DNA of 64,000 bases from Pseudaquabacterium terrae (GTDB lineage: Bacteria > Pseudomonadota > Gammaproteobacteria > Burkholderiales > Burkholderiaceae_C): positions 434,001-498,000 of the forward strand of contig NZ_JABRWJ010000003.1 of NCBI RefSeq assembly GCF_013266755.1, given 5' to 3'. The translations under genes and the position numbers were made by a program. Below, piece by piece: positions 1 to 64,000 of this stretch. The notes under the pieces were generated by a model, which was not told the origin of the DNA, ran no database searches, and worked only from the letters and a program-made list of their open reading frames with translations. Numbering within the stretch: the stretch's first letter is position 1; every line of letters begins with the position of its first letter.

Positions 1-119
1 CCGAAGCGGCGCCCTTCGGCGGCGTCAAGGAATCGGGTTACGGACGCGAAGGCTCGGTGCACGGCCTGGACGACTACCTGCATCTGAAATACGTCTGCCA
101 GGGGCAACTGGGTCGGTGA
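1..119 (+). CDS. Aldehyde dehydrogenase, C-terminal end (5' end outside window)
   Basis: This is the last ~38 codons of a gene that begins before the window. The reading frame starts at base 3 and ends in TGA at 117-119. It contains [14 protein letters not shown], the hallmark C-terminal segment of NAD(P)-dependent aldehyde dehydrogenases of the succinate-semialdehyde dehydrogenase type, followed by the usual LDDYL-LKYVC tail. The gene's last 72 bases are repeated with 5 mismatches at 16520-16591. Substrate cannot be judged from this fragment. Family assignment is secure; whether the full gene is intact is unknown. Confidence 0.85.
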
Positions 120-132
120 ATCCGGCCGCGCA
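48..132 (+). repeat. Direct repeat, left copy (3' end of aldehyde dehydrogenase)
   Basis: About 85 bp matching 16520-16605. The first 72 bases (48-119) have 67 identities by hand count, and the following 13 match after one single-base gap. The match starts abruptly at GAAGG and stops inside what is a complete GC hairpin in the right copy. Gene remnants follow immediately on the inner side, so this copy marks the left edge of a rearranged segment. Confidence 0.85.
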
Positions 133-137
133 ATCAA

Positions 138-435
138 TCAGCCAATGCCATCGCGCGCGCGGCCACGACCGGGAAGGCGCGCGCAGACCCGCAAACTGCC
201 GCTCAGCGCGCGCCTCTCGGCCTGGACGGTGCCGGGCATGGCATCGAGCCGCTCGAGCAGCTGGCGCGCTTCGGCGGCGAAACGCTCGCCTTCGGCCGTG
301 AGGCGCAGGCGGTGGGAGCTGCGCACGGCCGGGTTGAAGCCCAGCTTGGCCTCCAGGTGCTTCAAGCGGGTCGACAGCGCCGACGGCGTCACCCGCAGCG
401 ATCGCGCCGCGGCGCTCAGCGAGCTGGCCATGCTG
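138..435 (-). pseudogene. Remnant of LysR-type regulator (HTH part)
   Basis: Reading leftward from about 431, the frame gives SLSAAARSLRVTPSALSTRL and then HLEAKLG and RLTAEGERF, the winged helix-turn-helix of LysR-type regulators, then a linker and the start of the effector domain (GSLRVCA). It stops at 138. The first recognition helix before SLSAAAR is missing and nearly all of the ~200-residue effector domain is absent, so it is truncated at both ends. The open frame continues upstream to 593 only as a shadow of the plus-strand binding-protein remnant. It should not make a working regulator. Confidence 0.75.
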
Positions 436-750
436 ATGGCCGGTGGCATGCAGGCGGCGCTGGCCGGCGGCATCGCCGCCGCGGCCGCGAGCGCGCATGC
501 GCAGACGCCGCGCAAGGGCGGGCGATTGCGCGTGGCAGGGGCTGCCGCCGCGGTCACCGACACGTTGGATCCGGCCAAGCAGTCCAACCACACTGACTAC
601 ATCCGCGGCTTCATGTTCTACAACGGCCTGACCACCCTGGACGGCAGCCTCGTCCCCCAGCCGTCGCTGGCGGAGGAGTTCAGCACCAACGACGCCAAGA
701 CGTGGGTCTTCAAGCTGCGCAAGGGCGTCAGCTTCCACGACGGCAAGCCG
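421..750 (+). pseudogene. Remnant of peptide/amine ABC transporter substrate-binding protein (SBP_bac_5)
   Basis: The plus frame at 421-750 reads as a secretion-signal-like stretch (MAGGMQAALAGGIAAAAASA) followed by RKGGRLRVAG, LDPAK, MFYNGLT, LVPQPSLAEE, TWVFKLRKGVSFHDGKP. This is the N-terminal ~100 residues of family 5 solute-binding proteins (oligopeptide/dipeptide type, normally ~500 aa). Homology ends sharply at about 750, where it runs into an unrelated oxidase fragment. The front end overlaps the LysR remnant on the other strand. It is a broken gene. Confidence 0.8.
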
Positions 751-751
751 C

Positions 752-1190
752 CACCAGGACGGCGGCATCGCGATGCACGTGGGCAAGTTCGGTGTCGGGC
801 TCGCGCACGCTGCGGTGCGCCACGGTGCACGCATTGCCGAACAGGCGCCGATGACACAGATGGACCGCCAATCCGATGGCAGCTTCCGCGTGACCAGTGC
901 GCGCGGGACCATCGATGTCGCGGTCGTGCAACGCCTGCTGCCGCACCGCCGCAACTACGTCAACTCGAAGAACTTCGTCAACTATTTCCGCGTCACGCCT
1001 GACAACCGCCTGGTGTTCGGCGGACGCGCGCGTTTTGCAGTGTCGAATCCGCGCTCCGACGAAAAGAGCGGGCGCATCCTGCTCGCCTCGCTGGAAGAGT
1101 TCTTCCCCGAGCTGCGCGGCGTGCGCATCGACTACTGCTGGGGCGGGATGGTCGACATGACCGCGGACCGCCTGGCTGCATTGACCCACG
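752..1190 (+). pseudogene. Remnant of FAD-dependent DAO-family oxidoreductase
   Basis: The frame from 752 gives HVGKFGVGLA, then NYVNSKNFVNYFR, DNRLVFGGRARF, FPELRGVRIDYCWGG and VDMTADRL. These are middle and C-terminal segments of FAD-dependent D-amino-acid/amine oxidases of the gamma-glutamylputrescine oxidase kind. The N-terminal FAD-binding Rossmann segment is missing, part of the middle appears deleted (a short jump between residues matching distant parts of the family), and the end is lost at about 1190. The open frame runs on to 2530 only as a shadow of the genes on the other strand. Confidence 0.78.
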
Positions 1191-1210
1191 ACAGCCGAGC
1201 CGGGGGCCGC

Positions 1211-2110
1211 TCACCCCATCGACTGAGAGATCAGTGCCCAACCGCCGCTCGCCGCACCGCGCGGCGGCAGCTTGCCACGCACCATGGCGGTGACCCGTCC
1301 GACGCGCCGCAGACCCAGGCAGTCCAGCCACTCCGGCAAGCCGCTCTCCGCATCGACGTCGATGCGCAGGAACTGGCCGGCGTACAGGTTGCACCAGTGA
1401 CGGATCAGTGCGCGAGCAGACGCCACGTCCGGCGCGACCACCGGCCCGATCACGTGGCCGCGACCGAAGCGGCGCAGCACCGAGAAGCCCACCGCCTGGC
1501 CCTTGCGATCGAACACGACGGCCTGCTCGTCGACCAGCAGCTGGCGCAGCACCGACGGACGCGGCAGGCCGGCCGCCTTCACGTCGAGCGCTGCGAGCAC
1601 GTCGCCATCGCACCGGTCGGGCGGACGCAGGCGCTCGCCTTCGGCCAGCAACGGCCCGGGCGTCTTCAGGGCGATGCCCTGGTGTTGGCGGATCTCGCCG
1701 ACGCTGCAAAAACCCAGCCGCGCGTACAGCGCCCGACCTTCCGCAGTCGCGTACAGCAGGACATGGCGGCGCCCGGCGTCCTGCAGCAGCGCGCTCATCA
1801 GGCGCCCGCCGATGCCCTGGCCCTGCAAGGCCGGCGAGACGATGACGAGGCCGAGCGAGGCTCGGTCAGTGCCCCACAACCAGCGCAGCGCGGTACCGAC
1901 GACCGCGCCGTCACGCTCGGCGACGACACCGGCGCCGTGTGCGAGCGCGAACCGCCAGTCCTCCAGGCGATGCGGCCACTGCTGCTGGACCGACAACGCC
2001 TGCGCGGCTTCCAGATCGCTAACGCGAAAAGGACGCAGGCCAACGTCGCCCGACAGGGCCGTCGCAGCCGAATGCGCGGTGGTTTCGGTGTCGAGTCGAA
2101 GTGCAGTCAT
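1211..2110 (-). CDS. GNAT-family N-acetyltransferase (two-domain)
   Basis: A 299-residue protein. The N-terminal half (roughly residues 24-150) is a GNAT fold with the acetyl-CoA loop GQGIGGRLM and the typical YARLGF near its end. The C-terminal half resembles the second domain seen in two-domain GNAT proteins. A strong ribosome binding site (GGGGAGAG) precedes the ATG at 2110. It lies 31 bp after the dadA-like gene and is probably the last gene of the 6348-1211 operon. The acyl acceptor is unknown; the context suggests an amine or amino acid. Confidence 0.8.
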   Translation of the reverse strand: MTALRLDTETTAHSAATALSGDVGLRPFRVSDLEAAQALSVQQQWPHRLEDWRFALAHGAGVVAERDGAVVGTALRWLWGTDRASLGLVIVSPALQGQGIGGRLMSALLQDAGRRHVLLYATAEGRALYARLGFCSVGEIRQHQGIALKTPGPLLAEGERLRPPDRCDGDVLAALDVKAAGLPRPSVLRQLLVDEQAVVFDRKGQAVGFSVLRRFGRGHVIGPVVAPDVASARALIRHWCNLYAGQFLRIDVDAESGLPEWLDCLGLRRVGRVTAMVRGKLPPRGAASGGWALISQSMG

Positions 2111-2141
2111 GCTCTCTCCCCTTTCGGCGCCCGGTCGGGCC

Positions 2142-3434
2142 TCATGTCGCGGGACGCGCCACCCACCGCACCGGCGCGGCCGGGCGATAGCGCTCGATGC
2201 CGAGCCCTTCCGGGTCGATCTCCGGCTGCCGGCCGAGCACCAGGTCGGCGATCAGGCGGCCGGAGCCGGCCGCCATCGTCCAACCGAGCGTGCCGTGCCC
2301 CGTATCGAGGAACAGGCCGCCCACCGGCGTGGCGCCGACGATGGGCGTGCTGTCCGGCGTCATCGGGCGCAGGCCGGTCCAGAACTCGCCGGCGGCGAGG
2401 TCACCGGCGCCGGGGAACAGCTCCTGCACCACCTTCTCGAGCGTCGCGCGTCGTCGTGGCCGCAGTGTCAGGTCATGGCCCGCCAACTCGGCCATGCCGC
2501 CGATGCGGATGCGGCGGTCGAAGCGCGTGACCGCCACCTTGTAGGTCTCGTCGAGCACCGTTGATACCGGCGCCGCCGCCTCGTCGCGCACCGGAATGGT
2601 CAGCGAATAGCCCTTCACGGGATAAACCGGCACGTCGATCCTGAGCGGCGCGAGCAGCGCGGGCGTGTGGCTGCCGAGCGCGACGACGCAGGCATCGACG
2701 GTGACCCGCTCCGCACCTACGCGCACCGCGACGACGCTGCCGCCTTCGACCTCGAGCCCGCCCACGACCGCGCCGTACCGGAACTGCACGCCGAGGGCAG
2801 CCGCGCGGTCGGCGAGTTGGCGCGTGAACAGCTGGCAGTCGCCGGTCTCGTCATTGGGCAGCCGCAACCCGCCACTCAAGCGCTGCGCCACGCCGGCGAG
2901 CGCCGGCTCCGCCCGCGCGAGCTCGTCGCGCCCGAGCAGCTCGAACGGCACGCCGAACCCGCGCAATACCTCGACATCGCGACCCGCCGCGTCGAGCTGC
3001 GCCGCGCTGCGGAAGAGCTGCAGCGTGCCGAGGTTGCGCTGCTCGTACGACAACTGCGCGGCGGCACGCAGCTCGCGCAGCACATCACGGCTGTATTCGG
3101 CCAGGCGCATCATGCGGCGCTTGTTGGTGGCATAGCGCTGCGCATTGCATTGGCCCAGCATGCGCGCGAGCCACACCCACTGAGCTAACGAGCCATCGGG
3201 ACGGATCGCCAGCGGCGCATGGCGCTGGAACAGCCACTTCAGGGCTTTCAGTGGGACCCCGGGGGCGGCCCATGGCGTCGAGTAGCCCGGCGACACCTGC
3301 CCCGCATTGGCGAAACTCGTCTCCAATGCGGGGCCGTCGCGCCGCTCGAGAACGATGACATCAGCGCCGGCGCGCGCGAGGTGCCACGCGGCGGACACGC
3401 CGATCACGCCGGCACCGAGAACCGCGACTTTCAT
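2142..3434 (-). CDS. dadA: D-amino acid dehydrogenase, FAD-dependent (DadA-like)
   Basis: A 430-residue flavoprotein that would oxidise D-amino acids to 2-oxo acids and ammonia, passing electrons to the respiratory chain at the inner membrane. The N-terminus has the FAD dinucleotide motif ([19 protein letters not shown]). DadA signatures include [37 protein letters not shown] and the terminal [20 protein letters not shown]. The ATG at 3434 was chosen over upstream in-frame codons because GGAGAG lies at good spacing and the protein then matches the family length. It sits in a minus-strand operon with a second DAO oxidase and an aldehyde dehydrogenase. The exact substrate is not deducible. Confidence 0.88.
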
Positions 3435-3480
3435 TGGGTCACTCTCCGATTCATGCATTCGCCGAAAAACCGCCAAGAGG

Positions 3481-4812
3481 CTAAAAGTCAGCGACCTTGC
3501 CCCATGCGGAGTCGCTGAATCGGCTGGGCCGATACGGCACGGGATCGACGATCGGTTCGGCAGCACCGCTGGCAATGTCCGCGATCAGGTGGCCCGCGCC
3601 GGGGCCGATGCCGAAGCCGTGTCCGGAAAAGCCCGCGGCCAGGATGAATCCCGGCATGCTCGGCACTTCGCCAATCCCGGGAACACCGTCCGGCGTGCTG
3701 TCGACGAAGCCGGCCCACGCGTGCGTGATCTTGGCGTCGCGAAGTTGGGGCAGCAGTTCGACGGCACGGCGGTGGGTCTCCCTGATCGTGCGCATGCAGG
3801 GCTTCGGATCGAGGATGCGCATCCGCTCCATCGGCGTCGGCGCATCGAGCCGCCACCGCGCCAGCGTTTCATGGCCACTGCGCATGCCTTGCAGGCCGCC
3901 CGGCAGAAGGCTGCGCCAGCGCTTGGCGAACATCGGCACGAATTGCGGGGCGAAGCGCATGAACTGCGGCGTCACGTCCACGCGCGCGCGGCCGCTGATG
4001 GCCAGTGCATAGCGTCCGTCGCTGCGCCGCGTGGCGGACACGCCTCCGCCAAACACCACGGCATCCGGCAAGCGCTGCTCCACAGACGACACGCTCAGGA
4101 TGGATTGACGGATCGAGGCCTGGGGAAATCGGATGCCCAGTTGTCGGCAGAACGAGGACGCCCAGGCGCCGCCGGCGAGCACGGCCGTCCTGGTCTTGAT
4201 GACGCCGGCTTCCGTGATGACGCCGCTGACCCGCCCGCCCTCCGTCTCGATGCCGCGGGCCGCGCAGTTCTGGTGAACGCTGGCACCGAGCTTGATGAGC
4301 GCCGCAGCCACGGCAGGCGCTGCCTTGCCAGGATCAGCGGTGCCATCGCTGGGCGAGAAGACCCCACCTTTCCAGGCGCGGCCGGTCGCCTGCCCGCGCT
4401 GGGCGGCCTCCCGGCTGCTCAGCGTGTGGGTGGTCACGCCGGCGGTCTTCGCAAAATCACCCCAACTGGCCCAGCGGGACAGCTCGGCCTCGTCGTTGCT
4501 GAGATACAGCAGCCCGCAGCGGTGAAATCCCGTGTCTTCACCGCTCTCGGCGGCAAAGCGCTCCCAGAGGTCGAGGCTCTTGGTCGCCAACGGCAGTTCG
4601 CGAGCGTCGCGGTTCTGCTGGCGGCACCAGCCCCAATTGCGGCTCGACTGCTCGGCGCCGATCCTCCCCTTCTCGACCAAGGCGACCGACATGCCGCGCT
4701 TGGCCAGGTAGTAGGCGGTGAAGACACCGATGATGCCGCCGCCGATCACGACGACGTCAGCCGAGGCCGGCGGCTTGGGGGAGGTGTTGATGTGCTGCAA
4801 CGGCGGGGACAT
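3481..4812 (-). CDS. FAD-dependent oxidoreductase, DAO family
   Basis: A 443-residue flavoprotein. It has the FAD-binding motif [19 protein letters not shown], then [14 protein letters not shown] (a signature of the amine/D-amino-acid oxidase group), [13 protein letters not shown] and the C-terminal [20 protein letters not shown]. The ATG at 4812 follows AGGAG; a TTG eight codons upstream (4836) is an alternative. It lies between an aldehyde dehydrogenase and dadA on the same strand, which suggests amine oxidation to an aldehyde followed by oxidation to an acid. The precise substrate is unknown. Confidence 0.82.
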
Positions 4813-4887
4813 GATGCGTTTCGCTCCTGGGTTCAAGCCTGCACGGGGGCCGCGGTCATGATTGCTCCTGCGCGTCGCGCGACGATT

Positions 4888-6348
4888 TCACTGATGAAAG
4901 CCAAGAATGGCTTTGGTTTCCAGGTATTCCTCGAGACCTTCTATTCCGTATTCGCGGCCATTGCCTGACCGCTTGTATCCGCCGAATGGGGCATGGGGGC
5001 TCCAGGCCGGATGGTTGATGTGCACTTGTCCGGACCGGATCCGCGCAGCGACAGCGCGCGCCGCAACGAGGTCTTTCCCTTGCACGTGGGCGCCCAGGCC
5101 GTAGACCGTGTCGTTGGCGATCTCCACGGCCTCGTCCACGCTGTCGTACGCGATGATCGACAGCACCGGCCCGAAGATCTCCTCCTGCGCAATCTGCATC
5201 TGCGGATGCACCGCGGAGAAGATGGTCGGCCGGCAGTAGAAGCCGCGATTCAGGGTCTCCGGCCGGCCGGGCCCGCCGCAAACGAGCCGCGCGCCTTCGG
5301 CGATTCCAATGCCGATCATTTCCTGCACCCGATTGAATTGGGCGCGATTCGCCACCGGGCCATGCGTGGTCTGCGGCGAGCGCGGGTCGCCCACGACGAA
5401 GGCGGATGCCGCTTCGAGCGCGATCCGCTCGACTTCCTGCAGGCGCTCGCGGGGCACGAGCATGCGAGTGGGCGCGCTGCAGGATTGGCCGACGTTGCGG
5501 AAGGCGGCCGCGACGCCAGCCGGAACTGCACGTGCCAGGTCTGCGTCCGGCAAGATCACGTTCGGTGACTTCCCGCCGAGCTCCTGCGCCACGCGCTTCA
5601 CCGTCGGGGCGGCCGCCTGGGCCACCAGGACGCCGGCCCGGGTCGAACCGGTGATCGAGATCATGTCCACGTCCGGATGCGCCGACAGCGCGGCACCGAC
5701 CTCCGGCCCATTGCCATTCACCAGGTTGAACACGCCCGGCGGGATGCCGGCGTCGTGCATCACCTCCGCGAAGAGCAAGGCGCTCAGGGGCGACAGCTCG
5801 CTGGGCTTCAGGACGACCGTGCATCCTGCCGCCAGGGCGGGGCCGACCTTGGCTGTGATCTGGTAGAGCGGCCAGTTCCAGGGCGTGATGAGGCCGCACA
5901 CGCCGATGGCCTCGCGCATGATGGCGACGTCCCCCCGATGCGTGAGAAACGGGTAGCTGGCCAGATTGTCCCGGGCCACGCGGATGTGCTCCGCCGCGAC
6001 CGGCACCTGGGTGCTGCGCGCAAAGCCGATGGCAGCGCCCATCTCCAGTGAGATCGCCTGGGCGAACAGTTCCGCCCGCTCGAGGATCAGGGCGTGGACG
6101 CGGTCGAGAAGCAATGCCCTGCTCTGGGTGGAGCTCACGGACCAGGTGGTGAAGGCACGCCGCGCCGCAGCCACCGCCGCAGCAACATCCTGCGCAGTTC
6201 CCAGCGCGATCTCGGCGACTGGCTCCTCGGTCGACGGGTCGATGACAGTGGATCGAGCTTGGCCCTTGGACAGAACCCACTCCCCGTCAATGAACACGCG
6301 GTCCAATCGGCCGGCGCTCCTCAGTCGTTCGACGATGGCGGAGTTCAT
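4888..6348 (-). CDS. NAD(P)-dependent aldehyde dehydrogenase
   Basis: A 486-residue cytosolic enzyme oxidising an aldehyde to the acid. The family's key residues are present: the catalytic Cys at about 290 in GQSCSAPTRM, the general-base Glu at 256 in QELGGKSP, Asn158 in TPWNWP and Lys181 in LKPSE. The C-terminus has HAPFGGYKRSGNGRE. The ATG at 6348 was chosen because AGGAC precedes it and the length fits; the frame stays open further upstream without homology. It is first in the minus-strand operon with two amine/D-amino-acid oxidases and probably consumes their aldehyde product. GQSC followed by SAPTR is typical of aryl/alkyl aldehyde dehydrogenases of broad specificity. Confidence 0.9.
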   Translation of the reverse strand: MNSAIVERLRSAGRLDRVFIDGEWVLSKGQARSTVIDPSTEEPVAEIALGTAQDVAAAVAAARRAFTTWSVSSTQSRALLLDRVHALILERAELFAQAISLEMGAAIGFARSTQVPVAAEHIRVARDNLASYPFLTHRGDVAIMREAIGVCGLITPWNWPLYQITAKVGPALAAGCTVVLKPSELSPLSALLFAEVMHDAGIPPGVFNLVNGNGPEVGAALSAHPDVDMISITGSTRAGVLVAQAAAPTVKRVAQELGGKSPNVILPDADLARAVPAGVAAAFRNVGQSCSAPTRMLVPRERLQEVERIALEAASAFVVGDPRSPQTTHGPVANRAQFNRVQEMIGIGIAEGARLVCGGPGRPETLNRGFYCRPTIFSAVHPQMQIAQEEIFGPVLSIIAYDSVDEAVEIANDTVYGLGAHVQGKDLVAARAVAARIRSGQVHINHPAWSPHAPFGGYKRSGNGREYGIEGLEEYLETKAILGFHQ

Positions 6349-6710
6349 GGGATTTGTCCTTTGGAAATGGTGTCGAAGTTCATTGGGCCATTCGCGATGG
6401 CGCGATGTTAGCCCCGGCGTGCCGCAGAAAATGGCAGGGTTTCGTATTCGGCATGAGATGCTGTATGGCGCGAACCGGCGCAATGAAAATGCGGCGGCTG
6501 TGGCACGACACGCTATTGCACGGCTTTTTCGTCTGGCGCGAATGCTGCGTGGCGCGGCCCAAGCCGCACTGGCGTCTGTAGAACTCCAATTTCCTGACGG
6601 CCGAGGTTGCCGCAGTTTGGCGCGAGCTTGGCGCCACATTCGGCGTTTGCTGCTGCTCGTGCACGCGTGTTCGGCACCATGTACTGCGAAGGCGGCGTAA
6701 TCTCGATCGC
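6349..6710. promoter_or_regulatory. 362-bp divergent intergenic region with repeated TGGCGCGA
   Basis: This non-coding stretch separates the divergent ALDH and racemase operons and must hold both promoters. It looks less GC-rich than its neighbours. The octamer TGGCGCGA occurs at 6398, 6466, 6534 and 6618, with a one-base variant (TGGCGCGG) at 6550. Three of the distances are exactly 68 bp (6398 to 6466, 6466 to 6534, 6550 to 6618). The intervening bases do not align as true repeats, so the octamers look like regulator sites rather than a tandem repeat. No open frame here shows homology. Confidence 0.55.
6618..6636. promoter_or_regulatory. Inverted repeat, candidate operator
   Basis: TGGCGC, seven bases, then GCGCCA is a perfect 6-bp dyad. 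It lies about 75 bp before the racemase start and includes the last TGGCGCGA octamer. It is a plausible operator for the plus-strand operon. No cognate regulator is adjacent; the Lrp-type gene at 12242 is the nearest intact one in the segment. Confidence 0.4.
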
Positions 6711-7430
6711 ATGAAAACACGCTCCACCGAGCCGATCACGCTCGAAGGGATCCGGCGCATTGCCTTCATCCATACGGTCGCGATGCTGGTCGAGCGTTTC
6801 CGTCCGCGCTTCCAGTCGGAACTGCCAGACGCAGACTGCTTTCACATGCTGGACGAAAGTGTCCTGCAGGATCTGATCCGGCAAGGTCCTTCAATCGGCA
6901 TCACGCGCCGCATCGTCACACTCGCACAAATGGCGGCCGATGCGGGTGCCGAGCTGATCGTTTTCACGTGCTCGTCGACCTCGCCGGCCATCGATATCGC
7001 GCGCCAGACGGTGCGTGTGCCGATCCTCAAGATCGACGATCCGCTCTACGCCCGCGTGGTGAGCGCGCCGGGCCGCGTCGGTCTGATCTGCACCGCCTCG
7101 TCGACGGTCGAGCCGAGCCGGGCACTGCTGGCTGCGCATGCGCAGAGCGCCGGCCGGGACATTCCGGCCGAGAGCGTCCTGTGCACGGCGGCATTCAATG
7201 CCCTGGCCAGTGGCCGGCGTGACCTGCACGATCGCCTCGTGTGCGAGGCTGCGGCGCAGTTGGCGCCACGCATCGATCGCATCGTCCTGGCGCAAGCCTC
7301 GTTGGCGCACCTGGCCCAACCGCTCGCCGAGCAACTGGGGCTGCCTGTGCTCGCGAGCCCGGAGCTGATGGTGCAGGACGTGGTCGCGCGGGTTCGGGAT
7401 TCGGGCGCTCGCGACATGGAAAAGCCATGA
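6711..7430 (+). CDS. Asp/Glu/hydantoin racemase-family protein
   Basis: A 239-residue protein of the Asp/Glu racemase superfamily, enzymes that use two cysteines to racemise or isomerise small acids. The first cysteine is clear (Cys87 in VFTCSSTSPA). At the second site the sequence reads VLAQASLAHLA, where two-base racemases have a Cys, so true racemase chemistry is doubtful and an isomerase or lyase role is possible. It overlaps the next gene by 4 bp (ATGA) and is the first gene of a plus-strand operon reaching 12218. The substrate is probably a C4 acid, judging from the OtnK-like neighbour. Confidence 0.75.
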   Translation: MKTRSTEPITLEGIRRIAFIHTVAMLVERFRPRFQSELPDADCFHMLDESVLQDLIRQGPSIGITRRIVTLAQMAADAGAELIVFTCSSTSPAIDIARQTVRVPILKIDDPLYARVVSAPGRVGLICTASSTVEPSRALLAAHAQSAGRDIPAESVLCTAAFNALASGRRDLHDRLVCEAAAQLAPRIDRIVLAQASLAHLAQPLAEQLGLPVLASPELMVQDVVARVRDSGARDMEKP

Positions 7431-8695
7431 CCATCCTGCTCGGCTGCATCGCCGACGACTTCACCGGCGCCACCGACCTCGCGAACAACCTGGTGCGCGC
7501 CGGCATGCGCGTGGTGCAGGCCATCGGCGTGCCCGCAGGGCCGCTGGCCGCCGAAGCCGATGCGGTGGTGGTGGCGCTCAAGTCGCGCACCATCGCGCCG
7601 GCCGAGGCGGTGGCGCAATCGCTGCAAGCGCTGCGCTGGCTGCAGGCGCAGGGAGCGCGGCAGATCTACTTCAAGTACTGCTCCACCTTCGACAGCACGC
7701 CCGCGGGCAATATCGGCCCGGTGACGCAGGCTCTGATGGCTGCCATCGGCACGCCGTTCACCATCGCCACGCCGGCGTTCCCGGACAACCAGCGCACCGT
7801 CTTCAAAGGCTACCTGTTCGTCGGTGACGTGCTGCTCAGTGAAAGCGGCATGCGCCGCCATCCGCTCACGCCGATGACCGACGCCAACCTCGTGCGCGTG
7901 CTGCAGGCACAGACGCAGCAGCGCGTCGGCCTGATCGACCACCGCAGCGTCGCCGCGGGTGAAGCTGCGATCCGCGCGCGCATCTCCGAGTTGCAAGCCG
8001 AGGGCGTGGGCATCGCCATCGTCGATGCCGTGTCCAACGACGACCTGCTCCGCCTGGGCCCTGCCCTGAGCAATCTGCCACTGGTCACGGCGGGCTCGGG
8101 CGTGGCGCTCGGACTGCCGGCCAACTTCGGCCTCGCGCCATCGCCGCGGTCGGCCACGCTGCCGCCTGCGCGCGGGCTGCAGGCGATCGTTTCCGGCAGC
8201 TGTTCGACCGCGACCAACGCGCAGGTGGCCGAGTTCATGGCCTGCGGCGGCTGCGCACTGGCGCTGGATCCGCTGCGCATCGCAGCGGGCGACGACGTCG
8301 CCGGCGAGGCGCTCGCCTGGGCCCGGCCGCTGCTCGCCGATGGTCCGGTGCTGGTGTATTCCACCGCCCGGCCGGAAGCGGTCCAGGCCATCCAGGCGCG
8401 CGTGGGCGTCGAGGAGGCCGGCGCGATGGTCGAGCGCACGATCGCCAGCATCGCCTGCGGCCTGGTGGAACAGGGCGTGCGCCAGCTCGTCGTGGCCGGC
8501 GGTGAGACATCGGGTGCCTGCGTGCAGGCCTTGGCGATCTCGTCCCTGCTGATCGGTCCGCAGATCGATCCGGGCGTGCCGTGGTGTCATGCAGTGTCGC
8601 CGCTCGCGCCGGACGGCCTGCATGTCACGCTCAAGTCGGGCAACTTCGGCACCCCCGACTTCTTCCGCAGGGCCTTGCGGATGCTGGCGCAATGA
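7427..8695 (+). CDS. otnK: Four-carbon acid sugar kinase, OtnK-like (3-oxo-tetronate kinase)
   Basis: A 422-residue kinase of the four-carbon acid sugar kinase family, which phosphorylates 3-oxo-tetronates (oxidised threonate or erythronate) at C4. The N-terminal domain has the hallmark ADDFTGATDLANNLV and KYCSTFDSTPAGNIG. The C-terminal nucleotide-binding domain has VSGSCSTATNAQ and VVAGGETSGACVQAL. The ATG at 7427 overlaps the racemase stop by 4 bp, and its own TGA overlaps the next ATG, showing tight translational coupling. In known pathways OtnK works with OtnC and a dehydrogenase. Here the OtnC homologue next door lacks key residues, so the natural substrate may differ. Confidence 0.85.
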   Translation: MTILLGCIADDFTGATDLANNLVRAGMRVVQAIGVPAGPLAAEADAVVVALKSRTIAPAEAVAQSLQALRWLQAQGARQIYFKYCSTFDSTPAGNIGPVTQALMAAIGTPFTIATPAFPDNQRTVFKGYLFVGDVLLSESGMRRHPLTPMTDANLVRVLQAQTQQRVGLIDHRSVAAGEAAIRARISELQAEGVGIAIVDAVSNDDLLRLGPALSNLPLVTAGSGVALGLPANFGLAPSPRSATLPPARGLQAIVSGSCSTATNAQVAEFMACGGCALALDPLRIAAGDDVAGEALAWARPLLADGPVLVYSTARPEAVQAIQARVGVEEAGAMVERTIASIACGLVEQGVRQLVVAGGETSGACVQALAISSLLIGPQIDPGVPWCHAVSPLAPDGLHVTLKSGNFGTPDFFRRALRMLAQ

Positions 8696-9387
8696 GCGCA
8701 CCCTTGCTCGACGAAGCCGCCGCGCGTTCGGAGATGTGCCGCGTCGGCCGCAGCTTGTTCGATCGGGGCTACGTGCACGCGACGGCGGGCAACATCAGCG
8801 TGCGCCTGGCCGACGGCTTCCTGATCACGCCGACGGACGCGTGCCTTGGTTTCCTGGACCCGGACCGGCTCGCGCGGCTGGACGCCGACGGACGCCAGGT
8901 CGCTGGCGACCGTGCCAGCAAGGCGATCGCGCTGCACCGGCGCATCTATGCGGCCACCGCGGCGAGCGGCCGTCCGGCCGGGTCGGTGATCCACACGCAC
9001 AGCACCGCGCTGGTCGCGTGCTCGTTGAAGGCATTCGAAGCGAACGGGAGCGTGGCTGAAGAAGCCGAGTTGCTGCCACCGATCACGCCGTACTTCGTGA
9101 TGAAGGTCGGCCGCGTCCCGCACATTCCCTACCGACGCCCCGGTGCGGACGAGGCCGCCGAGGCGGTGGCGCAGGCCATTGCCCGCCATGCTGCCGCGGG
9201 CCGGCAACTGCGTGCCGTGATGCTGGCGCGCCTGGGTCCGAACGTCTGGCACGACACGCCGGCCGCCGCGATGGCGGTGCTCGAGGAACTCGAGGAAACC
9301 GCGCGGCTTTGGCTGCAGGTGCGGCCGACACCACTCGACGAGGCGCAGATCGCCGAACTGCACAGCGTGTTCGGCGCAACGTGGTAA
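8692..9387 (+). CDS. Class II aldolase-family protein, OtnC-like but missing catalytic residues
   Basis: A 231-residue protein of the class II aldolase/adducin family, closest in layout to OtnC (3-oxo-tetronate 4-phosphate decarboxylase), which follows otnK in known clusters. It keeps GNISVRL, the first two zinc ligands (His101 and His103 in VIHTHST), TPYFVMKVGRVP and the ELEETARL helix. Where the family has the catalytic Glu (PSKE) it reads ASKA (Ala76). Where the third zinc His lies in ANHGP it reads ARLGP (Leu181). Either it has lost decarboxylase activity or it does different chemistry. The frame is intact and coupled to otnK by an ATGA overlap. Confidence 0.8.
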   Translation: MSAPLLDEAAARSEMCRVGRSLFDRGYVHATAGNISVRLADGFLITPTDACLGFLDPDRLARLDADGRQVAGDRASKAIALHRRIYAATAASGRPAGSVIHTHSTALVACSLKAFEANGSVAEEAELLPPITPYFVMKVGRVPHIPYRRPGADEAAEAVAQAIARHAAAGRQLRAVMLARLGPNVWHDTPAAAMAVLEELEETARLWLQVRPTPLDEAQIAELHSVFGATW

Positions 9388-9399
9388 CGATGGGTCTGC

Positions 9400-10542
9400 A
9401 TGTCTGCTAGCGATGTGATCGTGATTGGCGGCGGTTTGGTCGGCACGGCAGTGGCCTATGGATTGGCGCAGCCCGGCAAGCGCGTCACGGTACTGGATGA
9501 AGGCGACGACGCGTTTCGCGCGTCACGGGGAAATTTCGGCCTGATCTGGGTCCATGGCAAAGGCCGCGGCGTTCCCCCCTATTCGCGTTGGAGTCGGGAA
9601 TCCGCCCGGCTGTGGCCCACGCTGGCCGCGCAACTTCAGGCGGAAACCGGCATCGATGTGCAGGCCAGGCAGCCCGGCGCCTTCACTCTGTGCTTTTCCG
9701 AAGCCGAACTCGAGGCGCGCCGGGAAAGGCTGGCCGCCGTGCGCGATGAAGCGGGCGGCGAGTACCCGTACGAAATGCTGGACCGCGCGGCCCTGCTGCA
9801 GCGATTGCCCCATATCGGACCGACAGTGATCGGCGGCAGCTATTCGCCCATGGACGGCCACGTCAATCCGCTCAAGCTGCTGCGCGCCCTGCACACCGCA
9901 TGCACCCAGCGGGGCGTGACGCTCAAGACGGGCCACGGCGTGCAGCGCATCACGCATGCGCACGGCCTGTTCACGGCGCACAGCGGCGGCCGGCAGTTTC
10001 GCGCGCCCAAGATCGTGCTGGCGGCGGGGCTGGGCAATGCCGGGCTGGCCGGCCATGTCGGCCTGCATGCGCCGGTGCGGCCCAATCGCGGCCAATTGCT
10101 CATCACCGAGCGCACTGAAAAGATCCTCGACTGTCCCACCGGCCACATCCGGCAGACCGACGAGGGCGGCATCCAGATCGGCGAATCAATGGAGGATGCG
10201 GGTTTCGACGACGGCACAACGACGCGCACATTGGCCGAACTCGCGCGCCGTGCCATTGCCAGTTTTCCCCTGCTCGGCCGGCTGAATGTGGTGCGGGTGT
10301 GGGGCGCATTGCGGGTCATGACGCCCGACGGTTATCCGATCTACCAGGAATCGACGACCTGCCCAGGCGCCTACGTGGTCACCTGCCACAGCGGCGTGAC
10401 CTTGGCCGCGGCCCACGCCTTTCGCATCGCCCCGTGGATCAACGGCGCAGCCGTTCCCGAGGAACTGGTCGCCTTTCGGGGCGAGCGCTTTCCCGCCGCC
10501 GGCCACCCGACACCGGCCCTGGATCACCACCATGCCCACTGA
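9400..10542 (+). CDS. FAD-dependent oxidoreductase, opine/D-hydroxyproline dehydrogenase catalytic subunit (HcnC/OoxB-like)
   Basis: A 380-residue DAO-family flavoprotein with VIGGGLVGTAVAYGLAQPG at the N-terminus, the SRGNFGLIWVHGKG segment, and a C-terminus with VWGALRVMTPDGYPIY and CHSGVTLAAAHA. These are typical of the beta subunit of heterotrimeric dehydrogenases such as HcnABC, octopine/nopaline oxidase and D-hydroxyproline dehydrogenase. The next two genes encode the matching 2Fe-2S and NAD/FAD subunits and overlap by 11 bp each, which makes the complex assignment firm. The amine or imino-acid substrate is unknown. Confidence 0.85.
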   Translation: MSASDVIVIGGGLVGTAVAYGLAQPGKRVTVLDEGDDAFRASRGNFGLIWVHGKGRGVPPYSRWSRESARLWPTLAAQLQAETGIDVQARQPGAFTLCFSEAELEARRERLAAVRDEAGGEYPYEMLDRAALLQRLPHIGPTVIGGSYSPMDGHVNPLKLLRALHTACTQRGVTLKTGHGVQRITHAHGLFTAHSGGRQFRAPKIVLAAGLGNAGLAGHVGLHAPVRPNRGQLLITERTEKILDCPTGHIRQTDEGGIQIGESMEDAGFDDGTTTRTLAELARRAIASFPLLGRLNVVRVWGALRVMTPDGYPIYQESTTCPGAYVVTCHSGVTLAAAHAFRIAPWINGAAVPEELVAFRGERFPAAGHPTPALDHHHAH

Positions 10543-10840
10543 ACCGCTTTTTCGCCCGATTTCGGCGGCCGCCGATGCATCCGTCGACGTCGAGTTCAAC
10601 GGTCGTCCCCTGACGGTGCCGGGCCAGGCCTCGCTGGCTGCCGCCTTGCTGGCGGCCGGTGTGGTGCGCTTTCGCTCCACGCCTGTGTCCGGTGCGCCAC
10701 GTGCTCCCTACTGCATGATGGGCGTCTGCTTCGAATGCCTGCTTGAAATCGACGGCGTGGCCAACGCCCAAGCCTGCCTCGTGCAGGTCGAGGCGGGCAT
10801 GAAGATCCGCTCGCAGGAAGGCGCCCGCCATGCAGCGTGA
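10532..10840 (+). CDS. 2Fe-2S subunit of heterotrimeric amine dehydrogenase (HcnA-like)
   Basis: A 102-residue protein with a beta-grasp 2Fe-2S domain. Cysteines in YCMMGVCFEC (C-x4-C-x2-C) and a further Cys in QACLVQ give the four cluster ligands. It carries electrons between the flavin subunits on either side. It overlaps the upstream gene by 11 bp and the downstream gene by 11 bp, consistent with stoichiometric coupled translation. Size and gene order match HcnA and the small subunit of opine oxidases. Confidence 0.86.
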   Translation: MPTEPLFRPISAAADASVDVEFNGRPLTVPGQASLAAALLAAGVVRFRSTPVSGAPRAPYCMMGVCFECLLEIDGVANAQACLVQVEAGMKIRSQEGARHAA

Positions 10841-12218
10841 TCCGGTGGATTTCGCGGTGGACGTCGCCGTGATCGGCGCCGGCCCGGCGGGTCTCGCAGC
10901 GGCCGCCACCGCGGCCGAACAGGGGCTGTCCGTCGTGCTGCTCGACGAGCAGGCCCATCCCGGCGGACAGATCTACCGCGACGTCGCGCGCGCCGGCGTC
11001 GATCGGATGCAGGTGCTCGGAAACGACTACGCTGCCGGTCGGGCGCTGGTCGAGCGCTTCGCTCAATCGACGGCGCGTCATGTGGGCGGCGCAGCCGTCT
11101 GGATCATCACCCGCGATCGGATCATTCACTACCTGAAGGATGGGCGATCCCAGTCCATCACGGCCGGCCAGGTCATCCTGTGCACCGGCGCAATGGAGCG
11201 GCCGTTTCCAATCCCGGGCTGGACGCTGCCCGGCGTGATGACCGCCGGCGCGGCGCAGATTCTTCTCAAGAGCGCCGGTGTCGTGCCGTCGCAGCCGGTC
11301 GTGCTGGCGGGCTGCGGACCCTTGCTGTACCTGCTGGCCTGGCAGTACTTGCGGGCCGGTGTGCGCATGGCCGCCATCGTCGACACCACGGAGCGCGGCG
11401 ACTACCTGCGGGCCCTGCGCCATCTCGGCGGCGCCGTGGCGGGATGGCGCGAGGTGAAGAAAGGTCTCGGCCTGATCCGCAGCATCCGCCGGGCCGGCAT
11501 CCCCTTCTACCGCGCCGCAACCGACCTGGCGGTCGAAGGTGACGCACGGGCGACGGCACTGCGCTTTCGTGTTGGCGCCAGGTCGCACCGCGTTGAAACC
11601 GACCTCGTGCTGCTGCACCAGGGCGTGGTGCCGAACCACCAGATCACGGCGTCGCTGCGCCTGCCCCACCGTTGGGACGACCAGCAGCTGTGCTGGGTGC
11701 CGCAGGCCGATGCCTGGGGGCACCTGGCGCTGGACGGCTTTCTCACGGCCGGCGACGGGCGGGGCATCGCGGGGGGCGCCGCGGCGGCCCTGCAAGGGCA
11801 GCTCGCCGGCCTGGCCGCTTCGCACGACGCCGGCCGCATGTCCGAACTCGAACGCGACCGCCAGGCCGAGCCGCTGCGGTCGGCGCTGCGTCGGCAGCTG
11901 CACATCCGGCCTTTCCTCGATGCGCTCTACCGTCCCAAGGTCCAGCATCGCGTGCCGGCCGACGACGTGATCGCCTGCCGCTGCGAGGAAGTCTCGGCCG
12001 GCGAGCTGCGCCGGATGGTCGCGCTCGGCTGCATGGGGCCGAGCCAGACCAAAGCCTTCTCGCGCTGCGGTATGGGGCCCTGCCAGGGCCGCCTTTGCGG
12101 CCTCACGGTGACCGAGGTCATCGCGCAGGCGCGTGGCGTCTCACCGGCCGAGGTCGGCCACCATCGGATCCGCGCTCCCATCAAGCCGATCACGCTCGAA
12201 GCGCTGGCTGCCCTTTGA
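10830..12218 (+). CDS. FAD/NAD-binding subunit with C-terminal Fe-S motif (HcnB/OoxA-like)
   Basis: A 462-residue subunit of the same complex. It has an N-terminal FAD motif (VIGAGPAGLAAAA), PGGQIYRD, a second nucleotide-binding motif around residue 150 (LAGCGPLLYLLA) and a C-terminal BFD-like [2Fe-2S] domain with CRCEE and CGMGPCQGRLC. This three-part layout is characteristic of the alpha subunit of hydrogen cyanide synthase, opine oxidases and D-proline-type dehydrogenases. It closes the plus-strand operon that starts at 6711, and a GC hairpin lies just after it. No hydrogen cyanide role is implied; opine or D-imino-acid oxidation fits the neighbours better. Confidence 0.85.
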   Translation: MQRDPVDFAVDVAVIGAGPAGLAAAATAAEQGLSVVLLDEQAHPGGQIYRDVARAGVDRMQVLGNDYAAGRALVERFAQSTARHVGGAAVWIITRDRIIHYLKDGRSQSITAGQVILCTGAMERPFPIPGWTLPGVMTAGAAQILLKSAGVVPSQPVVLAGCGPLLYLLAWQYLRAGVRMAAIVDTTERGDYLRALRHLGGAVAGWREVKKGLGLIRSIRRAGIPFYRAATDLAVEGDARATALRFRVGARSHRVETDLVLLHQGVVPNHQITASLRLPHRWDDQQLCWVPQADAWGHLALDGFLTAGDGRGIAGGAAAALQGQLAGLAASHDAGRMSELERDRQAEPLRSALRRQLHIRPFLDALYRPKVQHRVPADDVIACRCEEVSAGELRRMVALGCMGPSQTKAFSRCGMGPCQGRLCGLTVTEVIAQARGVSPAEVGHHRIRAPIKPITLEALAAL

Positions 12219-12221
12219 TTC

Positions 12222-12240
12222 CACGCGGTTTGACCGCGTG
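12222..12240. terminator. Stem-loop between convergent operons
   Basis: CACGCGGT, TTG, ACCGCGTG is a perfect 8-bp stem with a 3-base loop. It lies in the 23-bp gap between the converging genes ending at 12218 and 12242. There is no long T-run on either side, so it may be a weak or factor-assisted bidirectional terminator. Confidence 0.55.
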
Positions 12241-12241
12241 T

Positions 12242-12775
12242 TCAAGGGGAAGGCGCGTCAGTCACGGGATCGGACCCGATGTCACCCCGCGGCGCCGCGA
12301 TGAGGCCGAGCGGATAGAGGCGCTTGCCGGATGACTGTCGCAATACGATTCGGCTCGTGAACTTCTCGATGCCGATATCGCTTTGCAGCAGGCGCTCCAT
12401 CAGCGTCTGAAAGGAGACGACACTCGGCACCACGATTTGCAGCAGGTAGTCGTAGCCACCGCTGACGTTGTACCACTCGACGATTTCGCGGTGCTGACCG
12501 GCCACCTCTTCGAACTTGCGAAAGTCGGGGCGCCGATGGCTGCTGATGGTCACCTCGGAAAAGACGGTCACGCAGGAGCCCAGCTTCTCCAGCGCAATGT
12601 CGGCGCCATAGCCGCGAATGACCCCCATTTCCTGCAGCCGCTTCGTCCGCACGAGGCACGGACTCTGGCTCAGGCCGACGGCATCGGCCAACTCGACATT
12701 CGAGCAGCGACCCTCGCGCTGAAGGTGCACCAAGATCTTGAGGTCGAACTTGTCGAGCGAGACTGCAGAAGACAT
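12242..12775 (-). CDS. Lrp/AsnC-family transcriptional regulator
   Basis: A 177-residue regulator. It has an N-terminal helix-turn-helix (LDKFDLKILVHLQREGR then SNVELADAVGLSQSPCLVR) and a C-terminal RAM ligand-binding domain (VTVFSEVTI, VEWYNVSGGYDYLLQIVV, FTSRIVL). Such proteins sense amino acids and bind DNA as oligomers. It is the last gene of the minus-strand set that includes the aminotransferase and kinase, and is the likely local regulator, perhaps also of the divergent operons near 6.5 kb. Confidence 0.88.
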   Translation of the reverse strand: MSSAVSLDKFDLKILVHLQREGRCSNVELADAVGLSQSPCLVRTKRLQEMGVIRGYGADIALEKLGSCVTVFSEVTISSHRRPDFRKFEEVAGQHREIVEWYNVSGGYDYLLQIVVPSVVSFQTLMERLLQSDIGIEKFTSRIVLRQSSGKRLYPLGLIAAPRGDIGSDPVTDAPSP

Positions 12776-12805
12776 GGGTGGATCGTAGCGCCCTGTGTCG
12801 CCTCG

Positions 12806-14128
12806 CTAATCTGTGCTCTGCGCTTCTCCGAGGGCTTCGTCCAGCGCCGTGATGACCTGGCCAGCCTGGTCCGCAGACAGCACCAACGGCGGGCGGATCT
12901 TCAGCACGTTGTGTCCCATGGCACAGGCGCTGATCAACACGCCCTTGTCGCGCATGCGGTTGACCACCTGGCTCGTGAGCCCGCGATCCGGGGCCCGCGA
13001 TGCGCGATCTCTGACCAGTTCGACCCCCACGAAAAGCCCTGCGTCGCGCACGTCGCCGATGGCCTCGTGCCGGCCGGCCAGGGCGGCGATGCCGTCGCGC
13101 AGGATCTTCCCGACCTTGGCCGCATGCTGCACCAGCCGGTCGCGCTCGATCGTGTCCAGGACCGCCAAAGCGGCCGCGCACGAGACGGTGTTGCCCGCAA
13201 AGGTGTTGAAGTAGCGCGAGCTCTTCCCGAATTCCGCCAGGGCGTCGGCGGTCGCCAGCAGTCCGGCAATCGGTTGGCCGTTGCCCATCGGCTTGCCCAT
13301 CGTGACGATGTCGGGCACAACGCCATGACGCTGAAAACCCCAAAGATGTTCGCCGGTCCGGCCGAAACCGGGCTGCACCTCGTCGGCAATGAAGAGGCCG
13401 CCTGCCCGCTTGATGGCGTCGACCGCGCCTTTCAGGAAGCCCGCTGGCCCAGGCAGGATGCCATCGCTGGTGAACAGCGAATCGACGATCAGCGCGGCCG
13501 GCTTGATGCCGTGCCGCCGCAGGTCGGCGATGGCCGCCTCGACGTCGCGGGTGAAGCGCTCGGCAAGGTCGGAACCTTCGGCGTGGTAGAGACGCGGCGC
13601 CGGAACCAGGCGCACGTGCGCGCCGAGATCGACGCTGACACCCAGCGACGGCGAGAACTTCGAGACCGCGTCGGTGATGCCGTGGTAAGCCGTCTCGGTC
13701 ACGATCACCCCGGTGCCGCCGGTGCGGACCTTCGCGATGCGGTACGCGAGGTCGTTGGCCTCGCTGCCCGTGCAGGTCAACATCAGGTGCGCGAGTCCGG
13801 TGCCCGGCACGCTCGCCAGCAGGCGTTCCGCCAGCTCGAGGATGGTGTCATGGAGATAGCGCGTATTGGTCGCCAGCGTCTGCACCTGCCGGCAGATCGC
13901 CTCGGCCACCGAAGGATGGCAATGCCCGAGCGATGTGACGTTGTTGTAGGCGTCGAGATAGCGGCGCCCCTGCGGGTCGATCAGCCAGGCGCCTTCGCCT
14001 CGAACGATGTGAAGCGGCCGTTCATACATCAGGCGGTAGGCCGGGCCGAGCAATGCGTCACGTCGCGCGATCATCGCGGCAGTGGCCGGGCCCACGTCGG
14101 CGCGGCCAGGGACGTAGGCATTGACCAT
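12806..14128 (-). CDS. Class III PLP enzyme, aminotransferase / phospho-lyase-like
   Basis: A ~440-residue PLP-dependent class III enzyme. Key features are YLDAYNNVTSLGHCHP, TCTGSEANDLAYRIA, the cofactor-binding FIADEVQPGFGRTG and the Schiff-base Lys in VTMGKPMGNGQP. NNV.SLGHCHP and the sequence around it resemble the ethanolamine-phosphate / 5-phosphohydroxylysine phospho-lyases rather than ordinary aminotransferases. The gene directly follows a hydroxylysine-kinase-like gene, which supports a kinase plus phospho-lyase pair. The ATG at 14128 has a poor ribosome site; a TTG at 14152, overlapping the kinase stop and preceded by GGAG, may be the real start. Confidence 0.82.
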   Translation of the reverse strand: MVNAYVPGRADVGPATAAMIARRDALLGPAYRLMYERPLHIVRGEGAWLIDPQGRRYLDAYNNVTSLGHCHPSVAEAICRQVQTLATNTRYLHDTILELAERLLASVPGTGLAHLMLTCTGSEANDLAYRIAKVRTGGTGVIVTETAYHGITDAVSKFSPSLGVSVDLGAHVRLVPAPRLYHAEGSDLAERFTRDVEAAIADLRRHGIKPAALIVDSLFTSDGILPGPAGFLKGAVDAIKRAGGLFIADEVQPGFGRTGEHLWGFQRHGVVPDIVTMGKPMGNGQPIAGLLATADALAEFGKSSRYFNTFAGNTVSCAAALAVLDTIERDRLVQHAAKVGKILRDGIAALAGRHEAIGDVRDAGLFVGVELVRDRASRAPDRGLTSQVVNRMRDKGVLISACAMGHNVLKIRPPLVLSADQAGQVITALDEALGEAQSTD

Positions 14129-14148
14129 GTTGAGGTCGGTCGTGGTTT

Positions 14149-15219
14149 TCAAGCTTGGGCTCCAGTTCGTACGCCGGCCAGCAGCCGGTCGCGTGCCGTG
14201 TCGCGCGAGAGGTCCGCCATGTGGAACAGGGCCTCCCACGCTGCGGGGTTGTGACGCATGATGTACGTGCGGTTTTCGGGATAGCGTGCAGCGCGCCATT
14301 CCGAGATCAGCACCGTGACGAGATGGCGCGTGGCCATGAGATCGGCAACGATGTCCTGTTCGACGCCGGTCAGCGGCAGAGCCGCGTGATACGCAGCCAC
14401 GAACTGGGCCGGCCCCTCGAAAGGGTCCTCGTTGCCGGCCATGTGGAAGGCGGCGGCCGTCGCCACTTCGCCGACCAGCGGCGCATGCAGCATGTCGCCG
14501 AAGTCGATGATTCCCACGATCCGCGCCTGATCGTCGGGTGCGACGAGCACGTTGTAGAGGTGGTAGTCGTTGTGGATCACCTGCGAGCGCAACGACGCCA
14601 GGCGCGGCAACACATGCTCGGTGAACCGCGTCATGAACGCTTCGGCCAGTGCACGGCGTTTCGCATCGACGATGCCATCGAGCTTCGCTGCCAGCCGATG
14701 TGCAGCGGCCACGTTCCACAGCAGGTCATGCGCCGCACCCGGGTGCGTGAAACCGTGCAGTGCGCGGTTCAACGCGGCAAGCCCCGTCCCCATGGCGCGT
14801 CGCTGCGCGGCGGTTCTCACCGTCTCCCGGATCTGGATGCCGTCCAGATAGGTCAGCATCCGCACGCGTGTGCGACGCCCTCCAGGCAATTCGATCGCCC
14901 CGTGCGTATGCCCGTCCAGTGTCCGCACGACACGCGGCACCGGCTGTTCCGGTGACACCCTGGCGATGTGCTCGAGCGCGGCGATCTGGAAATCGACGAC
15001 CGCAGCCGGCTCGGATGGATTGCTGATCTTGAGGACGAAGCGACTGCCGTCCGCCGTCTCCACCAGGCAATTCTGGTCACGCTCACCGGCCAGCGATTGC
15101 ACGCTGCCGTCGACGCCGTAGAGACGGTCAACCAAGGCCCGCACCTCCGCCGGTGCGAGATCGGGCGCGGTGGTGCTCAGCGCCGCCGTCGCCGCGCCGT
15201 TGAGGTGGGTGTCGCTCAT
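14149..15219 (-). CDS. APH-family small-molecule kinase (hydroxylysine kinase-like)
   Basis: A 356-residue protein of the aminoglycoside phosphotransferase fold. It has the catalytic loop VIHNDYHLYNVLV (H-x-D-x4-N), the metal-binding GIIDFGDM, and CLVETADGSRFVLKI in the N-lobe. Length and segments fit the hydroxylysine kinase subgroup, which phosphorylates 5-hydroxylysine for a class III PLP phospho-lyase to eliminate phosphate and ammonia; such an enzyme is encoded next. The upstream HAD stop and this ATG share a base (TGATG). An antibiotic-resistance role is unlikely given the context. The substrate is inferred, not shown. Confidence 0.78.
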   Translation of the reverse strand: MSDTHLNGAATAALSTTAPDLAPAEVRALVDRLYGVDGSVQSLAGERDQNCLVETADGSRFVLKISNPSEPAAVVDFQIAALEHIARVSPEQPVPRVVRTLDGHTHGAIELPGGRRTRVRMLTYLDGIQIRETVRTAAQRRAMGTGLAALNRALHGFTHPGAAHDLLWNVAAAHRLAAKLDGIVDAKRRALAEAFMTRFTEHVLPRLASLRSQVIHNDYHLYNVLVAPDDQARIVGIIDFGDMLHAPLVGEVATAAAFHMAGNEDPFEGPAQFVAAYHAALPLTGVEQDIVADLMATRHLVTVLISEWRAARYPENRTYIMRHNPAAWEALFHMADLSRDTARDRLLAGVRTGAQA

Positions 15220-15884
15220 CACAGGCCGAGCAGAGCGGGGAGCTGCCGCACATCGGTCAAGCGCGAGACGCCATAACCGTCGAACGTGGGTTCATGACCG
15301 CGATCGATGAACGCCTTGGCCATGAAACCCAGGTCGGACGCCGTCATCAGGTCGTATCGAAAGCTCGACGAGCAGTGCACCATCTGGTCCGGCGCGCACC
15401 CGAGCTGATCAAACATGTACTCGAAGGTCTGGAAACGTGGCTTGTACGCGCGTGCCTCCTCGGCGGTGTAGACGGCGTGAAACTTCGCCTTGAGATGGGC
15501 GACGCTGGCCGGGATCAGGTCGACCATCGAATTCGAGAGAATCACCAGCGGAACGTGCGGCGCGATCGCCTCCAGGACCTCGACCACGTTCGGATGCGGT
15601 TGCCAGCCCGCAATGGCGTTGTAGAGCGCGACCGCATCGGCCGGACGGCATTCCACGCCATGCGCCTTGCACGCCCGATGAATCGCGTTCTCGACGACGT
15701 CGAAGAAGGGCTTCCACTCGCCCAGGACCTCGTCGAGGCGATAGGCTCGAAAGCTGTCGAGGAAGGCAGGCATCCGCTCGGCCGCAATTCGATCCTTGAA
15801 CAGGATTTTCGCGGTCGGGCCCATCTCGAAGTTGATGAGCGTGCCATAACAATCAAAACTGATGAACTTGGGTTTGAATGCCAT
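15219..15884 (-). CDS. HAD-superfamily hydrolase, haloacid dehalogenase type II
   Basis: A 221-residue HAD enzyme. Motif I is FDCYGTLINFE with the nucleophilic Asp, motif II is ILSNSMVDL, motif III is YKPRFQTFEY and motif IV is the acidic part near VHCSSSFRYDLMTASDLG. This matches the 2-haloacid dehalogenase / small phosphatase branch. The ATG at 15884 (MAFKPKF) fits the family start; upstream in-frame codons add unrelated residues. It is first in a tightly coupled minus-strand operon with a small-molecule kinase and a PLP enzyme. In that setting a phosphatase or phospho-intermediate role is as plausible as dehalogenation. Confidence 0.8.
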   Translation of the reverse strand: MAFKPKFISFDCYGTLINFEMGPTAKILFKDRIAAERMPAFLDSFRAYRLDEVLGEWKPFFDVVENAIHRACKAHGVECRPADAVALYNAIAGWQPHPNVVEVLEAIAPHVPLVILSNSMVDLIPASVAHLKAKFHAVYTAEEARAYKPRFQTFEYMFDQLGCAPDQMVHCSSSFRYDLMTASDLGFMAKAFIDRGHEPTFDGYGVSRLTDVRQLPALLGL

Positions 15885-16164
15885 TGGAGATCCACTGCTG
15901 CGTTGGGGGGTGGAATCAGTGTATGAATCCGCAGGCAATGGAGATGCCGCATTCACACCCGACGCCGGTGGATTCCGTTTCGATCGGGGCGCCTGACAGC
16001 ACTTTTCAGGGGCCCCTGGCGCGCGATCCGGTAGAACAGCAGATTACGCCGGAGCGGGCTCTCAAAGCGCATTTGCCACCGTTTTCAATGCCGCCTTCGG
16101 CAGCGGACGAGGCAGTTCGGAAAGTAGCATGAGCCGCCCCCATTCCAGTCCCAAGGACCCTTCC

Positions 16165-16521
16165 ATGGCAAACAAGCTGCTCGTCCCGTTCAAGTTCAAC
16201 CAACTCGGCGAAGGGCGCGAATCCCGGCCGCCGGCGGACCGCGTGCTCGAAGGCGACATCGTGTGCCGCAACTGGGACGTCGACAGCGCCAAGGACGGCG
16301 CCGTTCGCGCAGGCGTGTGGCAGTCGAGTCCCGGCCTCAACCGCTCCATCAAGGGCGAGACCTGGGAGTTCTGCCTGATCCTGTCCGGCCTGGTCGAGAT
16401 CACGGAGGATGGCTGCGAGCCCGTGCGCTACAAGGCCGGCGACTGCTTCATCATGAAGCCCGGCTACATCGGCACCTGGCGTACCATCGAAACGGTGCGC
16501 AAGGTGTGGATCATGGCCTGA
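16165..16521 (+). CDS. Cupin-domain protein (EutQ/ureidoglycine hydrolase-like), stop codon formed at rearrangement junction
   Basis: A 118-residue single-domain cupin. GETWEFCLILSGLVEITEDG is cupin motif 1-like and YKAGDCFIMKPGYIGTWRT is motif 2, typical of the DUF861 group. ATG 16165 is preferred over 16129 because AGGA lies 7-8 bases upstream. The last bases of its stop codon (GA of TGA) already belong to the direct repeat that starts at 16520, so the native C-terminus may have been replaced when the segment was joined. It is transcribed away from the HAD-kinase-aminotransferase operon. Substrate unknown. Confidence 0.72.
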   Translation: MANKLLVPFKFNQLGEGRESRPPADRVLEGDIVCRNWDVDSAKDGAVRAGVWQSSPGLNRSIKGETWEFCLILSGLVEITEDGCEPVRYKAGDCFIMKPGYIGTWRTIETVRKVWIMA

Positions 16522-16591
16522 AGGCTCGGTGCACGGCCTGGACGACTACCTGCAGCTGAAATACGTCTGCCAGGGGCAACTCGGCGCGTGA
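16520..16591 (+). pseudogene. 3' fragment of aldehyde dehydrogenase
   Basis: Twenty-three codons plus TGA read [20 protein letters not shown] and then LGA, the same C-terminal tail as the gene at 1-119. Nothing upstream is aldehyde dehydrogenase; a cupin gene is joined directly to it. It is what remains of a gene that once preceded the acyl-CoA ligase, convergent with it. Confidence 0.8.
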
Positions 16592-16605
16592 ATCCCGGCC
16601 GCGCA
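16520..16605 (+). repeat. Direct repeat, right copy
   Basis: Counterpart of 48-132. It begins exactly at the cupin stop codon and includes the last 24 codons of an aldehyde dehydrogenase plus the first half of the hairpin after it. Differences from the left copy are 5 of 72 bases in the coding part and a one-base indel after it. Confidence 0.85.
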
Positions 16606-16612
16606 CGCGGCC
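16597..16612. terminator. GC-rich hairpin between convergent ends
   Basis: GGCCGC, GCAC, GCGGCC forms a 6-bp stem six bases before the ligase stop codon. It is followed by TCTTCTC on the plus strand. It would have ended the original aldehyde dehydrogenase transcript and perhaps the ligase operon. In the left repeat copy the match stops after the first arm. Confidence 0.45.
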
Positions 16613-16617
16613 TCTTC

Positions 16618-18222
16618 TCACCGCATGTCACGCGCCCGCGCCAGCAGTGCGCTCGACTCCTGCCGCAACAGGTGCTTGGCCACGCGCTGCGTCGGCGTTT
16701 GCGGCAGCGTGTCGACGAAGACAACGTAGCGCGGTTGCTTCAGCGGTGCCAGCCGCGCACGGCACCAGGCGGCCAGGTCCTCGAGCGACAACTGGGCACC
16801 TGGCGCCGCCACGACGGCGATCAGCACCTCGTCCTCGCCGAGCTCGGAGGGCACGGCGATGGCCGCCGCCTGCGCCACCAGCGGGTGGCTCTCGACGACG
16901 CGGTCGAGCTCGGCGCCGGAGATGTTTTCGCCGCCGCGGCGGATGATGTCCTTCTGCCGCGCGACGAAGTAGTGGTAGCCGTCGGCGTCGCGCCGCACCA
17001 GATCGCCGGTGCGGAACCAGCCGTCCTGGAACGACGCGCTGGTCTGCTCGGGATCGTTGAGGTAGCCCAGGAACATCGTCGGCGTGCGCACCTGCAGCTC
17101 GCCCACGGTGCCGTCCGGCACCGGCTGGCCCTGGTCGTCGCAGATGCGCATCTCCACGAACGGGCCGTCGCGCAGCGGGTGCGTGCCGGCCAGGCCGATG
17201 CTGCCGAGCTTCTGCTCGCCATGCAGCGGGTTGCAGGTCGCGGCCGGGATTTCCGACATGCCGTAGCCTTCCAGCAGGTGCGGCACGTGGAACTGATTGC
17301 GGTAGACCTCGAACATCTCCGCCGTGATCGGGCCGCCGTAGATGACACGGATCCGGTGCGTGGGATCGAACTCCGAGCGCGGCCGCACGGCCAGGATCTT
17401 GGCCAGCGAGGCCAGAATGTTCAGCTCGGTCGCGCGGGTGCGGGCGGCCAGCGACCAGAAGCTCGAGGCCGAGAAGCGGCGCGCGGTGATGAACGCCGCG
17501 CCGGCGGCGAGCGCACCGCCCAGCGAATAGAACAGCGCATTGATGTGGAACAGCGGGAACACGGTGAGCAGGCGGTCATCGGGCTGCAGGTCGAGCCGGC
17601 CGACGAAGGCCTCCGCGCTGAGCACGTAGTTGCCGTGGCTGTGCAGCACGCCCTTGGGCCGACCCGTGGTGCCCGAGGTGTAGATCACCAGCGCCGGTGT
17701 CTGCGGTGTCAGCACGGGCAGCGTTGTTGCGCAGTCCGCGGGAAGCATCGCCAGCACGTCGTCGGCAGCGGCCGCGGCGAGCCCGACATCCTCGAGCAGC
17801 AGCCGCTGCGCCACGGGCCCGAGGCGCAGCAGCAGCGCATCGAAACGCGGCGCCTCCGCAGCCGACGTGGCCACCAGCATCGCGCCGCAGTGGTCGATCT
17901 GGTAGGCCAGGTCATCGTCGGTCAGCGCCGGATTCATCGGCACGAAGATCGCGCCGAGCGACACCGTGGCCAGGAACAGGAGCACTGCGATGTCGGAGTT
18001 GGTCTCCACATGCGCGACGCGGTCGCCGCTGCGCACGCCCATGACAGCCAGGCGATGCGCCAGCGCCGTGCTGCCCGCGGCGAGCTGGGCGTAGGTCCAC
18101 GTGCGCGCCTCGAACTCCACGGCCGCCTGCTGCGGCACCACCGCCGCACGCGAGTGCAGCAGCTGGGGAATGGTCAGCACCGGCCCCGGGTAGCGGTTCA
18201 GCACCTCGGCGGCATGCATCAT
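16618..18222 (-). CDS. Acyl-CoA synthetase (AMP-forming)
   Basis: A 534-residue ANL-superfamily ligase that activates a carboxylic acid with ATP and CoA. It has the P-loop YTSGTTGRPKGV, the A5-type motif LEGYGMSE, WFRTGDLVRRDADG and the catalytic-domain motifs RQKDIIRRGGENIS and Q-R-V-A-K-H near the C-terminus, where the lysine sits. The start was set at ATG 18222; a second ATG follows directly. It is the last gene of the operon running from the LIV transporter through a ring-cleaving dioxygenase, so the substrate is probably an aromatic or ring-cleavage-derived acid imported by that transporter. Confidence 0.87.
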   Translation of the reverse strand: MMHAAEVLNRYPGPVLTIPQLLHSRAAVVPQQAAVEFEARTWTYAQLAAGSTALAHRLAVMGVRSGDRVAHVETNSDIAVLLFLATVSLGAIFVPMNPALTDDDLAYQIDHCGAMLVATSAAEAPRFDALLLRLGPVAQRLLLEDVGLAAAAADDVLAMLPADCATTLPVLTPQTPALVIYTSGTTGRPKGVLHSHGNYVLSAEAFVGRLDLQPDDRLLTVFPLFHINALFYSLGGALAAGAAFITARRFSASSFWSLAARTRATELNILASLAKILAVRPRSEFDPTHRIRVIYGGPITAEMFEVYRNQFHVPHLLEGYGMSEIPAATCNPLHGEQKLGSIGLAGTHPLRDGPFVEMRICDDQGQPVPDGTVGELQVRTPTMFLGYLNDPEQTSASFQDGWFRTGDLVRRDADGYHYFVARQKDIIRRGGENISGAELDRVVESHPLVAQAAAIAVPSELGEDEVLIAVVAAPGAQLSLEDLAAWCRARLAPLKQPRYVVFVDTLPQTPTQRVAKHLLRQESSALLARARDMR

Positions 18223-18244
18223 GGCCACGGTGTCGGGTCTCGGG

Positions 18245-19060
18245 TCAGGTCTCGGTCTTCGGCGTCCAGCCCTCGGGCAGCGCACCGGTGTAGCGCAGCT
18301 CGCGCGTGGCCTGGTAGGACAGCGCGAAGCCGATCGGCTGGGCCAGCTCTTCGGTGAGATGGCCGATCAGCCCGGCGGTGCGCGCGAGGATTGGCACACC
18401 GCGCAGGGCGTCCAGCGGAAAGCCGACATCGAGCAGCACCGCCGGGATCGCCGCCGAGACGTTCAGGCGCAGCTCGCGGCCGGTGATGGCGGGCAGCACC
18501 TGCTCGACGCTCTCGGCAATCGCCCGGAAGCGGCCGGCGGTGCCGGCTTCGGCGGCCACTTCGAACAGACGCGCGACACGCGGATCGCGCGCCTTGTGCA
18601 GCGGATGGCCATAACCGGGCACGGCCTGGCCGGCGGCCCGCAGCTCGCGCACCACGACTTCAGCCGCTGCATCGAGCGCCAGCGCACGCTCATTTGCCAG
18701 CTTGTCGATGCGCGCGAACATCCGCCCTGCCGTCTCCGACGCACCGAGGATCACCGAACCGCAGCCCAGGATGCCGGCCGCCACGGCGCCCTGCAGCGCA
18801 TCCGGCGCGGCGGCCAGCGTCATGCGGCTGGCCTGCACGCTGGGGACAAGCCCATGCTCGGCGATGGCCACCAGCGTGGCGTCGAGCACGCGGCTCGCGG
18901 CGGCATCCGGCCGCCGGCCGGTGATCAGCAGGAAGAAGTAATCGACGAAGCCGAGCTTGCCGATCAGGTCGCGGCACAGGTTCTCGCCGCGCACGACGAT
19001 GGTCTCGTCGTCCGAGGTGCAGATGGCCGATTCGGGAATCGTGGCCTTGCCGATCTTCAT
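18245..19060 (-). CDS. Citrate synthase-family protein (citryl-CoA lyase-like)
   Basis: A 271-residue protein, much shorter than citrate synthase (~430) but matching the compact citryl-CoA lyase/citrate-synthase-like group. VPGYGHPLHKARDPR carries the conserved active-site His, and residues around AAIPAVLLDVGFP and the RTAGLIGHLTEE end are typical of the fold. It would cleave or form a C-C bond between a CoA thioester and a 2-oxo acid. ATG 19060 has GAGGA upstream. It lies between the dioxygenase and the CoA ligase, suggesting it handles the CoA-activated ring-cleavage product. Confidence 0.8.
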   Translation of the reverse strand: MKIGKATIPESAICTSDDETIVVRGENLCRDLIGKLGFVDYFFLLITGRRPDAAASRVLDATLVAIAEHGLVPSVQASRMTLAAAPDALQGAVAAGILGCGSVILGASETAGRMFARIDKLANERALALDAAAEVVVRELRAAGQAVPGYGHPLHKARDPRVARLFEVAAEAGTAGRFRAIAESVEQVLPAITGRELRLNVSAAIPAVLLDVGFPLDALRGVPILARTAGLIGHLTEELAQPIGFALSYQATRELRYTGALPEGWTPKTET

Positions 19061-19077
19061 GATGGAGGGTCCTCGTG

Positions 19078-19974
19078 TCACGCCGCCGGGGCGAGGTGGA
19101 AGTCGAAGCGCGCGCTGTGGTACGGGCGGTCCATCGCGCGGCCATCGGGTGCCGTTCCCGGCGCGTGCTTTTCGAAGGGCACGATCAGGCTGTTGCGCAC
19201 GCCGAACACGACGTCGGAGTCGAGGAACGGGCTGTCGGTCGGAAAGAGGTGCGTCGTGACCGGCACATACCCCTCGGCGTAGACCATCGCGTGGATGTGC
19301 CCGGGCCGATTCGGGTGCCGCCCCATGAGCCGCAGCATGTCGCCCACCGGGCCGTCCTGCGGCACGGGGTAGAAGGTGGGCTTGATCGACCAGAAGTGGT
19401 AGCGGCCCGCTGCGTCGGTATGAAAGCGCGCGCGCAGGCGCTTGCCGGCCTCGCCTTCGATCTGCATGTCGTAGACGCCCTCGCCGTCACCGGACCAGAT
19501 GTCCAGGCAGCAGTTCGCGATGGGCCGGCCTCGCGTGTCGCTCACGGTGCCGCTGTAGAAGGCCGGCTCGCCGGGCATGCCGGCGCCGATGTCTGCGCCC
19601 AGCGGCAGCACCGGCGAGCCCTCCCAGTAGAACGGCCCCTGCACGGTGGCCTCGGTCGGCATCGCGCTGGCCTCGCGATCGGCCAGCGCCTTCGCCGAAC
19701 GGCGCGCCTGTTCGAGCCCGACCACGACCATCGAGACGCCCAGCGTGTCCGACAGCAGGATGAACTCCTGCCGCTGCGCGGTGCAGGCTTGGCCGGTGCG
19801 GGTCAGGAACTGCAGCGCCGCCATCCATTCGGCGGGCTGCAGGTCAACCTCCTTCACCAGCGCGTGCAGGTGTTGCACCACTGCCGTCATGACCTGCTTG
19901 TAGCGCGGGTCGGTGCAGCCTTCCAGCGTGCGCAGCACGGCGGCGGTGACGTCGGTGATCTGCTTGTCTTGCAT
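19078..19974 (-). CDS. Intradiol ring-cleavage dioxygenase (hydroxyquinol/catechol 1,2-dioxygenase-like)
   Basis: A 298-residue non-haem Fe(III) enzyme that opens a catechol-type ring between the two hydroxyls. The N-terminal dimerisation helices come first (about residues 1-100). The catalytic core shows GPFYWEGSP, LDIWSGDGEGVYD and FYPVPQDGPVG (tyrosine ligands), then PGHIHAMV and TTHLFP (histidine ligands), the complete Tyr2-His2 set. Length and the EGVYD spacing fit hydroxyquinol 1,2-dioxygenases. It is in an aromatic-acid-like operon with a LIV-type transporter, MetE-like protein and CoA-related enzymes. Confidence 0.88.
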   Translation of the reverse strand: MQDKQITDVTAAVLRTLEGCTDPRYKQVMTAVVQHLHALVKEVDLQPAEWMAALQFLTRTGQACTAQRQEFILLSDTLGVSMVVVGLEQARRSAKALADREASAMPTEATVQGPFYWEGSPVLPLGADIGAGMPGEPAFYSGTVSDTRGRPIANCCLDIWSGDGEGVYDMQIEGEAGKRLRARFHTDAAGRYHFWSIKPTFYPVPQDGPVGDMLRLMGRHPNRPGHIHAMVYAEGYVPVTTHLFPTDSPFLDSDVVFGVRNSLIVPFEKHAPGTAPDGRAMDRPYHSARFDFHLAPAA

Positions 19975-20010
19975 CGTCGTCTCACGTGGTTGGGGTTGAC
20001 CGGCGCGCCT

Positions 20011-21036
20011 TCAGCCGCCATGGCGGCTGCGCAGCACCTGCGCGGCCGCCACCATCGCGGCCAGCTTTCCGGCCGCCGTGGCGCGCGGGATGTACTTCAT
20101 GCCGCAGTCTGGCGCGAGGATCACGTTCTCGGCCGCGACATAGGGCAGCGCGCGCTCGATGCGGGCGACGATCGTGTCCACCGATTCGACGGCAGGGTCC
20201 GCCAGGTCGAGGCAGCCGACCATGATCTTCTTGCCGGCCAGCGGCAGCAGCGCACTGCAGTCGAGGTGCGACTGCGCGGTCTCGATCGACACCTGCCGGC
20301 AGCTGCACAGCGCCAGTTCGGACAGGAACGAATAACCGCTGGGGCGCTCGTGGATGATGGCCGCGTAGCCGAAGCAGATGTGCACGGCCGTCGTGCCGGT
20401 GATGCCCTCGAGCGCGCGGTTCAGCGCGGCCAGGCCGTAGCGCCGCGCCTTCTCGGGCCGTGCCTGCATGTAGGGCTCGTCGATCTGCACCACATCGGCC
20501 CCGGCGGCGAAGAGGTCGCGGATCTCGGCATTGACGGCCGCCGCGTAGTCCATCGCGGCCTCTTCCTCGCTGTCGTAGAAGTCGTTCTGCGCCTGCTGCA
20601 GCATCGTGAACGGGCCCGGCACGGTGATCTTGACCAGGCGGCGGGTGTGCGCGCGCAGGAACTTCAGGTCCTCGACCTCCACCGCATGGCGGCGGCGGAT
20701 CGGTCCGACGATGCGCGGCACCGGATTGGGGTGGCCCGAGCGGTCCAGCGCGGTCCCGGGGTTGTCGAGGTCGATGCCGTCGAGCGCGGTCGCGAAGCGG
20801 TTCGAATAACTCTCGCGCCGGATCTCGCCGTCACTCACGATGTCCAGGCCCGCTGTTTCCTGCGCGCGGATGGCGATCAGCGTGGCGTCTTCCTGCGCCT
20901 GCTCGAGGTACTGCGGCGGAATGCGCCAGAGCTCGCGCGCACGCACCCGCGGCGGAAAGCGGCCGGCGAGTTTCTCGCGGTCGATCAACCAGTCCGGCTG
21001 CGGGAAACTGCCGACGATGGTGGTGGGGAACAGCAT
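20011..21036 (-). CDS. MetE C-domain-like zinc thiol alkyltransferase
   Basis: A 341-residue protein equivalent to the C-terminal catalytic half of cobalamin-independent methionine synthase. It starts TTIVGSFPQP and has VSDGEIRRESYSNRF, VQIDEPYMQ and the zinc ligands His and Cys in VHICFGYA plus Cys in APDCGMKY. Free-standing proteins of this kind include methyltransferases and epoxyalkane:coenzyme M transferases. In this operon, beside a ring-cleaving dioxygenase, it might demethylate a methoxylated aromatic or conjugate an intermediate with a thiol. That is inference. True methionine synthesis is unlikely without the N-terminal half. Confidence 0.82.
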   Translation of the reverse strand: MLFPTTIVGSFPQPDWLIDREKLAGRFPPRVRARELWRIPPQYLEQAQEDATLIAIRAQETAGLDIVSDGEIRRESYSNRFATALDGIDLDNPGTALDRSGHPNPVPRIVGPIRRRHAVEVEDLKFLRAHTRRLVKITVPGPFTMLQQAQNDFYDSEEEAAMDYAAAVNAEIRDLFAAGADVVQIDEPYMQARPEKARRYGLAALNRALEGITGTTAVHICFGYAAIIHERPSGYSFLSELALCSCRQVSIETAQSHLDCSALLPLAGKKIMVGCLDLADPAVESVDTIVARIERALPYVAAENVILAPDCGMKYIPRATAAGKLAAMVAAAQVLRSRHGG

Positions 21037-21055
21037 CTCGAATCCCTCCTTGCAG

Positions 21056-21760
21056 TCAGGCGCCGAGGTAGGCCCGGCGGATTTCCTCGCGCTGCATCAA
21101 TTCGCCGGGCGCACCCTCGGCGGCCATGCGGCCTTGCTCGAGCACGTAGGCGCGATCGGCCACGCGCATCGCCATGGCCACGTTTTGCTCGACCAGCAGC
21201 ACCGCGGTGCCCTCGGCATTGACGCGCCGGATCGCCGCGAACACCTCCTGCACGACCAGCGGCGACAGGCCGAGTGAAGGTTCATCGAGGAGGAGCAAGC
21301 TTGGACAGGCCATCAGCGCGCGGCCGATGGCCAGCATCTGCTGCTGGCCGCCGGACAGCTCCCCGGCCGCCTGGCCGAGCTTGGCTTTAAGCGCCGGAAA
21401 CAACGCCAGCACCGCTTCGAGTGATGCCGCGCGCTTCGCTTTGGCGGCCGGCAGCAGGCTGCCGACCTCCAGGTTCTCGATCACGCTCATGCCGGCGAAC
21501 AGCCGCCGCCCCTCCGGCACGATGGCGATACCGGCCTGGCAGAAGCGATGCGCAGGCAAGGCGGTGATGTCACGGCCTTCGAACGTTATGCGACCACCGC
21601 GTGCGCGCAGGATGCCGGCGAGCGTGTTGATCAGCGTCGTCTTGCCGGCGCCGTTGGGGCCGACGATGCACAGCAGCTCGCGCGGGCGCAGCTCGAAGCT
21701 CACGCCCCACAGCGCCGGCGCCGGGCCATAGGCCACCTGCAGGTCGCGCACTTCAAGCAT
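21056..21760 (-). CDS. livF: LIV-type ABC transporter ATP-binding protein LivF
   Basis: A 234-residue ATPase with Walker A GPNGAGKTT, signature LSGGQQQML and Walker B LLLLDEPSLGLSP, followed by the LivF ending (REEIRRAYLGA). It energises import together with the LivG half of the fused protein encoded just upstream. The start overlaps the upstream stop by 8 bp (ATGCTTGA). The neighbouring catabolic genes point to an aromatic or carboxylic acid rather than leucine. Confidence 0.9.
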   Translation of the reverse strand: MLEVRDLQVAYGPAPALWGVSFELRPRELLCIVGPNGAGKTTLINTLAGILRARGGRITFEGRDITALPAHRFCQAGIAIVPEGRRLFAGMSVIENLEVGSLLPAAKAKRAASLEAVLALFPALKAKLGQAAGELSGGQQQMLAIGRALMACPSLLLLDEPSLGLSPLVVQEVFAAIRRVNAEGTAVLLVEQNVAMAMRVADRAYVLEQGRMAAEGAPGELMQREEIRRAYLGA

Positions 21761-23555
21761 GGCTGGCTCCTGCGACCGCGGAGGCTTGCGCCTGGGGCAG
21801 CGGCGGACCCAGGTAGGCGGCCATCACCTCGGGCCGCCGCATGACCTCGGCCGCCGCGCCTTCGGCCAGCAGCTCCCCATGGTCGAAGACGACGACGCGG
21901 TCGGTCAGGGCCATGACGGCGCGCATCACGTGCTCGACGAAGATCACCGTCGCGCCCTGGTCGCGGATGCGCCGCACCAGCGCCACCGCGTCGTCGATCT
22001 CGCTCGGTGTCAGGCCGCACAACACCTCGTCCAGCAGCACCAGCCGCGGCCGCGAGGCCAGCGCGCGCGCCAGCTCCAGGAACTTGCGCTGGTGCAGGTT
22101 CAGCTCGTCCGGGTAGGCATGGGCCTTGTCCTGCAGGCCGGCAAAGGCGAGCCAGGTCATGGCCTGGCCCCGCGCCGCGGCCGGCGAGCGGATGCCGCCG
22201 CCGAACATCGCCGCCAGCGCGGCGTTGTCCAGCACGGTCTGGCGCGCGAACGGCCGCGGGATCTGGTAGGTGCGCGAGATGCCGGCCCGCGCGATGCGGT
22301 GCGCGGCGCTGCGGCCGAGCTCCTGCCCTTCGAAGACGACGCTGCCGCTGCTGGGCGCGTAGTGGCCGGTGACGACGTTGATGAAGGTCGACTTGCCCGA
22401 ACCATTGGGCCCGAGCAGGCCGAGGATCTCGCCGCGCTGCACCTCGACATCGACGCCCGACAAGGCCTTCACGCCGCGGAAGGACTTCGCCAAGCCCCGC
22501 GTGCGCAACAGCACCTCGCCGGCCTGGCACGGTGCAATGGCAGCTTCTTGAGCCGACGCCAGCACATCCGGCTGCCGCCGCGGCAGCAGCCGCAGCAGGC
22601 GCGGCAGGATGCCGTCGGGCATGAAGAGAATGGCCGCGATCAGGATGGCGCCGACCATCGCCTTGCCGGCCACCGCATGGTCGGCGGCGGTGAAGCTGTA
22701 CAGCAGCAAGGTGATCGCGATGGCGCCGATGGCCGGGCCGGCCCAGTGCCGCGTGCCGCCGAGCACGCTCATCAGCACGACCGTCAGCGGCACGTTGATC
22801 GTGAACACCTCGCCCACCGTCACATACGACAGGAACAGCGCGTGGATGCCACCGGCCACGCCGGCCAGCGCGCAGGAGATGCCCATGGCCGCCAGCTTGT
22901 AGCGATAGGTCGGCACGCCCATCACCTCGGCCGCGTCCTCGTCGTCGTGGATCGCGAACAGCCCCGCGCCGAAGCGGGTCGTCGTGATGTGCCAGGCGAC
23001 CAGCAGCGTCAGCGTCGCCGCGGCCAGCGCCAGCAGGTAGAAGGTGGATGAGGCCGTCGGTCCGATGGCCGGCACCGCCACCCCCGCCAGCGAGACGCCG
23101 TTGCCGCCGTCGATCGGCGTGTTGACGATCAGCGTGCCGACGACGAAGGTGACGGCCAGCGTCAGCAGCGCGAAGACCTCGCCGCGAATGCCCTTGACGC
23201 GGAAGACCACCGCGCCGATCGCGATGCCGAGCACGCTGGCCACCAGCGCCGCGACCGGCAGCGTGCCCAGGAAGGGCCAGTCCCAGCGTGCCAGCAGCGT
23301 GCTCGTCGTGTAGATCCCGGCACCGAAATACGCACCGTGCCCGAACGAGAAGTAGCCGGTGTAGCCCGACAGGATGTTCCACGAGGTCGCCAGCACGATC
23401 CAGTGCAGGACAAGGTAGAGCAGCGAGTCGTAGAAGGCCGGCAGGCCGAGCCGCGGCACGAAGGCCAGCGCAGCGGCGGCGGCCAGGATGGCGACCGGTG
23501 TGCGCCAGGGCGCCGCGCTCTTCGGCGCGACGCTGCCGGGATTGGCCACGGCCAT
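21753..23555 (-). CDS. Fused LivM permease - LivG ATPase
   Basis: A 600-residue single polypeptide. Residues ~15-330 are a LivM-type inner-membrane permease with about ten hydrophobic segments (GYTGYFSFGHGAYFG is the typical conserved loop). Residues ~355-590 are a LivG-type ATPase with Walker A GPNGSGKST and Walker B LVLLDEVLCGLTP. The signature region reads LNLHQRKFLELARAL rather than LSGGQ, a variant form. ATG 23555 was chosen; GTG at 23567, overlapping the LivH stop, is possible. LivM-LivG fusions occur in proteobacterial LIV systems; the second LIV system in this window is fused differently. Confidence 0.87.
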   Translation of the reverse strand: MAVANPGSVAPKSAAPWRTPVAILAAAAALAFVPRLGLPAFYDSLLYLVLHWIVLATSWNILSGYTGYFSFGHGAYFGAGIYTTSTLLARWDWPFLGTLPVAALVASVLGIAIGAVVFRVKGIRGEVFALLTLAVTFVVGTLIVNTPIDGGNGVSLAGVAVPAIGPTASSTFYLLALAAATLTLLVAWHITTTRFGAGLFAIHDDEDAAEVMGVPTYRYKLAAMGISCALAGVAGGIHALFLSYVTVGEVFTINVPLTVVLMSVLGGTRHWAGPAIGAIAITLLLYSFTAADHAVAGKAMVGAILIAAILFMPDGILPRLLRLLPRRQPDVLASAQEAAIAPCQAGEVLLRTRGLAKSFRGVKALSGVDVEVQRGEILGLLGPNGSGKSTFINVVTGHYAPSSGSVVFEGQELGRSAAHRIARAGISRTYQIPRPFARQTVLDNAALAAMFGGGIRSPAAARGQAMTWLAFAGLQDKAHAYPDELNLHQRKFLELARALASRPRLVLLDEVLCGLTPSEIDDAVALVRRIRDQGATVIFVEHVMRAVMALTDRVVVFDHGELLAEGAAAEVMRRPEVMAAYLGPPLPQAQASAVAGASHA

Positions 23556-23563
23556 CGTGGAGC

Positions 23564-24430
23564 TCACGCCGTACGCCCTGGACGGAAGAGAAGGATGCCG
23601 ATCAGCAGCGTGAACGAAACCAGCGGCGCCCACGAAGGCGCCGTCACGGCCATCGTCACCGCTTCGCTGATGCCGATGACGATGCCGGCGGCCAGCGGCG
23701 CCAAGGCCCGGCCCAGCCCGCCCAGCATCACCGCGGCGAAGACCACGCCGATCCAGGCATAGATCTGCGATGGCGCCAGCGTGAAGCCGAGCGCCAGGCA
23801 GACCCCCGCCACCGAGGCCAGCGCTGAACAGGTGCCCGCCAGCAGCAGGGCGTTGCGGCGCTGGTGGATGCCGAACGCCGCGGCGATCGGCGCATCTTCG
23901 GCCGATGCGCGCAGGGCCTTGCCCAGGTCGGTGTAGCGCAGCACCGCCCAGATGCCGAACGACAGGCTGACGGCCAAAAAGAGCGTGATCAGCTCGGGCA
24001 GCGGCAGGTACAACCCGAGCAGCTTGTAGCGGTGCTCCCCATAGGCCGACTCGAGCTTGCGGAAGTCTGCTGTCCAGACCGACTGGATCAGCGCCTCGAC
24101 AATACCGGTGAGGCCGAAGGTGACCAGCAGCGAGTTGAACGGCGTGATCGCGAAGCGCGCCATCGCCGCATGCAGCGCAGCGCCGATGGCGAAGAACAGC
24201 GGCACGATGACGAGCAGCGTCAGCAGCGGGTCCATGCCCATCGTCGCCATCTGATAGCACAGGTAGGCCGCGAGAAACGCGAACGCAAAGTGCGCCAGGT
24301 TGATCAGCCGCAGCAGCCCCCACGACAGGCTCAAGCCCAGCCCGAGCAGGCCGTAGAGGGCACCGACGAAGACGCCGGACAGCACGCTCTGCGCCAGCAG
24401 CGTGGCGCTCGGGATCGTGAAACCCGACAT
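23564..24430 (-). CDS. livH: LIV-type ABC transporter permease LivH
   Basis: A 288-residue inner-membrane permease of the LivH family. It shows about eight hydrophobic stretches, GLSLSWGLLRLINLAHFAF near the N-terminus (the conserved N-[FL]-AHG-type segment, here NLAHFAF) and ALRASAEDAPIAAAFGI in the cytoplasmic coupling loop. It lies directly after the binding-protein gene (5-bp gap) and overlaps the LivM-LivG frame if the GTG start is used. It forms the transmembrane pore with the LivM half of the fusion. Confidence 0.9.
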   Translation of the reverse strand: MSGFTIPSATLLAQSVLSGVFVGALYGLLGLGLSLSWGLLRLINLAHFAFAFLAAYLCYQMATMGMDPLLTLLVIVPLFFAIGAALHAAMARFAITPFNSLLVTFGLTGIVEALIQSVWTADFRKLESAYGEHRYKLLGLYLPLPELITLFLAVSLSFGIWAVLRYTDLGKALRASAEDAPIAAAFGIHQRRNALLLAGTCSALASVAGVCLALGFTLAPSQIYAWIGVVFAAVMLGGLGRALAPLAAGIVIGISEAVTMAVTAPSWAPLVSFTLLIGILLFRPGRTA

Positions 24431-24435
24431 CGCGT

Positions 24436-25644
24436 TCAGTTGGTCTGGAGCTTCGCACCGCCGGCGGTGAACTCCTTCGGCCAGACCACCGCCCAGCGGC
24501 CGTTCTGCACCTGCTTCACGCGCATCAGGTCGTCGCCGTAGTTGCTGGGGCCGTTGAAGCGCAGCTTGCCCTGGATGGTGTCGACGCGATTGGCTCGGAG
24601 CCAGGCGGCAATGGCCTTGTCGTCCAGGCCCTTGGTGGCCGCGACGCCGGCGTCGAGGATCTGCCAGGCCGTGTACGAAGCGCCGGCCTGCACCTCCACG
24701 GACGGGTCGGGCAAATTGGCCTTGGTGGCGCGCTCGCGGTAGAGCGTGATGAACTCTGCCGCGCCGGGTGCGTTGGTGAACGGCGGCTGTTCCTCGAAGA
24801 TCGTCACCGACAGCGCGTTCTTCGCCTCCGGCAGCGTGACCAGCGGCCCCGGCGCGGGATACAGGTAGAAGTGCTGCGGCGGCACGTACTCGATCTTCTT
24901 CATGGCATCGAGCAGCAGGTTGCCGTCCAGGCCGATGGCACCCACCCACACGAAGTCGGGCTTGGCATCCTTGATCCGGTTGGCGATCGGGCCGAAGTCG
25001 CGGTTGCCGAAGTCCCATTCGAGGAACAGCACTTCGTTCAGGCCGCGCTTCTTCAGCACCTCGCGCGCGCCGGCGGACATGAACTGGATCGACGGGAACT
25101 TGCTCGTCACCACGGCCACTGTCTTTGGGGGTTTGGGGCCGGCGGCCAGCGCATCGAACACCGTGTTCGGCACCGTGGTCGCGGGCTCGGAACCCAGCGA
25201 CCACGCCGGGAACTGCATGTCGTACTTGGCCAGCGACGGGATGCCCAGCGTGTGGTGCACCAGCACCTTGCCGTAGCGCTGCGCCACGCCCATCGCCGAC
25301 AGGATCGCGCCGGTGGCATACGGGCCCATCAGCAGATCGACCTTGTCGGCGGTGACCAGCTGCTCGTACAGCGTGCGCGCCAGGTCCGGCTTGCTCTGGT
25401 CGTCCTTCAGCACCCATTCGAGCGGCCGGCCGAGCCAGCCGCCGCGCTTGTTGACCTGCTCGACATAGATCTCGCCGACGATGCGGTGGATCTGCGCGGT
25501 GGCGGAGAGTGGCCCGGTCAGCGCCAGCGTGCTGCCGATGCGGATCGGCGCGCCGCCCTGGGCACGCGCCGGCACGGACAGTCCGGCCAACGCACCGAGG
25601 CTGAAACCGATCGCGCCGCGGCGCGTGAGCGTGCTGGTGTTCAT
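24436..25644 (-). CDS. LIV-type ABC transporter substrate-binding protein
   Basis: A 402-residue periplasmic binding protein. The N-terminus has two arginines and a hydrophobic signal ending PARAQG, suggesting Tat or Sec export. The mature part begins PIRIGSTLALTGPLSATA, the classic LivJ/LivK start, followed by GGWLGRPLEWVLKDDQSKP and LLMGPYATGA. A good ribosome site (AGGAGA) precedes ATG 25644. It is first in the operon and opposite a LysR gene, so its ligand is probably the inducer or its precursor. Proteins of this family often bind aromatic acids. Confidence 0.88.
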   Translation of the reverse strand: MNTSTLTRRGAIGFSLGALAGLSVPARAQGGAPIRIGSTLALTGPLSATAQIHRIVGEIYVEQVNKRGGWLGRPLEWVLKDDQSKPDLARTLYEQLVTADKVDLLMGPYATGAILSAMGVAQRYGKVLVHHTLGIPSLAKYDMQFPAWSLGSEPATTVPNTVFDALAAGPKPPKTVAVVTSKFPSIQFMSAGAREVLKKRGLNEVLFLEWDFGNRDFGPIANRIKDAKPDFVWVGAIGLDGNLLLDAMKKIEYVPPQHFYLYPAPGPLVTLPEAKNALSVTIFEEQPPFTNAPGAAEFITLYRERATKANLPDPSVEVQAGASYTAWQILDAGVAATKGLDDKAIAAWLRANRVDTIQGKLRFNGPSNYGDDLMRVKQVQNGRWAVVWPKEFTAGGAKLQTN

Positions 25645-25723
25645 CCGCTGTCTCCTGTGCGTCCTGTGTTTCGAGTGCGGGCCCAGGATAGGCATGTGCG
25701 GCTGCTCGATGCGTGACGAATCT

Positions 25724-25742
25724 CCATCGATATCATCGATGG
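25724..25742. promoter_or_regulatory. Palindromic LysR-type operator candidate
   Basis: CCATCGAT, ATC, ATCGATGG is a perfect 8-bp dyad with 3-base spacer. It contains T-N11-A (T25727, A25739), the LysR-box form. It lies in the 122-bp gap between the divergent LIV operon and the LysR gene, 25 bp before the LysR start. It is the best-formed operator in the window. Confidence 0.7.
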
Positions 25743-25766
25743 CGTCGATCATTCGAAAGGGTTTTC

Positions 25767-26675
25767 ATGGAGTTGCGGCATCTTCGCTACTTTGTCGCCC
25801 TGGCCGAGTGCCTCAGCTTCACGCGCGCCGCTGCGCGCGTGCACGTCACCCAGTCGACGCTGTCGCACCAGATCCGCCAACTGGAGGAACAGATCGGCCA
25901 GGCCCTGTTCGAGCGCATCGGCAAGAAGGTCGTCACGACCGAGGCCGGCCAGCTCTTCCTGGCCTACGCTGCCCGGGCGCTGAAAGAGGTGGATGCCGGC
26001 ATCGCGATGCTGCGGCCGGCGGCCGGCGACCTGACCGGCCGGGTGCGCGTGGGGGCCACGCACACCTTCAACATCGGGCTGATTCCCGAATGCGTGGCGC
26101 TGCTGCTGGCGCGGCACCCGACGGTGAAGGTCTGCATCGAGGAGCTGCCGGCCGACGACATCGGCGCCCAGCTGCACTCGGGCGATCTCGACATCGGCAT
26201 CGCCTACCGGCCCAACGGACCGACCGATCTGACCTTCGAGCCGCTCTACAACGAGGAAATGGTGCTGGTGGTGGCGGACACGCACCCGATGGCCGGGCGC
26301 CGGCGCATCCGCATGGTCGAACTTCACCAGCAGGCGCTGGTGCTGCTGCCCGCGCGCTTCACCACCCGCGCAATGCTCGACGAGTGCTTCGCCGCCTGCG
26401 GCGCCGAACCCTCGGTGGTGGCCGAGATGTCGACGGTCGCGCCGATGATCGGCCTCGTGCAGCGCGCGCCGGTGGGCACCATCGTCTCGGCCAACGCGGT
26501 GCCGGCGGAGCTGGCGGGCCTGCGCACGGTGCCGATCGAGAGCCCGACGCCGATTCGCACACCGGGGCTGCTGTGGCGCACGCAGGCGGCCAAGGCGCCC
26601 GTGGTTCAGGCATTCGCCGTCATCGTGCGCAAGACGGCGCTTCGCTTGCAAGCGCGAAAGAGAGCTGCGCAGTGA
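25767..26675 (+). CDS. LysR-family transcriptional regulator (CynR/CatR-like)
   Basis: A 302-residue LysR regulator. The HTH is in the first 60 residues (MELRHLRYFVALAECLSFTR, then AARVHVTQSTLSHQIRQLEE), and the effector-binding domain starts about residue 90 (GRVRVGATHTFNIGLIP). The ATG at 25767 is preceded by GAAAGGG. It is divergent from the transporter/dioxygenase operon and almost certainly controls it through the palindrome at 25724-25742, with a ring-cleavage product or imported acid as likely inducer. Confidence 0.9.
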   Translation: MELRHLRYFVALAECLSFTRAAARVHVTQSTLSHQIRQLEEQIGQALFERIGKKVVTTEAGQLFLAYAARALKEVDAGIAMLRPAAGDLTGRVRVGATHTFNIGLIPECVALLLARHPTVKVCIEELPADDIGAQLHSGDLDIGIAYRPNGPTDLTFEPLYNEEMVLVVADTHPMAGRRRIRMVELHQQALVLLPARFTTRAMLDECFAACGAEPSVVAEMSTVAPMIGLVQRAPVGTIVSANAVPAELAGLRTVPIESPTPIRTPGLLWRTQAAKAPVVQAFAVIVRKTALRLQARKRAAQ

Positions 26676-26800
26676 TCACCGCCGCCTTCGGCAGTCTCGC
26701 TCTGAATGCGCCGGGCAATTCTCATTGCCGCGTTCTGGCTACCGCGCACTGCGTTGTTCGTTGTTCAGTGGGCAGTGCAATCAATTCCACCTGCACGCAC

Positions 26801-26836
26801 AAAGCAAAAGGGGTTCAGCATCTCTGCTGAACCCCT
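26801..26836 (-). terminator. Rho-independent terminator of the tRNA-Lys operon
   Basis: On the minus strand an 11-bp perfect stem (GGGGTTCAGCA with TGCTGAACCCC, loop of 4) is followed by CTTTTGCTTT. It lies 12 bases past the 3' end of the first tRNA-Lys and ends that transcript. Confidence 0.88.
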
Positions 26837-26848
26837 GTCGCTTACCTA

Positions 26849-26924
26849 TGGTGGGCCCTGAGTGACTCGAACACTCGACCAACGGATTAAGAGTCCGCTG
26901 CTCTACCAACTGAGCTAAGAGCCC
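26849..26924 (-). tRNA. tRNA-Lys (anticodon CTT)
   Basis: A 76-nt cloverleaf including encoded CCA. The acceptor stem is GGGCTCT pairing with AGGGCCC (one G-T), the anticodon loop is CTCTTAA giving anticodon CTT (reads AAG), and the T-loop is TTCGAGT. It lies 33 bp after the second tRNA-Lys in the same transcript. Confidence 0.95.
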
Positions 26925-26957
26925 TGATTCTTTCCAACTGTACCGTGGCACCGTTGG

Positions 26958-27033
26958 TGGTGGGTTGTGCAGGATTCGAACCTGCGACCAACGGATTAAA
27001 AGTCCGCTGCTCTACCGACTGAGCTAACAACCC
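26958..27033 (-). tRNA. tRNA-Lys (anticodon TTT)
   Basis: A 76-nt cloverleaf including encoded CCA. The acceptor GGGTTGT pairs with ACAACCC, the anticodon loop is CTTTTAA giving anticodon TTT (reads AAA/AAG), and the T-loop is TTCGAAT. It is the promoter-proximal member of a two-tRNA operon; the anticodon arm is nearly the same as in its neighbour but the acceptor and T arms differ. Confidence 0.95.
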
Positions 27034-27066
27034 GGTAACTACGCTTTGCGAGCGGTAGAGCACGAC

Positions 27067-27094
27067 ATTCTAGCACGCACTTTTCGAGCCTCAA
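27067..27094 (-). promoter_or_regulatory. Sigma-70-like promoter of the tRNA-Lys operon
   Basis: On the minus strand TTGAGG (-35), 16 bases, TAGAAT (-10). Transcription would begin near 27060, about 27 bases before the mature tRNA. The same TAGAAT hexamer precedes the tRNA-Ala gene (40115-40120). Confidence 0.6.
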
Positions 27095-27106
27095 GTGCCG
27101 CGGCGA

Positions 27107-27871
27107 TCATTCGATGCATTGGCGCAGCACTTCGCCGGCCGCGACGAAGCCGAAGGTGGCCGTGACCATCACGCTCGAACCATAGCCATGGCAGTTCAGG
27201 CTGCCGTCGCCGGCATCGAGCTCGCAGGCGGCATCGGCCGGCGCGCGCACGTTCTCGCGCGAGAACACGCAAGCCACCCCGATGCGCCCCTGCCGCGGCG
27301 CCCCCTGCTTGCGCAGGCGCTGGCGCAGCGATGCCAGCAGCGGGTCGTGCGTAACGTCGGACAGATCGGCCACCTCGACGCGCTGCGCGGCCTGCTTGCC
27401 CCCGGCCGCGCCGGCGCTGACGAAGGCGATGCGCTGCTCGAGCGCCCACGCGGCGAGCGCGAGTTTCGCGTAGCTCTGGTCGCAGGCGTCGACCACGGCA
27501 TCGACCGGCGTGGGCAGCAGCGCCGGCCAGTTGGCGGGCGTCGCGAACTCCTCGACCGCGTGGACGATGCAGGCGGGATGGATGTCGGCGATGCGTTGCC
27601 GCAGCGCCTCGGCCTTGGCCATGCCGAGCGTGCTGCCCAGCGCCTGCACCTGGCGATTGACGTTCGACTCGGCGACATGATCGAGGTCGATCAGCGTGAG
27701 CTCGGCGACCCCGCTGCGCGCGAGCGCCTCGACCGTCCACGAACCGACCCCGCCGAGCCCGACCACGGCGATGCGCGCCGCGCGCACGCGCGCATAACCG
27801 GCCTCGCCATACAGGCGGCGCAGGCCGCCGAAGCGGCGCTCGAGATCGGCCTCGTCGATGACCACGCTCAT
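27107..27871 (-). CDS. tcdA: tRNA threonylcarbamoyladenosine dehydratase (TcdA/CsdL)
   Basis: A 254-residue E1-like enzyme that uses ATP to cyclise the t6A37 modification of ANN-reading tRNAs to ct6A. The Rossmann motif is VVGLGGVGSWTVEALARSG, followed by LIDLDHVAESNVNRQ and VVDACDQ, all characteristic of the family. The C-terminus has YGSSVMVTATFGF. It lies 73 bp downstream of, and on the same strand as, the region before the tRNA-Lys genes, a fitting though possibly chance neighbourhood, since tRNA-Lys is itself a t6A substrate. The start overlaps the end of the YeeE gene. Confidence 0.9.
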   Translation of the reverse strand: MSVVIDEADLERRFGGLRRLYGEAGYARVRAARIAVVGLGGVGSWTVEALARSGVAELTLIDLDHVAESNVNRQVQALGSTLGMAKAEALRQRIADIHPACIVHAVEEFATPANWPALLPTPVDAVVDACDQSYAKLALAAWALEQRIAFVSAGAAGGKQAAQRVEVADLSDVTHDPLLASLRQRLRKQGAPRQGRIGVACVFSRENVRAPADAACELDAGDGSLNCHGYGSSVMVTATFGFVAAGEVLRQCIE

Positions 27872-28998
27872 GCCTGCCGCTCGATGCGCCAGACCTGCCA
27901 GCGCAACGCGCCGACCGCCCCGGCGATGATCGATGCCAGCGCGACGAAGCTGCCGATCGACAGCGTCGAGACGCCCGACAGGCCCTGCCCGATCGTGCAG
28001 CCCAGCGCCGTGACGCCGCCGATGCCCATCAGCAGCGCGCCGACCACGTGGTTCGCGGTGTCCTCGACGCCGCGAAAACCTTCCCACCGAAAGCTGCGTC
28101 CGACGAGTGCGACCGCTGCGCTGCCGAGCACGACGCCGGCCACGATCACGATGCCCTGCGTCAGCAGCTTGGTCTTGTCGCTGAAGAACAGCAGCCAGTC
28201 GACGCTGTAGGCGAGCGGCGCGACGAAGCTGAAGGCCTCCATGCGCTGCGAATTGGTCGCCAGGAAGGTCGGCTCCAGCGTCTGCGGATGCTCTGGCACG
28301 AAGCCCAGCCGCCCCGACACCCACCATGCCGCGACGATCACCCCGCCGATGCCGAGGCCACCGACCAGCACGTCGGGCGAGCGACCTTCGCTGCGCATCA
28401 GCACCCAGGCCGCGAGCGCGCCGCCGAACAGCAGGCCGAGCCAGCCGGCATGCTGCGCGGCGCTGCCGCCGAACGCCGCCGCCACCAGCGACGGCAGGTC
28501 CTGCCCCGCCGCCGGCAGCGCCCAGCGCACGCTGTCGACCGTGTTGACGCGCAGCACCGCGGTGATGCCCTTGAGCGTCGCGAAGGCGGCGAGCGCGAGC
28601 ACGATGAAGACCATCAGCGATTTGAGATTGCCGCCGCCGATGCGCACCAGCGTCTTGCTGCCGCAGCCCGACGCCAGCACCATGCCGAAGCCGAACATCA
28701 GCCCGCCGACGATCTGCGACAGCCACAGCCAGAGCGGCGGGGCATACAGGCTGTCGGCCGCACGCAGCCAGCCGAGCGCGACCATCGCGTTGAAACCCAG
28801 CATCGCGACGGCGATGGCCAGCACCCACATGCGCATGCGCGACCAGTCGCCGATGTTGACGATGTCGGCCACTGCGCCCATCGTGCAGAAGTGCGTGCGC
28901 TGGGCGATCGCGCCGAACAGCAGGCCCAGGCCGAAGGCCGCCCACAGCACCTGGGTGCCGAGCGACAGCAGCTCGGCATCGCTCAACATCGCCAACAT
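27868..28998 (-). CDS. YeeE/YedE-family membrane protein (sulfur-compound transport)
   Basis: A 376-residue polytopic inner-membrane protein with about nine or ten hydrophobic segments. It has the family's Cys-containing motifs: TMGAVADI after HFC near residue 40, GMVLASGCGSKTLVRIGGGN and GVTALGCTIGQGLSG. Related YeeE/TsuA proteins import thiosulfate through conserved cysteines. ATG 28998 shares a base with the upstream stop (TGATG). It lies between cpoB and tcdA and could be cotranscribed with the tol-pal genes. Confidence 0.82.
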   Translation of the reverse strand: MLAMLSDAELLSLGTQVLWAAFGLGLLFGAIAQRTHFCTMGAVADIVNIGDWSRMRMWVLAIAVAMLGFNAMVALGWLRAADSLYAPPLWLWLSQIVGGLMFGFGMVLASGCGSKTLVRIGGGNLKSLMVFIVLALAAFATLKGITAVLRVNTVDSVRWALPAAGQDLPSLVAAAFGGSAAQHAGWLGLLFGGALAAWVLMRSEGRSPDVLVGGLGIGGVIVAAWWVSGRLGFVPEHPQTLEPTFLATNSQRMEAFSFVAPLAYSVDWLLFFSDKTKLLTQGIVIVAGVVLGSAAVALVGRSFRWEGFRGVEDTANHVVGALLMGIGGVTALGCTIGQGLSGVSTLSIGSFVALASIIAGAVGALRWQVWRIERQA

Positions 28999-29822
28999 CA
29001 CCCCTTCAGGGACCCGAGGCGCTCACGTCCGGCGGCAGCGGCTTCCGATTTCGGATAACTCTTCAGAAGATCGTCCAGCGTGCGGCGGGCGGCCTTGACG
29101 TCCTTCATCTCGACCTGGCAGTTGGCAATCGCCAGCAGGGCCTCGGCGGCGCGCGGATGGTCGGGCGCGGCGGCGACGAGCGCACGGAAAACGGCAATCG
29201 CCTCCTTGTAGTCGCGCTTGCCGTACAGGGCGTTGCCGAGCCAGAAGCGCGCCGAATCAAGGTAGCCGCTGGTCGGATAACGCCGGATGAACGCGGCCAG
29301 CGTGGCCGCGGACTTGTCGAAGTCGCCGGTGCGCAGCACCGCGACGGCCTCTTCGTAGGCGCGGCGCTCCTCGGGCTCGACGAGGAAGTCCTTGCCGTCG
29401 ACCGACACCGGCTGCGGCTCGATCTTGCGCAAGCGCTCCTCGAGCACGTTGACACCTTCGCGCTGGCGCTTCTGCAGCTCGGCGACGTCGCGTTGCATCT
29501 GCTCCTGCACGCCGCGCAGCCGCGCGAGCTCGCCGCGCTGCGCCTCGATCAGCGTGTTCAGCTCGACCAGGCTGCGGCGCAGCTGTTCCAGCGCCTGCGT
29601 CTGCCCGGCCACCAGCTCGGCCATGCGGGCCTTCGCCGCATCGTCGCTGGCCTGGATGCGGGCCCGCAGGTCGAGGATCGCCTTGCGCGCCTCGTCGTCC
29701 TCGAACAGCGCAGCACGGGCAGGGCCGGCGGCGCCGAACGCGCCGGCCAGCAGCACCGGCAGCAGCGCATGCCGCAGCCGGCCGGTGCGGCCGGCCCGGC
29801 GCTGCGCGTCGAACCACGACAC
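28998..29822 (-). CDS. cpoB: Cell division coordinator CpoB (YbgF)
   Basis: A 274-residue periplasmic protein linking peptidoglycan synthesis to Tol-Pal constriction of the outer membrane. There is a signal peptide ending AARAALF-like at ~38, a coiled-coil of about residues 50-130 (rich in Gln, Glu, Leu and Arg: trimerisation domain) and C-terminal TPR repeats (YEEAVAVLRTGDFDKSAATL, then RFWLGNALYGKRDYKEAIAVF and RAAEALLAIANCQVEM). It starts with GTG one base after the pal stop codon, showing coupling. Order tolB-pal-cpoB is the standard one. Confidence 0.92.
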   Translation of the reverse strand: MSWFDAQRRAGRTGRLRHALLPVLLAGAFGAAGPARAALFEDDEARKAILDLRARIQASDDAAKARMAELVAGQTQALEQLRRSLVELNTLIEAQRGELARLRGVQEQMQRDVAELQKRQREGVNVLEERLRKIEPQPVSVDGKDFLVEPEERRAYEEAVAVLRTGDFDKSAATLAAFIRRYPTSGYLDSARFWLGNALYGKRDYKEAIAVFRALVAAAPDHPRAAEALLAIANCQVEMKDVKAARRTLDDLLKSYPKSEAAAAGRERLGSLKG

Positions 29823-29823
29823 C

Positions 29824-30378
29824 TCAGCGATCCTTCAGCTCGGCGCGGCGGTTCTTGGCCCAGGACGATTCGTCATGCCCCTCGACGACCGGGCGCTCCT
29901 TGCCGAAGCTCACTGCCTCGAGCTGCGCGTCGGTCGCGCCGAGCAGCGCGAGCGACTTGGCCACCGCCTCGGCGCGCTTCTGGCCCAGCGCCAGGTTGTA
30001 CTCGCGGCCGCCGCGCTCGTCGGTGTGGCCCTCGATGGTCATGCGCTTGCCCTTGTTCGTCGCCAGCACCTTGGCATGCGATTCGATCAGCGGGCGGAAG
30101 TCTTCCTTGACGGTGAAGCTGTCGAAATCGAAATAGACGAGGCGCCCCAGGTTGGCCGCGGACACGGTGCCGCCGGGGATCGTGACCGGCGTGACGCTCG
30201 AGGAGCCGCTGGGCCCGGTTGCCGCGGCGCGGGGCGTCGTGCTGGTGGTGCCGCTGCCGGTGCGCGATTCGACCGGCGCCTGGTCGTCGAGCTTGACGCT
30301 CGAGCCGCAGCCGGCCAGGAGGGCAGCTACGGCGGCGACGGCGGCACACAAGGTGGTGGTGCGGAGGGCATGCATCAT
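29824..30378 (-). CDS. pal: Peptidoglycan-associated lipoprotein Pal
   Basis: A 184-residue outer-membrane lipoprotein. The signal peptide ends in lipobox LLAGC (Cys about residue 24), followed by a Ser/Thr-rich linker and an OmpA-like peptidoglycan-binding domain (LVYFDFDSFTVKEDF, IEGHTDERGGREYNLALGQKRAEAV). AGGAG is well spaced before ATG 30378. It lies between tolB and cpoB. Confidence 0.95.
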   Translation of the reverse strand: MMHALRTTTLCAAVAAVAALLAGCGSSVKLDDQAPVESRTGSGTTSTTPRAAATGPSGSSSVTPVTIPGGTVSAANLGRLVYFDFDSFTVKEDFRPLIESHAKVLATNKGKRMTIEGHTDERGGREYNLALGQKRAEAVAKSLALLGATDAQLEAVSFGKERPVVEGHDESSWAKNRRAELKDR

Positions 30379-30427
30379 GGACTGCTCCTTGGCTGTGGGT
30401 CGGTGACCCGGTGAACTGCGCTGCAAG

Positions 30428-31711
30428 TCAGCGATTGAAAGGCCCCCAGGCCGGCTCGCGCACGTCGACGCCGGTCGATAACAAGCGTGTGCGAATCTTG
30501 CCATCCAGGGTGGTCGTCATCAACACGTCGCGGCCTTGCGCCCGGGTGGCGTACATCAGCAGGCGGCCATTGGGCGCAAAGCTCGGGCTTTCGTCCTCGG
30601 TGGTGTCGCTGACGGCAACCGGCGTGCCGCCGCCCATGTCGAGCACCATGACGCGGAAGGCGTTGCCGTTGTCGCGCGCCACGTAGGCGAGCGTGCGGCC
30701 GTCGGGGCTGACCGCCGGGCTGATGTTGTAGCCGCCGGTGAAGGTGACGCGGTCGGCAGCGCCGCCGCCGGCCGACATGCGGTAGATCTGCGGGCTGCCG
30801 CCGCGATCGCTGACGAAGTAGAGCGTCTGGCCGTCGGGCGCGAACACGGCTTCGGTGTCGATCGCGCTGGTGGTCGTCAGGCGACGCGGCTCGCCGCCGC
30901 CGGCGTCCATCATGTACAGCTGCGAGATGCGATCGCGCGACAGCGTGACCGCCAGGCGCTTGCCGTCCGGCGACCAGGCCGGCGCGCTGTTCGAGCCGCG
31001 GAAATTGGCCAGCCGGCGCCGCTCGCCCGACTGCACGTCGTGCACCATGACGACGGCCTTCTGGTCCTCGAACGAGACGTAGGCCAGCTGCCGCCCATCG
31101 GGCGACCAGGCCGGCGAGATGATCGAGTGCGGGCTGGTCAGCGGCACCTTGCCGCCCTCGCCGTCGGCATCGGTGATGTGCAGCCGGTAGACGCCCGAGG
31201 CCCGCGTGACGTAGGCGATGCGGGTCGCGTTGACGCCGCGCTCGCCGGTCAGCTTCTCGTGGATCGCATCGGCGATGCGGTGCGCGGCCAGCCGCAGGTC
31301 GCCTTCGGCGACGGCGTAGGCCTGGCCCAGCAGCTCCTGGCCCTTGACGACGTCCCACAGCTTGAAGCGGATGTCGAAGCGGCCATCGGGCAGCCGGGTG
31401 ACCGAGCCGGCGACCAGCGCATCGGCGGCGCGGCCGCGCCAGTCGCCGAATTCCGGCGCGCTGCGCTCGTCGAGCACGCCGCTGGAATCGACGATGCGGA
31501 ACAGGCCGCTGCGTTCGAGGTCGGCGCGCACGATCATCGAGATCGGCTGGCCGCTGCGGTCCTCTTCGCGGAAGCGGGTGACCGCCACCGGCAGCTGCGT
31601 CGCGCCGATGCCGGAGATCTCGACGCGGAACTGCGCGAGCGCCGCGGGCGACAGCGGCAGGCCGAGACCGGCGGCCAGGGCCGCGTTGAAACGTCGTCGT
31701 TGGATGCGCAT
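30428..31711 (-). CDS. tolB: Tol-Pal system protein TolB
   Basis: A 427-residue periplasmic protein. The signal peptide (MRIQRRRFNAALAAGLGL) has three arginines before the hydrophobic core. There is an N-terminal domain with FRVEISGIGATQLPVAV, then a six-bladed beta-propeller built of repeats such as ISPAWSPDGRQLAYVSF, APAWSPDGKRLAV and ISPAVSPDGRTLAYV. ATG 31711 was chosen because it begins the signal peptide; the frame is open for 16 more codons upstream. tolQ, tolR and tolA are not upstream; an esterase gene is there instead. Confidence 0.94.
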   Translation of the reverse strand: MRIQRRRFNAALAAGLGLPLSPAALAQFRVEISGIGATQLPVAVTRFREEDRSGQPISMIVRADLERSGLFRIVDSSGVLDERSAPEFGDWRGRAADALVAGSVTRLPDGRFDIRFKLWDVVKGQELLGQAYAVAEGDLRLAAHRIADAIHEKLTGERGVNATRIAYVTRASGVYRLHITDADGEGGKVPLTSPHSIISPAWSPDGRQLAYVSFEDQKAVVMVHDVQSGERRRLANFRGSNSAPAWSPDGKRLAVTLSRDRISQLYMMDAGGGEPRRLTTTSAIDTEAVFAPDGQTLYFVSDRGGSPQIYRMSAGGGAADRVTFTGGYNISPAVSPDGRTLAYVARDNGNAFRVMVLDMGGGTPVAVSDTTEDESPSFAPNGRLLMYATRAQGRDVLMTTTLDGKIRTRLLSTGVDVREPAWGPFNR

Positions 31712-31792
31712 CGGGGAAGATGGAGTCGATGAGGACCCTGGGGTTCCGTGGCGGGGCATTGTAGGCAGCGGATCTCGGTGCCTTGACCGGGT

Positions 31793-32722
31793 TCAGCCGA
31801 GGTGCCGCCGCAGGGCGGCCGCGCACAGATCAACGGCCGTGCGGGCTTCATCGATGACGCGGCCCATCGTCAGGAAGCCATGGATCTGGCGCTCGAAGCA
31901 GATGTACTGCGTCGGCGTGCCGGCGGCCGACAAGGCATCGGCGTACTGGCGGCCCTCGTCGCGCAGCGGATCGAAGCCGGCGGTCAGCACCAGCGCCGGG
32001 GGCAGCCGCGACAGGTCCAGCTGCAGCAGCGGCGAGGCACGCCAGTCGGGCCAGTCGCGCTCGTCGAGGTAGTGGCCGCGGAAGTAGGCGACCGTCTCGC
32101 GCGTCAGCAGGTAGCCGGTGCCGTTGCTGGTGTGCGAGGGCGCGATCGCGCGCTGGTCGGTGGCCGGGTAGACCAGCAGCTGCAGCCGCGGCGCCGGCGT
32201 GGCGCCGCCGCGCAGCGCGATGGCCACCACCGCGGCCAGGTTGCCGCCGGCGCTGTCGCCGCCGAGGGCCAGCCGGCCGGCGTCGAGCCCGAGCGTGTCG
32301 GCCCCGGCCTGCAGCCAGCGTGTCGCGGCGATCGCATCGTCGACGGCGGCGGGGAAGCGGTGCTCGGGTGCGCGCCGGTAGTCGACCGCGACGACCGCGC
32401 AGCGGCCACCCACGGCCAGCTCGCGGCACAACACGTCATGCGTGTCCAGATCACCGATGGTCCAGCCGCCGCCGTGGAAGTAGACGAGCACCGGGGCCCG
32501 CGCCGGCAGCCCGGCCGGGCGATACAACCTCAGCGGCACCGGTCCGGTCGGTGTCGCGGCGCTCAGATCGCGCACTTCCGCCAGGGCCGGCGGATCGGGC
32601 TGCGTGAAGAAGCGGCGCTCACGGTAGATGCGGCGCGCTTCGTCGGGTGACAACAGGTGCGTCGGCGGCACGCCGCGGGTGGCGATCAGGTCCAGCAGTC
32701 CACGGGCTTGTGGGTCGAGCAT
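31793..32722 (-). CDS. Alpha/beta hydrolase, hormone-sensitive-lipase family esterase
   Basis: A 309-residue esterase/lipase. The oxyanion motif is YFHGGGWTIGD, the nucleophile elbow is GGDSAGGNLAAV, and the acid and base are in LTAGFDPLRDEG and RQIHGFLTMG. All residues of the catalytic triad are present. It is divergent from a MarR-GNAT fusion gene that probably regulates it through the dyad at 32773-32794. It sits where tolA would be expected upstream of tolB, 81 bp from it, on the same strand. Confidence 0.88.
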   Translation of the reverse strand: MLDPQARGLLDLIATRGVPPTHLLSPDEARRIYRERRFFTQPDPPALAEVRDLSAATPTGPVPLRLYRPAGLPARAPVLVYFHGGGWTIGDLDTHDVLCRELAVGGRCAVVAVDYRRAPEHRFPAAVDDAIAATRWLQAGADTLGLDAGRLALGGDSAGGNLAAVVAIALRGGATPAPRLQLLVYPATDQRAIAPSHTSNGTGYLLTRETVAYFRGHYLDERDWPDWRASPLLQLDLSRLPPALVLTAGFDPLRDEGRQYADALSAAGTPTQYICFERQIHGFLTMGRVIDEARTAVDLCAAALRRHLG

Positions 32723-32772
32723 CAGGGGCCTCCTCGTCTGCCGGCGCAGTGTAGTCGGCGAGATCCTTGCCT

Positions 32773-32794
32773 TTGGCAACCATATTGTTGACAA
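32773..32794. promoter_or_regulatory. MarR-type operator candidate
   Basis: TTGGCAAC, CATATT, GTTGACAA is a 22-bp dyad with 7 of 8 pairs matching. It ends 7 bp before the MarR-GNAT start in the 79-bp gap to the divergent esterase. Size and A/T-rich centre fit MarR operators. Confidence 0.6.
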
Positions 32795-32801
32795 TGCGCC
32801 G

Positions 32802-33800
32802 ATGGACACCGCAGCCACCCTCCCGCCGCCGGCCGATGAACGGGTCGCCGCGCTGCGCGGCTTCAATCGTTTCTACACCCGTCGCATCGGCGTGCTGCAT
32901 GAGCGGCTGCTCGGCACCGGCTTCGGCCTGGCCGAGTCGCGCGTGTTGTGGGAGCTGGCGCACCTGGATGCCGGCTCGCCCGGCATCAGCGCCGCGGCGC
33001 TGGCGCGCGAGCTCGATCTCGATCCCGGCTACCTGAGCCGGCTGCTCAAGGGCATGAAGTCACGCAAGCTGCTGCGCACGCAAGGTGCCGACGCGGACGC
33101 CCGGCAGCAGTTGCTGTCGCTGACCGCCGCCGGCCGGCGGGCGTTCGCGCCGCTGGACACGCGCTCGCAGGCGCAGATGGGCGAGCTGCTCGCTGCGCTG
33201 CCCGAGGCCGAGCAGCGCCGCCTGCTGCAGTCGATGCAGACGATCGAAGCGCTGCTCGGCGAGCGGCCGGTCGACCGGCCGCCCTACCTGCTGCGCGCGC
33301 ACCGGCCCGGCGACATCGGCTGGGTGATCGCGCGCCATGGCGCGATCTATGCCGACGAGTACCACTGGGACCTGCGCTTCGAGGCGCTGGTGGCGCGCAT
33401 CGCGGCGCAGTTCGTCGAGCGCTTCGACGCCCGGCGCGAGGCCTGCTGGATCGCCGAGCGGCCGCTGGCGCTGGGCCAGGGCGAGAACCTCGGCTGCGTG
33501 TTCCTCGTGCAGGCGCGGCGCGATGACATCGGCGAGGTCGAGCCGGGCGTCGCGCAACTGCGGCTGCTGCTGGTCGAGCCGTCGGCGCGCGGCATGGGCG
33601 TCGGCGCGCGGCTGGTCGCGGAATGCGAGCGCTTCGCGCGCCAGGCCGGCTACCAGCGTATCCGGCTGTGGACGCAGAGCAACCTGCTCGCCGCCCGTGC
33701 GATCTACGCGAAAGCCGGCTACCAGCTCACGGGCACCGAGCCGCACCACAGCTTCGGGCAGGACCTGGTCGCCGAGGTCTGGGAGCGCGCGCTTGGCTGA
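32802..33800 (+). CDS. MarR-GNAT fusion protein
   Basis: A 332-residue protein joining a MarR-type winged helix (residues ~15-150: [20 protein letters not shown] then [11 protein letters not shown]) to a GNAT acetyltransferase (~165-330: [25 protein letters not shown], then [22 protein letters not shown]). Such fusions occur in many proteobacteria and may couple acetylation of a small molecule to gene control. It is divergent from an esterase gene with an operator-like dyad between, and overlaps the next gene by 8 bp. Confidence 0.87.
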
Positions 33801-34221
33801 TGCGAACGCCGACGCGGCGCCCTGCCCCTGCGGTCGTCCGGCGGATTACGCGCACTGCTGTGGTCGGTGGCATGGCGGCGCGCTGCGGCTGCAGGCGCCC
33901 GACGCGGAGAGCCTGATGCGCTCGCGCTACAGCGCCTTCGTGCGCAGCGATGCCGCCTACCTGCTCGACACCTGGCATCCGTCGACCCGCCCATCCACGC
34001 TGGCGCTCGAGCCCGGCCTGCGCTGGCTCGGCCTCGAGGTCAAGCGCCACCGGCCCGACGGCGATGCGCGCGCGATCGTCGAATTCGTCGCCCGCAGCAA
34101 GCAAGGCGGCCGCGCGCACCGGCTGCACGAGCTCAGCCGCTTCGTGCGCGAGGACGGGCGCTGGTTCTACGTCGACGCCCTCGCCGACCCCGCCGCCGAT
34201 CAGCCGAAGCGCACCGCGTAG
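33793..34221 (+). CDS. YchJ-family (UPF0225) SEC-C motif protein
   Basis: A 142-residue protein. It begins with a zinc-binding SEC-C-like motif ([17 protein letters not shown]), then the YchJ core [26 protein letters not shown] and [18 protein letters not shown]. The start is probably TTG 33793, overlapping the previous stop, with GGGAG seven bases upstream; no ATG in this frame gives the full Cys motif. It converges with and overlaps the next gene (34200) by 22 bp. Molecular role unknown. Confidence 0.82.
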
Positions 34222-35285
34222 ATCGGCGGCAGCGTCGTCGAGACGGTGTGCCAGCGCTCGCCGCCGTCGAAGCTCGCCCACAGCCCGCCGGTGGTGCTGC
34301 CGATCAGCAGCGACCGGCCATCGTCGGACACCGCCAGGCCATGCCGATACACCAGGTCGTAGCAGCCCTGCTGCGGCAGGCCCTCGCGCAGCGTCTCGAA
34401 GCTCTGGCCGCCGTCCTGCGTGCGGTTGACGGCCAGCGCGCCGTTCACCGGAATGCGCCGCTGGTCGGCGACGCCGGGCACGAACCACGCGGTATCGGCA
34501 TCGGCCGGATGCACGCCGACCGCGAAGCCGAAGTTCGACAGCGGCACGTCCTTGATCTCGACCCAGTTCACGCCGCCATCAATCGAGCGCCAGATGCCGT
34601 TGTGGTGCTGGCACCAGAGCACCTGCGGCTGTGCGGCGCAGCGCACGATGCGGTGCGGGTCCTGGATGTTCTCGCTGCCGGCCTGCTCCGGCGGCATGAA
34701 GTCGGCGCGCATGCCGCGCGCGCTCAAGGCCCAGCTCGCGCCGCCGTCGCGCGTGATCCATGCGCCGCCGCAGCTGATGCCGATCAGCACCTCGTCGGCG
34801 CGCTGCGGATGCGGGCAGATCGAATGGATGCCCGGCACGTCGTAGCCGCCGCCGAACCATTCCAGCCGTTCGGGCCGGTTCCAGAAGCCCTTGTCGAGCT
34901 GCCACGTGGCGCCGAAATCGGTCGAGCGGAACAGCCCGCCGGGCAGCGTGCCGACCCACAGCGTCTTGCCCACCGTTTCGAGCGACCAGATCTGCACCAG
35001 CTTCCAGGCCGGCCCCGGCGCGCCCTCGGGCTGCGGCGGGAAGGCCGGCGCGGTGACCTCGGCCCACTCGCGGCCACCGTCGCCCGAGACGTGCAGCTTG
35101 GTGCCGAAGTGCCCGAGGTTCAGCGCCGCCATCATGCGGCCGCCGAAAGGCTCGCCGGCCTGCGGCGGCAGCACCATCGACACCGGCTCGCCGAGGAAGT
35201 GCTCGCGTGCGATGGCCCAGCGCCGGCCCTCGTCGTGCAGCTCGAGCAGGCCCTTGCGGGTGGCGATCCAGGCGCGTTGCGACAT
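34200..35285 (-). CDS. BNR/sialidase-fold beta-propeller protein
   Basis: A 361-residue protein without an obvious signal peptide, built of beta-propeller blades with Asp-box-like repeats ([67 protein letters not shown]). It resembles WD40/YCF48-related and exo-sialidase-fold proteins, but no sialidase active-site set was identified. AGGAAGGA precedes ATG 35285. A MoaD/ThiS-like gene lies 29 bp upstream on the same strand; this pairing is recurrent in bacteria, function unknown. Confidence 0.78.
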
Positions 35286-35314
35286 GCTGTGATCCTTCCT
35301 GTGCTGAGGGTGGG

Positions 35315-35584
35315 TCAACCGCCCGACAAGGCCTGCAGCACGTAGACCATGCTGTCCGGCTGCAGCGGCTCGTCGAGCGTGATGCGGTCGAGGATGCGCC
35401 GGCCGTCGACGAAGATCACGACGTTGGCGCGCAGGTGCCCCTGGTCATCGAGCACGTAGCCGCGCAGGCGCGGATGGCCCGCGAAGACCGCGTCCAGTGC
35501 GGCGCGCAGCGTCGCCGCGCCGGTCTCGACCTCGGGGGTGTCGACGAAGCGGCGCAGCTGGGGCGTGAACAGCACGCGGGGCAT
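35315..35584 (-). CDS. MoaD/ThiS-family ubiquitin-like protein
   Basis: An 89-residue beta-grasp protein ending in SGG, the Gly-Gly tail that MoaD/ThiS proteins use as an activated sulfur carrier. It shows LRAALDAVFAGHPRLRGYVLDD and VVIFVDGRRI. It starts an operon with the BNR-repeat gene. No MoaE or ThiG partner is next to it, so it may serve a different sulfur transfer or conjugation. Confidence 0.8.
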   Translation of the reverse strand: MPRVLFTPQLRRFVDTPEVETGAATLRAALDAVFAGHPRLRGYVLDDQGHLRANVVIFVDGRRILDRITLDEPLQPDSMVYVLQALSGG

Positions 35585-35650
35585 GGGGGCTGACTGTACG
35601 ACCGGTGCCTGCGCAGAGACAATGCGCGCCCTTTGCCCCATCCCGCGCGC

Positions 35651-36547
35651 ATGTCCAACGGAGTCCTCGCCGCCGCCTTCGCCTACATCCTGTGGGGGAT
35701 CTTTCCGCTGTACATCAAGCAGGTGGCCGAGGTGCCGGCTCTGGAGATCGTCGCGCACCGCTCAGTCTGGTGCCTCGTCTTCATGCTCGCGCTGCTGGCG
35801 GTGCTGCGCCGCTTCGCCTGGCTGCGCGAGGTGGTGCGCCAGCCGCGCACGCTGGGCATCTTCACCTTGAGCGCGCTGCTGCTGTCGGGCAACTGGCTGA
35901 TCTACGTCTGGGCCGTGAACCACGACCGCGTGCTCGATGCGAGCCTCGGCTACTTCATCAACCCGCTGGTCAACGTGATGCTCGGTTATCTGGTGCTGCA
36001 CGAGCGGCCGCGCGCCGGCCAGTGGGCGGCCGTGGCGCTGGCCGCCCTCGGCGTGGTCTGGCTGGCGCTCGGCGCCGGCGCGCTGCCGTGGATCTCGCTG
36101 GTGCTGGCCGCGACTTTCGGCTGTTATGGACTGCTGCGCAAGACCGCGCCGCTGGGCGCGATCGAAGGCTTGACGCTGGAGACGCTGATGCTGGCGCCGC
36201 TGACGATCGCGCTGCTGCTGTGGTTCGCACTCGCCGGCCCGGGCCGCTTCGCGCAGGGTGACTGGGCAGTCGACGGCTGGCTGCTGCTGGCCGGCCCGTT
36301 CACTGCGATCCCGCTGCTGCTGTTCGCCTACGGCGCGCGCCGCGTCACGCTGGCCACGCTCGGCCTGCTGCAGTACCTGGGGCCGTCGATCCAGTTCCTG
36401 CTCGGCGTGTTCGTGTACCACGAGCCTTTCGATCCGGCGCGCGGCGTCGGCTTCGCGCTGATCTGGGCGGCGCTGGTCGTCTACAGCGGCGAGAGCCTGT
36501 GGCGCATGCGCCGCGACGCCTCGGCCGCGTCCGCAGCCCCGACCTGA
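35651..36547 (+). CDS. rarD: EamA-family transporter RarD
   Basis: A 298-residue inner-membrane protein with about ten hydrophobic segments, of the RarD (chloramphenicol-sensitive) branch of the drug/metabolite transporter superfamily. Typical segments are AYILWGIFPLYIKQ, HRSVWCL, NWLIYVWAVNHDRVLDASLGYFINPL (shared with RarD) and LGLLQYLGPSIQFLLGVFVYHEP. ATG 35651 was chosen over TTG 35633. It converges with the DUF3501 gene with no gap between stop codons. Substrate unknown. Confidence 0.88.
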   Translation: MSNGVLAAAFAYILWGIFPLYIKQVAEVPALEIVAHRSVWCLVFMLALLAVLRRFAWLREVVRQPRTLGIFTLSALLLSGNWLIYVWAVNHDRVLDASLGYFINPLVNVMLGYLVLHERPRAGQWAAVALAALGVVWLALGAGALPWISLVLAATFGCYGLLRKTAPLGAIEGLTLETLMLAPLTIALLLWFALAGPGRFAQGDWAVDGWLLLAGPFTAIPLLLFAYGARRVTLATLGLLQYLGPSIQFLLGVFVYHEPFDPARGVGFALIWAALVVYSGESLWRMRRDASAASAAPT

Positions 36548-37132
36548 TCAGCGACGCAGGTCGCCGGCCAGGCTGGCCAGCGTCTCCGGCGCGATCAGCA
36601 CGTGCGCCGGGTAATTCGTGTGGTCGCAGCCGAGCTTGACCGCCGCGCCGGCACTCACCGCATCACACGCCGCATCGGTGAGCTCGAAGCGCACGAAGTG
36701 CACCGCCGAGGTCTTCTCGTCGTTCTCGCGCTCGAGATCCTCGTCGGCGATCGCGTAAACGCGGGCGTGGCCCTCGACCTCGACGAACATGCGGTCCTCG
36801 ATGCCGATCAGCCGCCCCAGCTCGCGCTTGCGCTCGTTCGGATCGGGGTATTCGATCAGCATCGTCGCCTTCCAGTTGCTGCCGTCGGGCACCAGCGGCA
36901 GATAGGCGTCGATCTCGCCCTGGATCGCGTCTTCCTCGAAGATCTTCTCGATGCGCAGCATCTCCTGGATCTGGTAGCGGATCGTCTTCTCGTCCTCGAA
37001 CTGCAAGGTCACGTGCTCGCCGAGCGAGACGCTGCGCAAGCGGCGGTGGGCGATGATCTCCGGCTTGTGGGCCTTGCGGTACTTCGTGTAGGCCTCGAGC
37101 GTCATCAGGCTGTCGGGGGTGATGGTGGCCAT
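36548..37132 (-). CDS. DUF3501 family protein
   Basis: A 194-residue soluble protein recognised as DUF3501 (ITPDSLMTLEAYTKYRKAHK, then RVRSVSLGEH-like and FEDEKTIRYQIQEMLRIEKI, YEIDAYLPLVPDG-like). Seven base pairs separate it from the upstream Fe-S oxidoreductase gene. The set rubrerythrin, Fe-S protein, DUF3501 is found together in many proteobacteria. The role is unknown; acidic, no membrane segment. Confidence 0.82.
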   Translation of the reverse strand: MATITPDSLMTLEAYTKYRKAHKPEIIAHRRLRSVSLGEHVTLQFEDEKTIRYQIQEMLRIEKIFEEDAIQGEIDAYLPLVPDGSNWKATMLIEYPDPNERKRELGRLIGIEDRMFVEVEGHARVYAIADEDLERENDEKTSAVHFVRFELTDAACDAVSAGAAVKLGCDHTNYPAHVLIAPETLASLAGDLRR

Positions 37133-37139
37133 AAGTCGT

Positions 37140-38486
37140 TCACTCCAATCCGTAGGCGTAGCGCAGCAGGCTCAAGGGGTGTTGCAGCGCCTTCGGCGGC
37201 GTGCCCGCCTCGCGCATGCCCTGCGCGATGTGGTGGCCGGCGAGCGCGCAGTCGCTGGCGATGAAATCGGGCTCGTCCTTGGCCATCGCCTTGAACACCG
37301 GCTTGCCGATCTTCATCGCCACCGGGTGCGTCGGCGTCTTGACGCCATAAGTGCCGGCATGGCCGGAACAGCGCTCGACCGTGTTCAGCTGGACGCTCAC
37401 CTGCCGGCCTATCAGCTTGAACATCTCCTCGGTCTTGCGGCCGATCTTCTGCACCCGCCCGTGGCACGGGATGTGGTAACTCACCTTGCCCAGGTCGCGC
37501 TTGAAGTCGGTCTTCAACAGGCCATCCTTCTGCCGCGCGACGAGGTATTCGAACGGGTCGTAGAACGCGTCCTTGACGAGCTGCACGTCGGCCTCGTCCG
37601 GGAACATCAGCGGCAGCTCCTGCTTGAACATCAGCGTGCAGCTGGGGATCGCCGAGACGATCGCGAAGCCATCCTTCGCGTAGCGGGCGAGCACGGGGAT
37701 GTTGGCATTCTTGTGGCGCTCGACCGCAGGCAGGTCACCGAGCTCGAGCTTGGGCATGCCGCAGCAGGACTCCTTCTCGACGATCACGTAGGGGATCGCG
37801 TTGTGCTCGAGCACCTTCAGCAGGTCATGGCCGATGCCCGGCTCGTTGTAGTTGACGTAGCAGGTGGCGAACACCGCGACCCGGCCGGGCGTGCGCTCGC
37901 CGTCCTTGACCTCGGTCGCGCTGCCCTGCTTCGGCGCCGACCAGCGGAAGCGCTTCGTCGCGAGCTCAGGCATCCAGGCGTTCGGGTGCACGCCGAGCAT
38001 GCCGTCGAGCGTATTGCGCGTGAACTTCGCGCGGTTCACCGCGTTGACCGCCTGCACGACCACCGGGATGCCGGCGAAGCTGCCATGCACGTCGGTCGAC
38101 GCGAGGAATTTCTCGCCGGGGCCGACCAGCCCCTGGCTGTGCTTGATCGCCTTGGCGCGCAGCATCAGGTGCGGAAAGTCCACGTTCCACGGGTGCGGCG
38201 GCACGTACGGGCACTTGGTCATGTAGCACAGGTCGCACAGGTAGCACTGGTCGACCACCTTGGCGTAGTCGGCCTTCGCGACGCCGTGCACCTCGCCGTC
38301 CGCGGTGGCGTCGACCAGGTCGAACAGGTTCGGGAAGCTCTGGCACAGGCTGACGCAGCGACGGCAGCCATGGCAGATGTCGAACACCCGCTCCAGCTCG
38401 CGGTTGCAGTCGTCGCGGTCGTAGTAGAGCGGGTTCTTCCAGTCGATCGGATGCCGGGTCGGCGCTTCGAGGTTGCCTTCGCGCAT
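37140..38486 (-). CDS. Fe-S oxidoreductase with CCG domains (GlpC/HdrB-like)
   Basis: A 448-residue protein. It has two 4Fe-4S motifs in the N-terminal third (CHGCRRCVSLCQSFP and CYLCDLCYMTKCPY) and two CCG-type domains downstream (ESCCGMPKLELGD; IPCHGRVQKIG with CSGHAGTYG). Such proteins pass electrons between quinones, thiols or disulfides, as in GlpC, LutA and heterodisulfide reductase B. It lies between rubrerythrin and DUF3501 on the same strand, suggesting peroxide or redox-stress metabolism. Confidence 0.85.
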   Translation of the reverse strand: MREGNLEAPTRHPIDWKNPLYYDRDDCNRELERVFDICHGCRRCVSLCQSFPNLFDLVDATADGEVHGVAKADYAKVVDQCYLCDLCYMTKCPYVPPHPWNVDFPHLMLRAKAIKHSQGLVGPGEKFLASTDVHGSFAGIPVVVQAVNAVNRAKFTRNTLDGMLGVHPNAWMPELATKRFRWSAPKQGSATEVKDGERTPGRVAVFATCYVNYNEPGIGHDLLKVLEHNAIPYVIVEKESCCGMPKLELGDLPAVERHKNANIPVLARYAKDGFAIVSAIPSCTLMFKQELPLMFPDEADVQLVKDAFYDPFEYLVARQKDGLLKTDFKRDLGKVSYHIPCHGRVQKIGRKTEEMFKLIGRQVSVQLNTVERCSGHAGTYGVKTPTHPVAMKIGKPVFKAMAKDEPDFIASDCALAGHHIAQGMREAGTPPKALQHPLSLLRYAYGLE

Positions 38487-38517
38487 GGGCTGGCCTTTGG
38501 CTGGCGTGCTGAAGAAG

Positions 38518-38542
38518 ACAAGGGGCTGTCGAAGCCCCTTGT
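38518..38542 (-). terminator. Intercistronic hairpin after rubrerythrin
   Basis: ACAAGGGGCT and AGCCCCTTGT form a 10-bp perfect stem with a 5-base loop. Reading on the minus strand it is followed by CTTCTTC. It lies in the 82-bp gap between rubrerythrin and the Fe-S gene, so it may attenuate the operon or protect the rubrerythrin mRNA end, giving more of the first product. Confidence 0.6.
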
Positions 38543-38568
38543 GTTTGCGTGCTGCCGATGCGGCGCGG

Positions 38569-38988
38569 TCAGTCGACCAGCTGGTCCAGGGCCTTCTGGT
38601 AGCGGTTGGCGTGCGAGCGCTCGGCCTTGGCCAGCGTCTCGAACCAGTCGGCGATCTCGTCGTGGCCTTCCTCGCGTGCGGTGCGCGCCATGCCCGGGTA
38701 CATGTCGGTGTACTCGTGCGTCTCGCCGGCGACGGCGGCCTTCAGGTTGTCGCGCGTCGGGCCGATCGGCAGGCCGGTCGCCGGATCGCCCACCACCTCC
38801 AGGAACTCGAGGTGGCCGTGCGCGTGGCCGGTCTCGCCTTCGGCGGTGGAACGGAACAGCGCCGCGACGTCGTTCTGGCCTTCGATGTCGGCCTTGTTTG
38901 CGAAGTACAGGTAGCGACGGTTGGCTTGCGACTCACCGGCGAACGCGTCCTTCAGGTTCTGCTCGGTCTTGGATCCCTTCAGGCTCAT
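38569..38988 (-). CDS. Rubrerythrin (single-domain)
   Basis: A 139-residue ferritin-like diiron protein that reduces peroxide. Diiron motifs are AGESQANRRYLYFANKAD, EGETGHAHGHL, AGETHEYTDMYPGMA and EAERSHANRY-like (KAERSHANRY). The C-terminal rubredoxin domain of classical rubrerythrin is absent, so an external electron donor is needed; the adjacent Fe-S protein is a candidate. GAGCTTCCC-like leader with AGGAG precedes ATG 38988. Confidence 0.9.
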   Translation of the reverse strand: MSLKGSKTEQNLKDAFAGESQANRRYLYFANKADIEGQNDVAALFRSTAEGETGHAHGHLEFLEVVGDPATGLPIGPTRDNLKAAVAGETHEYTDMYPGMARTAREEGHDEIADWFETLAKAERSHANRYQKALDQLVD

Positions 38989-39107
38989 GGGAAGCTCCTC
39001 TTGAAAGTGGATCGAACGGCGCCGCCGTGCTCAGCGGCACGAATCAACGCTACCAAACGCATTGCGCGGCAGCCAATGCAAAGCTTCAATGCGCTAAATA
39101 GTCAATC

Positions 39108-39133
39108 GCTATGAATGACAACGTATTCATAGC
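39108..39133. promoter_or_regulatory. Inverted repeat upstream of rubrerythrin
   Basis: GCTATGAAT, eight bases, ATTCATAGC is a perfect 9-bp dyad about 120 bp before the rubrerythrin start and 33 bp after the esterase stop. The region is A/T-rich for this genome. No T-run follows on either strand, so an operator is more likely than a terminator. Confidence 0.5.
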
Positions 39134-39165
39134 TCGGCCAGTGTGCGCCGCCAGCACGGTTGTTG

Positions 39166-40029
39166 TCAATCGATGCCCAACAAGCGCAGGCCCAGCGCGT
39201 GCAGCCGCGCGCCGGGATCGACGAAGTCGTGCAGCACATCGAAGTGGTTCTTGCCGACGATCGTCTCGCACACCGGCACCGTGCTCGGCCCCCACTGGTC
39301 GCGGATCAGCCGGTTCTGGCGCAGATGCTCGTCGCTCTCCTGCCCACCGACGACCGCATACAGCGGCCCCTTCGGCCGCGGGAAGAACGCCGGGCTCAGC
39401 CGCTTGACGCTGGCCGGTGTCAGCTGCAGGTCCTGCTGCAGGAAGGGCGCCTGGCGGATCGGCTCGAGGTCGAACACGCCGGAGATCGACATCGCGCCGG
39501 CGACGAGCCGCTGCGGCAGGTCCTCGCCCACCGTTTTCCAGCGGCACGCCAGCAGCATCGCCGCCAGATGGCCGCCCGCCGAATGGCCGGCGACGACGAT
39601 GCGGGAAGAGTCGCCGCCGTGCTCGGCCGCGTGGCGCCAGGTCCAGGCCAGCGCGCGCGCCGTCTGCAGCGCGATGTCCTCGATGCCGACCGACGGACAC
39701 AGCCCGTAGTTCGGCACCACGACCATCGCGCCGGCCTTGACGTACGCCGGCGCGACGAAGGCATGCTCGGCCTTGTCGAGCGCGCGCCACCAGCCGCCGT
39801 GGATGAAGACCAGCACCGGCGCGTTCGGCCGGTCGGCTGCGAAGACGTCCAGCCGCTCGGCCTCGCTGTCGCCGTACGGCAGGTCCAGCGCGTGGCTCAA
39901 GCCCTCGCGCGCCAGCACCGAGGCCTCGGCCCAGCGCGCGAGGATCGCCGGGTGCTCGGGCACCCGCGCCCGGTTGTTGTACTGGGCCTCATACCAGGCC
40001 GCATCGCGTTGCACCACGGCTGTCGTCAT
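39166..40029 (-). CDS. Alpha/beta hydrolase (kynurenine formamidase-like esterase)
   Basis: A 287-residue hydrolase. It has the oxyanion motif FIHGGWWRALDK, nucleophile elbow VAGHSAGGHLAAML and a C-terminal His in GKNHFDVLHDF. HGGWW in place of HGGGW and the YNNRARVPEHP start are typical of the group that includes kynurenine formamidase. ATG 40029 was chosen; two in-frame GTG codons lie just upstream. No kyn genes are adjacent, so the substrate is open. Confidence 0.83.
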   Translation of the reverse strand: MTTAVVQRDAAWYEAQYNNRARVPEHPAILARWAEASVLAREGLSHALDLPYGDSEAERLDVFAADRPNAPVLVFIHGGWWRALDKAEHAFVAPAYVKAGAMVVVPNYGLCPSVGIEDIALQTARALAWTWRHAAEHGGDSSRIVVAGHSAGGHLAAMLLACRWKTVGEDLPQRLVAGAMSISGVFDLEPIRQAPFLQQDLQLTPASVKRLSPAFFPRPKGPLYAVVGGQESDEHLRQNRLIRDQWGPSTVPVCETIVGKNHFDVLHDFVDPGARLHALGLRLLGID

Positions 40030-40132
40030 CACCACCCCGAGCGTCTTGAGCCTTGTCGGCGAGGCCCGCTTTCTAACGTGCAGCGCGGGATGCGTGAACG
40101 CATTCGCGTGCTGCTAGAATCCGCGGCTTGTC

Positions 40133-40208
<76 letters not shown>

Positions 40209-40218
40209 ACACACCAGC

Positions 40219-40245
40219 AAAAACGGGCCTTAGCGGCCCGTTTTT
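40219..40245. terminator. Bidirectional rho-independent terminator
   Basis: AAAAACGGGCC, TTAGC, GGCCCGTTTTT is an 11-bp stem flanked by A and T runs, so it works on both strands. It ends the tRNA-Ala transcript on the plus strand and the 43-41 kb catabolic operon, whose last gene ends at 40257, on the minus strand. Confidence 0.92.
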
Positions 40246-40256
40246 GCTTTGGCTCC

Positions 40257-41603
40257 TCAACTCAAGGTGGCCAAGACCCGATCCACCATCGTTCCGGATT
40301 GGCCGAGGTAGTTCGCCGGATCGCAGAGCTTGGCCAGCGCCTTGCGGTCCAGGTGCTTGTTGATCTCCGGATGCTCGGCCAGCAGATCGAGCAACGGCCG
40401 CTGCTCCTTCACGGCGTTCCGGCAGATGTCGTAGACCAGGTCGTGCGCGTATTCGCGACCGATGTAGGGTCCCAGCCCCATCATCACCGCCTCGCTCATC
40501 ACGAGGCCGTGCGTCATGTCGATGTTGCGGCGCATGGCCTGCACGTCGACCTCCAGCCCTTCCAGCACGAAGCGCGACTGCTTCAGCGCCCCGGCCATCA
40601 GGCAGAAGGCTTCGGGCAACACGATCCACTCGATCTCCCACGGGCCGGTGGAGCGCTCATGGTCGGCCACCATGGCGTCCATCAGCGCGGCGGCGTGCTG
40701 GCGCACCACCGAGATGGCGGCATGGATGTAGCAGCTGGAGATCGGATTGCGCTTCTGCGGCATCGTGCTGCTGGAGCCGCGGCCGTGCGCGAAGGGCTCG
40801 TAGACCTCACCGACCTCGGTCTGCATCATCAGCTTCACGTCCATGCTGAGCTTGCCCAGCGTGCCGCCGACCAGGCCGAGGAAGGTGCCCACCTCCGCGA
40901 TGTTGTCGCGGATCGTGTGCCACGCGATCAGGGGCTGTTTCAGGCCCAGCTCGGCACACAGGCCGGCCTGGGTCTCCATGGCGCCGTTCTCCAGCGACGC
41001 CAGCGTGCCCGCCGCGCCGGCGAACTCGCCGACCAGCACGCGCTCCTTCAGTTGCGCCAGGCGTTCGCGGTGGCGCTCGATTGCGGACAGCAGCCCCGCC
41101 ATCTTGTAGCCGAAGGTCACCGGAATGGCCTGCTGCAGGTTGCTGCGGCCGATCATCGGCGTGTCGCGGTGCGTCCTGGCGTGGCGGGCCAGCGCGGCGG
41201 AAATTGCAGTCAGTTCGCGGTCGACGAGGTCGAGGCCTTCGCGGATCTGGAGCACGGTTGCGGTGTCCGTGATGTCCTGCGTGGTCGCACCCCAGTGGCA
41301 GTACTCGCCCAGCTTGTCGCGGCACAGCGCATTCAATTGCGACACGACTCCGAGGATCGGGTAGCCGATGCGCTCGGTCTGCTGGCGCAGCTTCAGCATG
41401 TCGATCTGATCCAGGCTGCAGTGGCTGACGATCTCGTCGGCCGCTTCCTGCGGAATCAGGCCCAGGCGGCCCTGTACCTTGGCGAGGGCCGCTTCGATGT
41501 CGAGGTATTTTTCCGTGCGGTTCTCGTCGGACCAGACCTGGCGCATCTCGTCGCTCGAGAAGATGCCCTGGAAGATGGCGGAGTCGATGATCGTGGACGG
41601 CAT
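40257..41603 (-). CDS. Adenylosuccinate lyase / 3-carboxymuconate cycloisomerase-family protein
   Basis: A 448-residue member of the fumarase/aspartase superfamily. The signature loop is [14 protein letters not shown] with the mobile catalytic Ser. Other segments are [18 protein letters not shown], with the conserved active-site His/Thr region, and [13 protein letters not shown]. True purB lies in purine operons; here the gene ends a CoA transferase/dehydratase operon, so an elimination or lactonising reaction on a carboxylic acid is more likely. AGGA precedes ATG 41603. Confidence 0.82.
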
Positions 41604-41663
41604 GAGGATTCCTTTGGATGTGAGAGGTTCAGGCGGCGGCGTGCTGCAGCGTGCGCTGCTCCA

Positions 41664-42845
41664 TCACACCGCCTCCGCCGCGCGCAGTGCGCGAATGTCG
41701 GCGTCGCCCAGGCCCAGCTCGCGCAGGATGGCATCGGTGTGCTCGCCCAGCGCGGGTACGGGGTCCATGCGCGGGCCATCGTTCCAGGTGCCCGGCGGCA
41801 GCATGGCGGGCAGCGCGCCCGCCGGTGAGCCGATCTCGCGCCAGCGGCCGCGTGCTTTCAGCTGCGGGTGGTCCCATACGTCCTGCATCGTGTTGACGCG
41901 CGCATTGGCGATCTGCGCCGTCTCCAGGCGCTCGACGACCTGCGCGGCCGTCAACGACGCAAAGGTCTCGACGATGAGTTGTCGCAGCGCCGTGCGCTCG
42001 GCCACGCGCTTCGCGTTGCCGGTGAAGCGCGGGTCGCGCGCCAACTCGGGCTGCAGCAGCACCTTGTCGCAGAAGCTCACCCACTCGCGCTCGTTCTGCA
42101 GCCCCAGCATGACGCTGCCGCCATCGGCGCCGGTCGGGAACGGTCCGTAGGGGTAGATGGTGGCGTGCGCAGCACCCGTGCGCGGCGGCGGCGGCGCGCC
42201 ATCGAAGGCGTAGTACAGCGGGTAGCTGGTCCATTCGGCCAGCGACTCCAGCATCGAGATGTCGATGTGCTGGCCGCGCCCCGTCTGCCCGCGCTGCAGC
42301 AAGGCCGCGAGGATGTTCGTGTAGGCGTACATGCCCGCGGCGATGTCGGCGATCGACGGACCGGCCTTGCAGGGCTCGTCGGGCGTACCGGTCACCGAGA
42401 CGAACCCGGCCTCGCTCTGGATCAGCAGGTCATAGGCCTTCTTGTCGCGGTACGGACCATCGGCACCGTAGCCCGAGATGTCGCAGACGATGATCGATGG
42501 CTTCCTGCCGGCCAGCACGTCGTAGCCGAGGCCGAGCCGAGCCGCCGCGCCGGGCGCCAGGTTCTGCACGACCACGTCCGCCTTCTCCAGCACCAGGCGT
42601 TGCAGCACTTTCGCGGCCTCGGGATGCTTGACGTCGAGCGTGAGGCTTTCCTTCGAGCGGTTGGTCCACACGAAATGCGAGGCCAGGCCGCGCACGCGGC
42701 TGTCGTAGCCGCGGGCGAAGTCGCCGACGCCGGGGCGCTCGATCTTGATGATGCGCGCGCCCAGGTCGGCGAGCTGGCGCGTGGCGAAGGGCGCTGCGAT
42801 GGCGTGTTCCAGCGTGACGACGGTGAGTCCCTTGAGCGGTTGCAT
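41664..42845 (-). CDS. Class III (CaiB/BaiF family) CoA transferase
   Basis: A 393-residue enzyme moving CoA between carboxylic acids. It begins PLKGLTVVTLEHAIAAPFATRQLADLGARIIKIERPGVGDFARGYD, of which the first half is family-defining, and has FVWTNRSKESLTLD, with the conserved catalytic Asp in VCDISGYG-type context and LLIQSEAGFVSVTGTPDEP. The start is one base after the dehydratase stop (TGACATG), indicating coupling. It probably activates the acid imported by the TctC system. Confidence 0.86.
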   Translation of the reverse strand: MQPLKGLTVVTLEHAIAAPFATRQLADLGARIIKIERPGVGDFARGYDSRVRGLASHFVWTNRSKESLTLDVKHPEAAKVLQRLVLEKADVVVQNLAPGAAARLGLGYDVLAGRKPSIIVCDISGYGADGPYRDKKAYDLLIQSEAGFVSVTGTPDEPCKAGPSIADIAAGMYAYTNILAALLQRGQTGRGQHIDISMLESLAEWTSYPLYYAFDGAPPPPRTGAAHATIYPYGPFPTGADGGSVMLGLQNEREWVSFCDKVLLQPELARDPRFTGNAKRVAERTALRQLIVETFASLTAAQVVERLETAQIANARVNTMQDVWDHPQLKARGRWREIGSPAGALPAMLPPGTWNDGPRMDPVPALGEHTDAILRELGLGDADIRALRAAEAV

Positions 42846-42846
42846 G

Positions 42847-43731
42847 TCAGGCCCCCCGCACGGTCGCGACCGCATCCATCGTCAGCCAGCCCTCGTGGTC
42901 CTGCGCCCAGAGCTTGATGGTCTGACCATCGTTCTGAAGCGCACCGTTCACGCGAAAAGGATTCAAGTCGAAGGTCGGCCGCACGGCCTTGAAGCGGAAG
43001 CTCGCGATGTCGGCCTGCGGTGCATTGCGGCGCACCAGGTCCATCAGCAAGGTCGCGATCAGCGGGCCGTGCACGATCAGGCCCGGATAGCCCTCGACCT
43101 CGGTCACGTACTTTCGGTCGTAGTGGATGCGGTGGCCGTTGAAGGTCAGCGCGGAGTAGCGGAACAGGAGCACGTCGTCCGGCACGATCTCGCGTTGCCA
43201 GGCCGCGGCCGTGGGCGCGGCTTGCGGTGATGGTTCGACATCGCCGGGTTGCCTGGCGTCACGGTAGACGATGTCGTGGAACTCGACGATCGCGGGCTCG
43301 GACGAGCCGTTGCAGCGCAGCTCGTGCCGCACCTTGACGAATACCAGCGTGCCGGTGCGGCCTTCCTTGACGGTGACGTCGGCGATCGTCGAAGTGCGCT
43401 CGACCGCGTCGCCCACGCGCACCGGCGAGCGGAACTCGAACTGGCTGCCGGCCCACATGCGCCGCGGCAGCGGCACCGGGGGCAGGAAGCCGCCGCGTTT
43501 CGCGTGGCCGTCGGGGCCGATCTCGCTCTGGCGGTGCAACGGCAGGAAATACAGCCAGTGCCACAGCGGTGGCAGCGGCGTGCCGTCTTCCGCCGGGCGC
43601 GCCGGGTGGTCGAGCGTCGCGTCGAGGGCCTTCACCGGCGTGGCGCCGATGCGGTCGCGGACCACTTCGCTGCGCCCGATCCAGGCCCTCAGGTCATTCA
43701 CGTCGTTCAGGTCGTTCAGGGTCGTGTCCAT
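42847..43731 (-). CDS. MaoC-like dehydratase/hydratase (FAS1-like, mesaconyl-CoA hydratase-type)
   Basis: A 294-residue double hot-dog protein. The N-terminal half has HWLYFLPLHRQSEIGPDGHAKRGGFLPP-type sequence (GGFLPPVPLPRRMWAGS), seen in mesaconyl-CoA C4 hydratases and the HTD2 group. The C-terminal half is the MaoC-like catalytic domain with RYSALTFNGHRIHYDRKYV (hydratase motif Asp/His) and HGPLIATLLMDLV. GGAGG is 8 bases before ATG 43731. It sits directly before the CoA transferase gene, which would make its CoA-thioester substrate. Confidence 0.84.
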   Translation of the reverse strand: MDTTLNDLNDVNDLRAWIGRSEVVRDRIGATPVKALDATLDHPARPAEDGTPLPPLWHWLYFLPLHRQSEIGPDGHAKRGGFLPPVPLPRRMWAGSQFEFRSPVRVGDAVERTSTIADVTVKEGRTGTLVFVKVRHELRCNGSSEPAIVEFHDIVYRDARQPGDVEPSPQAAPTAAAWQREIVPDDVLLFRYSALTFNGHRIHYDRKYVTEVEGYPGLIVHGPLIATLLMDLVRRNAPQADIASFRFKAVRPTFDLNPFRVNGALQNDGQTIKLWAQDHEGWLTMDAVATVRGA

Positions 43732-43750
43732 GCCCATGTCCTCCCACGCG

Positions 43751-44710
43751 TCATTCGGCCGTCAGCTTGGCGCGCTGCACGACACCCTTCCACTTGACCA
43801 GTTCGCTCTTCACCAGCGAACCGAACTGCTCCGGCGTGCTCGTCTCGACGTCGGCGCCATGGTCCTCCATGCGCTTGATGATGTCCTTGTCGGCCAGGAT
43901 CTGATTGAGCGCCTTGTTGAGCTGGTCGATGATGGGCTTGGGGGTCTTCGCCGGCGCAAAGAAGCCATACCACTGCTGCACCTCGACGCCGTCCACGCCG
44001 GCTTCCTTCAGGGTCGGCACATCCGGCAGCAAGGGCGAGCGCTTCGGCCCGGCAATCGCCATGGCGCGCAGCTTGCCGGCCTTCACGTGCGGCAGCGCGG
44101 TGAACAGGCTGGGGAACATGAACTGCGTGTGGTTGCCGATCGTGTCGCTGACCGCGGGCGCGGCACCCTTGAAGGGCACGCCCGTCATCGACGTTCCGGT
44201 CGCGAGCTTGAAGAGTTCGGCCGCGTAGTGCGGCGCCGTGCCGGCGCCGGCCGATGCATAGGCGTACTTGTCGGGCTTGGCCTTCAGCTGGGTCACCAGG
44301 TCCTTGACGTCCTTGACCTGCACGGCGGGGCTGGCAATCATCAAGGTCGGCGAGTAGCCCACGAGGCCGATCGGTGCAAAGTCGGCCACGGGGTCGTAGC
44401 GCAGCTTCTGCAGCGCCGGGTTCATGGCATGCGTGGCGATGTAGCCCAGCATCAGCGTGTGTCCGTCGGGCACGGCGCGGGCGACGAACTCGCTCGCGAT
44501 CGAGCCGTTGGCGCCGGCACGGTTGTCGATGATGACGGTCTGGCCGAGCATCGGCCCCAGCTTCTGCGCGATGGTGCGCGCCATCGCGTCGTTGCCGCCA
44601 CCGGCGGCGGTGGGCACGACGATGGTGATGGTCTTGTCGGGGTAGGCCATGGCCAGCGGTGCGGCGATGGCCATCACGGCCGCGACGGCCGGTGCGATCA
44701 ATTGCTTCAT
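43751..44710 (-). CDS. Tripartite tricarboxylate transporter binding protein (TctC/Bug family)
   Basis: A 319-residue periplasmic solute-binding protein of the Bug family. A Sec signal (MKQLIAPAVAAVMAIAAPLAMA) leads to YPDKTITIVVPTAAGGGNDAMAR, VIIDNRAGANGSIASEFV and AYASAGAGTAPHYAAELFK. Internal ATG 44710 has an excellent ribosome site (AAGGAG). However, no stop codon separates it from the upstream PrpF-like frame: the reading frame is open from 45808 to 43751. No TctA/TctB membrane genes are adjacent. Confidence 0.85.
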   Translation of the reverse strand: MKQLIAPAVAAVMAIAAPLAMAYPDKTITIVVPTAAGGGNDAMARTIAQKLGPMLGQTVIIDNRAGANGSIASEFVARAVPDGHTLMLGYIATHAMNPALQKLRYDPVADFAPIGLVGYSPTLMIASPAVQVKDVKDLVTQLKAKPDKYAYASAGAGTAPHYAAELFKLATGTSMTGVPFKGAAPAVSDTIGNHTQFMFPSLFTALPHVKAGKLRAMAIAGPKRSPLLPDVPTLKEAGVDGVEVQQWYGFFAPAKTPKPIIDQLNKALNQILADKDIIKRMEDHGADVETSTPEQFGSLVKSELVKWKGVVQRAKLTAE

Positions 44711-45808
44711 GGGCTTGTCTCCTTCGGGGGGTTTCGAGAACACATAGGGCGGGAGGTGGAGCTCGCCCTGGAAGATCTTTCGGGCGGTGCGCACGAGCGC
44801 GGCGCGCTGGATGCGGGCGTCGGGCCCGGCGCCGTCGATCGAGACCTCGACATCGATGCGGCCTTGCGGATGCAGCACGGAGATGGCGCGTGCGCCGGGC
44901 CGGCCGTCGTCGCCGCTGACCACGGTGCCCGGCAGGGCGAAGGCCGTCGCGACGCCGATGGCGCCGGTGACCGCGTGCGATGCATGGCAGCGCCGCGGCG
45001 TGAAATAGCGCGAGGTGATGCTGTTCGCGTCGTCGCCGTCGCTGGCGATCACGGGCTTCGGCACCACGCTGCCGGACACGTCGCCCAGGCCCATCGCCCG
45101 GCCTGCGGCGACACGGATCGCTTCGATCCGCGACAGCAGCGCCAGGTCGGCGTCCAGGTCAGCCGGCGCTTCGCGGCCAGTCAGGCCGAGGTCGCGCGCC
45201 CGCAGGATCACCAGCGGCATCGCGGCGTCGATGCAGGTGACTTCGAGTCCGTCGATGAGGTCGATGCGCTGGCCGGTCGGGAAGACCGAGCCGGTCACGG
45301 AACCCCAGGCGTCGAGGAAATTCAGCCGGATCGGCGCAGCCGTGCCGGCAACACCATCGATGCCGGTCTCACCGTCGTAGCGGACGCGCCTTTCGGGCGT
45401 CAGCACCGTGACGTCGATGCGTGAACGGGTGTTGACGTTGAAGACGCGCACCGTCGTTTCGCCATCCTGCGCGCTGACGAGCCCCTGCTCGATCGCGAAC
45501 GGTGCCACACCGGAGAGCATGTTGCCGCAGTTGGGTCGTGTATCGACCGAGCGCTGGCCGACGCCGACCTGCGCGAACAGGTAGTCGACATCGCAGCCCG
45601 GCTCGGACGACTTCGAGACGATCGCGACCTTGCTGGTCAGCGTGCTGCCGCCGCCCACGCCGTCGACCTGCAGCAGGTCGGACGCGCCGATCGCGCCGAT
45701 CAACGCCTCATCGCGCGCCGTGTCGTCGGCCGGCAGCCACTCGCGCAGGAAGAACGGCCCGCGGGAGGTGCCGGCTCGCATCAGGACGCAGGGGATGACT
45801 CGGTTCAT
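44711..45808 (-). CDS. PrpF-family isomerase, open in frame into the TctC gene
   Basis: About 366 residues of the PrpF family, proton-shuttling isomerases of unsaturated di/tricarboxylates (2-methylaconitate isomerase, 4-oxalomesaconate tautomerase, methylitaconate isomerase). Features are RAGTSRGPFF, VDGVGGGSTLTSKVAIVSKS, the Cys motif RPNCGNMLSG and CHASHAVTGAIGVA. The domain appears complete at KIFQGELHLPP, but the frame continues without a stop through VFSKPPEGDKP straight into the binding-protein signal peptide. Either a 685-residue fusion is made, or PrpF ends by reinitiation at 44710. ATG 45808 is the clear start. Confidence 0.82.
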
Positions 45809-45832
45809 GGACGGGATGATCGGCGCCGGGAT

Positions 45833-45849
45833 TGCAAAAGAGAATTGCA
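45833..45849. promoter_or_regulatory. Dyad in the prpF-like/LysR divergent promoter
   Basis: TGCAA, seven bases, TTGCA lies in the A/T-rich 88-bp gap between the divergent prpF-like and LysR genes. It is a possible LysR site, but it lacks a clean T-N11-A and the arms are short. Confidence 0.35.
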
Positions 45850-45896
45850 TCTTTAAGATCAACTGATCCGCTTTGAACATCAAACCAGGACCGACG

Positions 45897-46817
45897 ATGG
45901 CGATCAACTTCGACCTGAACGACCTGCTGGCCTTCCGCGCCGTGGCCGAGCTCAGCAACTTCCGCAAGGCGGCCGAATCCGTGCACCTCTCGCAGCCTGC
46001 GTTCAGCAGGCGCATCGACAAGCTGGAGCAGGCCTTGGGAGTGCGCCTGCTGGAGCGCACGACGCGGCGGGTGACACTCACCGCGGTGGGCCGGGACTTC
46101 GAACGCAAGGTACGCGAGCTGCTCGACGAGCTGGACAACACCCTGCTGGGTATCCGTGGTGTGGCCGCGACACGCATGGGCGAAGTGACCGTTGCTTGCG
46201 TGCCCTCCACCGTCTACTACTACCTGTCGGAGGTGATCCGCCGCTACCACGTGCAGGCGCCGAAGGTGCGGGTCAAGGTGCTGGATGCGGGCGCCAACGA
46301 GGTGCTGGCAGCGGTGTCGCGCGGCGAGGCCGACTTCGGTCTCAACTTCATCGGCGCCCAGGAGGGCGAGCTGGACTTCGAGCCCCTGGTCGAGGAGCGC
46401 TTTGTCGCCGCCTGCCGGCGCGATCACCCGGTCGCGAAGATGCATCGCGTGAGCTGGGCGCAACTGGGCCAGCACGACTACATCTCGGTCGGGCGGACCT
46501 CGGGCAACCGTGTCCTGCTGGACCAGGCGCTTGCCGGCATCAAGGACCGGCCGCAGGCGATCTACGAGGCGCAGCACGTCACCACCACGCTGGGCCTGGT
46601 TGAAGCAGGGCTGGGAATTGCAGCCGTTCCCTCGATGGCGATGCCGGGGCCCGATCACCCCCTGCTGGTCAGCGTGCCGCTGGTCGACCCGGTGATCACG
46701 CGCAAGGTCGGCTTGATCCGCCGGCGCGGGCGTTCCCTGTCGCCCGCGGCGCAGCAGCTCTACGACCTGTTCTCCGAGGTCAAGTCGCGTCGGCGACGCA
46801 AGCCAAAGCCTGATTGA
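45897..46817 (+). CDS. LysR-family transcriptional regulator
   Basis: A 306-residue LysR regulator. The HTH is at residues ~5-62 (DLNDLLAFRAVAELSNFRKA, then AESVHLSQPAFSRRIDKLEQ) and the effector domain starts at ~90. AGGA lies six bases before ATG 45897; an upstream in-frame ATG-like start at 45873 is less likely. It is divergent from the prpF-like/TctC/MaoC/CoA transferase/lyase operon and presumably activates it in response to a carboxylic acid. The porin gene follows 97 bp later on the same strand. Confidence 0.9.
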   Translation: MAINFDLNDLLAFRAVAELSNFRKAAESVHLSQPAFSRRIDKLEQALGVRLLERTTRRVTLTAVGRDFERKVRELLDELDNTLLGIRGVAATRMGEVTVACVPSTVYYYLSEVIRRYHVQAPKVRVKVLDAGANEVLAAVSRGEADFGLNFIGAQEGELDFEPLVEERFVAACRRDHPVAKMHRVSWAQLGQHDYISVGRTSGNRVLLDQALAGIKDRPQAIYEAQHVTTTLGLVEAGLGIAAVPSMAMPGPDHPLLVSVPLVDPVITRKVGLIRRRGRSLSPAAQQLYDLFSEVKSRRRRKPKPD

Positions 46818-46914
46818 TGCGTTGGCGCGATCAATTGATCGTGATTCTGCAATTCTCAGATCGAGCTCAGCTCGCAATCATCCGGGCCATCAAGACAACC
46901 CGGAGACGAGCGGC

Positions 46915-47991
46915 ATGAACCGAATCACCCTGATCGCGCTGTGTGCAGCAGGCACCTGGGCCACTTCTGCGGGAGCCCAGAGCGCGGTCTCCGTCTCGGG
47001 CATCGTGGATGCCGCCGCGCGCCATGTCAGCAACGATGGCGTCGGCTCGATCCGCTCGCTGGTGAGCGGATCCAACTCGACCAGCCGGCTGGTCTTCAGC
47101 GGCCGCGAGGACCTGGGCGGCGCACTGGCGGCGGGCTTCCACCTGGAGCATGGATTCCTCGTCGACGCGGGGACGCCCGCATCGGCGGACAAGTTCTGGG
47201 ACCGCCGTTCGACGGTCAGCCTGTCCAGCGCTGCGATGGGCGAGCTGCGCCTCGGCCGCGACTTCGTGCCCTCGTACGTGGCGTGGAGCCGCTATGACCC
47301 GTTCTCGTACGTCGGCGTCGCGCGCTCGGCCAACCTGGTGTCGGCGACGCCGGCCGGACCGATCCGGTCCGCCTTCAGCACCAACGCCAACACCACCGTT
47401 CGCTCCGACAACGCCGCCCAATGGTTGGCGCCGGCCGGCTTGGCCGGCTTCGAAGCGGGACTGATGATCGCTGCTCGTGAAGGCGGCGACGCTGCGTCCG
47501 GACGCGCGGGAGTGCGAGGCGCCCGGGTGGGCTACGCGGCGAAGTCGTTCAGCGTTTCAGCGGCGGCTGCGCGCACCGAGAACAGCTTGACGTCGGCGGG
47601 TAGTTTTCAGGACAAGGTCGTCGGTGGCCATGTCGATGTCGCCGACGTGAGGCTTTCCGGCGCCTGGCGGGAGTTCCGGCAGAGCCAGGCGACGCAACGC
47701 CTGCTGATGCTTGGCGCGGTCGCAACCTTCGGTCAGCACGAAGTGAAGGCTTCATGGGTCAAGGCCGACATGTCGGGCCGCGCTGGAACAGTCTCCATCG
47801 ACGGCACCGGGGCCGATCAGTGCGGCCTGGGCTACGTGTACAACCTGTCGAAGCGCACAGCGATGTATGCGACGGTGGCGCGGATCGGCAACGATGGGCT
47901 CGCTCGCTACGTGATCAGCGACGGTCCCGCCGGGATGGCCGCGGGAGGGACGTCGCGCGGATACGAGGCAGGCATCAGGCACCGCTTCTGA
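46915..47991 (+). CDS. Outer-membrane porin (Gram-negative porin, OmpC-like of Burkholderiales)
   Basis: A 358-residue beta-barrel protein. The signal peptide ends SAGAQS, and the mature protein begins VSVSGIVDAAARHVSN, the typical first strand of Burkholderiales trimeric porins. SRLVFSGREDLGGALAAGFHLEHGF and RRSTVSLSSAAMGELRLGRDF are family hallmarks, and it ends with RHRF, a C-terminal Phe for barrel assembly. It probably lets the acid handled by the adjacent operon cross the outer membrane. A GATCAATTGATC palindrome occurs upstream at about 46829-46840. Confidence 0.9.
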   Translation: MNRITLIALCAAGTWATSAGAQSAVSVSGIVDAAARHVSNDGVGSIRSLVSGSNSTSRLVFSGREDLGGALAAGFHLEHGFLVDAGTPASADKFWDRRSTVSLSSAAMGELRLGRDFVPSYVAWSRYDPFSYVGVARSANLVSATPAGPIRSAFSTNANTTVRSDNAAQWLAPAGLAGFEAGLMIAAREGGDAASGRAGVRGARVGYAAKSFSVSAAAARTENSLTSAGSFQDKVVGGHVDVADVRLSGAWREFRQSQATQRLLMLGAVATFGQHEVKASWVKADMSGRAGTVSIDGTGADQCGLGYVYNLSKRTAMYATVARIGNDGLARYVISDGPAGMAAGGTSRGYEAGIRHRF

Positions 47992-48102
47992 ACGGCATGT
48001 CGGGACCTCCGCCAGGCTGGGGACGCCGACTGACTTTCGGCCCGCACAGTCTTCATCGCGGCCGATACAGTGGCACCGGTCGACGCTTCACTCCCTCACG
48101 CC

Positions 48103-48747
48103 ATGGCCCTCACCGCTTCGATCCAGGAACTGCTCGAGCACCAGCGCGAGGAACTGTGGCGTCGTGAAGGCGTGTCGGATCCGGACATCCGTCTGTCGCG
48201 CCTGACCGGCATGGACGCGCGCGACCTGCTCTTCCTGCGCGGCTTCGCGCAGCGCGGTTACCTCTTCGTGATCCGCTGCCCCAAGGTGGCGGCGCGCGCG
48301 TTCCATGGCGATTTCCAGCCCAAGACCTCGGCCGCATCCAAGACCGGACTGAAAACCGGCACGTCAGGATTGGCCGTCGATGGCAAGGGCCACATCATGG
48401 TGTCCGACTACGACCTGATGAGCGTGTGGCGGCGCGAGGGCGCGCGCTGGACCAAGATCGTCGTCTCGGCCGCGAACGGCACGGCCAGAGGCCCCATGCC
48501 CGCCGAGGCCCAGCAACTGCTGCAAACGCTGAACCAGGCGCTGCAATCGCCGTTTCAGCACGGCTGCCAGGACGACTGGTTTGCGAGCGCGAACCCGGGC
48601 GTCAAGCTCGGTGACCACTTTGCTGCGATCGGCCAGGGCGCCATCCAGCACCTGCCCACGCCGGCCGCCTGCGAGGCGTTCTACCGCCAGCATTCGCTGG
48701 AATGGCCGTACGTGGGCGGTCGGCATCGCGCAGCCCTGGGCGGCTGA
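48103..48747 (+). CDS. Putative compact class II (ExoY/edema-factor-like) nucleotidyl cyclase
   Basis: A 214-residue protein, unusual for this locus. The segment at ~55-95 (FVIRCPKVAARAF, then PKTSAASKTGLKTGTSG), VSDYDLMSVW (Asp102, Asp104) and FQHGCQDDWFASANPG (His153, Asp157, Asn164) follow the order and spacing I recall for the catalytic blocks of the class II adenylyl cyclase toxins ExoY, CyaA and edema factor: two lysines, a D-Y-D metal pair, a catalytic-loop His and an acidic/amide residue. No calmodulin-binding or secretion domain is present and it is about half the size of ExoY. GTG 48070 is an alternative start. The function is inferred from motif order only. Confidence 0.55.
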   Translation: MALTASIQELLEHQREELWRREGVSDPDIRLSRLTGMDARDLLFLRGFAQRGYLFVIRCPKVAARAFHGDFQPKTSAASKTGLKTGTSGLAVDGKGHIMVSDYDLMSVWRREGARWTKIVVSAANGTARGPMPAEAQQLLQTLNQALQSPFQHGCQDDWFASANPGVKLGDHFAAIGQGAIQHLPTPAACEAFYRQHSLEWPYVGGRHRAALGG

Positions 48748-48779
48748 GCGGACTGCAGTCCGAGGAGCGTCGCCGCCTT

Positions 48780-49150
48780 TCAGGCCGTCGCGCGCAGCAG
48801 CGCACGCACCGCGTCAGCGAAGGTCGGCACGTCGATCGGCTTGCTGAGGTAACCGTCGAAGCCGGCATCCAGGAAACGCTGCTCGTCGCCTGGCACCGCG
48901 TAGGCGGTGAAGGCGACGATCACCAGGTCGCGCGTGGCCGGCGCCTGCTTCAGCTCGATCGTCAGCGTCAGGCCGTCGATGCCGGGCATCTGGATGTCCA
49001 TCAGCACCAGGTCCGGCCGGCGCTCGGCGATCGAGCGTCGCGCCGCTTCGCCGTCCGGCGCGGTGCCGACCTCGAAACCGCCGCCCTCGAGCACCAGCCG
49101 CGCCAGCTCCAGGTTCAGCGGCTGGTCGTCGACCACCAGCACATAAGGAT

Positions 49151-49154
<4 letters not shown>
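48780..49154 (-). CDS. Single-domain response regulator (CheY-like)
   Basis: A 124-residue receiver domain with no output domain. The acidic pair is VVDDQP, the phospho-acceptor is Asp53 in LVLMDIQMPG, a Thr/Ala switch is in VAFTAYA, and Lys is in YLSKPI. Its ATG overlaps the stop of the hybrid kinase gene by 4 bp (ATGA), so the two are coupled and it is the probable phosphotransfer partner. Output may be by protein-protein interaction, perhaps with the GGDEF-EAL protein next door. Confidence 0.9.
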
Positions 49155-52234
<3,080 letters not shown>

Positions 52235-52342
52235 GCGCCACCCTGCTTGTCTGATGGCGCATCCTCGCACAAGCGCCCCCGCCACGGGGGTGCCGATCGT
52301 CGGACCGGCGCTGCCGTTCGTGCGGGGGACGCAGGGCGCGGT

Positions 52343-54499
52343 TCAGGGGCCGGCCGGCTGCGGCCGGTCGGTCTCGGGCGCGCCCCGGCGCAGCAGCTGC
52401 TCGAAGACCGGCACCGGCACCGGCCGGCAGAACAGGAAGCCCTGCGCAACGCCGCAGCCATGGGCGCGCAGGAACGCCGCCTGCCCCTCGGTCTCGACGC
52501 CTTCGGCGACGACGCGCAGGCCGAGCGCCCGGGCGATCGCGAAGAAGGCCTTGACCAGCTCGGCCTGGCGCGCTTCGGCCTCGATGTCGCGCACGAAGAG
52601 GCGGTCGATCTTCAGGCAGTGCACGTCGAACTTGCTGAGGTAGCCGAGCGCCGAGTAGCCGGTGCCGAAGTCGTCGATCGCGATCTCCAGGCCGAGCTCG
52701 CTCAGCCCGTGCAGCGCGCGGCGCACGCTGTCGCTGTCCTCGAGCAGCAGGCCCTCGGTGACCTCCATCGCCAGCCACTGCGCCCGGCAGTCGTGGCGCT
52801 GCAGCGCCTCGCGCACCGCGGCAACGAGGTCGTCACGCAGGAACTGGCGCGTCGACACATTGAAGGCGATGCGCAGCGGCTCGGCGCGGCCTTCGTTCCA
52901 GCGCCGCGCGGCCTGCGCCACCTGGTCGATGACCCAGCGGCCGATCGGCACGATCAGCCCGGTGTCTTCGGCGATGGCGATGAAGCGGTCCGGCGCCAGC
53001 AGGCCGAGCTCGGGATGGCGCCAGCGCAGCAGCGCCTCGGCGCCGACGATGCGCCGCTCATCGTCCAGCGCCACCAGCGGCTGGTAGTGCAGCTCCAGCC
53101 CCGCGCCCGCCTGCGCGCCGCGCAGCGCCTGCTCCAGCGCCATGCGCTCGTGGGCGCGCTCGCTGAATTCGCTGCGGTAGAAGGCATACCCACTGTGGCC
53201 GCCGCGCTTGGCGTGGTACATCGCCGCGTCGGCATGCGCCATCAGGTCCTCGAGCTGCTCGCCGTCGGCCGGGAACAGCGCGATGCCGATGCTCGCACTG
53301 ACGACCACCTGCCGGCCGCCGAGCTGCAGCGGCGCGAACAGCGCGCGTTCGATCTTCTCGGCGATCGATGCCATGTCCATGTCGTGCTCGAGGTTCGTCG
53401 CGACGATCGCGAACTCGTCGCCGCCCAGCCGCACCAGCAGGTCGTAGCCGCGCGTGCATCCGGCGACCCGCTGAGCCACCTCACGCAGCAGCTGGTCGCC
53501 GGCCGGATGTCCGAGCGTGTCGTTGACGTCCTTGAAGCGGTCGATGTCGAGGATCATCACGCCCAGCCGCCGGTGGTGACGCCGCGCCTCGGCGATCAGC
53601 CCCGGCGCGTAGTCGTACAGCGCCTGCCGGTTGTGCAGCCGGGTCAGCGGATCGGACAAGGCCAGCGCGCGGATGCGTTCACGCTGCTCGACGCCCTGCG
53701 TGATGTCGCGGCCCAGCGCCAGCGCACCGTCGATGCAGCCGTCCTCGGTCTTCACCGCGACGATGCGCACGTGATGGGTCTCGGTGCCGCCGCTGGCGCC
53801 GGGCGCGGGCACCATCAGCTCCATCTCGGCCGGCTCGCCGTCGGCCAGCACCTGGCGCAGCACGCGCTCGTATTCCACCATCGCCGTCTCGTGCCCGGGC
53901 AGCGCGCTGTCGCAGGGCGTGCGGCCGACGAACCACTCGGCCGGGCGGCCCAGCCGCGCCAGCACCGCGGGGTTGGCGTAGCGCGTGCGGGCCTCGGCGT
54001 CGTAACGCATGATGAAGTCGGGCGAGGTTTCCGCCAGCGAGCGGAACTCACGTTCGCGCGTCGCCAGCGCCTGCTCGGCGCGCTTGCGCGCGGTGATGTC
54101 GCGGGCGATCGTCAGCAGGCTCGCAGGGCGGCCCTGCGCATCGCGCTCGACGGTGATGCGCACGTTGTGCCACAGCATGCGGCCATCGACCGCGCGCCAC
54201 TCGAAGTCCAGCTCCTGCAGCTGGCCGGTCTCGATCGCCAGCCGCATGCGCTGCTCGAGCCGCTGCGCCAGGCTGCCGATGCGCGAGACCTCGCTCAAGC
54301 GCATGCCGAGGTACTGCTCCGGCTTCAGCCCGTTGAGCTCCTCGTAGCGGGGATTGGCGTAGATGCGCCGCAGCTCGAGGTCGTAGCGGACGATGATGTC
54401 CGGTGAATTCTCGAGCACGCTGCCGACGACATCTTCCGCGCTCGGCCGTGGCCGGTCGCCCGCGGGCCGTACATCTACTTCATTCGGCCCGTGATCCAT
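52343..54499 (-). CDS. PAS-PAS-GGDEF-EAL cyclic-di-GMP enzyme
   Basis: A 718-residue protein without evident membrane segments. Two PAS domains (~25-145, ~150-285) precede a GGDEF domain (RLGGDEFAIV intact; RGYD five residues before it is a canonical inhibitory I-site) and an EAL domain (GAEALLRW, NVSTRQF, MEVTEGLL, IDDFGTGYSAL, AEGVET), all catalytic motifs present. Both synthesis and hydrolysis of c-di-GMP are possible. ATG 54499 was chosen; 20 codons upstream (54559) would add a CxxC-containing stretch. It lies 109 bp from the kinase gene, same strand. Confidence 0.92.
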   Translation of the reverse strand: MDHGPNEVDVRPAGDRPRPSAEDVVGSVLENSPDIIVRYDLELRRIYANPRYEELNGLKPEQYLGMRLSEVSRIGSLAQRLEQRMRLAIETGQLQELDFEWRAVDGRMLWHNVRITVERDAQGRPASLLTIARDITARKRAEQALATREREFRSLAETSPDFIMRYDAEARTRYANPAVLARLGRPAEWFVGRTPCDSALPGHETAMVEYERVLRQVLADGEPAEMELMVPAPGASGGTETHHVRIVAVKTEDGCIDGALALGRDITQGVEQRERIRALALSDPLTRLHNRQALYDYAPGLIAEARRHHRRLGVMILDIDRFKDVNDTLGHPAGDQLLREVAQRVAGCTRGYDLLVRLGGDEFAIVATNLEHDMDMASIAEKIERALFAPLQLGGRQVVVSASIGIALFPADGEQLEDLMAHADAAMYHAKRGGHSGYAFYRSEFSERAHERMALEQALRGAQAGAGLELHYQPLVALDDERRIVGAEALLRWRHPELGLLAPDRFIAIAEDTGLIVPIGRWVIDQVAQAARRWNEGRAEPLRIAFNVSTRQFLRDDLVAAVREALQRHDCRAQWLAMEVTEGLLLEDSDSVRRALHGLSELGLEIAIDDFGTGYSALGYLSKFDVHCLKIDRLFVRDIEAEARQAELVKAFFAIARALGLRVVAEGVETEGQAAFLRAHGCGVAQGFLFCRPVPVPVFEQLLRRGAPETDRPQPAGP

Positions 54500-54617
54500 G
54501 CATTTGCGCCCCGACAACGGGCGTAGGGTATCGCACCGGGCGCAGCGCCAGGCCGGCACTTGCGCGACGTTTCCGCGATGTATGACCGCTGCGGGGGCAG
54601 TTCGTCAGCCGACGATG

Positions 54618-55808
54618 TCAGCCAACCACCATGGGCACCTCCGTCGCCGGCGGCGTATTGCGGCTGCGGCCGCAGCGCACCAGGCCATCGATCATCACCA
54701 TGCCGACGCCGGGAATGTCGCCGAGCTGCACGCTGTCGAGCAGCGTCCGGCCGGCGGTGTGCTGCGCGCGGTCGAGGAACACGAAATCGGCGTCGCGGCC
54801 GGCTTCGATCAGGCCGCAGTTGAGCTTGCGGATGCGCGCGGTGTTGCCGGTGGCAAAGCAGAAGACCAATTCAGCCGGGATATTGCCGAGGCTCGCCAGC
54901 AGCGAGATCAAACGCAGGATGCCGAGCGGCTGCACGCCGGAGCCGGCCGGTCCGTCGGTGCCGAGGATCACGCGGTGCGGGCACTTCAGCTGCATCGCGG
55001 CCTGCGCGGCGGCAATCGCGATCTTCTCGTTGCCGTTGTGCACGATCTCGATCGCCCGCGCGCTCTTCTCGCACAGCGTGCAGACATCGCGCTCGGGCAG
55101 CGCGGTGTGGCCGCCGTTGATGTGGCCGATGACATCGGCGTCGGCTTCGAGCACCACGTCCTTGTCGATCAGGCCCGAGCCGGGGATCGACGGGCCGCCG
55201 GTGTGGATCGTGCTCTGGATGCCGTGCTGGCGCGCCCAGGCGACCATCTGCTGCGCTTCGTAGCCGGCCTTCACCGAGCCCAGGCCCACTTCGCCGAGCA
55301 GCGTCACGCCGGCCGCGGCCAGGTCGGCGAAGTCCTGCTCGACCATGCCCTTCTCGATCACCGGCGCGCCGGCCAGCACCTTGACGCCGCCGGGGCGGAA
55401 ATTGTCGAAGGCACGCTGCGCGGTGATCGCCAGCGCCTTCAGCCCGACGATGTCCTTCGGCCGCCCGGGCAGGTGCACCTCGCCGGCCGAGACCATGGTC
55501 GTGACGCCGCCGTTCATCGTCGAATCGATCCAGCCGAGCTGGTTCTGGCGCGGCGTCCAGTCGCCGAAGACCGGGTGCACGTGGCTGTCGATCAGGCCGG
55601 GGCTCAACGCAGTGCCACGCGCATCGATCAGCGTCTTCGGCTGCGCGGTGTCGAGCTCACGCTCGCGGCCGACCGCGACGATCAGACCGTCGTCGACCAC
55701 GATGCAATCGGCATCGAGGATCGGCCGGTCGATGTCGCCCGACAGCAGCAGGCCGATGTTGCGGATCACGACCTTGCCGGACTTGGCGCCGGCAGCGGCT
55801 TCAGCCAT
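54618..55808 (-). CDS. Enamidase-like amidohydrolase
   Basis: A 396-residue metal-dependent amidohydrolase. Metal ligands are visible: DSHVHP (HxH), the region GEVGLGSVKAG, His in TIHTGG, His in HINGGHTA and Asp in LGTDGPAG. The overall pattern matches enamidase of nicotinate fermentation, which hydrolyses 6-oxo-1,4,5,6-tetrahydronicotinate to 2-formylglutarate and ammonia. It is coupled to the TetR gene (8-bp overlap) and divergent from the 6-hydroxynicotinate-reductase-like gene, whose product would be its substrate in that pathway. Confidence 0.82.
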   Translation of the reverse strand: MAEAAAGAKSGKVVIRNIGLLLSGDIDRPILDADCIVVDDGLIVAVGRERELDTAQPKTLIDARGTALSPGLIDSHVHPVFGDWTPRQNQLGWIDSTMNGGVTTMVSAGEVHLPGRPKDIVGLKALAITAQRAFDNFRPGGVKVLAGAPVIEKGMVEQDFADLAAAGVTLLGEVGLGSVKAGYEAQQMVAWARQHGIQSTIHTGGPSIPGSGLIDKDVVLEADADVIGHINGGHTALPERDVCTLCEKSARAIEIVHNGNEKIAIAAAQAAMQLKCPHRVILGTDGPAGSGVQPLGILRLISLLASLGNIPAELVFCFATGNTARIRKLNCGLIEAGRDADFVFLDRAQHTAGRTLLDSVQLGDIPGVGMVMIDGLVRCGRSRNTPPATEVPMVVG

Positions 55809-56508
55809 GGTGGTTGTTCCTGTTCGTGGGCCGGGATGCGGGTGCCGACGGCGCCACCGTGCGCTCGACGGTCTCGATCACGCGCGCCTCCCACTGCGAA
55901 AGCGCCTCCGGCGCTTCGAGGTCTTCGCCGAGGAAGGCCGACAGCGTGAAGCGATTGGACAGGTAGAAGTAGCACAGCGCAGCGATCGTCAGGTAGAGAT
56001 CGCGTGCCGACAGGTCGGCGCGAAACAGCCCCTGTGCCGCGCCCTGCTGCAACACGCGCTCGAGCATGCCGACGGCCGGCAACGAGTATTCGCGCGCCTT
56101 GGCAGACTTCGCGATGTGCTTGCCGCGGTGCAGGTTCTCGGTGTTCAGCAGCGTGATGAACTCCGGGTGCTTCAGGTAATAGGACCACATGAAGCGCACC
56201 ACCGCGCGCAAGGCCTCGGCGGGCGGCGTTTGATCGAGCTGCAGTTCCGATTCGGCTTCGTTGAAGCGGCGGTAGATCTCCTCCAGCGCGGCGATGTACA
56301 GCGCCTCCTTGCTGCCGAAGTAGTAGTAGATCATCCGGTCGTAGGACTTCGCGGCCTTGCTGATCTGCTCGACGCGGCCGCCGGCAAAGCCGTGCTTGGC
56401 GAAGATCTTGATCGCCGCGCGCAAGATGCTCTCGCGCGTGGCCTGCGCGGCGAGCTCGCGCACGCCGGGCTTGCGTTCGATGATTTCGGTGTTGCTGGCA
56501 GGCGCCAT
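55801..56508 (-). CDS. TetR-family regulator of the N-heterocycle cluster
   Basis: A 235-residue regulator. The N-terminal HTH is at ~20-65 (ILRAAIKIFAKHGFAGGRVEQISKAA, then YYYFGSKEALY), with a C-terminal ligand-binding domain of the TetR_C/RutR-like type. ATG 56508 starts it, 38 bp from a perfect dyad (56546-56563) in the divergent promoter to the reductase-like gene. The amidohydrolase start overlaps its stop (ATGGCTGA). It probably represses both directions until the heterocycle or a metabolite binds. Confidence 0.88.
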   Translation of the reverse strand: MAPASNTEIIERKPGVRELAAQATRESILRAAIKIFAKHGFAGGRVEQISKAAKSYDRMIYYYFGSKEALYIAALEEIYRRFNEAESELQLDQTPPAEALRAVVRFMWSYYLKHPEFITLLNTENLHRGKHIAKSAKAREYSLPAVGMLERVLQQGAAQGLFRADLSARDLYLTIAALCYFYLSNRFTLSAFLGEDLEAPEALSQWEARVIETVERTVAPSAPASRPTNRNNHHG

Positions 56509-56545
56509 TCGAATGGGTGTCGGGTCGGCACCGACTTCTCAGTTC

Positions 56546-56563
56546 ATGTAGTGGATGCTACAT
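56546..56563. promoter_or_regulatory. TetR operator candidate
   Basis: ATGTAG, TGGATG, CTACAT is a perfect 6-bp dyad in the 89-bp gap between the TetR gene and the reductase-like gene, 34 bp before the latter's ATG. The position suits repression of both divergent promoters. Confidence 0.6.
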
Positions 56564-56597
56564 TGGCCCATCGAGCCGGACAAGGGCGCTTCTCCCG

Positions 56598-58214
56598 ATG
56601 ACTGAGCACAGCAAGACCGATGGCCTGCCGGCGCTCGATGCGCCGCTGTCGCCGCAAGTGCTCGAACGCTCGCGCCCGCGCAACGAGCGCATGGCCGGCG
56701 ACAAGATCGAGTGCAATGCCTGCCCGGTGCTGTGCCAGATCAGCGACGGCAAGAGCGGCGCCTGCGACCGTTATGCCAATCACCAGGGCACCCTGATCCG
56801 CGTCGACCCGGTGCTGCTGCTGCGGCGGACCATCGAAGCCGGCGAACGGCCGCTGGTGGCCTTCGAAGGCCGCGTGCAGCCGAGCGCCGAAGCGCCCGCC
56901 GCCGCCAACGACAAGGCCTGGAGCGGCGACCTGCTGCATGCCAACGAAGTCTTCGTCACCGGCGTCGGCAGCTCCACCACCTACCCCGACTACAAGCCCG
57001 CGCCCTTCATCGTCGGCTCGCAGGTCGACGGCGTCGACGTGATCACCGTCGTCACCGAAGGCATCTTCAGCTACTGCAGCTTCAAGCTGAAGATCGACAC
57101 CGATCGTTTCCTCGGCCCCGAGCAGGCCAACGTGCGCTGCCGCGGCGAGGTCGTCGGCCATGTCACGACGATGGAGTACGGCTCGCAGATGCTGTCGCTC
57201 GGCGGCGTGCACCACCTGACCGGCGGCAGCAAGAAGGAAGGCCGCGTGACGGTCGAGGTGATGGAGGCGCTCGGCAACCGCCTGCCGGTGGAACTGCACA
57301 TCGACGGCGGCTCGCAGGTCATCGTGCAGGCCGGCCGCGCGCCGATCGTCAACGGCGTCGAGGAGCAGCGCATGCGCGTCGGCTGCGGCTCGGCGACGAT
57401 CGGCATCTTCGCCAAGCAGCTCTACGGCCAGGCCGACGAGGTGATCGTCGTCGACGACCACATCACCGGCGTGCTGACCGAGCACCAGGCCGGCCGCTGC
57501 CTCGACATGCGGCGCTCGGGCGTCAAGATGCGCGGCCGCAAGTCGACGCCGGGGCGCTGGTTCCAGGTCGCCAGCCCCGGCACCGGCTGGGGTGGCACCG
57601 ACCTGACCGAGCCGCTGTCGATCATCGAAGGCTGGGACCCCGAAGTCACCTGGCCGGGGCTGCGCCTGCTGATGACCTCGACCACCGGCGAGCATGCCGC
57701 GTGGTACGTGCTCGACGAGGCGCTGCAGCCCATCGAACAAGAGATGCCCGCGGCCGTGCGCGCGGTCGTCGAGCGCATCGGCGAGAACTGCGAGCCCTCG
57801 CTGTGCTCGGTGCTGTTCCTCGGCGGCGCCGGCGGCAGCCTGCGCGCCGGCGTCACCGACAACCCGGTCAAGCTCACCCGCTCGATCAAGCACGCGCTGG
57901 TCAACGTCACCTGCGGCGGCGCGCCGGCCTATGTCTGGCCGGGCGGCGGCATCACCGTGATGGCCGACGTGATGCGCATGCCCGAGCGCAGCTTCGGCAC
58001 CGTGCCGACGCCGGCGATCGTCGCGCCGATCGAGTTCAGCATGCGCCTGGCCGACTACGCCGCGCTCGGCGGCCACCTCGACCACGTGCGGCCGCTGGCC
58101 GAGGTGCTGCAGCACGGCGCCTGGCACAACGACGGCGCGCCGACTGCGCGGCGCTGGGCGCTGGGCTCGACCGACAACCCGTGGCCACTCGGCCGCGGGC
58201 CGATGCTGGGCTAA
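56598..58214 (+). CDS. 6-hydroxynicotinate reductase-like Fe-S flavoprotein
   Basis: A 538-residue protein recognised as the 6-hydroxynicotinate reductase family, known from anaerobic nicotinate fermentation, where it reduces the aromatic ring. The N-terminus has a four-Cys motif, CNACPVLCQISDGKSGAC (Cys39, 42, 46, 56), for an Fe-S cluster; further family segments are VGSSTTYPDYKPAPFIVG, TEGIFSYCSFKLKIDTD, GGVHHLTGG and CGSATIGIF. It is the first plus-strand gene of the cluster, five bases before the UPF0280 gene. An aerobic-type gene setting (porins, dioxygenase nearby) is unusual for this enzyme. The natural substrate may be a related N-heterocycle. Confidence 0.82.
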   Translation: MTEHSKTDGLPALDAPLSPQVLERSRPRNERMAGDKIECNACPVLCQISDGKSGACDRYANHQGTLIRVDPVLLLRRTIEAGERPLVAFEGRVQPSAEAPAAANDKAWSGDLLHANEVFVTGVGSSTTYPDYKPAPFIVGSQVDGVDVITVVTEGIFSYCSFKLKIDTDRFLGPEQANVRCRGEVVGHVTTMEYGSQMLSLGGVHHLTGGSKKEGRVTVEVMEALGNRLPVELHIDGGSQVIVQAGRAPIVNGVEEQRMRVGCGSATIGIFAKQLYGQADEVIVVDDHITGVLTEHQAGRCLDMRRSGVKMRGRKSTPGRWFQVASPGTGWGGTDLTEPLSIIEGWDPEVTWPGLRLLMTSTTGEHAAWYVLDEALQPIEQEMPAAVRAVVERIGENCEPSLCSVLFLGGAGGSLRAGVTDNPVKLTRSIKHALVNVTCGGAPAYVWPGGGITVMADVMRMPERSFGTVPTPAIVAPIEFSMRLADYAALGGHLDHVRPLAEVLQHGAWHNDGAPTARRWALGSTDNPWPLGRGPMLG

Positions 58215-58218
58215 GGCG

Positions 58219-59103
58219 ATGGCCGCGACCCGCCATTCGCTTCCCCACGAGCGCCAGCACTTCCAGCACGGCCCGATCGACGTGATCATCGGCGCCGACG
58301 GCGACGCCGCCGCGGTGCAGGCCGCGCACGACGCGGCCTGGCAACGCTTCGAGACCATCCTCGGCGAGCTGGTCGCCGAGCTGCCGCTGCTGCGCCGGCC
58401 GCTGCGCGGCCCCTGCCCCTTGCGCGGCGGCATCGCGCAGCGCATGTGGCTGGCCTGCCGGCCGCACCACGCCGAATTCATCACGCCGATGGCGGCGGTG
58501 GCCGGGGCGGTCGCGCAGGAGCTGATCGGCTTCTACCACCAGCCCGGCATCCGCCGCGCGTGGGTCAACAACGGCGGCGACATCGCGCTGCACCTGGCGC
58601 CCGGCGAATCATTGCGCGTGGGTCTCTTCGCCGACCTGGCGCGGCTCGATGCCCGCCAGTTGCAGCACGGCCTGGCGCTCGACGGCCGCTTCACGATCGG
58701 CGCGGCGATGCCGGTGCGCGGCATCGCCACCAGCGGCTGGCGCGGCCGCAGCTTCTCGCTCGGCATCGCCGACAGCGTGACCGTGCTCGCACGCAGCGCG
58801 GCCGACGCCGATGCCGCGGCAACGATGATCGCCAATGCGGTCAACGTCGACGACCCGCTGATTCAGCGCGCCCCCGCCAACTCGCTGAAAGACGACAGCG
58901 ACCTGGGCGACATCCCCGTCACCGTCGACGTGCCGCCGCTGCCGCATGCCCGCGTGCTCGAAGCGCTGCGCGCCGGCGCCCATCGCGCCCGCTGCCTGCA
59001 GTCGCGCGGGCTGGTCTGGTCGGCCGCGCTGGTCTGCCAGGGCCGGCTGTCGCGCGTCGATGCCATCGAAACCGAAGCGGCCCTGGCCGAGATCCACCCA
59101 TGA
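58219..59103 (+). CDS. UPF0280 family protein (ApbE superfamily)
   Basis: A 294-residue protein of UPF0280, related to the flavin transferase ApbE. Segments include GPCPLRGGIAQRMWLAC, PMAAVAGAVAQELIGFY, AWVNNGGDIALHL and RGIATSGWRGRSFSLGIADSVTVLA, where NNGGDI and the following TSG equal ApbE flavin-site motifs. ApbE attaches FMN covalently to targets with a D-x-x-S/T-G-A-T motif; the adjacent reductase has DGKSGAC. A maturation role for that reductase is inferred. The ATG follows AAGG, and the end overlaps the next gene (ATGA). Confidence 0.78.
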   Translation: MAATRHSLPHERQHFQHGPIDVIIGADGDAAAVQAAHDAAWQRFETILGELVAELPLLRRPLRGPCPLRGGIAQRMWLACRPHHAEFITPMAAVAGAVAQELIGFYHQPGIRRAWVNNGGDIALHLAPGESLRVGLFADLARLDARQLQHGLALDGRFTIGAAMPVRGIATSGWRGRSFSLGIADSVTVLARSAADADAAATMIANAVNVDDPLIQRAPANSLKDDSDLGDIPVTVDVPPLPHARVLEALRAGAHRARCLQSRGLVWSAALVCQGRLSRVDAIETEAALAEIHP

Positions 59104-59741
59104 TCCAGATCCGACGCGTCCTGACGCATGTCGAGGACATCCACCACGAGTTCGGCCCGCCGGCGACCCGGCCGCTCAAGCGCGGCGCGATCGCCGCGGT
59201 GCTCACGAACCCCTTCGCTGGCCGCTACGAGCCGCAGATCCTGCCGATGATGGAGGCCCTGCAGCCGGTGGGGATCGACATGGCCCAGCGCCTGCTCGCC
59301 GCGATGGCCGTGCCGGCCGAGCACATCGAGGGTTATGGCAAGGGCGCGATCGTCGGCGCCGCCGGCGAGCTCGAGCATGGTGCGCTGTGGCATGTGCCGG
59401 GCGGTTATGCGATGCGCGAGCTGCTGGGCTGGAAGGGCGACGCCAATGCCTATGCCCAGGGCAAGGCAGACAGCAAGACCGGCCAACCCGCCAACGCGCT
59501 GGCCATCGTGCCATCGACGAAGAAGGTCGGCCCACCGGGCGCCGCGCTCGACGTGCCGCTGACCCACATCAACGCCAGCTACGTGCGCAGCCATTTCGAC
59601 GCCATCGAGGTCCGCGTGCCCGGCGCACCGGCGGCCGACGAGATCGTCTTCATCCTCGTGATGAGCGCCGGCGCGCGCGTGCACAGCCGCGTCGGCGGCC
59701 TGAAGGCGAGCGAGATCGCGTTATGGAACGGACTGCGCTGA
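59100..59741 (+). CDS. DUF1185 (amino acid synthesis family) protein, copy 1
   Basis: A 213-residue protein of DUF1185/AA_synth, whose solved member has a chorismate-mutase-like fold and unknown activity. Segments are AAVLTNPFAGRYEPQILP, GYGKGAIVGAAGELEHGALWH, VPLTHINASYVRSHFDAIEVRV and AADEIVFILVMS. It carries an insertion around residues 100-130 (GYAMRELLGWKGDANAY) absent from the next gene. It overlaps the UPF0280 gene by 4 bp. A ring-opening or isomerising role is possible but unproven. Confidence 0.8.
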   Translation: MIQIRRVLTHVEDIHHEFGPPATRPLKRGAIAAVLTNPFAGRYEPQILPMMEALQPVGIDMAQRLLAAMAVPAEHIEGYGKGAIVGAAGELEHGALWHVPGGYAMRELLGWKGDANAYAQGKADSKTGQPANALAIVPSTKKVGPPGAALDVPLTHINASYVRSHFDAIEVRVPGAPAADEIVFILVMSAGARVHSRVGGLKASEIALWNGLR

Positions 59742-59758
59742 GCGCCGAGGACACCCGA

Positions 59759-60343
59759 ATGACTGCCAACATCCGCAAGCTGATCGTGCAGGTCGACGAG
59801 ACCCGCATCGAGATGGGCCGGCCCATCGACCCGCCGACCAGACGTGCCGTCGCGATCGCGGTGATCGCCAATCCGTATGCCGGCCGTTATGCCGAGAACC
59901 TCGACGAGCTGATCGCCATCGGCGAAGAGCTCGGCGGCCTGCTCGGCGACAAGTGCGTGCAGGCGCTGGGCATCACGCCCGCGCAGGCGCAGAGTTATGG
60001 CAAGGCAGCCATCGTCGGCGAGGCCGGCGAGCTCGAGCACGCCGCCGCGATCCTGCACCCGAAGCTCGGCGCGCCTCTGCGCAAGGCCGTCGAGAAAGGC
60101 GCGGCGCTGGTGCCCTCGGCGAAGAAGCTCGGCACGCTCGGCACCGCGATCGACGTACCGCTCGGCCACAAGGATGCGGCCTTCGTGCGCAGCCATTTCG
60201 ACGCGATCGAAGCGCGGGTCGCCGATGCGCCGCGGGCCAACGAGATCGTCGTCGCCGTCGCGGTGACCGCCAGCGGCCGGCCGCTGGCGCGCATCGGCGG
60301 GCTGGAGGTCTCGGAGATCAAGGGCGAGGACGGTCTGCGCTGA
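59759..60343 (+). CDS. DUF1185 (amino acid synthesis family) protein, copy 2
   Basis: A 194-residue paralogue of the preceding gene, sharing AVIANPYAGRY, SYGKAAIVGEAGELEHAAAI, LGTAIDVPLGHKDAAFVRSH and FDAIEARV. Eighteen bases separate the two; the next gene's ATG shares a base with this stop (TGATG). The paired copies suggest a heteromer or two steps on related substrates. Confidence 0.8.
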   Translation: MTANIRKLIVQVDETRIEMGRPIDPPTRRAVAIAVIANPYAGRYAENLDELIAIGEELGGLLGDKCVQALGITPAQAQSYGKAAIVGEAGELEHAAAILHPKLGAPLRKAVEKGAALVPSAKKLGTLGTAIDVPLGHKDAAFVRSHFDAIEARVADAPRANEIVVAVAVTASGRPLARIGGLEVSEIKGEDGLR

Positions 60344-62223
60344 TGGATCTCTCCGGCTTCGTCGTCCAGCTGCTCAACGGCCTGGCCGGCGCTTCATCGC
60401 TGTTCCTCGTCGCCGCGGGCTTGTCGCTGATCTTCGGCGTGACGCGCATCGTCAATTTCGCGCACGGCTCGTTCTACATGCTCGGCATCTACGTGGCGTA
60501 CGCGCTGGCCGAGCGCTTTGGCGCCTGGGGCTTCTGGCCGGCGCTGCTGCTGGCGGCGCTGGCAGTCGGCGCGCTCGGCGCGCTGGTCGAGGTGCTGCTG
60601 CTGCGCCGCATCTACCGCGCGCCCGAACTGTTCCAGCTGCTGGCCACCTTCGCGCTGGTGCTGGTGATCAAGGACGCGGCACTGTGGCTGTGGGGACCTG
60701 AAGACCTGCTCGGGCCGCGCGCACCGGGCTTCAGCGGCTCGGTCGAGATCCTCGGGCGCCGCTTCCCGAGCTACGACCTGCTGCTGATTGCGGTCGGCCC
60801 GATCGTCCTCGGCCTGCTGTGGCTGCTGCTGACGCGCACGCGATTCGGCACGCTGGTGCGCGCCGCGACGCAGGACCGCGAGATGGTCAGCGCGCTCGGC
60901 GTCAACCAGGCGTGGCTGTTCACGGGCGTCTTCACGCTCGGCGCGCTGCTCGCGGGCTTGGGCGGTGCGCTGCAATTGCCGCGCGAGCCCGCAAACCTCG
61001 GGCTGGACCTGGTGACGATCGGCAACGCCTTCGTCGTGGTCGTCGTCGGCGGCATGGGCTCGATCCCCGGCGCCTATGTCGCCGCGCTGCTGATCGCCGA
61101 GATCAACGCGATGTGCGTGGGCTTGGGCACCGTCGACATCTTCGGCATCCCGTTCGCGTTCTCGAAACTCACGCTGGTGGCCGAGTTCCTCGTGATGGCC
61201 GTCGTGCTCGTCGTCCGCCCCTGGGGTCTGATGGGCAAACCGCAGGCACCGAGCCGCCATGCCGGGCCGGTCGAAGCGCCGCTGCAGCCGGCCAATGGCC
61301 TGCTGAAGATCGCCGGCGCGGTGCTGCTGGCCGCGCTGGTGCTGCTGCCGCTCGTGACCAGCGGCTCGCCCTACCTCACGGTGCTGGCGATCGACCTGCT
61401 GACGGCCGCGCTGTTCGCCGCCAGCCTGCACTTCATCATGGGGCCCGCGGGCATGCATTCCTTCGGCCATGCCGCGTATTTCGGCCTCGGCGCTTATGGT
61501 GCGGCGATGCTGGTGCGCTCGCTGTCGCTGCCGATGGAAGTCGCGCTGCTGGCCGCGCCGCTGGCGGCAGCCGCCGGCGCGCTGCTGTTCGGCTGGTTCT
61601 GCGTGCGGCTGTCGGGCGTCTACCTCGCGATGCTGACCTTGGCGTTCGCGCAGATCGTCTGGTCGGTCGTCTTCCAGTGGGACGAGGTCACCGGCGGCAG
61701 CAACGGCCTGACCGGCGTCTGGCCGGCCGAGTGGCTGGCCGACAAGCGCATGTACTACGGCCTGACGCTCGCCTTGGTCGTTATCGCCGTGCTGCTGCTG
61801 CGCCGCATGCTGTTCGCCCCCTTCGGCTACGCGATGCGTGCCGCGCGCGACTCGGTGCTGCGCAGCGACGCGATCGGCATCGACGTCAAGCGCGTGCAAT
61901 GGGTCGCCTTCGTCATCGCCGGCCTCTTCGCCGGCCTGGCCGGCGCGCTGTTCGCGTTCTCCAAGGGCAGCATCTCGCCGGACAGCCTGGGCGTCGCGCG
62001 CTCGGTCGACGGCCTGGTGATGGTGCTGCTCGGCGGCTTGCAGACGCTGTCCGGCCCGCTGGTCGGCGCGGTCACCTTCACCTGGCTGCAGGACACCGTC
62101 GCGCGCAACACCGACTACTGGCGTGCACTGCTCGGCGGCATCGTGCTGCTGCTGGTGCTGGTATTCCCGATGGGCCTGGCCGGCTTCGTCAAGCAGCGCC
62201 TGCAGCGCGCGGAAGAAACCTGA
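60343..62223 (+). CDS. Fused LivH-LivM permease
   Basis: A 626-residue polytopic protein joining two LIV-type permeases. Residues ~1-290 are LivH-like (GLSLIFGVTRIVNFAHGSFYMLG; VVVVGGMGSIPGAYVAALLIAE) and ~320-620 are LivM-like (GMHSFGHAAYFGLGAYGAAML; RAARDSVLRSDAIGIDVKR; VMVLLGGLQTLSGPLVGA). Roughly 16-18 hydrophobic segments. A fused pore subunit needs only one polypeptide plus LivG, LivF and a binding protein; no binding protein gene is in the window. Confidence 0.88.
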   Translation: MDLSGFVVQLLNGLAGASSLFLVAAGLSLIFGVTRIVNFAHGSFYMLGIYVAYALAERFGAWGFWPALLLAALAVGALGALVEVLLLRRIYRAPELFQLLATFALVLVIKDAALWLWGPEDLLGPRAPGFSGSVEILGRRFPSYDLLLIAVGPIVLGLLWLLLTRTRFGTLVRAATQDREMVSALGVNQAWLFTGVFTLGALLAGLGGALQLPREPANLGLDLVTIGNAFVVVVVGGMGSIPGAYVAALLIAEINAMCVGLGTVDIFGIPFAFSKLTLVAEFLVMAVVLVVRPWGLMGKPQAPSRHAGPVEAPLQPANGLLKIAGAVLLAALVLLPLVTSGSPYLTVLAIDLLTAALFAASLHFIMGPAGMHSFGHAAYFGLGAYGAAMLVRSLSLPMEVALLAAPLAAAAGALLFGWFCVRLSGVYLAMLTLAFAQIVWSVVFQWDEVTGGSNGLTGVWPAEWLADKRMYYGLTLALVVIAVLLLRRMLFAPFGYAMRAARDSVLRSDAIGIDVKRVQWVAFVIAGLFAGLAGALFAFSKGSISPDSLGVARSVDGLVMVLLGGLQTLSGPLVGAVTFTWLQDTVARNTDYWRALLGGIVLLLVLVFPMGLAGFVKQRLQRAEET

Positions 62224-62299
62224 TGAGCGCCGCGCGGCCGTTCCGGAGGCGCTCGCTCCCCCTCGGGGGGACGGGCCGCAGGCCCAAGGGGGCGTCATG
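62223..62299 (+). repeat. Dyad-rich intergenic element forming a coupling leader ORF
   Basis: The 73 bp between the fused permease and livG contain CCCCCTCGGGGG and GGGCCGCAGGCCC, two adjacent self-complementary stretches. I recall very similar GC-rich elements as dispersed intergenic repeats in Burkholderiales. It also reads as an open frame of 25 codons (MSAARPFRRRSLPLGG, then TGRRPKGAS) from an ATG overlapping the permease stop to a TGA overlapping the livG ATG, so ribosomes could pass through it to livG. Confidence 0.6.
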
Positions 62300-63082
62300 A
62301 GCGTGCTGCTGCAAGTGCAAGGGCTCACCAAGAGCTTCGGCGGCAACCGCGCCGTCGACGACGTCGGCTTCGAATTGAAGGCCGGCGAGCTGCTGGCGCT
62401 GATCGGCCCGAACGGCGCCGGCAAGTCGACGACCTTCAACATGGTCAACGGCCAACTCCGTGCCGATGCCGGCTCGATCCGGCTCGAGGGCCAGGAGCTC
62501 ACCGGCCTGGCGCCGCGGCGCATCTGGCGCCTGGGCGTCGGCCGCACCTTCCAGATCGCCGAGACCTTCGGCTCGATGACAGTGATCCAGAACGTGCAGC
62601 TCGCGCTGCTGTCGGCCGACCGCAAGGTCTTCTCGTTCTGGCGGTCTGCGGCAGACCATCGGCGCGACGACGCCCTCGCGCTGCTGGCGCAGGTCGGCAT
62701 GGTCCCCCAGGCCGATCGGCCGTGCAGCGTGCTGGCCTATGGCGACATCAAGCGCGTGGAGCTGGCGATCGCGCTGGCGAACCAGCCGAAACTGCTGCTG
62801 ATGGACGAGCCGACCGCCGGCATGGCGCCGAAGGAGCGCAACGAGCTGATGGCGCTGACCAAACAGTTGGTGAAGGACCGTGGCCTCGGCGTGCTGTTCA
62901 CCGAGCACAGCATGGACGTCGTGTTCGCGTATGCCGACCGCCTGATCGTGCTGGCGCGCGGCAAGCTGATCGCCGAAGGCCCGCCGCTGCTCATCCGCGA
63001 TCATCCGAAGGTCCAGGAGGTGTACTTCGGCACCGGCAAGACTTTCGAGAAGAAGGCCGTGGCCGAGGAGATCGTGCGATGA
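62297..63082 (+). CDS. livG: LIV-type ABC transporter ATP-binding protein LivG
   Basis: A 261-residue ATPase. Walker A is GPNGAGKST, the signature is LAYGDIKRVELAIAL (a common variant of LSGGQ in this group) and Walker B is LLLMDEPTAGMAP. GRTFQIAETFGSMTV is typical of LivG. It begins within the TGA of the leader frame and its own stop overlaps livF (ATGA). It drives the fused permease encoded upstream. Confidence 0.9.
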   Translation: MSVLLQVQGLTKSFGGNRAVDDVGFELKAGELLALIGPNGAGKSTTFNMVNGQLRADAGSIRLEGQELTGLAPRRIWRLGVGRTFQIAETFGSMTVIQNVQLALLSADRKVFSFWRSAADHRRDDALALLAQVGMVPQADRPCSVLAYGDIKRVELAIALANQPKLLLMDEPTAGMAPKERNELMALTKQLVKDRGLGVLFTEHSMDVVFAYADRLIVLARGKLIAEGPPLLIRDHPKVQEVYFGTGKTFEKKAVAEEIVR

Positions 63083-63810
63083 ACAACGGCCCGCTGCTGC
63101 AAGCCAAGGCGCTGAACGCCTGGTACGGCGCCGCGCACATCCTGTTCGACGTCGACCTGGAGGTGCGCCGCGGCGAGGTCGTCGCGCTGATGGGCCGCAA
63201 TGGTGCCGGCAAGTCGACGACGCTGAAAGCGCTGATGGGCCTGCTCGAGCGCCAGCGCGGCAGCATCCATTTCCTGGGGCGCGACATCACGGGCGCAGAG
63301 CCGCACCAGATCGCGCGTCTGGGGCTGGGCTACGTGCCCGAAGACCGCCGCATCTTCAGCGACTTGACCGTCACTGAAAACCTCGAGGTCGGCCGTCAGC
63401 CGCCGCGCCACTGGTCCGACGGCAGCGCCGCGCCGTGCTGGACACCGGAGCGCCTGTTCAAGCTCTTCCCCAACTTGGGCGAGATGCCCGACCGCCCCGG
63501 CGGCCGCATGAGCGGCGGCGAGCAGCAGATGCTGACGGTCGCGCGCACGCTGATGGGCAACCCCTACCTGGTGCTGCTCGACGAGCCTTCCGAAGGCGTC
63601 GCGCCGGTGATCGTCGAGCAGATGGCGCAGATGATCGTCGAGCTGAAGAGCCAGGGCGTCAGCATCCTGCTGTCCGAGCAGAACATGCACTTCGCCGAGC
63701 TGGTCTCCGACCGCGCCTACGTGCTGGAGAAGGGCCAGATCCGCTACCAGGCGACGATGGCCGAGCTGGCGCGCAACGAGGACGTGCGCCGCGCTTACCT
63801 CAGTGTCTAG
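63079..63810 (+). CDS. livF: LIV-type ABC transporter ATP-binding protein LivF
   Basis: A 243-residue ATPase with Walker A GRNGAGKST, signature MSGGEQQMLTVART, Walker B LLDEPSEGVAP and the LivF-type ending ARNEDVRRAYLSV. It ends in TAG immediately before the ATG of the molybdenum-hydroxylase subunit gene (no gap), tying the transporter to the catabolic enzymes in one transcript. Confidence 0.9.
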   Translation: MNNGPLLQAKALNAWYGAAHILFDVDLEVRRGEVVALMGRNGAGKSTTLKALMGLLERQRGSIHFLGRDITGAEPHQIARLGLGYVPEDRRIFSDLTVTENLEVGRQPPRHWSDGSAAPCWTPERLFKLFPNLGEMPDRPGGRMSGGEQQMLTVARTLMGNPYLVLLDEPSEGVAPVIVEQMAQMIVELKSQGVSILLSEQNMHFAELVSDRAYVLEKGQIRYQATMAELARNEDVRRAYLSV

Positions 63811-64000
63811 ATGCTGACGCTCGAAGTGAACGGCCAGGCGCACGCACTGTCCGTGCCAGCGGAAGCATCGCTGCTGCAGGTGCTGCGCAACGACCTGCAG
63901 CTCAACGGTCCGAAGTACGGCTGCGGGCTCGGCGAATGCGGCGCCTGCCTGGTGCTGATCGACGGCACGCCGGCGCGCAGCTGCGTGATCCCGGTGGGCG
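63811..64000 (+). CDS. 2Fe-2S subunit of a xanthine dehydrogenase-family hydroxylase (3' end outside window)
   Basis: The first 63 codons. MLTLEVNGQAHALSVPAE is followed by LLQVLRNDLQLNGPKYGCGLGECGACLVLIDG and SCVIPVG, the plant-ferredoxin-like cluster (C-x4-C-x2-C then C) of the small subunit of molybdenum hydroxylases such as nicotinate dehydrogenase and isoquinoline 1-oxidoreductase. It is the next gene after the transporter and would accept electrons from ring hydroxylation of an N-heterocycle. The molybdenum subunits should follow beyond 64000. Confidence 0.9.
   Translation, partial: MLTLEVNGQAHALSVPAEASLLQVLRNDLQLNGPKYGCGLGECGACLVLIDGTPARSCVIPVG

Follow-up and report, generated by a model that had tools for sequence, protein, structure and literature searches.

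Nicotinate fermentation in Eubacterium barkeri, reportedly described by Alhapel in 2006, is said to use a Mo-hydroxylase, 6-hydroxynicotinate reductase (Hnr), and enamidase, followed by later fermentation enzymes; the lower pathway of Azorhizobium runs via glutarate. Pseudomonas putida NicAB consists of a small [2Fe-2S] subunit and a Mo subunit fused to cytochrome c, and its product is oxidised further, not reduced. A Mo-hydroxylase, an Hnr-like protein, and an enamidase homologue are common to E. barkeri and to the locus from Pseudaquabacterium terrae described here, the cytochrome c–linked hydroxylase being found only in the latter. In subunit make-up, [2Fe-2S] plus Mo/cytochrome c, that hydroxylase resembles NicAB.

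Strain SG-6C, which degrades nicotinate, has a cluster of this kind, with 42% identity between its Hnr and the E. barkeri enzyme, according to a paper published in 2012 (PMC3511419). Because a comparable proteobacterial cluster has been published, the present locus belongs to an already known kind. The gene content of the published cluster, and the assignment of its two uncharacterised proteins to UPF0280 and DUF1185, are inferred. In contrast to the Azorhizobium caulinodans ORS571/Bradyrhizobiaceae cluster (PMC3511419), the locus lies in a betaproteobacterium and includes two DUF1185 genes, and livK, an fpr-like gene, and a nicotinamidase gene are found on another contig beside a second copy of a palindrome; its regulator is of the TetR family, whereas many alphaproteobacterial loci carry MarR. 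The locus would encode a reductive nicotinate pathway like those of Azorhizobium and Eubacterium barkeri, a reading that includes the full flow proposed below, with its roles for UPF0280, DUF1185, and TetR, and to which we assign a probability of roughly 0.9.

Operon structure and conservation

The window, the whole stretch of DNA analysed, comprises 64,000 nt of P. terrae (GCF_013266755.1, contig NZ_JABRWJ010000003.1, 434,001-498,000, forward strand). It holds most of one tight operon, which continues beyond 64000. All listed genes are long intact frames (window numbering):

54618..55808, minus strand: enamidase homologue (amidohydrolase), with a match to 2VUN
55801..56508, minus strand: TetR-family regulator, with TetR_N and TetR_C_29 domains
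56546..56563, tetR-hnr gap: operator-like palindrome ATGTAG-N6-CTACAT, exact match
56598..58214, plus strand: Hnr, 6-hydroxynicotinate reductase-like, from annotated plasmid relatives and a cysteine motif
58219..59103, plus strand: UPF0280 protein with ApbE fold (NF003322)
59100..59741, plus strand: DUF1185 protein D1 (PF06684), of the D1 type in the tree
59759..60343, plus strand: DUF1185 protein D2 (PF06684), of the type accompanying enamidase
60343..62223, plus strand: fused LivH-LivM permease, with BPD_transp_2 in two stretches and UrtB-like and UrtC-like halves
62297..63082, plus strand: LivG ATPase, from domain and NCBIfam profile matches
63079..63810, plus strand: LivF ATPase, from domain and NCBIfam profile matches
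63811..64284, plus strand: [2Fe-2S] subunit of the Mo-hydroxylase (Fer2 and Fer2_2), the last 284 bases beyond the window
64281-67907, beyond the window end: Mo-hydroxylase large subunit fused to cytochrome c

The genes named in an earlier note on this DNA were all recovered where it had placed them. It had also proposed looking past 64000 for the large hydroxylase subunit and a binding protein; the former is present there (64281-67907), so that one of the outcomes the note would have taken as refuting its reading did not occur, and the latter is not, its gene, livK, being located on another contig. The tetR and enamidase genes overlap by 8 bp, and intergenic spacing from hnr through the hydroxylase genes ranges from -4 to +73 bp. 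No Rfam family reached its gathering score between 54000 and 64000, and the 80-base livHM-livG gap folds no better than shuffled sequences (z 0.79). Downstream of the hydroxylase lie a protein that looks by eye as if it might be of the PEP-CTERM type and a DUF1932 dehydrogenase; the latter, used as a query, gave no match among those listed in 80 hnr loci.

At least 575 relatives were confirmed in one scan, of which the best 80 were kept. The named ones among the best 80 are Betaproteobacteria, and a few carry broader names only, which does not support the view that such a gene set is unusual in a betaproteobacterium. Gene order is conserved in the 55 of 80 fetched loci that were well covered (3.5 kb or more ahead of hnr and 9 kb or more behind it): UPF0280, D2, and LivHM are present in 55/55, enamidase in 54/55, and TetR in 53/55. 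LivK (55 loci), the Fpr-like protein (51), and the nicotinamidase PncA (36) are encoded inside the hnr cluster in these betaproteobacteria, the nicotinamidase being out of range in the other 19 of 55. In nine loci of one other family (HyuAB-type genomes), a nicotinamidase relative is in range, with 52-56% identity.

Substrate, palindrome copies, and predicted pathway

The core of the palindrome, TGTAG-N6-CTACA, is found just once more in the 8.04 Mb genome. This second copy is located on another contig, between the divergent fpr-like gene and livK-pncA, a livK position that had been found earlier by protein search. Since a control pattern with equal base composition is found at 3 sites on each strand, two copies of a 10-base palindrome are unsurprising in themselves; it is the position of the second copy that is surprising. 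The site in the tetR-hnr gap, with 6-base arms, was noticed by eye and then tested; a search there that required arms of 7 bases or more had returned no palindrome. Among relatives, 26 of 80 loci carry the core no more than 300 bp upstream of hnr, and the 1.44 Mb that was read contains 5 other sites; a looser palindrome, TGTA-N8..10-TACA, is absent from 54 of 81 upstream regions.

The nicotinamidase belongs to the NF008623 equivalog (188 bits, cut-off 174) and matches the nicotinamidase structure 2WT9 (1.7e-87). The Fpr-like protein contains FAD- and NAD-binding Pfam domains and takes its name from the plasmid annotation of one relative; it scores 158.7 bits against the ferredoxin-NADP reductase equivalog NF008178, well below the cut-off of 390. 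Because the nicotinamidase gene follows the palindrome-bearing livK and lies in 36 of 55 hnr clusters, the substrate can be narrowed, and the data point to nicotinate or nicotinamide.

The enamidase-like protein is matched over residues 11-391 (381 residues) by the enamidase structure 2VUN (E 1.5e-109) and is the predicted ring opener for 1,4,5,6-tetrahydro-6-oxonicotinate. Hnr is 56-76% identical to plasmid relatives, many of which, one at 76% included, are called 6-hydroxynicotinate reductase by annotation only; neither a Pfam search (E 0.01) nor a PDB sequence search (E 1) gave a match for it. Its N-terminal motif C-x2-C-x3-C-x9-C is present in all 109 aligned homologues. The large hydroxylase subunit carries three CxxCH haem motifs and a GAGE motif, and relatives of the hydroxylase are annotated nicA/nicB; the nearest PDB match of the Mo domain is an aldehyde dehydrogenase, nicotinate dehydrogenase 3HRD scoring lower, and specificity is not readable from the sequence.

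An alternative model would have the operon degrade another pyridine or N-heterocyclic acid, with Hnr, enamidase, and hydroxylase as paralogues of shifted specificity. It could draw on the variation in hydroxylase partners between loci, where the enzyme is either cytochrome c–fused or made up of a fused FeS/Mo protein and a separate FAD subunit, on the two different ring-opening systems that accompany Hnr, and on one hnr locus with no hydroxylase in range. However, the placement of the nicotinamidase in this genome and in relatives' clusters, a full-length enamidase whose best PDB match is enamidase itself, and the strong conservation of Hnr, in which 205 positions are identical in at least 98% of ungapped rows among 109, make this model very improbable.

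In the preferred nicotinate pathway, a probably exported nicotinamidase, encoded elsewhere beside the same palindrome, would convert nicotinamide to nicotinate for uptake by LivK and the LivHMGF importer. The FeS/Mo hydroxylase would carry out 6-hydroxylation, with the cytochrome c domains fused to it as electron acceptors. Hnr, fed by the ferredoxin-NADP-reductase-like protein encoded elsewhere with the same palindrome, would reduce 6-hydroxynicotinate to tetrahydro-6-oxonicotinate, whose ring enamidase would open. UPF0280 would serve Hnr, most likely by flavin loading; DUF1185 would act at, or right after, ring opening; and TetR would bind the palindrome and repress without inducer.

The N-heterocycle route proposed in the earlier note holds at the level of gene content, with genes for uptake, hydroxylation, ring reduction, and ring hydrolysis beside a tetR gene. 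Its suggestion of use under low oxygen is contradicted for Azorhizobium, a studied organism with this pathway, the wild type of which showed no measurable nicotinate catabolism when grown microaerobically (PMC3357923). Because the hydroxylase is fused to cytochrome c, use of the pathway in Pseudaquabacterium is probably respiratory.

UPF0280 as a companion of Hnr

UPF0280 (388.7 bits against NF003322, cut-off 290) tracks one enzyme, Hnr: among 299 Pseudomonadota genomes, the 26 with UPF0280 are exactly the 26 with Hnr. The protein has the fold of ApbE, the FAD:protein FMN transferase, and the Ser and Asp motif positions are retained, S172 (TSG) and D198 (ADAAAT) being invariant in a 13-row alignment. 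The ApbE catalytic set is given as Asp-Ser-His (PMC12052999). Unlike ApbE, UPF0280 keeps only Ser and Asp and has no conserved His in the segment from TSG to VTV: the window protein and 88 of 100 measurable rows have none there, the other 12 have one at two differing positions, and 8 of 108 rows were not measurable. The motif known from ApbE targets, D-x-x-[ST]-G-A-[ST], is found in 0/109 sequences of its partner Hnr.

The missing His and target motif would also fit a role unrelated to flavin, in which UPF0280 supports a ferredoxin-linked enzyme in its Fe-S or persulfide chemistry. COG2122, a relative of UPF0280, is needed with DUF39 for homocysteine synthesis in D. vulgaris; according to the same paper, the part of ApbE that binds flavin lies outside its homology to COG2122, and a role in persulfide chemistry has been put forward (PMC5764234). 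The DUF39 family PF01837 has no match in the P. terrae genome itself. We rate this non-flavin role at somewhat below an even chance, and flavin loading of Hnr is kept as the working model.

DUF1185 and two proposed ring-opening systems

D1 and D2 score 226 and 243 bits against PF06684 (gathering score 27), and D2 matches 2QTP (E 2.3e-87). DUF1185 genes often adjoin enamidase-like genes, even in the absence of Hnr; by comparison across loci, DUF1185 appears to track the ring-opening hydrolase. A similar placement beside heterocycle catabolism genes is described for HcdD, a DUF1185-family protein next to coumarin catabolism genes and called homologous to TgnF (trigonelline); its role is unproven there, attempts to see an effect having failed (PMC7913881).

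Either enamidase or the oxoprolinase-type HyuAB, at 60% identity or more, accompanies Hnr in 26/26 genomes and 26/26 plasmids, and neither occurs at that identity in any Hnr-lacking genome of the 299-genome sample. This pattern suggests that enamidase and HyuAB are two interchangeable ring openers. The Hnr tree demands few label changes (a minimum of 3 for enamidase and 5 for HyuAB), seven plasmids carry a close HyuB with no Hnr on the same record, and HyuB lies far from hnr or on a different contig in several sample genomes, as would be expected if HyuAB reflected shared ancestry or another nearby catabolic task. Set against the complete alternation in both samples, that explanation appears unlikely.

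By comparison, the UPF0280-Hnr co-occurrence, the enamidase/HyuAB alternation, the ApbE fold of UPF0280 without a conserved His, and the DUF1185-enamidase link appear to be new here. The first two were not found in the literature searched, which mostly excludes subscription journals and so is no proof of absence. A joint reading, in which UPF0280 is a His-less ApbE branch installing the Hnr flavin at a new attachment site, DUF1185 aids hydrolytic ring opening, and ATP-dependent HyuAB substitutes for enamidase, is a speculative combination that we consider doubtful as a whole; if true, it would provide a function for two orphan families and show that the reductive nicotinate pathway exists in two genetic forms.

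More generally, betaproteobacteria commonly carry ring-reducing nicotinate gene sets that include a cytochrome-linked hydroxylase. Comparing relatives makes UPF0280 and DUF1185 testable parts of the pathway and proposes two unrelated hydrolases for one step. Because its relative COG2122 is needed there, the role of UPF0280 at Hnr, once learned, may also explain the requirement in Desulfovibrio homocysteine synthesis (PMC5764234).

Operon organization and enzymes

All the genes that the earlier note had named in proposing a reductive N-heterocycle degradation cluster at 54618–64000 are present, and its reading is correct in outline: the operon is real, intact, and widely conserved. It had also suggested extending the sequence past 64000 for the Mo-hydroxylase large subunit, which lies there. 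The window spans G000:C23:434001–498000 of a genome of 8.04 Mb, and the locus is organized as follows.

54618–55808, minus: enamidase homologue
55801–56508, minus: TetR
56598–58214, plus: Hnr, the 6-hydroxynicotinate-reductase-like protein
58219–59103, plus: UPF0280
59100–59741, plus: DUF1185, first gene
59759–60343, plus: DUF1185, second gene
60343–62223, plus: fused LivHM permease
62297–63082, plus: LivG
63079–63810, plus: LivF
63811–64284, plus: [2Fe-2S] protein, extending beyond the window end
64281–67907, next frame after the [2Fe-2S] protein: molybdopterin-binding and cytochrome c domains in a single chain

Because spacing within the plus-strand run is only −4 to +73 bp, the run is likely a single operon. 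The livHM–livG gap holds an interspersed repeat of about 80 bases (62223–62303) with 12 other matches in the genome (81–94% identity); this stretch does not fold better than its shuffles.

Over almost its whole length, the amidohydrolase aligns with an enamidase of known structure, 2VUN (E 1.5e-109). Hnr gave no match in Pfam and NCBIfam searches at E 0.01 or in a PDB sequence search at E 1; its plasmid relatives, the closest at 76% identity, are annotated as 6-hydroxynicotinate reductase. A weak match to GCV_T_C (aminomethyltransferase barrel) at residues 161–221 of Hnr (gene at 56598–58214) recurs in 9/9 Hnr proteins and is possibly a hint to the fold. The N-terminal cysteine motif C-x2-C-P-x2-C-x9-C (residues 39–56), present in 109/109 rows, presumably resembles the beginning of some PFL-activase-like radical SAM proteins. 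The hydroxylase frame (64281–67907) has a GAGE motif at residue 700, followed by CxxCH motifs at 833, 979, and 1108. Its closest solved relatives are cytochrome-c-linked aldehyde dehydrogenase and, further down the list, nicotinate dehydrogenase 3HRD, from which substrate specificity is not readable.

Genes and palindrome on contig C34

The binding protein that the earlier note expected downstream is absent from the window operon; a LivK homologue is encoded instead on another contig of the genome, C34 (615401–616561), with 79% identity to LivK of the related plasmid cluster L142. The arrangement there is a ferredoxin-NADP-reductase-like (Fpr-like) gene on the minus strand, a palindrome, livK, and then a nicotinamidase gene. 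The nicotinamidase scores over the NF008623 cut-off, matches nicotinamidase 2WT9 at E 1.7e-87, and starts with what looks, by eye, like an export signal. The reductase-like protein scores 158.7 bits against the NCBIfam ferredoxin-NADP reductase model, short of the 390-bit cut-off, and is about 82% identical to the L142 gene beside hnr that carries this annotation.

In betaproteobacterial relatives, these three genes usually lie within the hnr cluster. Among the best 80 of at least 575 confirmed relatives, 55 loci are well covered (at least 3.5 kb before and at least 9 kb after hnr), and they include LivK in 55/55, the Fpr-like gene in 51/55, and nicotinamidase (PncA) in 36/55. The commonest order (24/55) is enamidase, TetR, Fpr, Hnr, UPF0280, D1, D2, LivK, LivHM, LivG, LivF, PncA, FeS, Mo, where D1 and D2 are two types of DUF1185 protein. 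A nicotinamidase relative is also in range at nine loci of another family, f67, at 52–56% identity.

The palindrome TGTAG-N6-CTACA occurs at two genome sites, upstream of hnr in the tetR–hnr gap and at C34:615286–615301, the latter found independently of, and later than, the LivK homologue, which came from protein comparison; both copies extend to ATGTAG-N6-CTACAT. The count of two by itself means little, because a control pattern was found at three places per strand; it is the position that carries the meaning. Of 81 upstream regions, those of the 80 loci plus that of the window, 27 contain the looser TGTA-N8..10-TACA and 54 lack it, whereas mononucleotide shuffles averaged 0.46 with at most 5; since the loci are related, these are not 27 independent events. 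In 26/80 loci the stricter form lies no more than 300 bp upstream of hnr, with 5 more sites in 1.44 Mb.

The simplest reading of these arrangements is that the source genome split one such cluster and kept both parts beside the same kind of palindrome. With livK and a nicotinamidase gene in the second part, the likely substrate is nicotinate, derived from nicotinamide.

Ring openers, DUF1185, and UPF0280

Among 299 sampled Pseudomonadota genomes, 26 carry Hnr. Enamidase (62–100% identity) is found in 14 of these, as is a relative of HyuB (65–81%), part of the oxoprolinase-type HyuAB proposed as the alternative ring opener; two genomes carry both, and every one carries at least one. This HyuB count leaves out a 41% HyuB in G340, which has enamidase, and 43–45% second copies in G213 and G334. 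No Hnr-lacking genome of the sample has either protein at ≥60% identity; weaker matches comprise two with a 42% enamidase and two with a 43–44% HyuB. The 26 Hnr plasmid records follow the same pattern (16 with enamidase, the remaining 10 with HyuB at ≥60%), and seven plasmids have HyuB at ≥60% with no Hnr on that record. Since at least three changes of the enamidase label are needed on the 36-row Hnr tree, the alternation is not a single event; independent switches are few. Several genomes have hnr and the ring opener far apart.

On the Pleomorphomonas sp. SM30 plasmid (L138, 13983–20855), Hnr, UPF0280, DUF1185, and HyuAB-type genes were found with no Mo-hydroxylase in range, as if use might be limited to a hydroxylated substrate.

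DUF1185 (PF06684) occurs in 49/299 genomes, 24 of them lacking Hnr and 25 among the 26 Hnr carriers; the exception, G192, has Hnr and UPF0280. Its tree separates two types, with some long branches placed poorly and bootstrap support unsettled. Across 95 loci of more than 14 kb, including one that is not an Hnr locus (L205), D2 is present in 71/71 with enamidase in range, most of them mutually related betaproteobacteria; the 11 with HyuAB in range have D1 in 10 and D2 in 2, and 13 have no ring opener of either kind in range. On nine plasmids encoding enamidase-like proteins (38–46% identity), DUF1185 adjoins in five and is absent within about 6 kb in four by tblastn; one of the four, from Rhodococcus sp. 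USK13, has DUF1185 about 23 kb away on that plasmid. DUF1185 also adjoins the weaker enamidase-like protein in genomes G256 and G291, and G180 and G227 carry a separate D1–D2–enamidase group with no second Hnr. Given this company without Hnr, the association of DUF1185 with the ring-opening hydrolase is no weaker than its association with Hnr. Solved DUF1185 relatives are described as hexamers bearing a cluster of conserved histidines (PMC2954203).

The source genome also has a third DUF1185 gene, L205 (G000:C23:637502–638023, about 140 kb beyond the window end), which sits on a very long branch. In another phylum, the Thermomicrobium roseum plasmid (L236, 4050–8194) has adjacent Mo-hydroxylase, DUF1185, and enamidase-like genes, with Hnr not in range.

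The sole plasmid exception to the pairing of UPF0280 with Hnr is that of Hydrogenophaga sp. BPS33 (L232), which lacks Hnr. UPF0280 occurs there at four places, one at 9917–10849, within IS1071-bounded repeats alongside Rieske oxygenase genes.

Relation to known nicotinate clusters

A nicotinate degradation cluster with a transporter and two conserved unknown proteins has been described for Azorhizobium and Bradyrhizobiaceae (PMC3511419), and in E. barkeri and Azorhizobium the ring is reported to be reduced and then opened hydrolytically (PMC9304392). The suggested use under low oxygen is weakened, because nicotinate catabolism was not measurable in microaerobic cultures of wild-type Azorhizobium, according to PMC3357923. 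This kind of operon is thus already known, and the locus adds another example; the part worth testing is the comparative links of UPF0280, DUF1185, and HyuAB.
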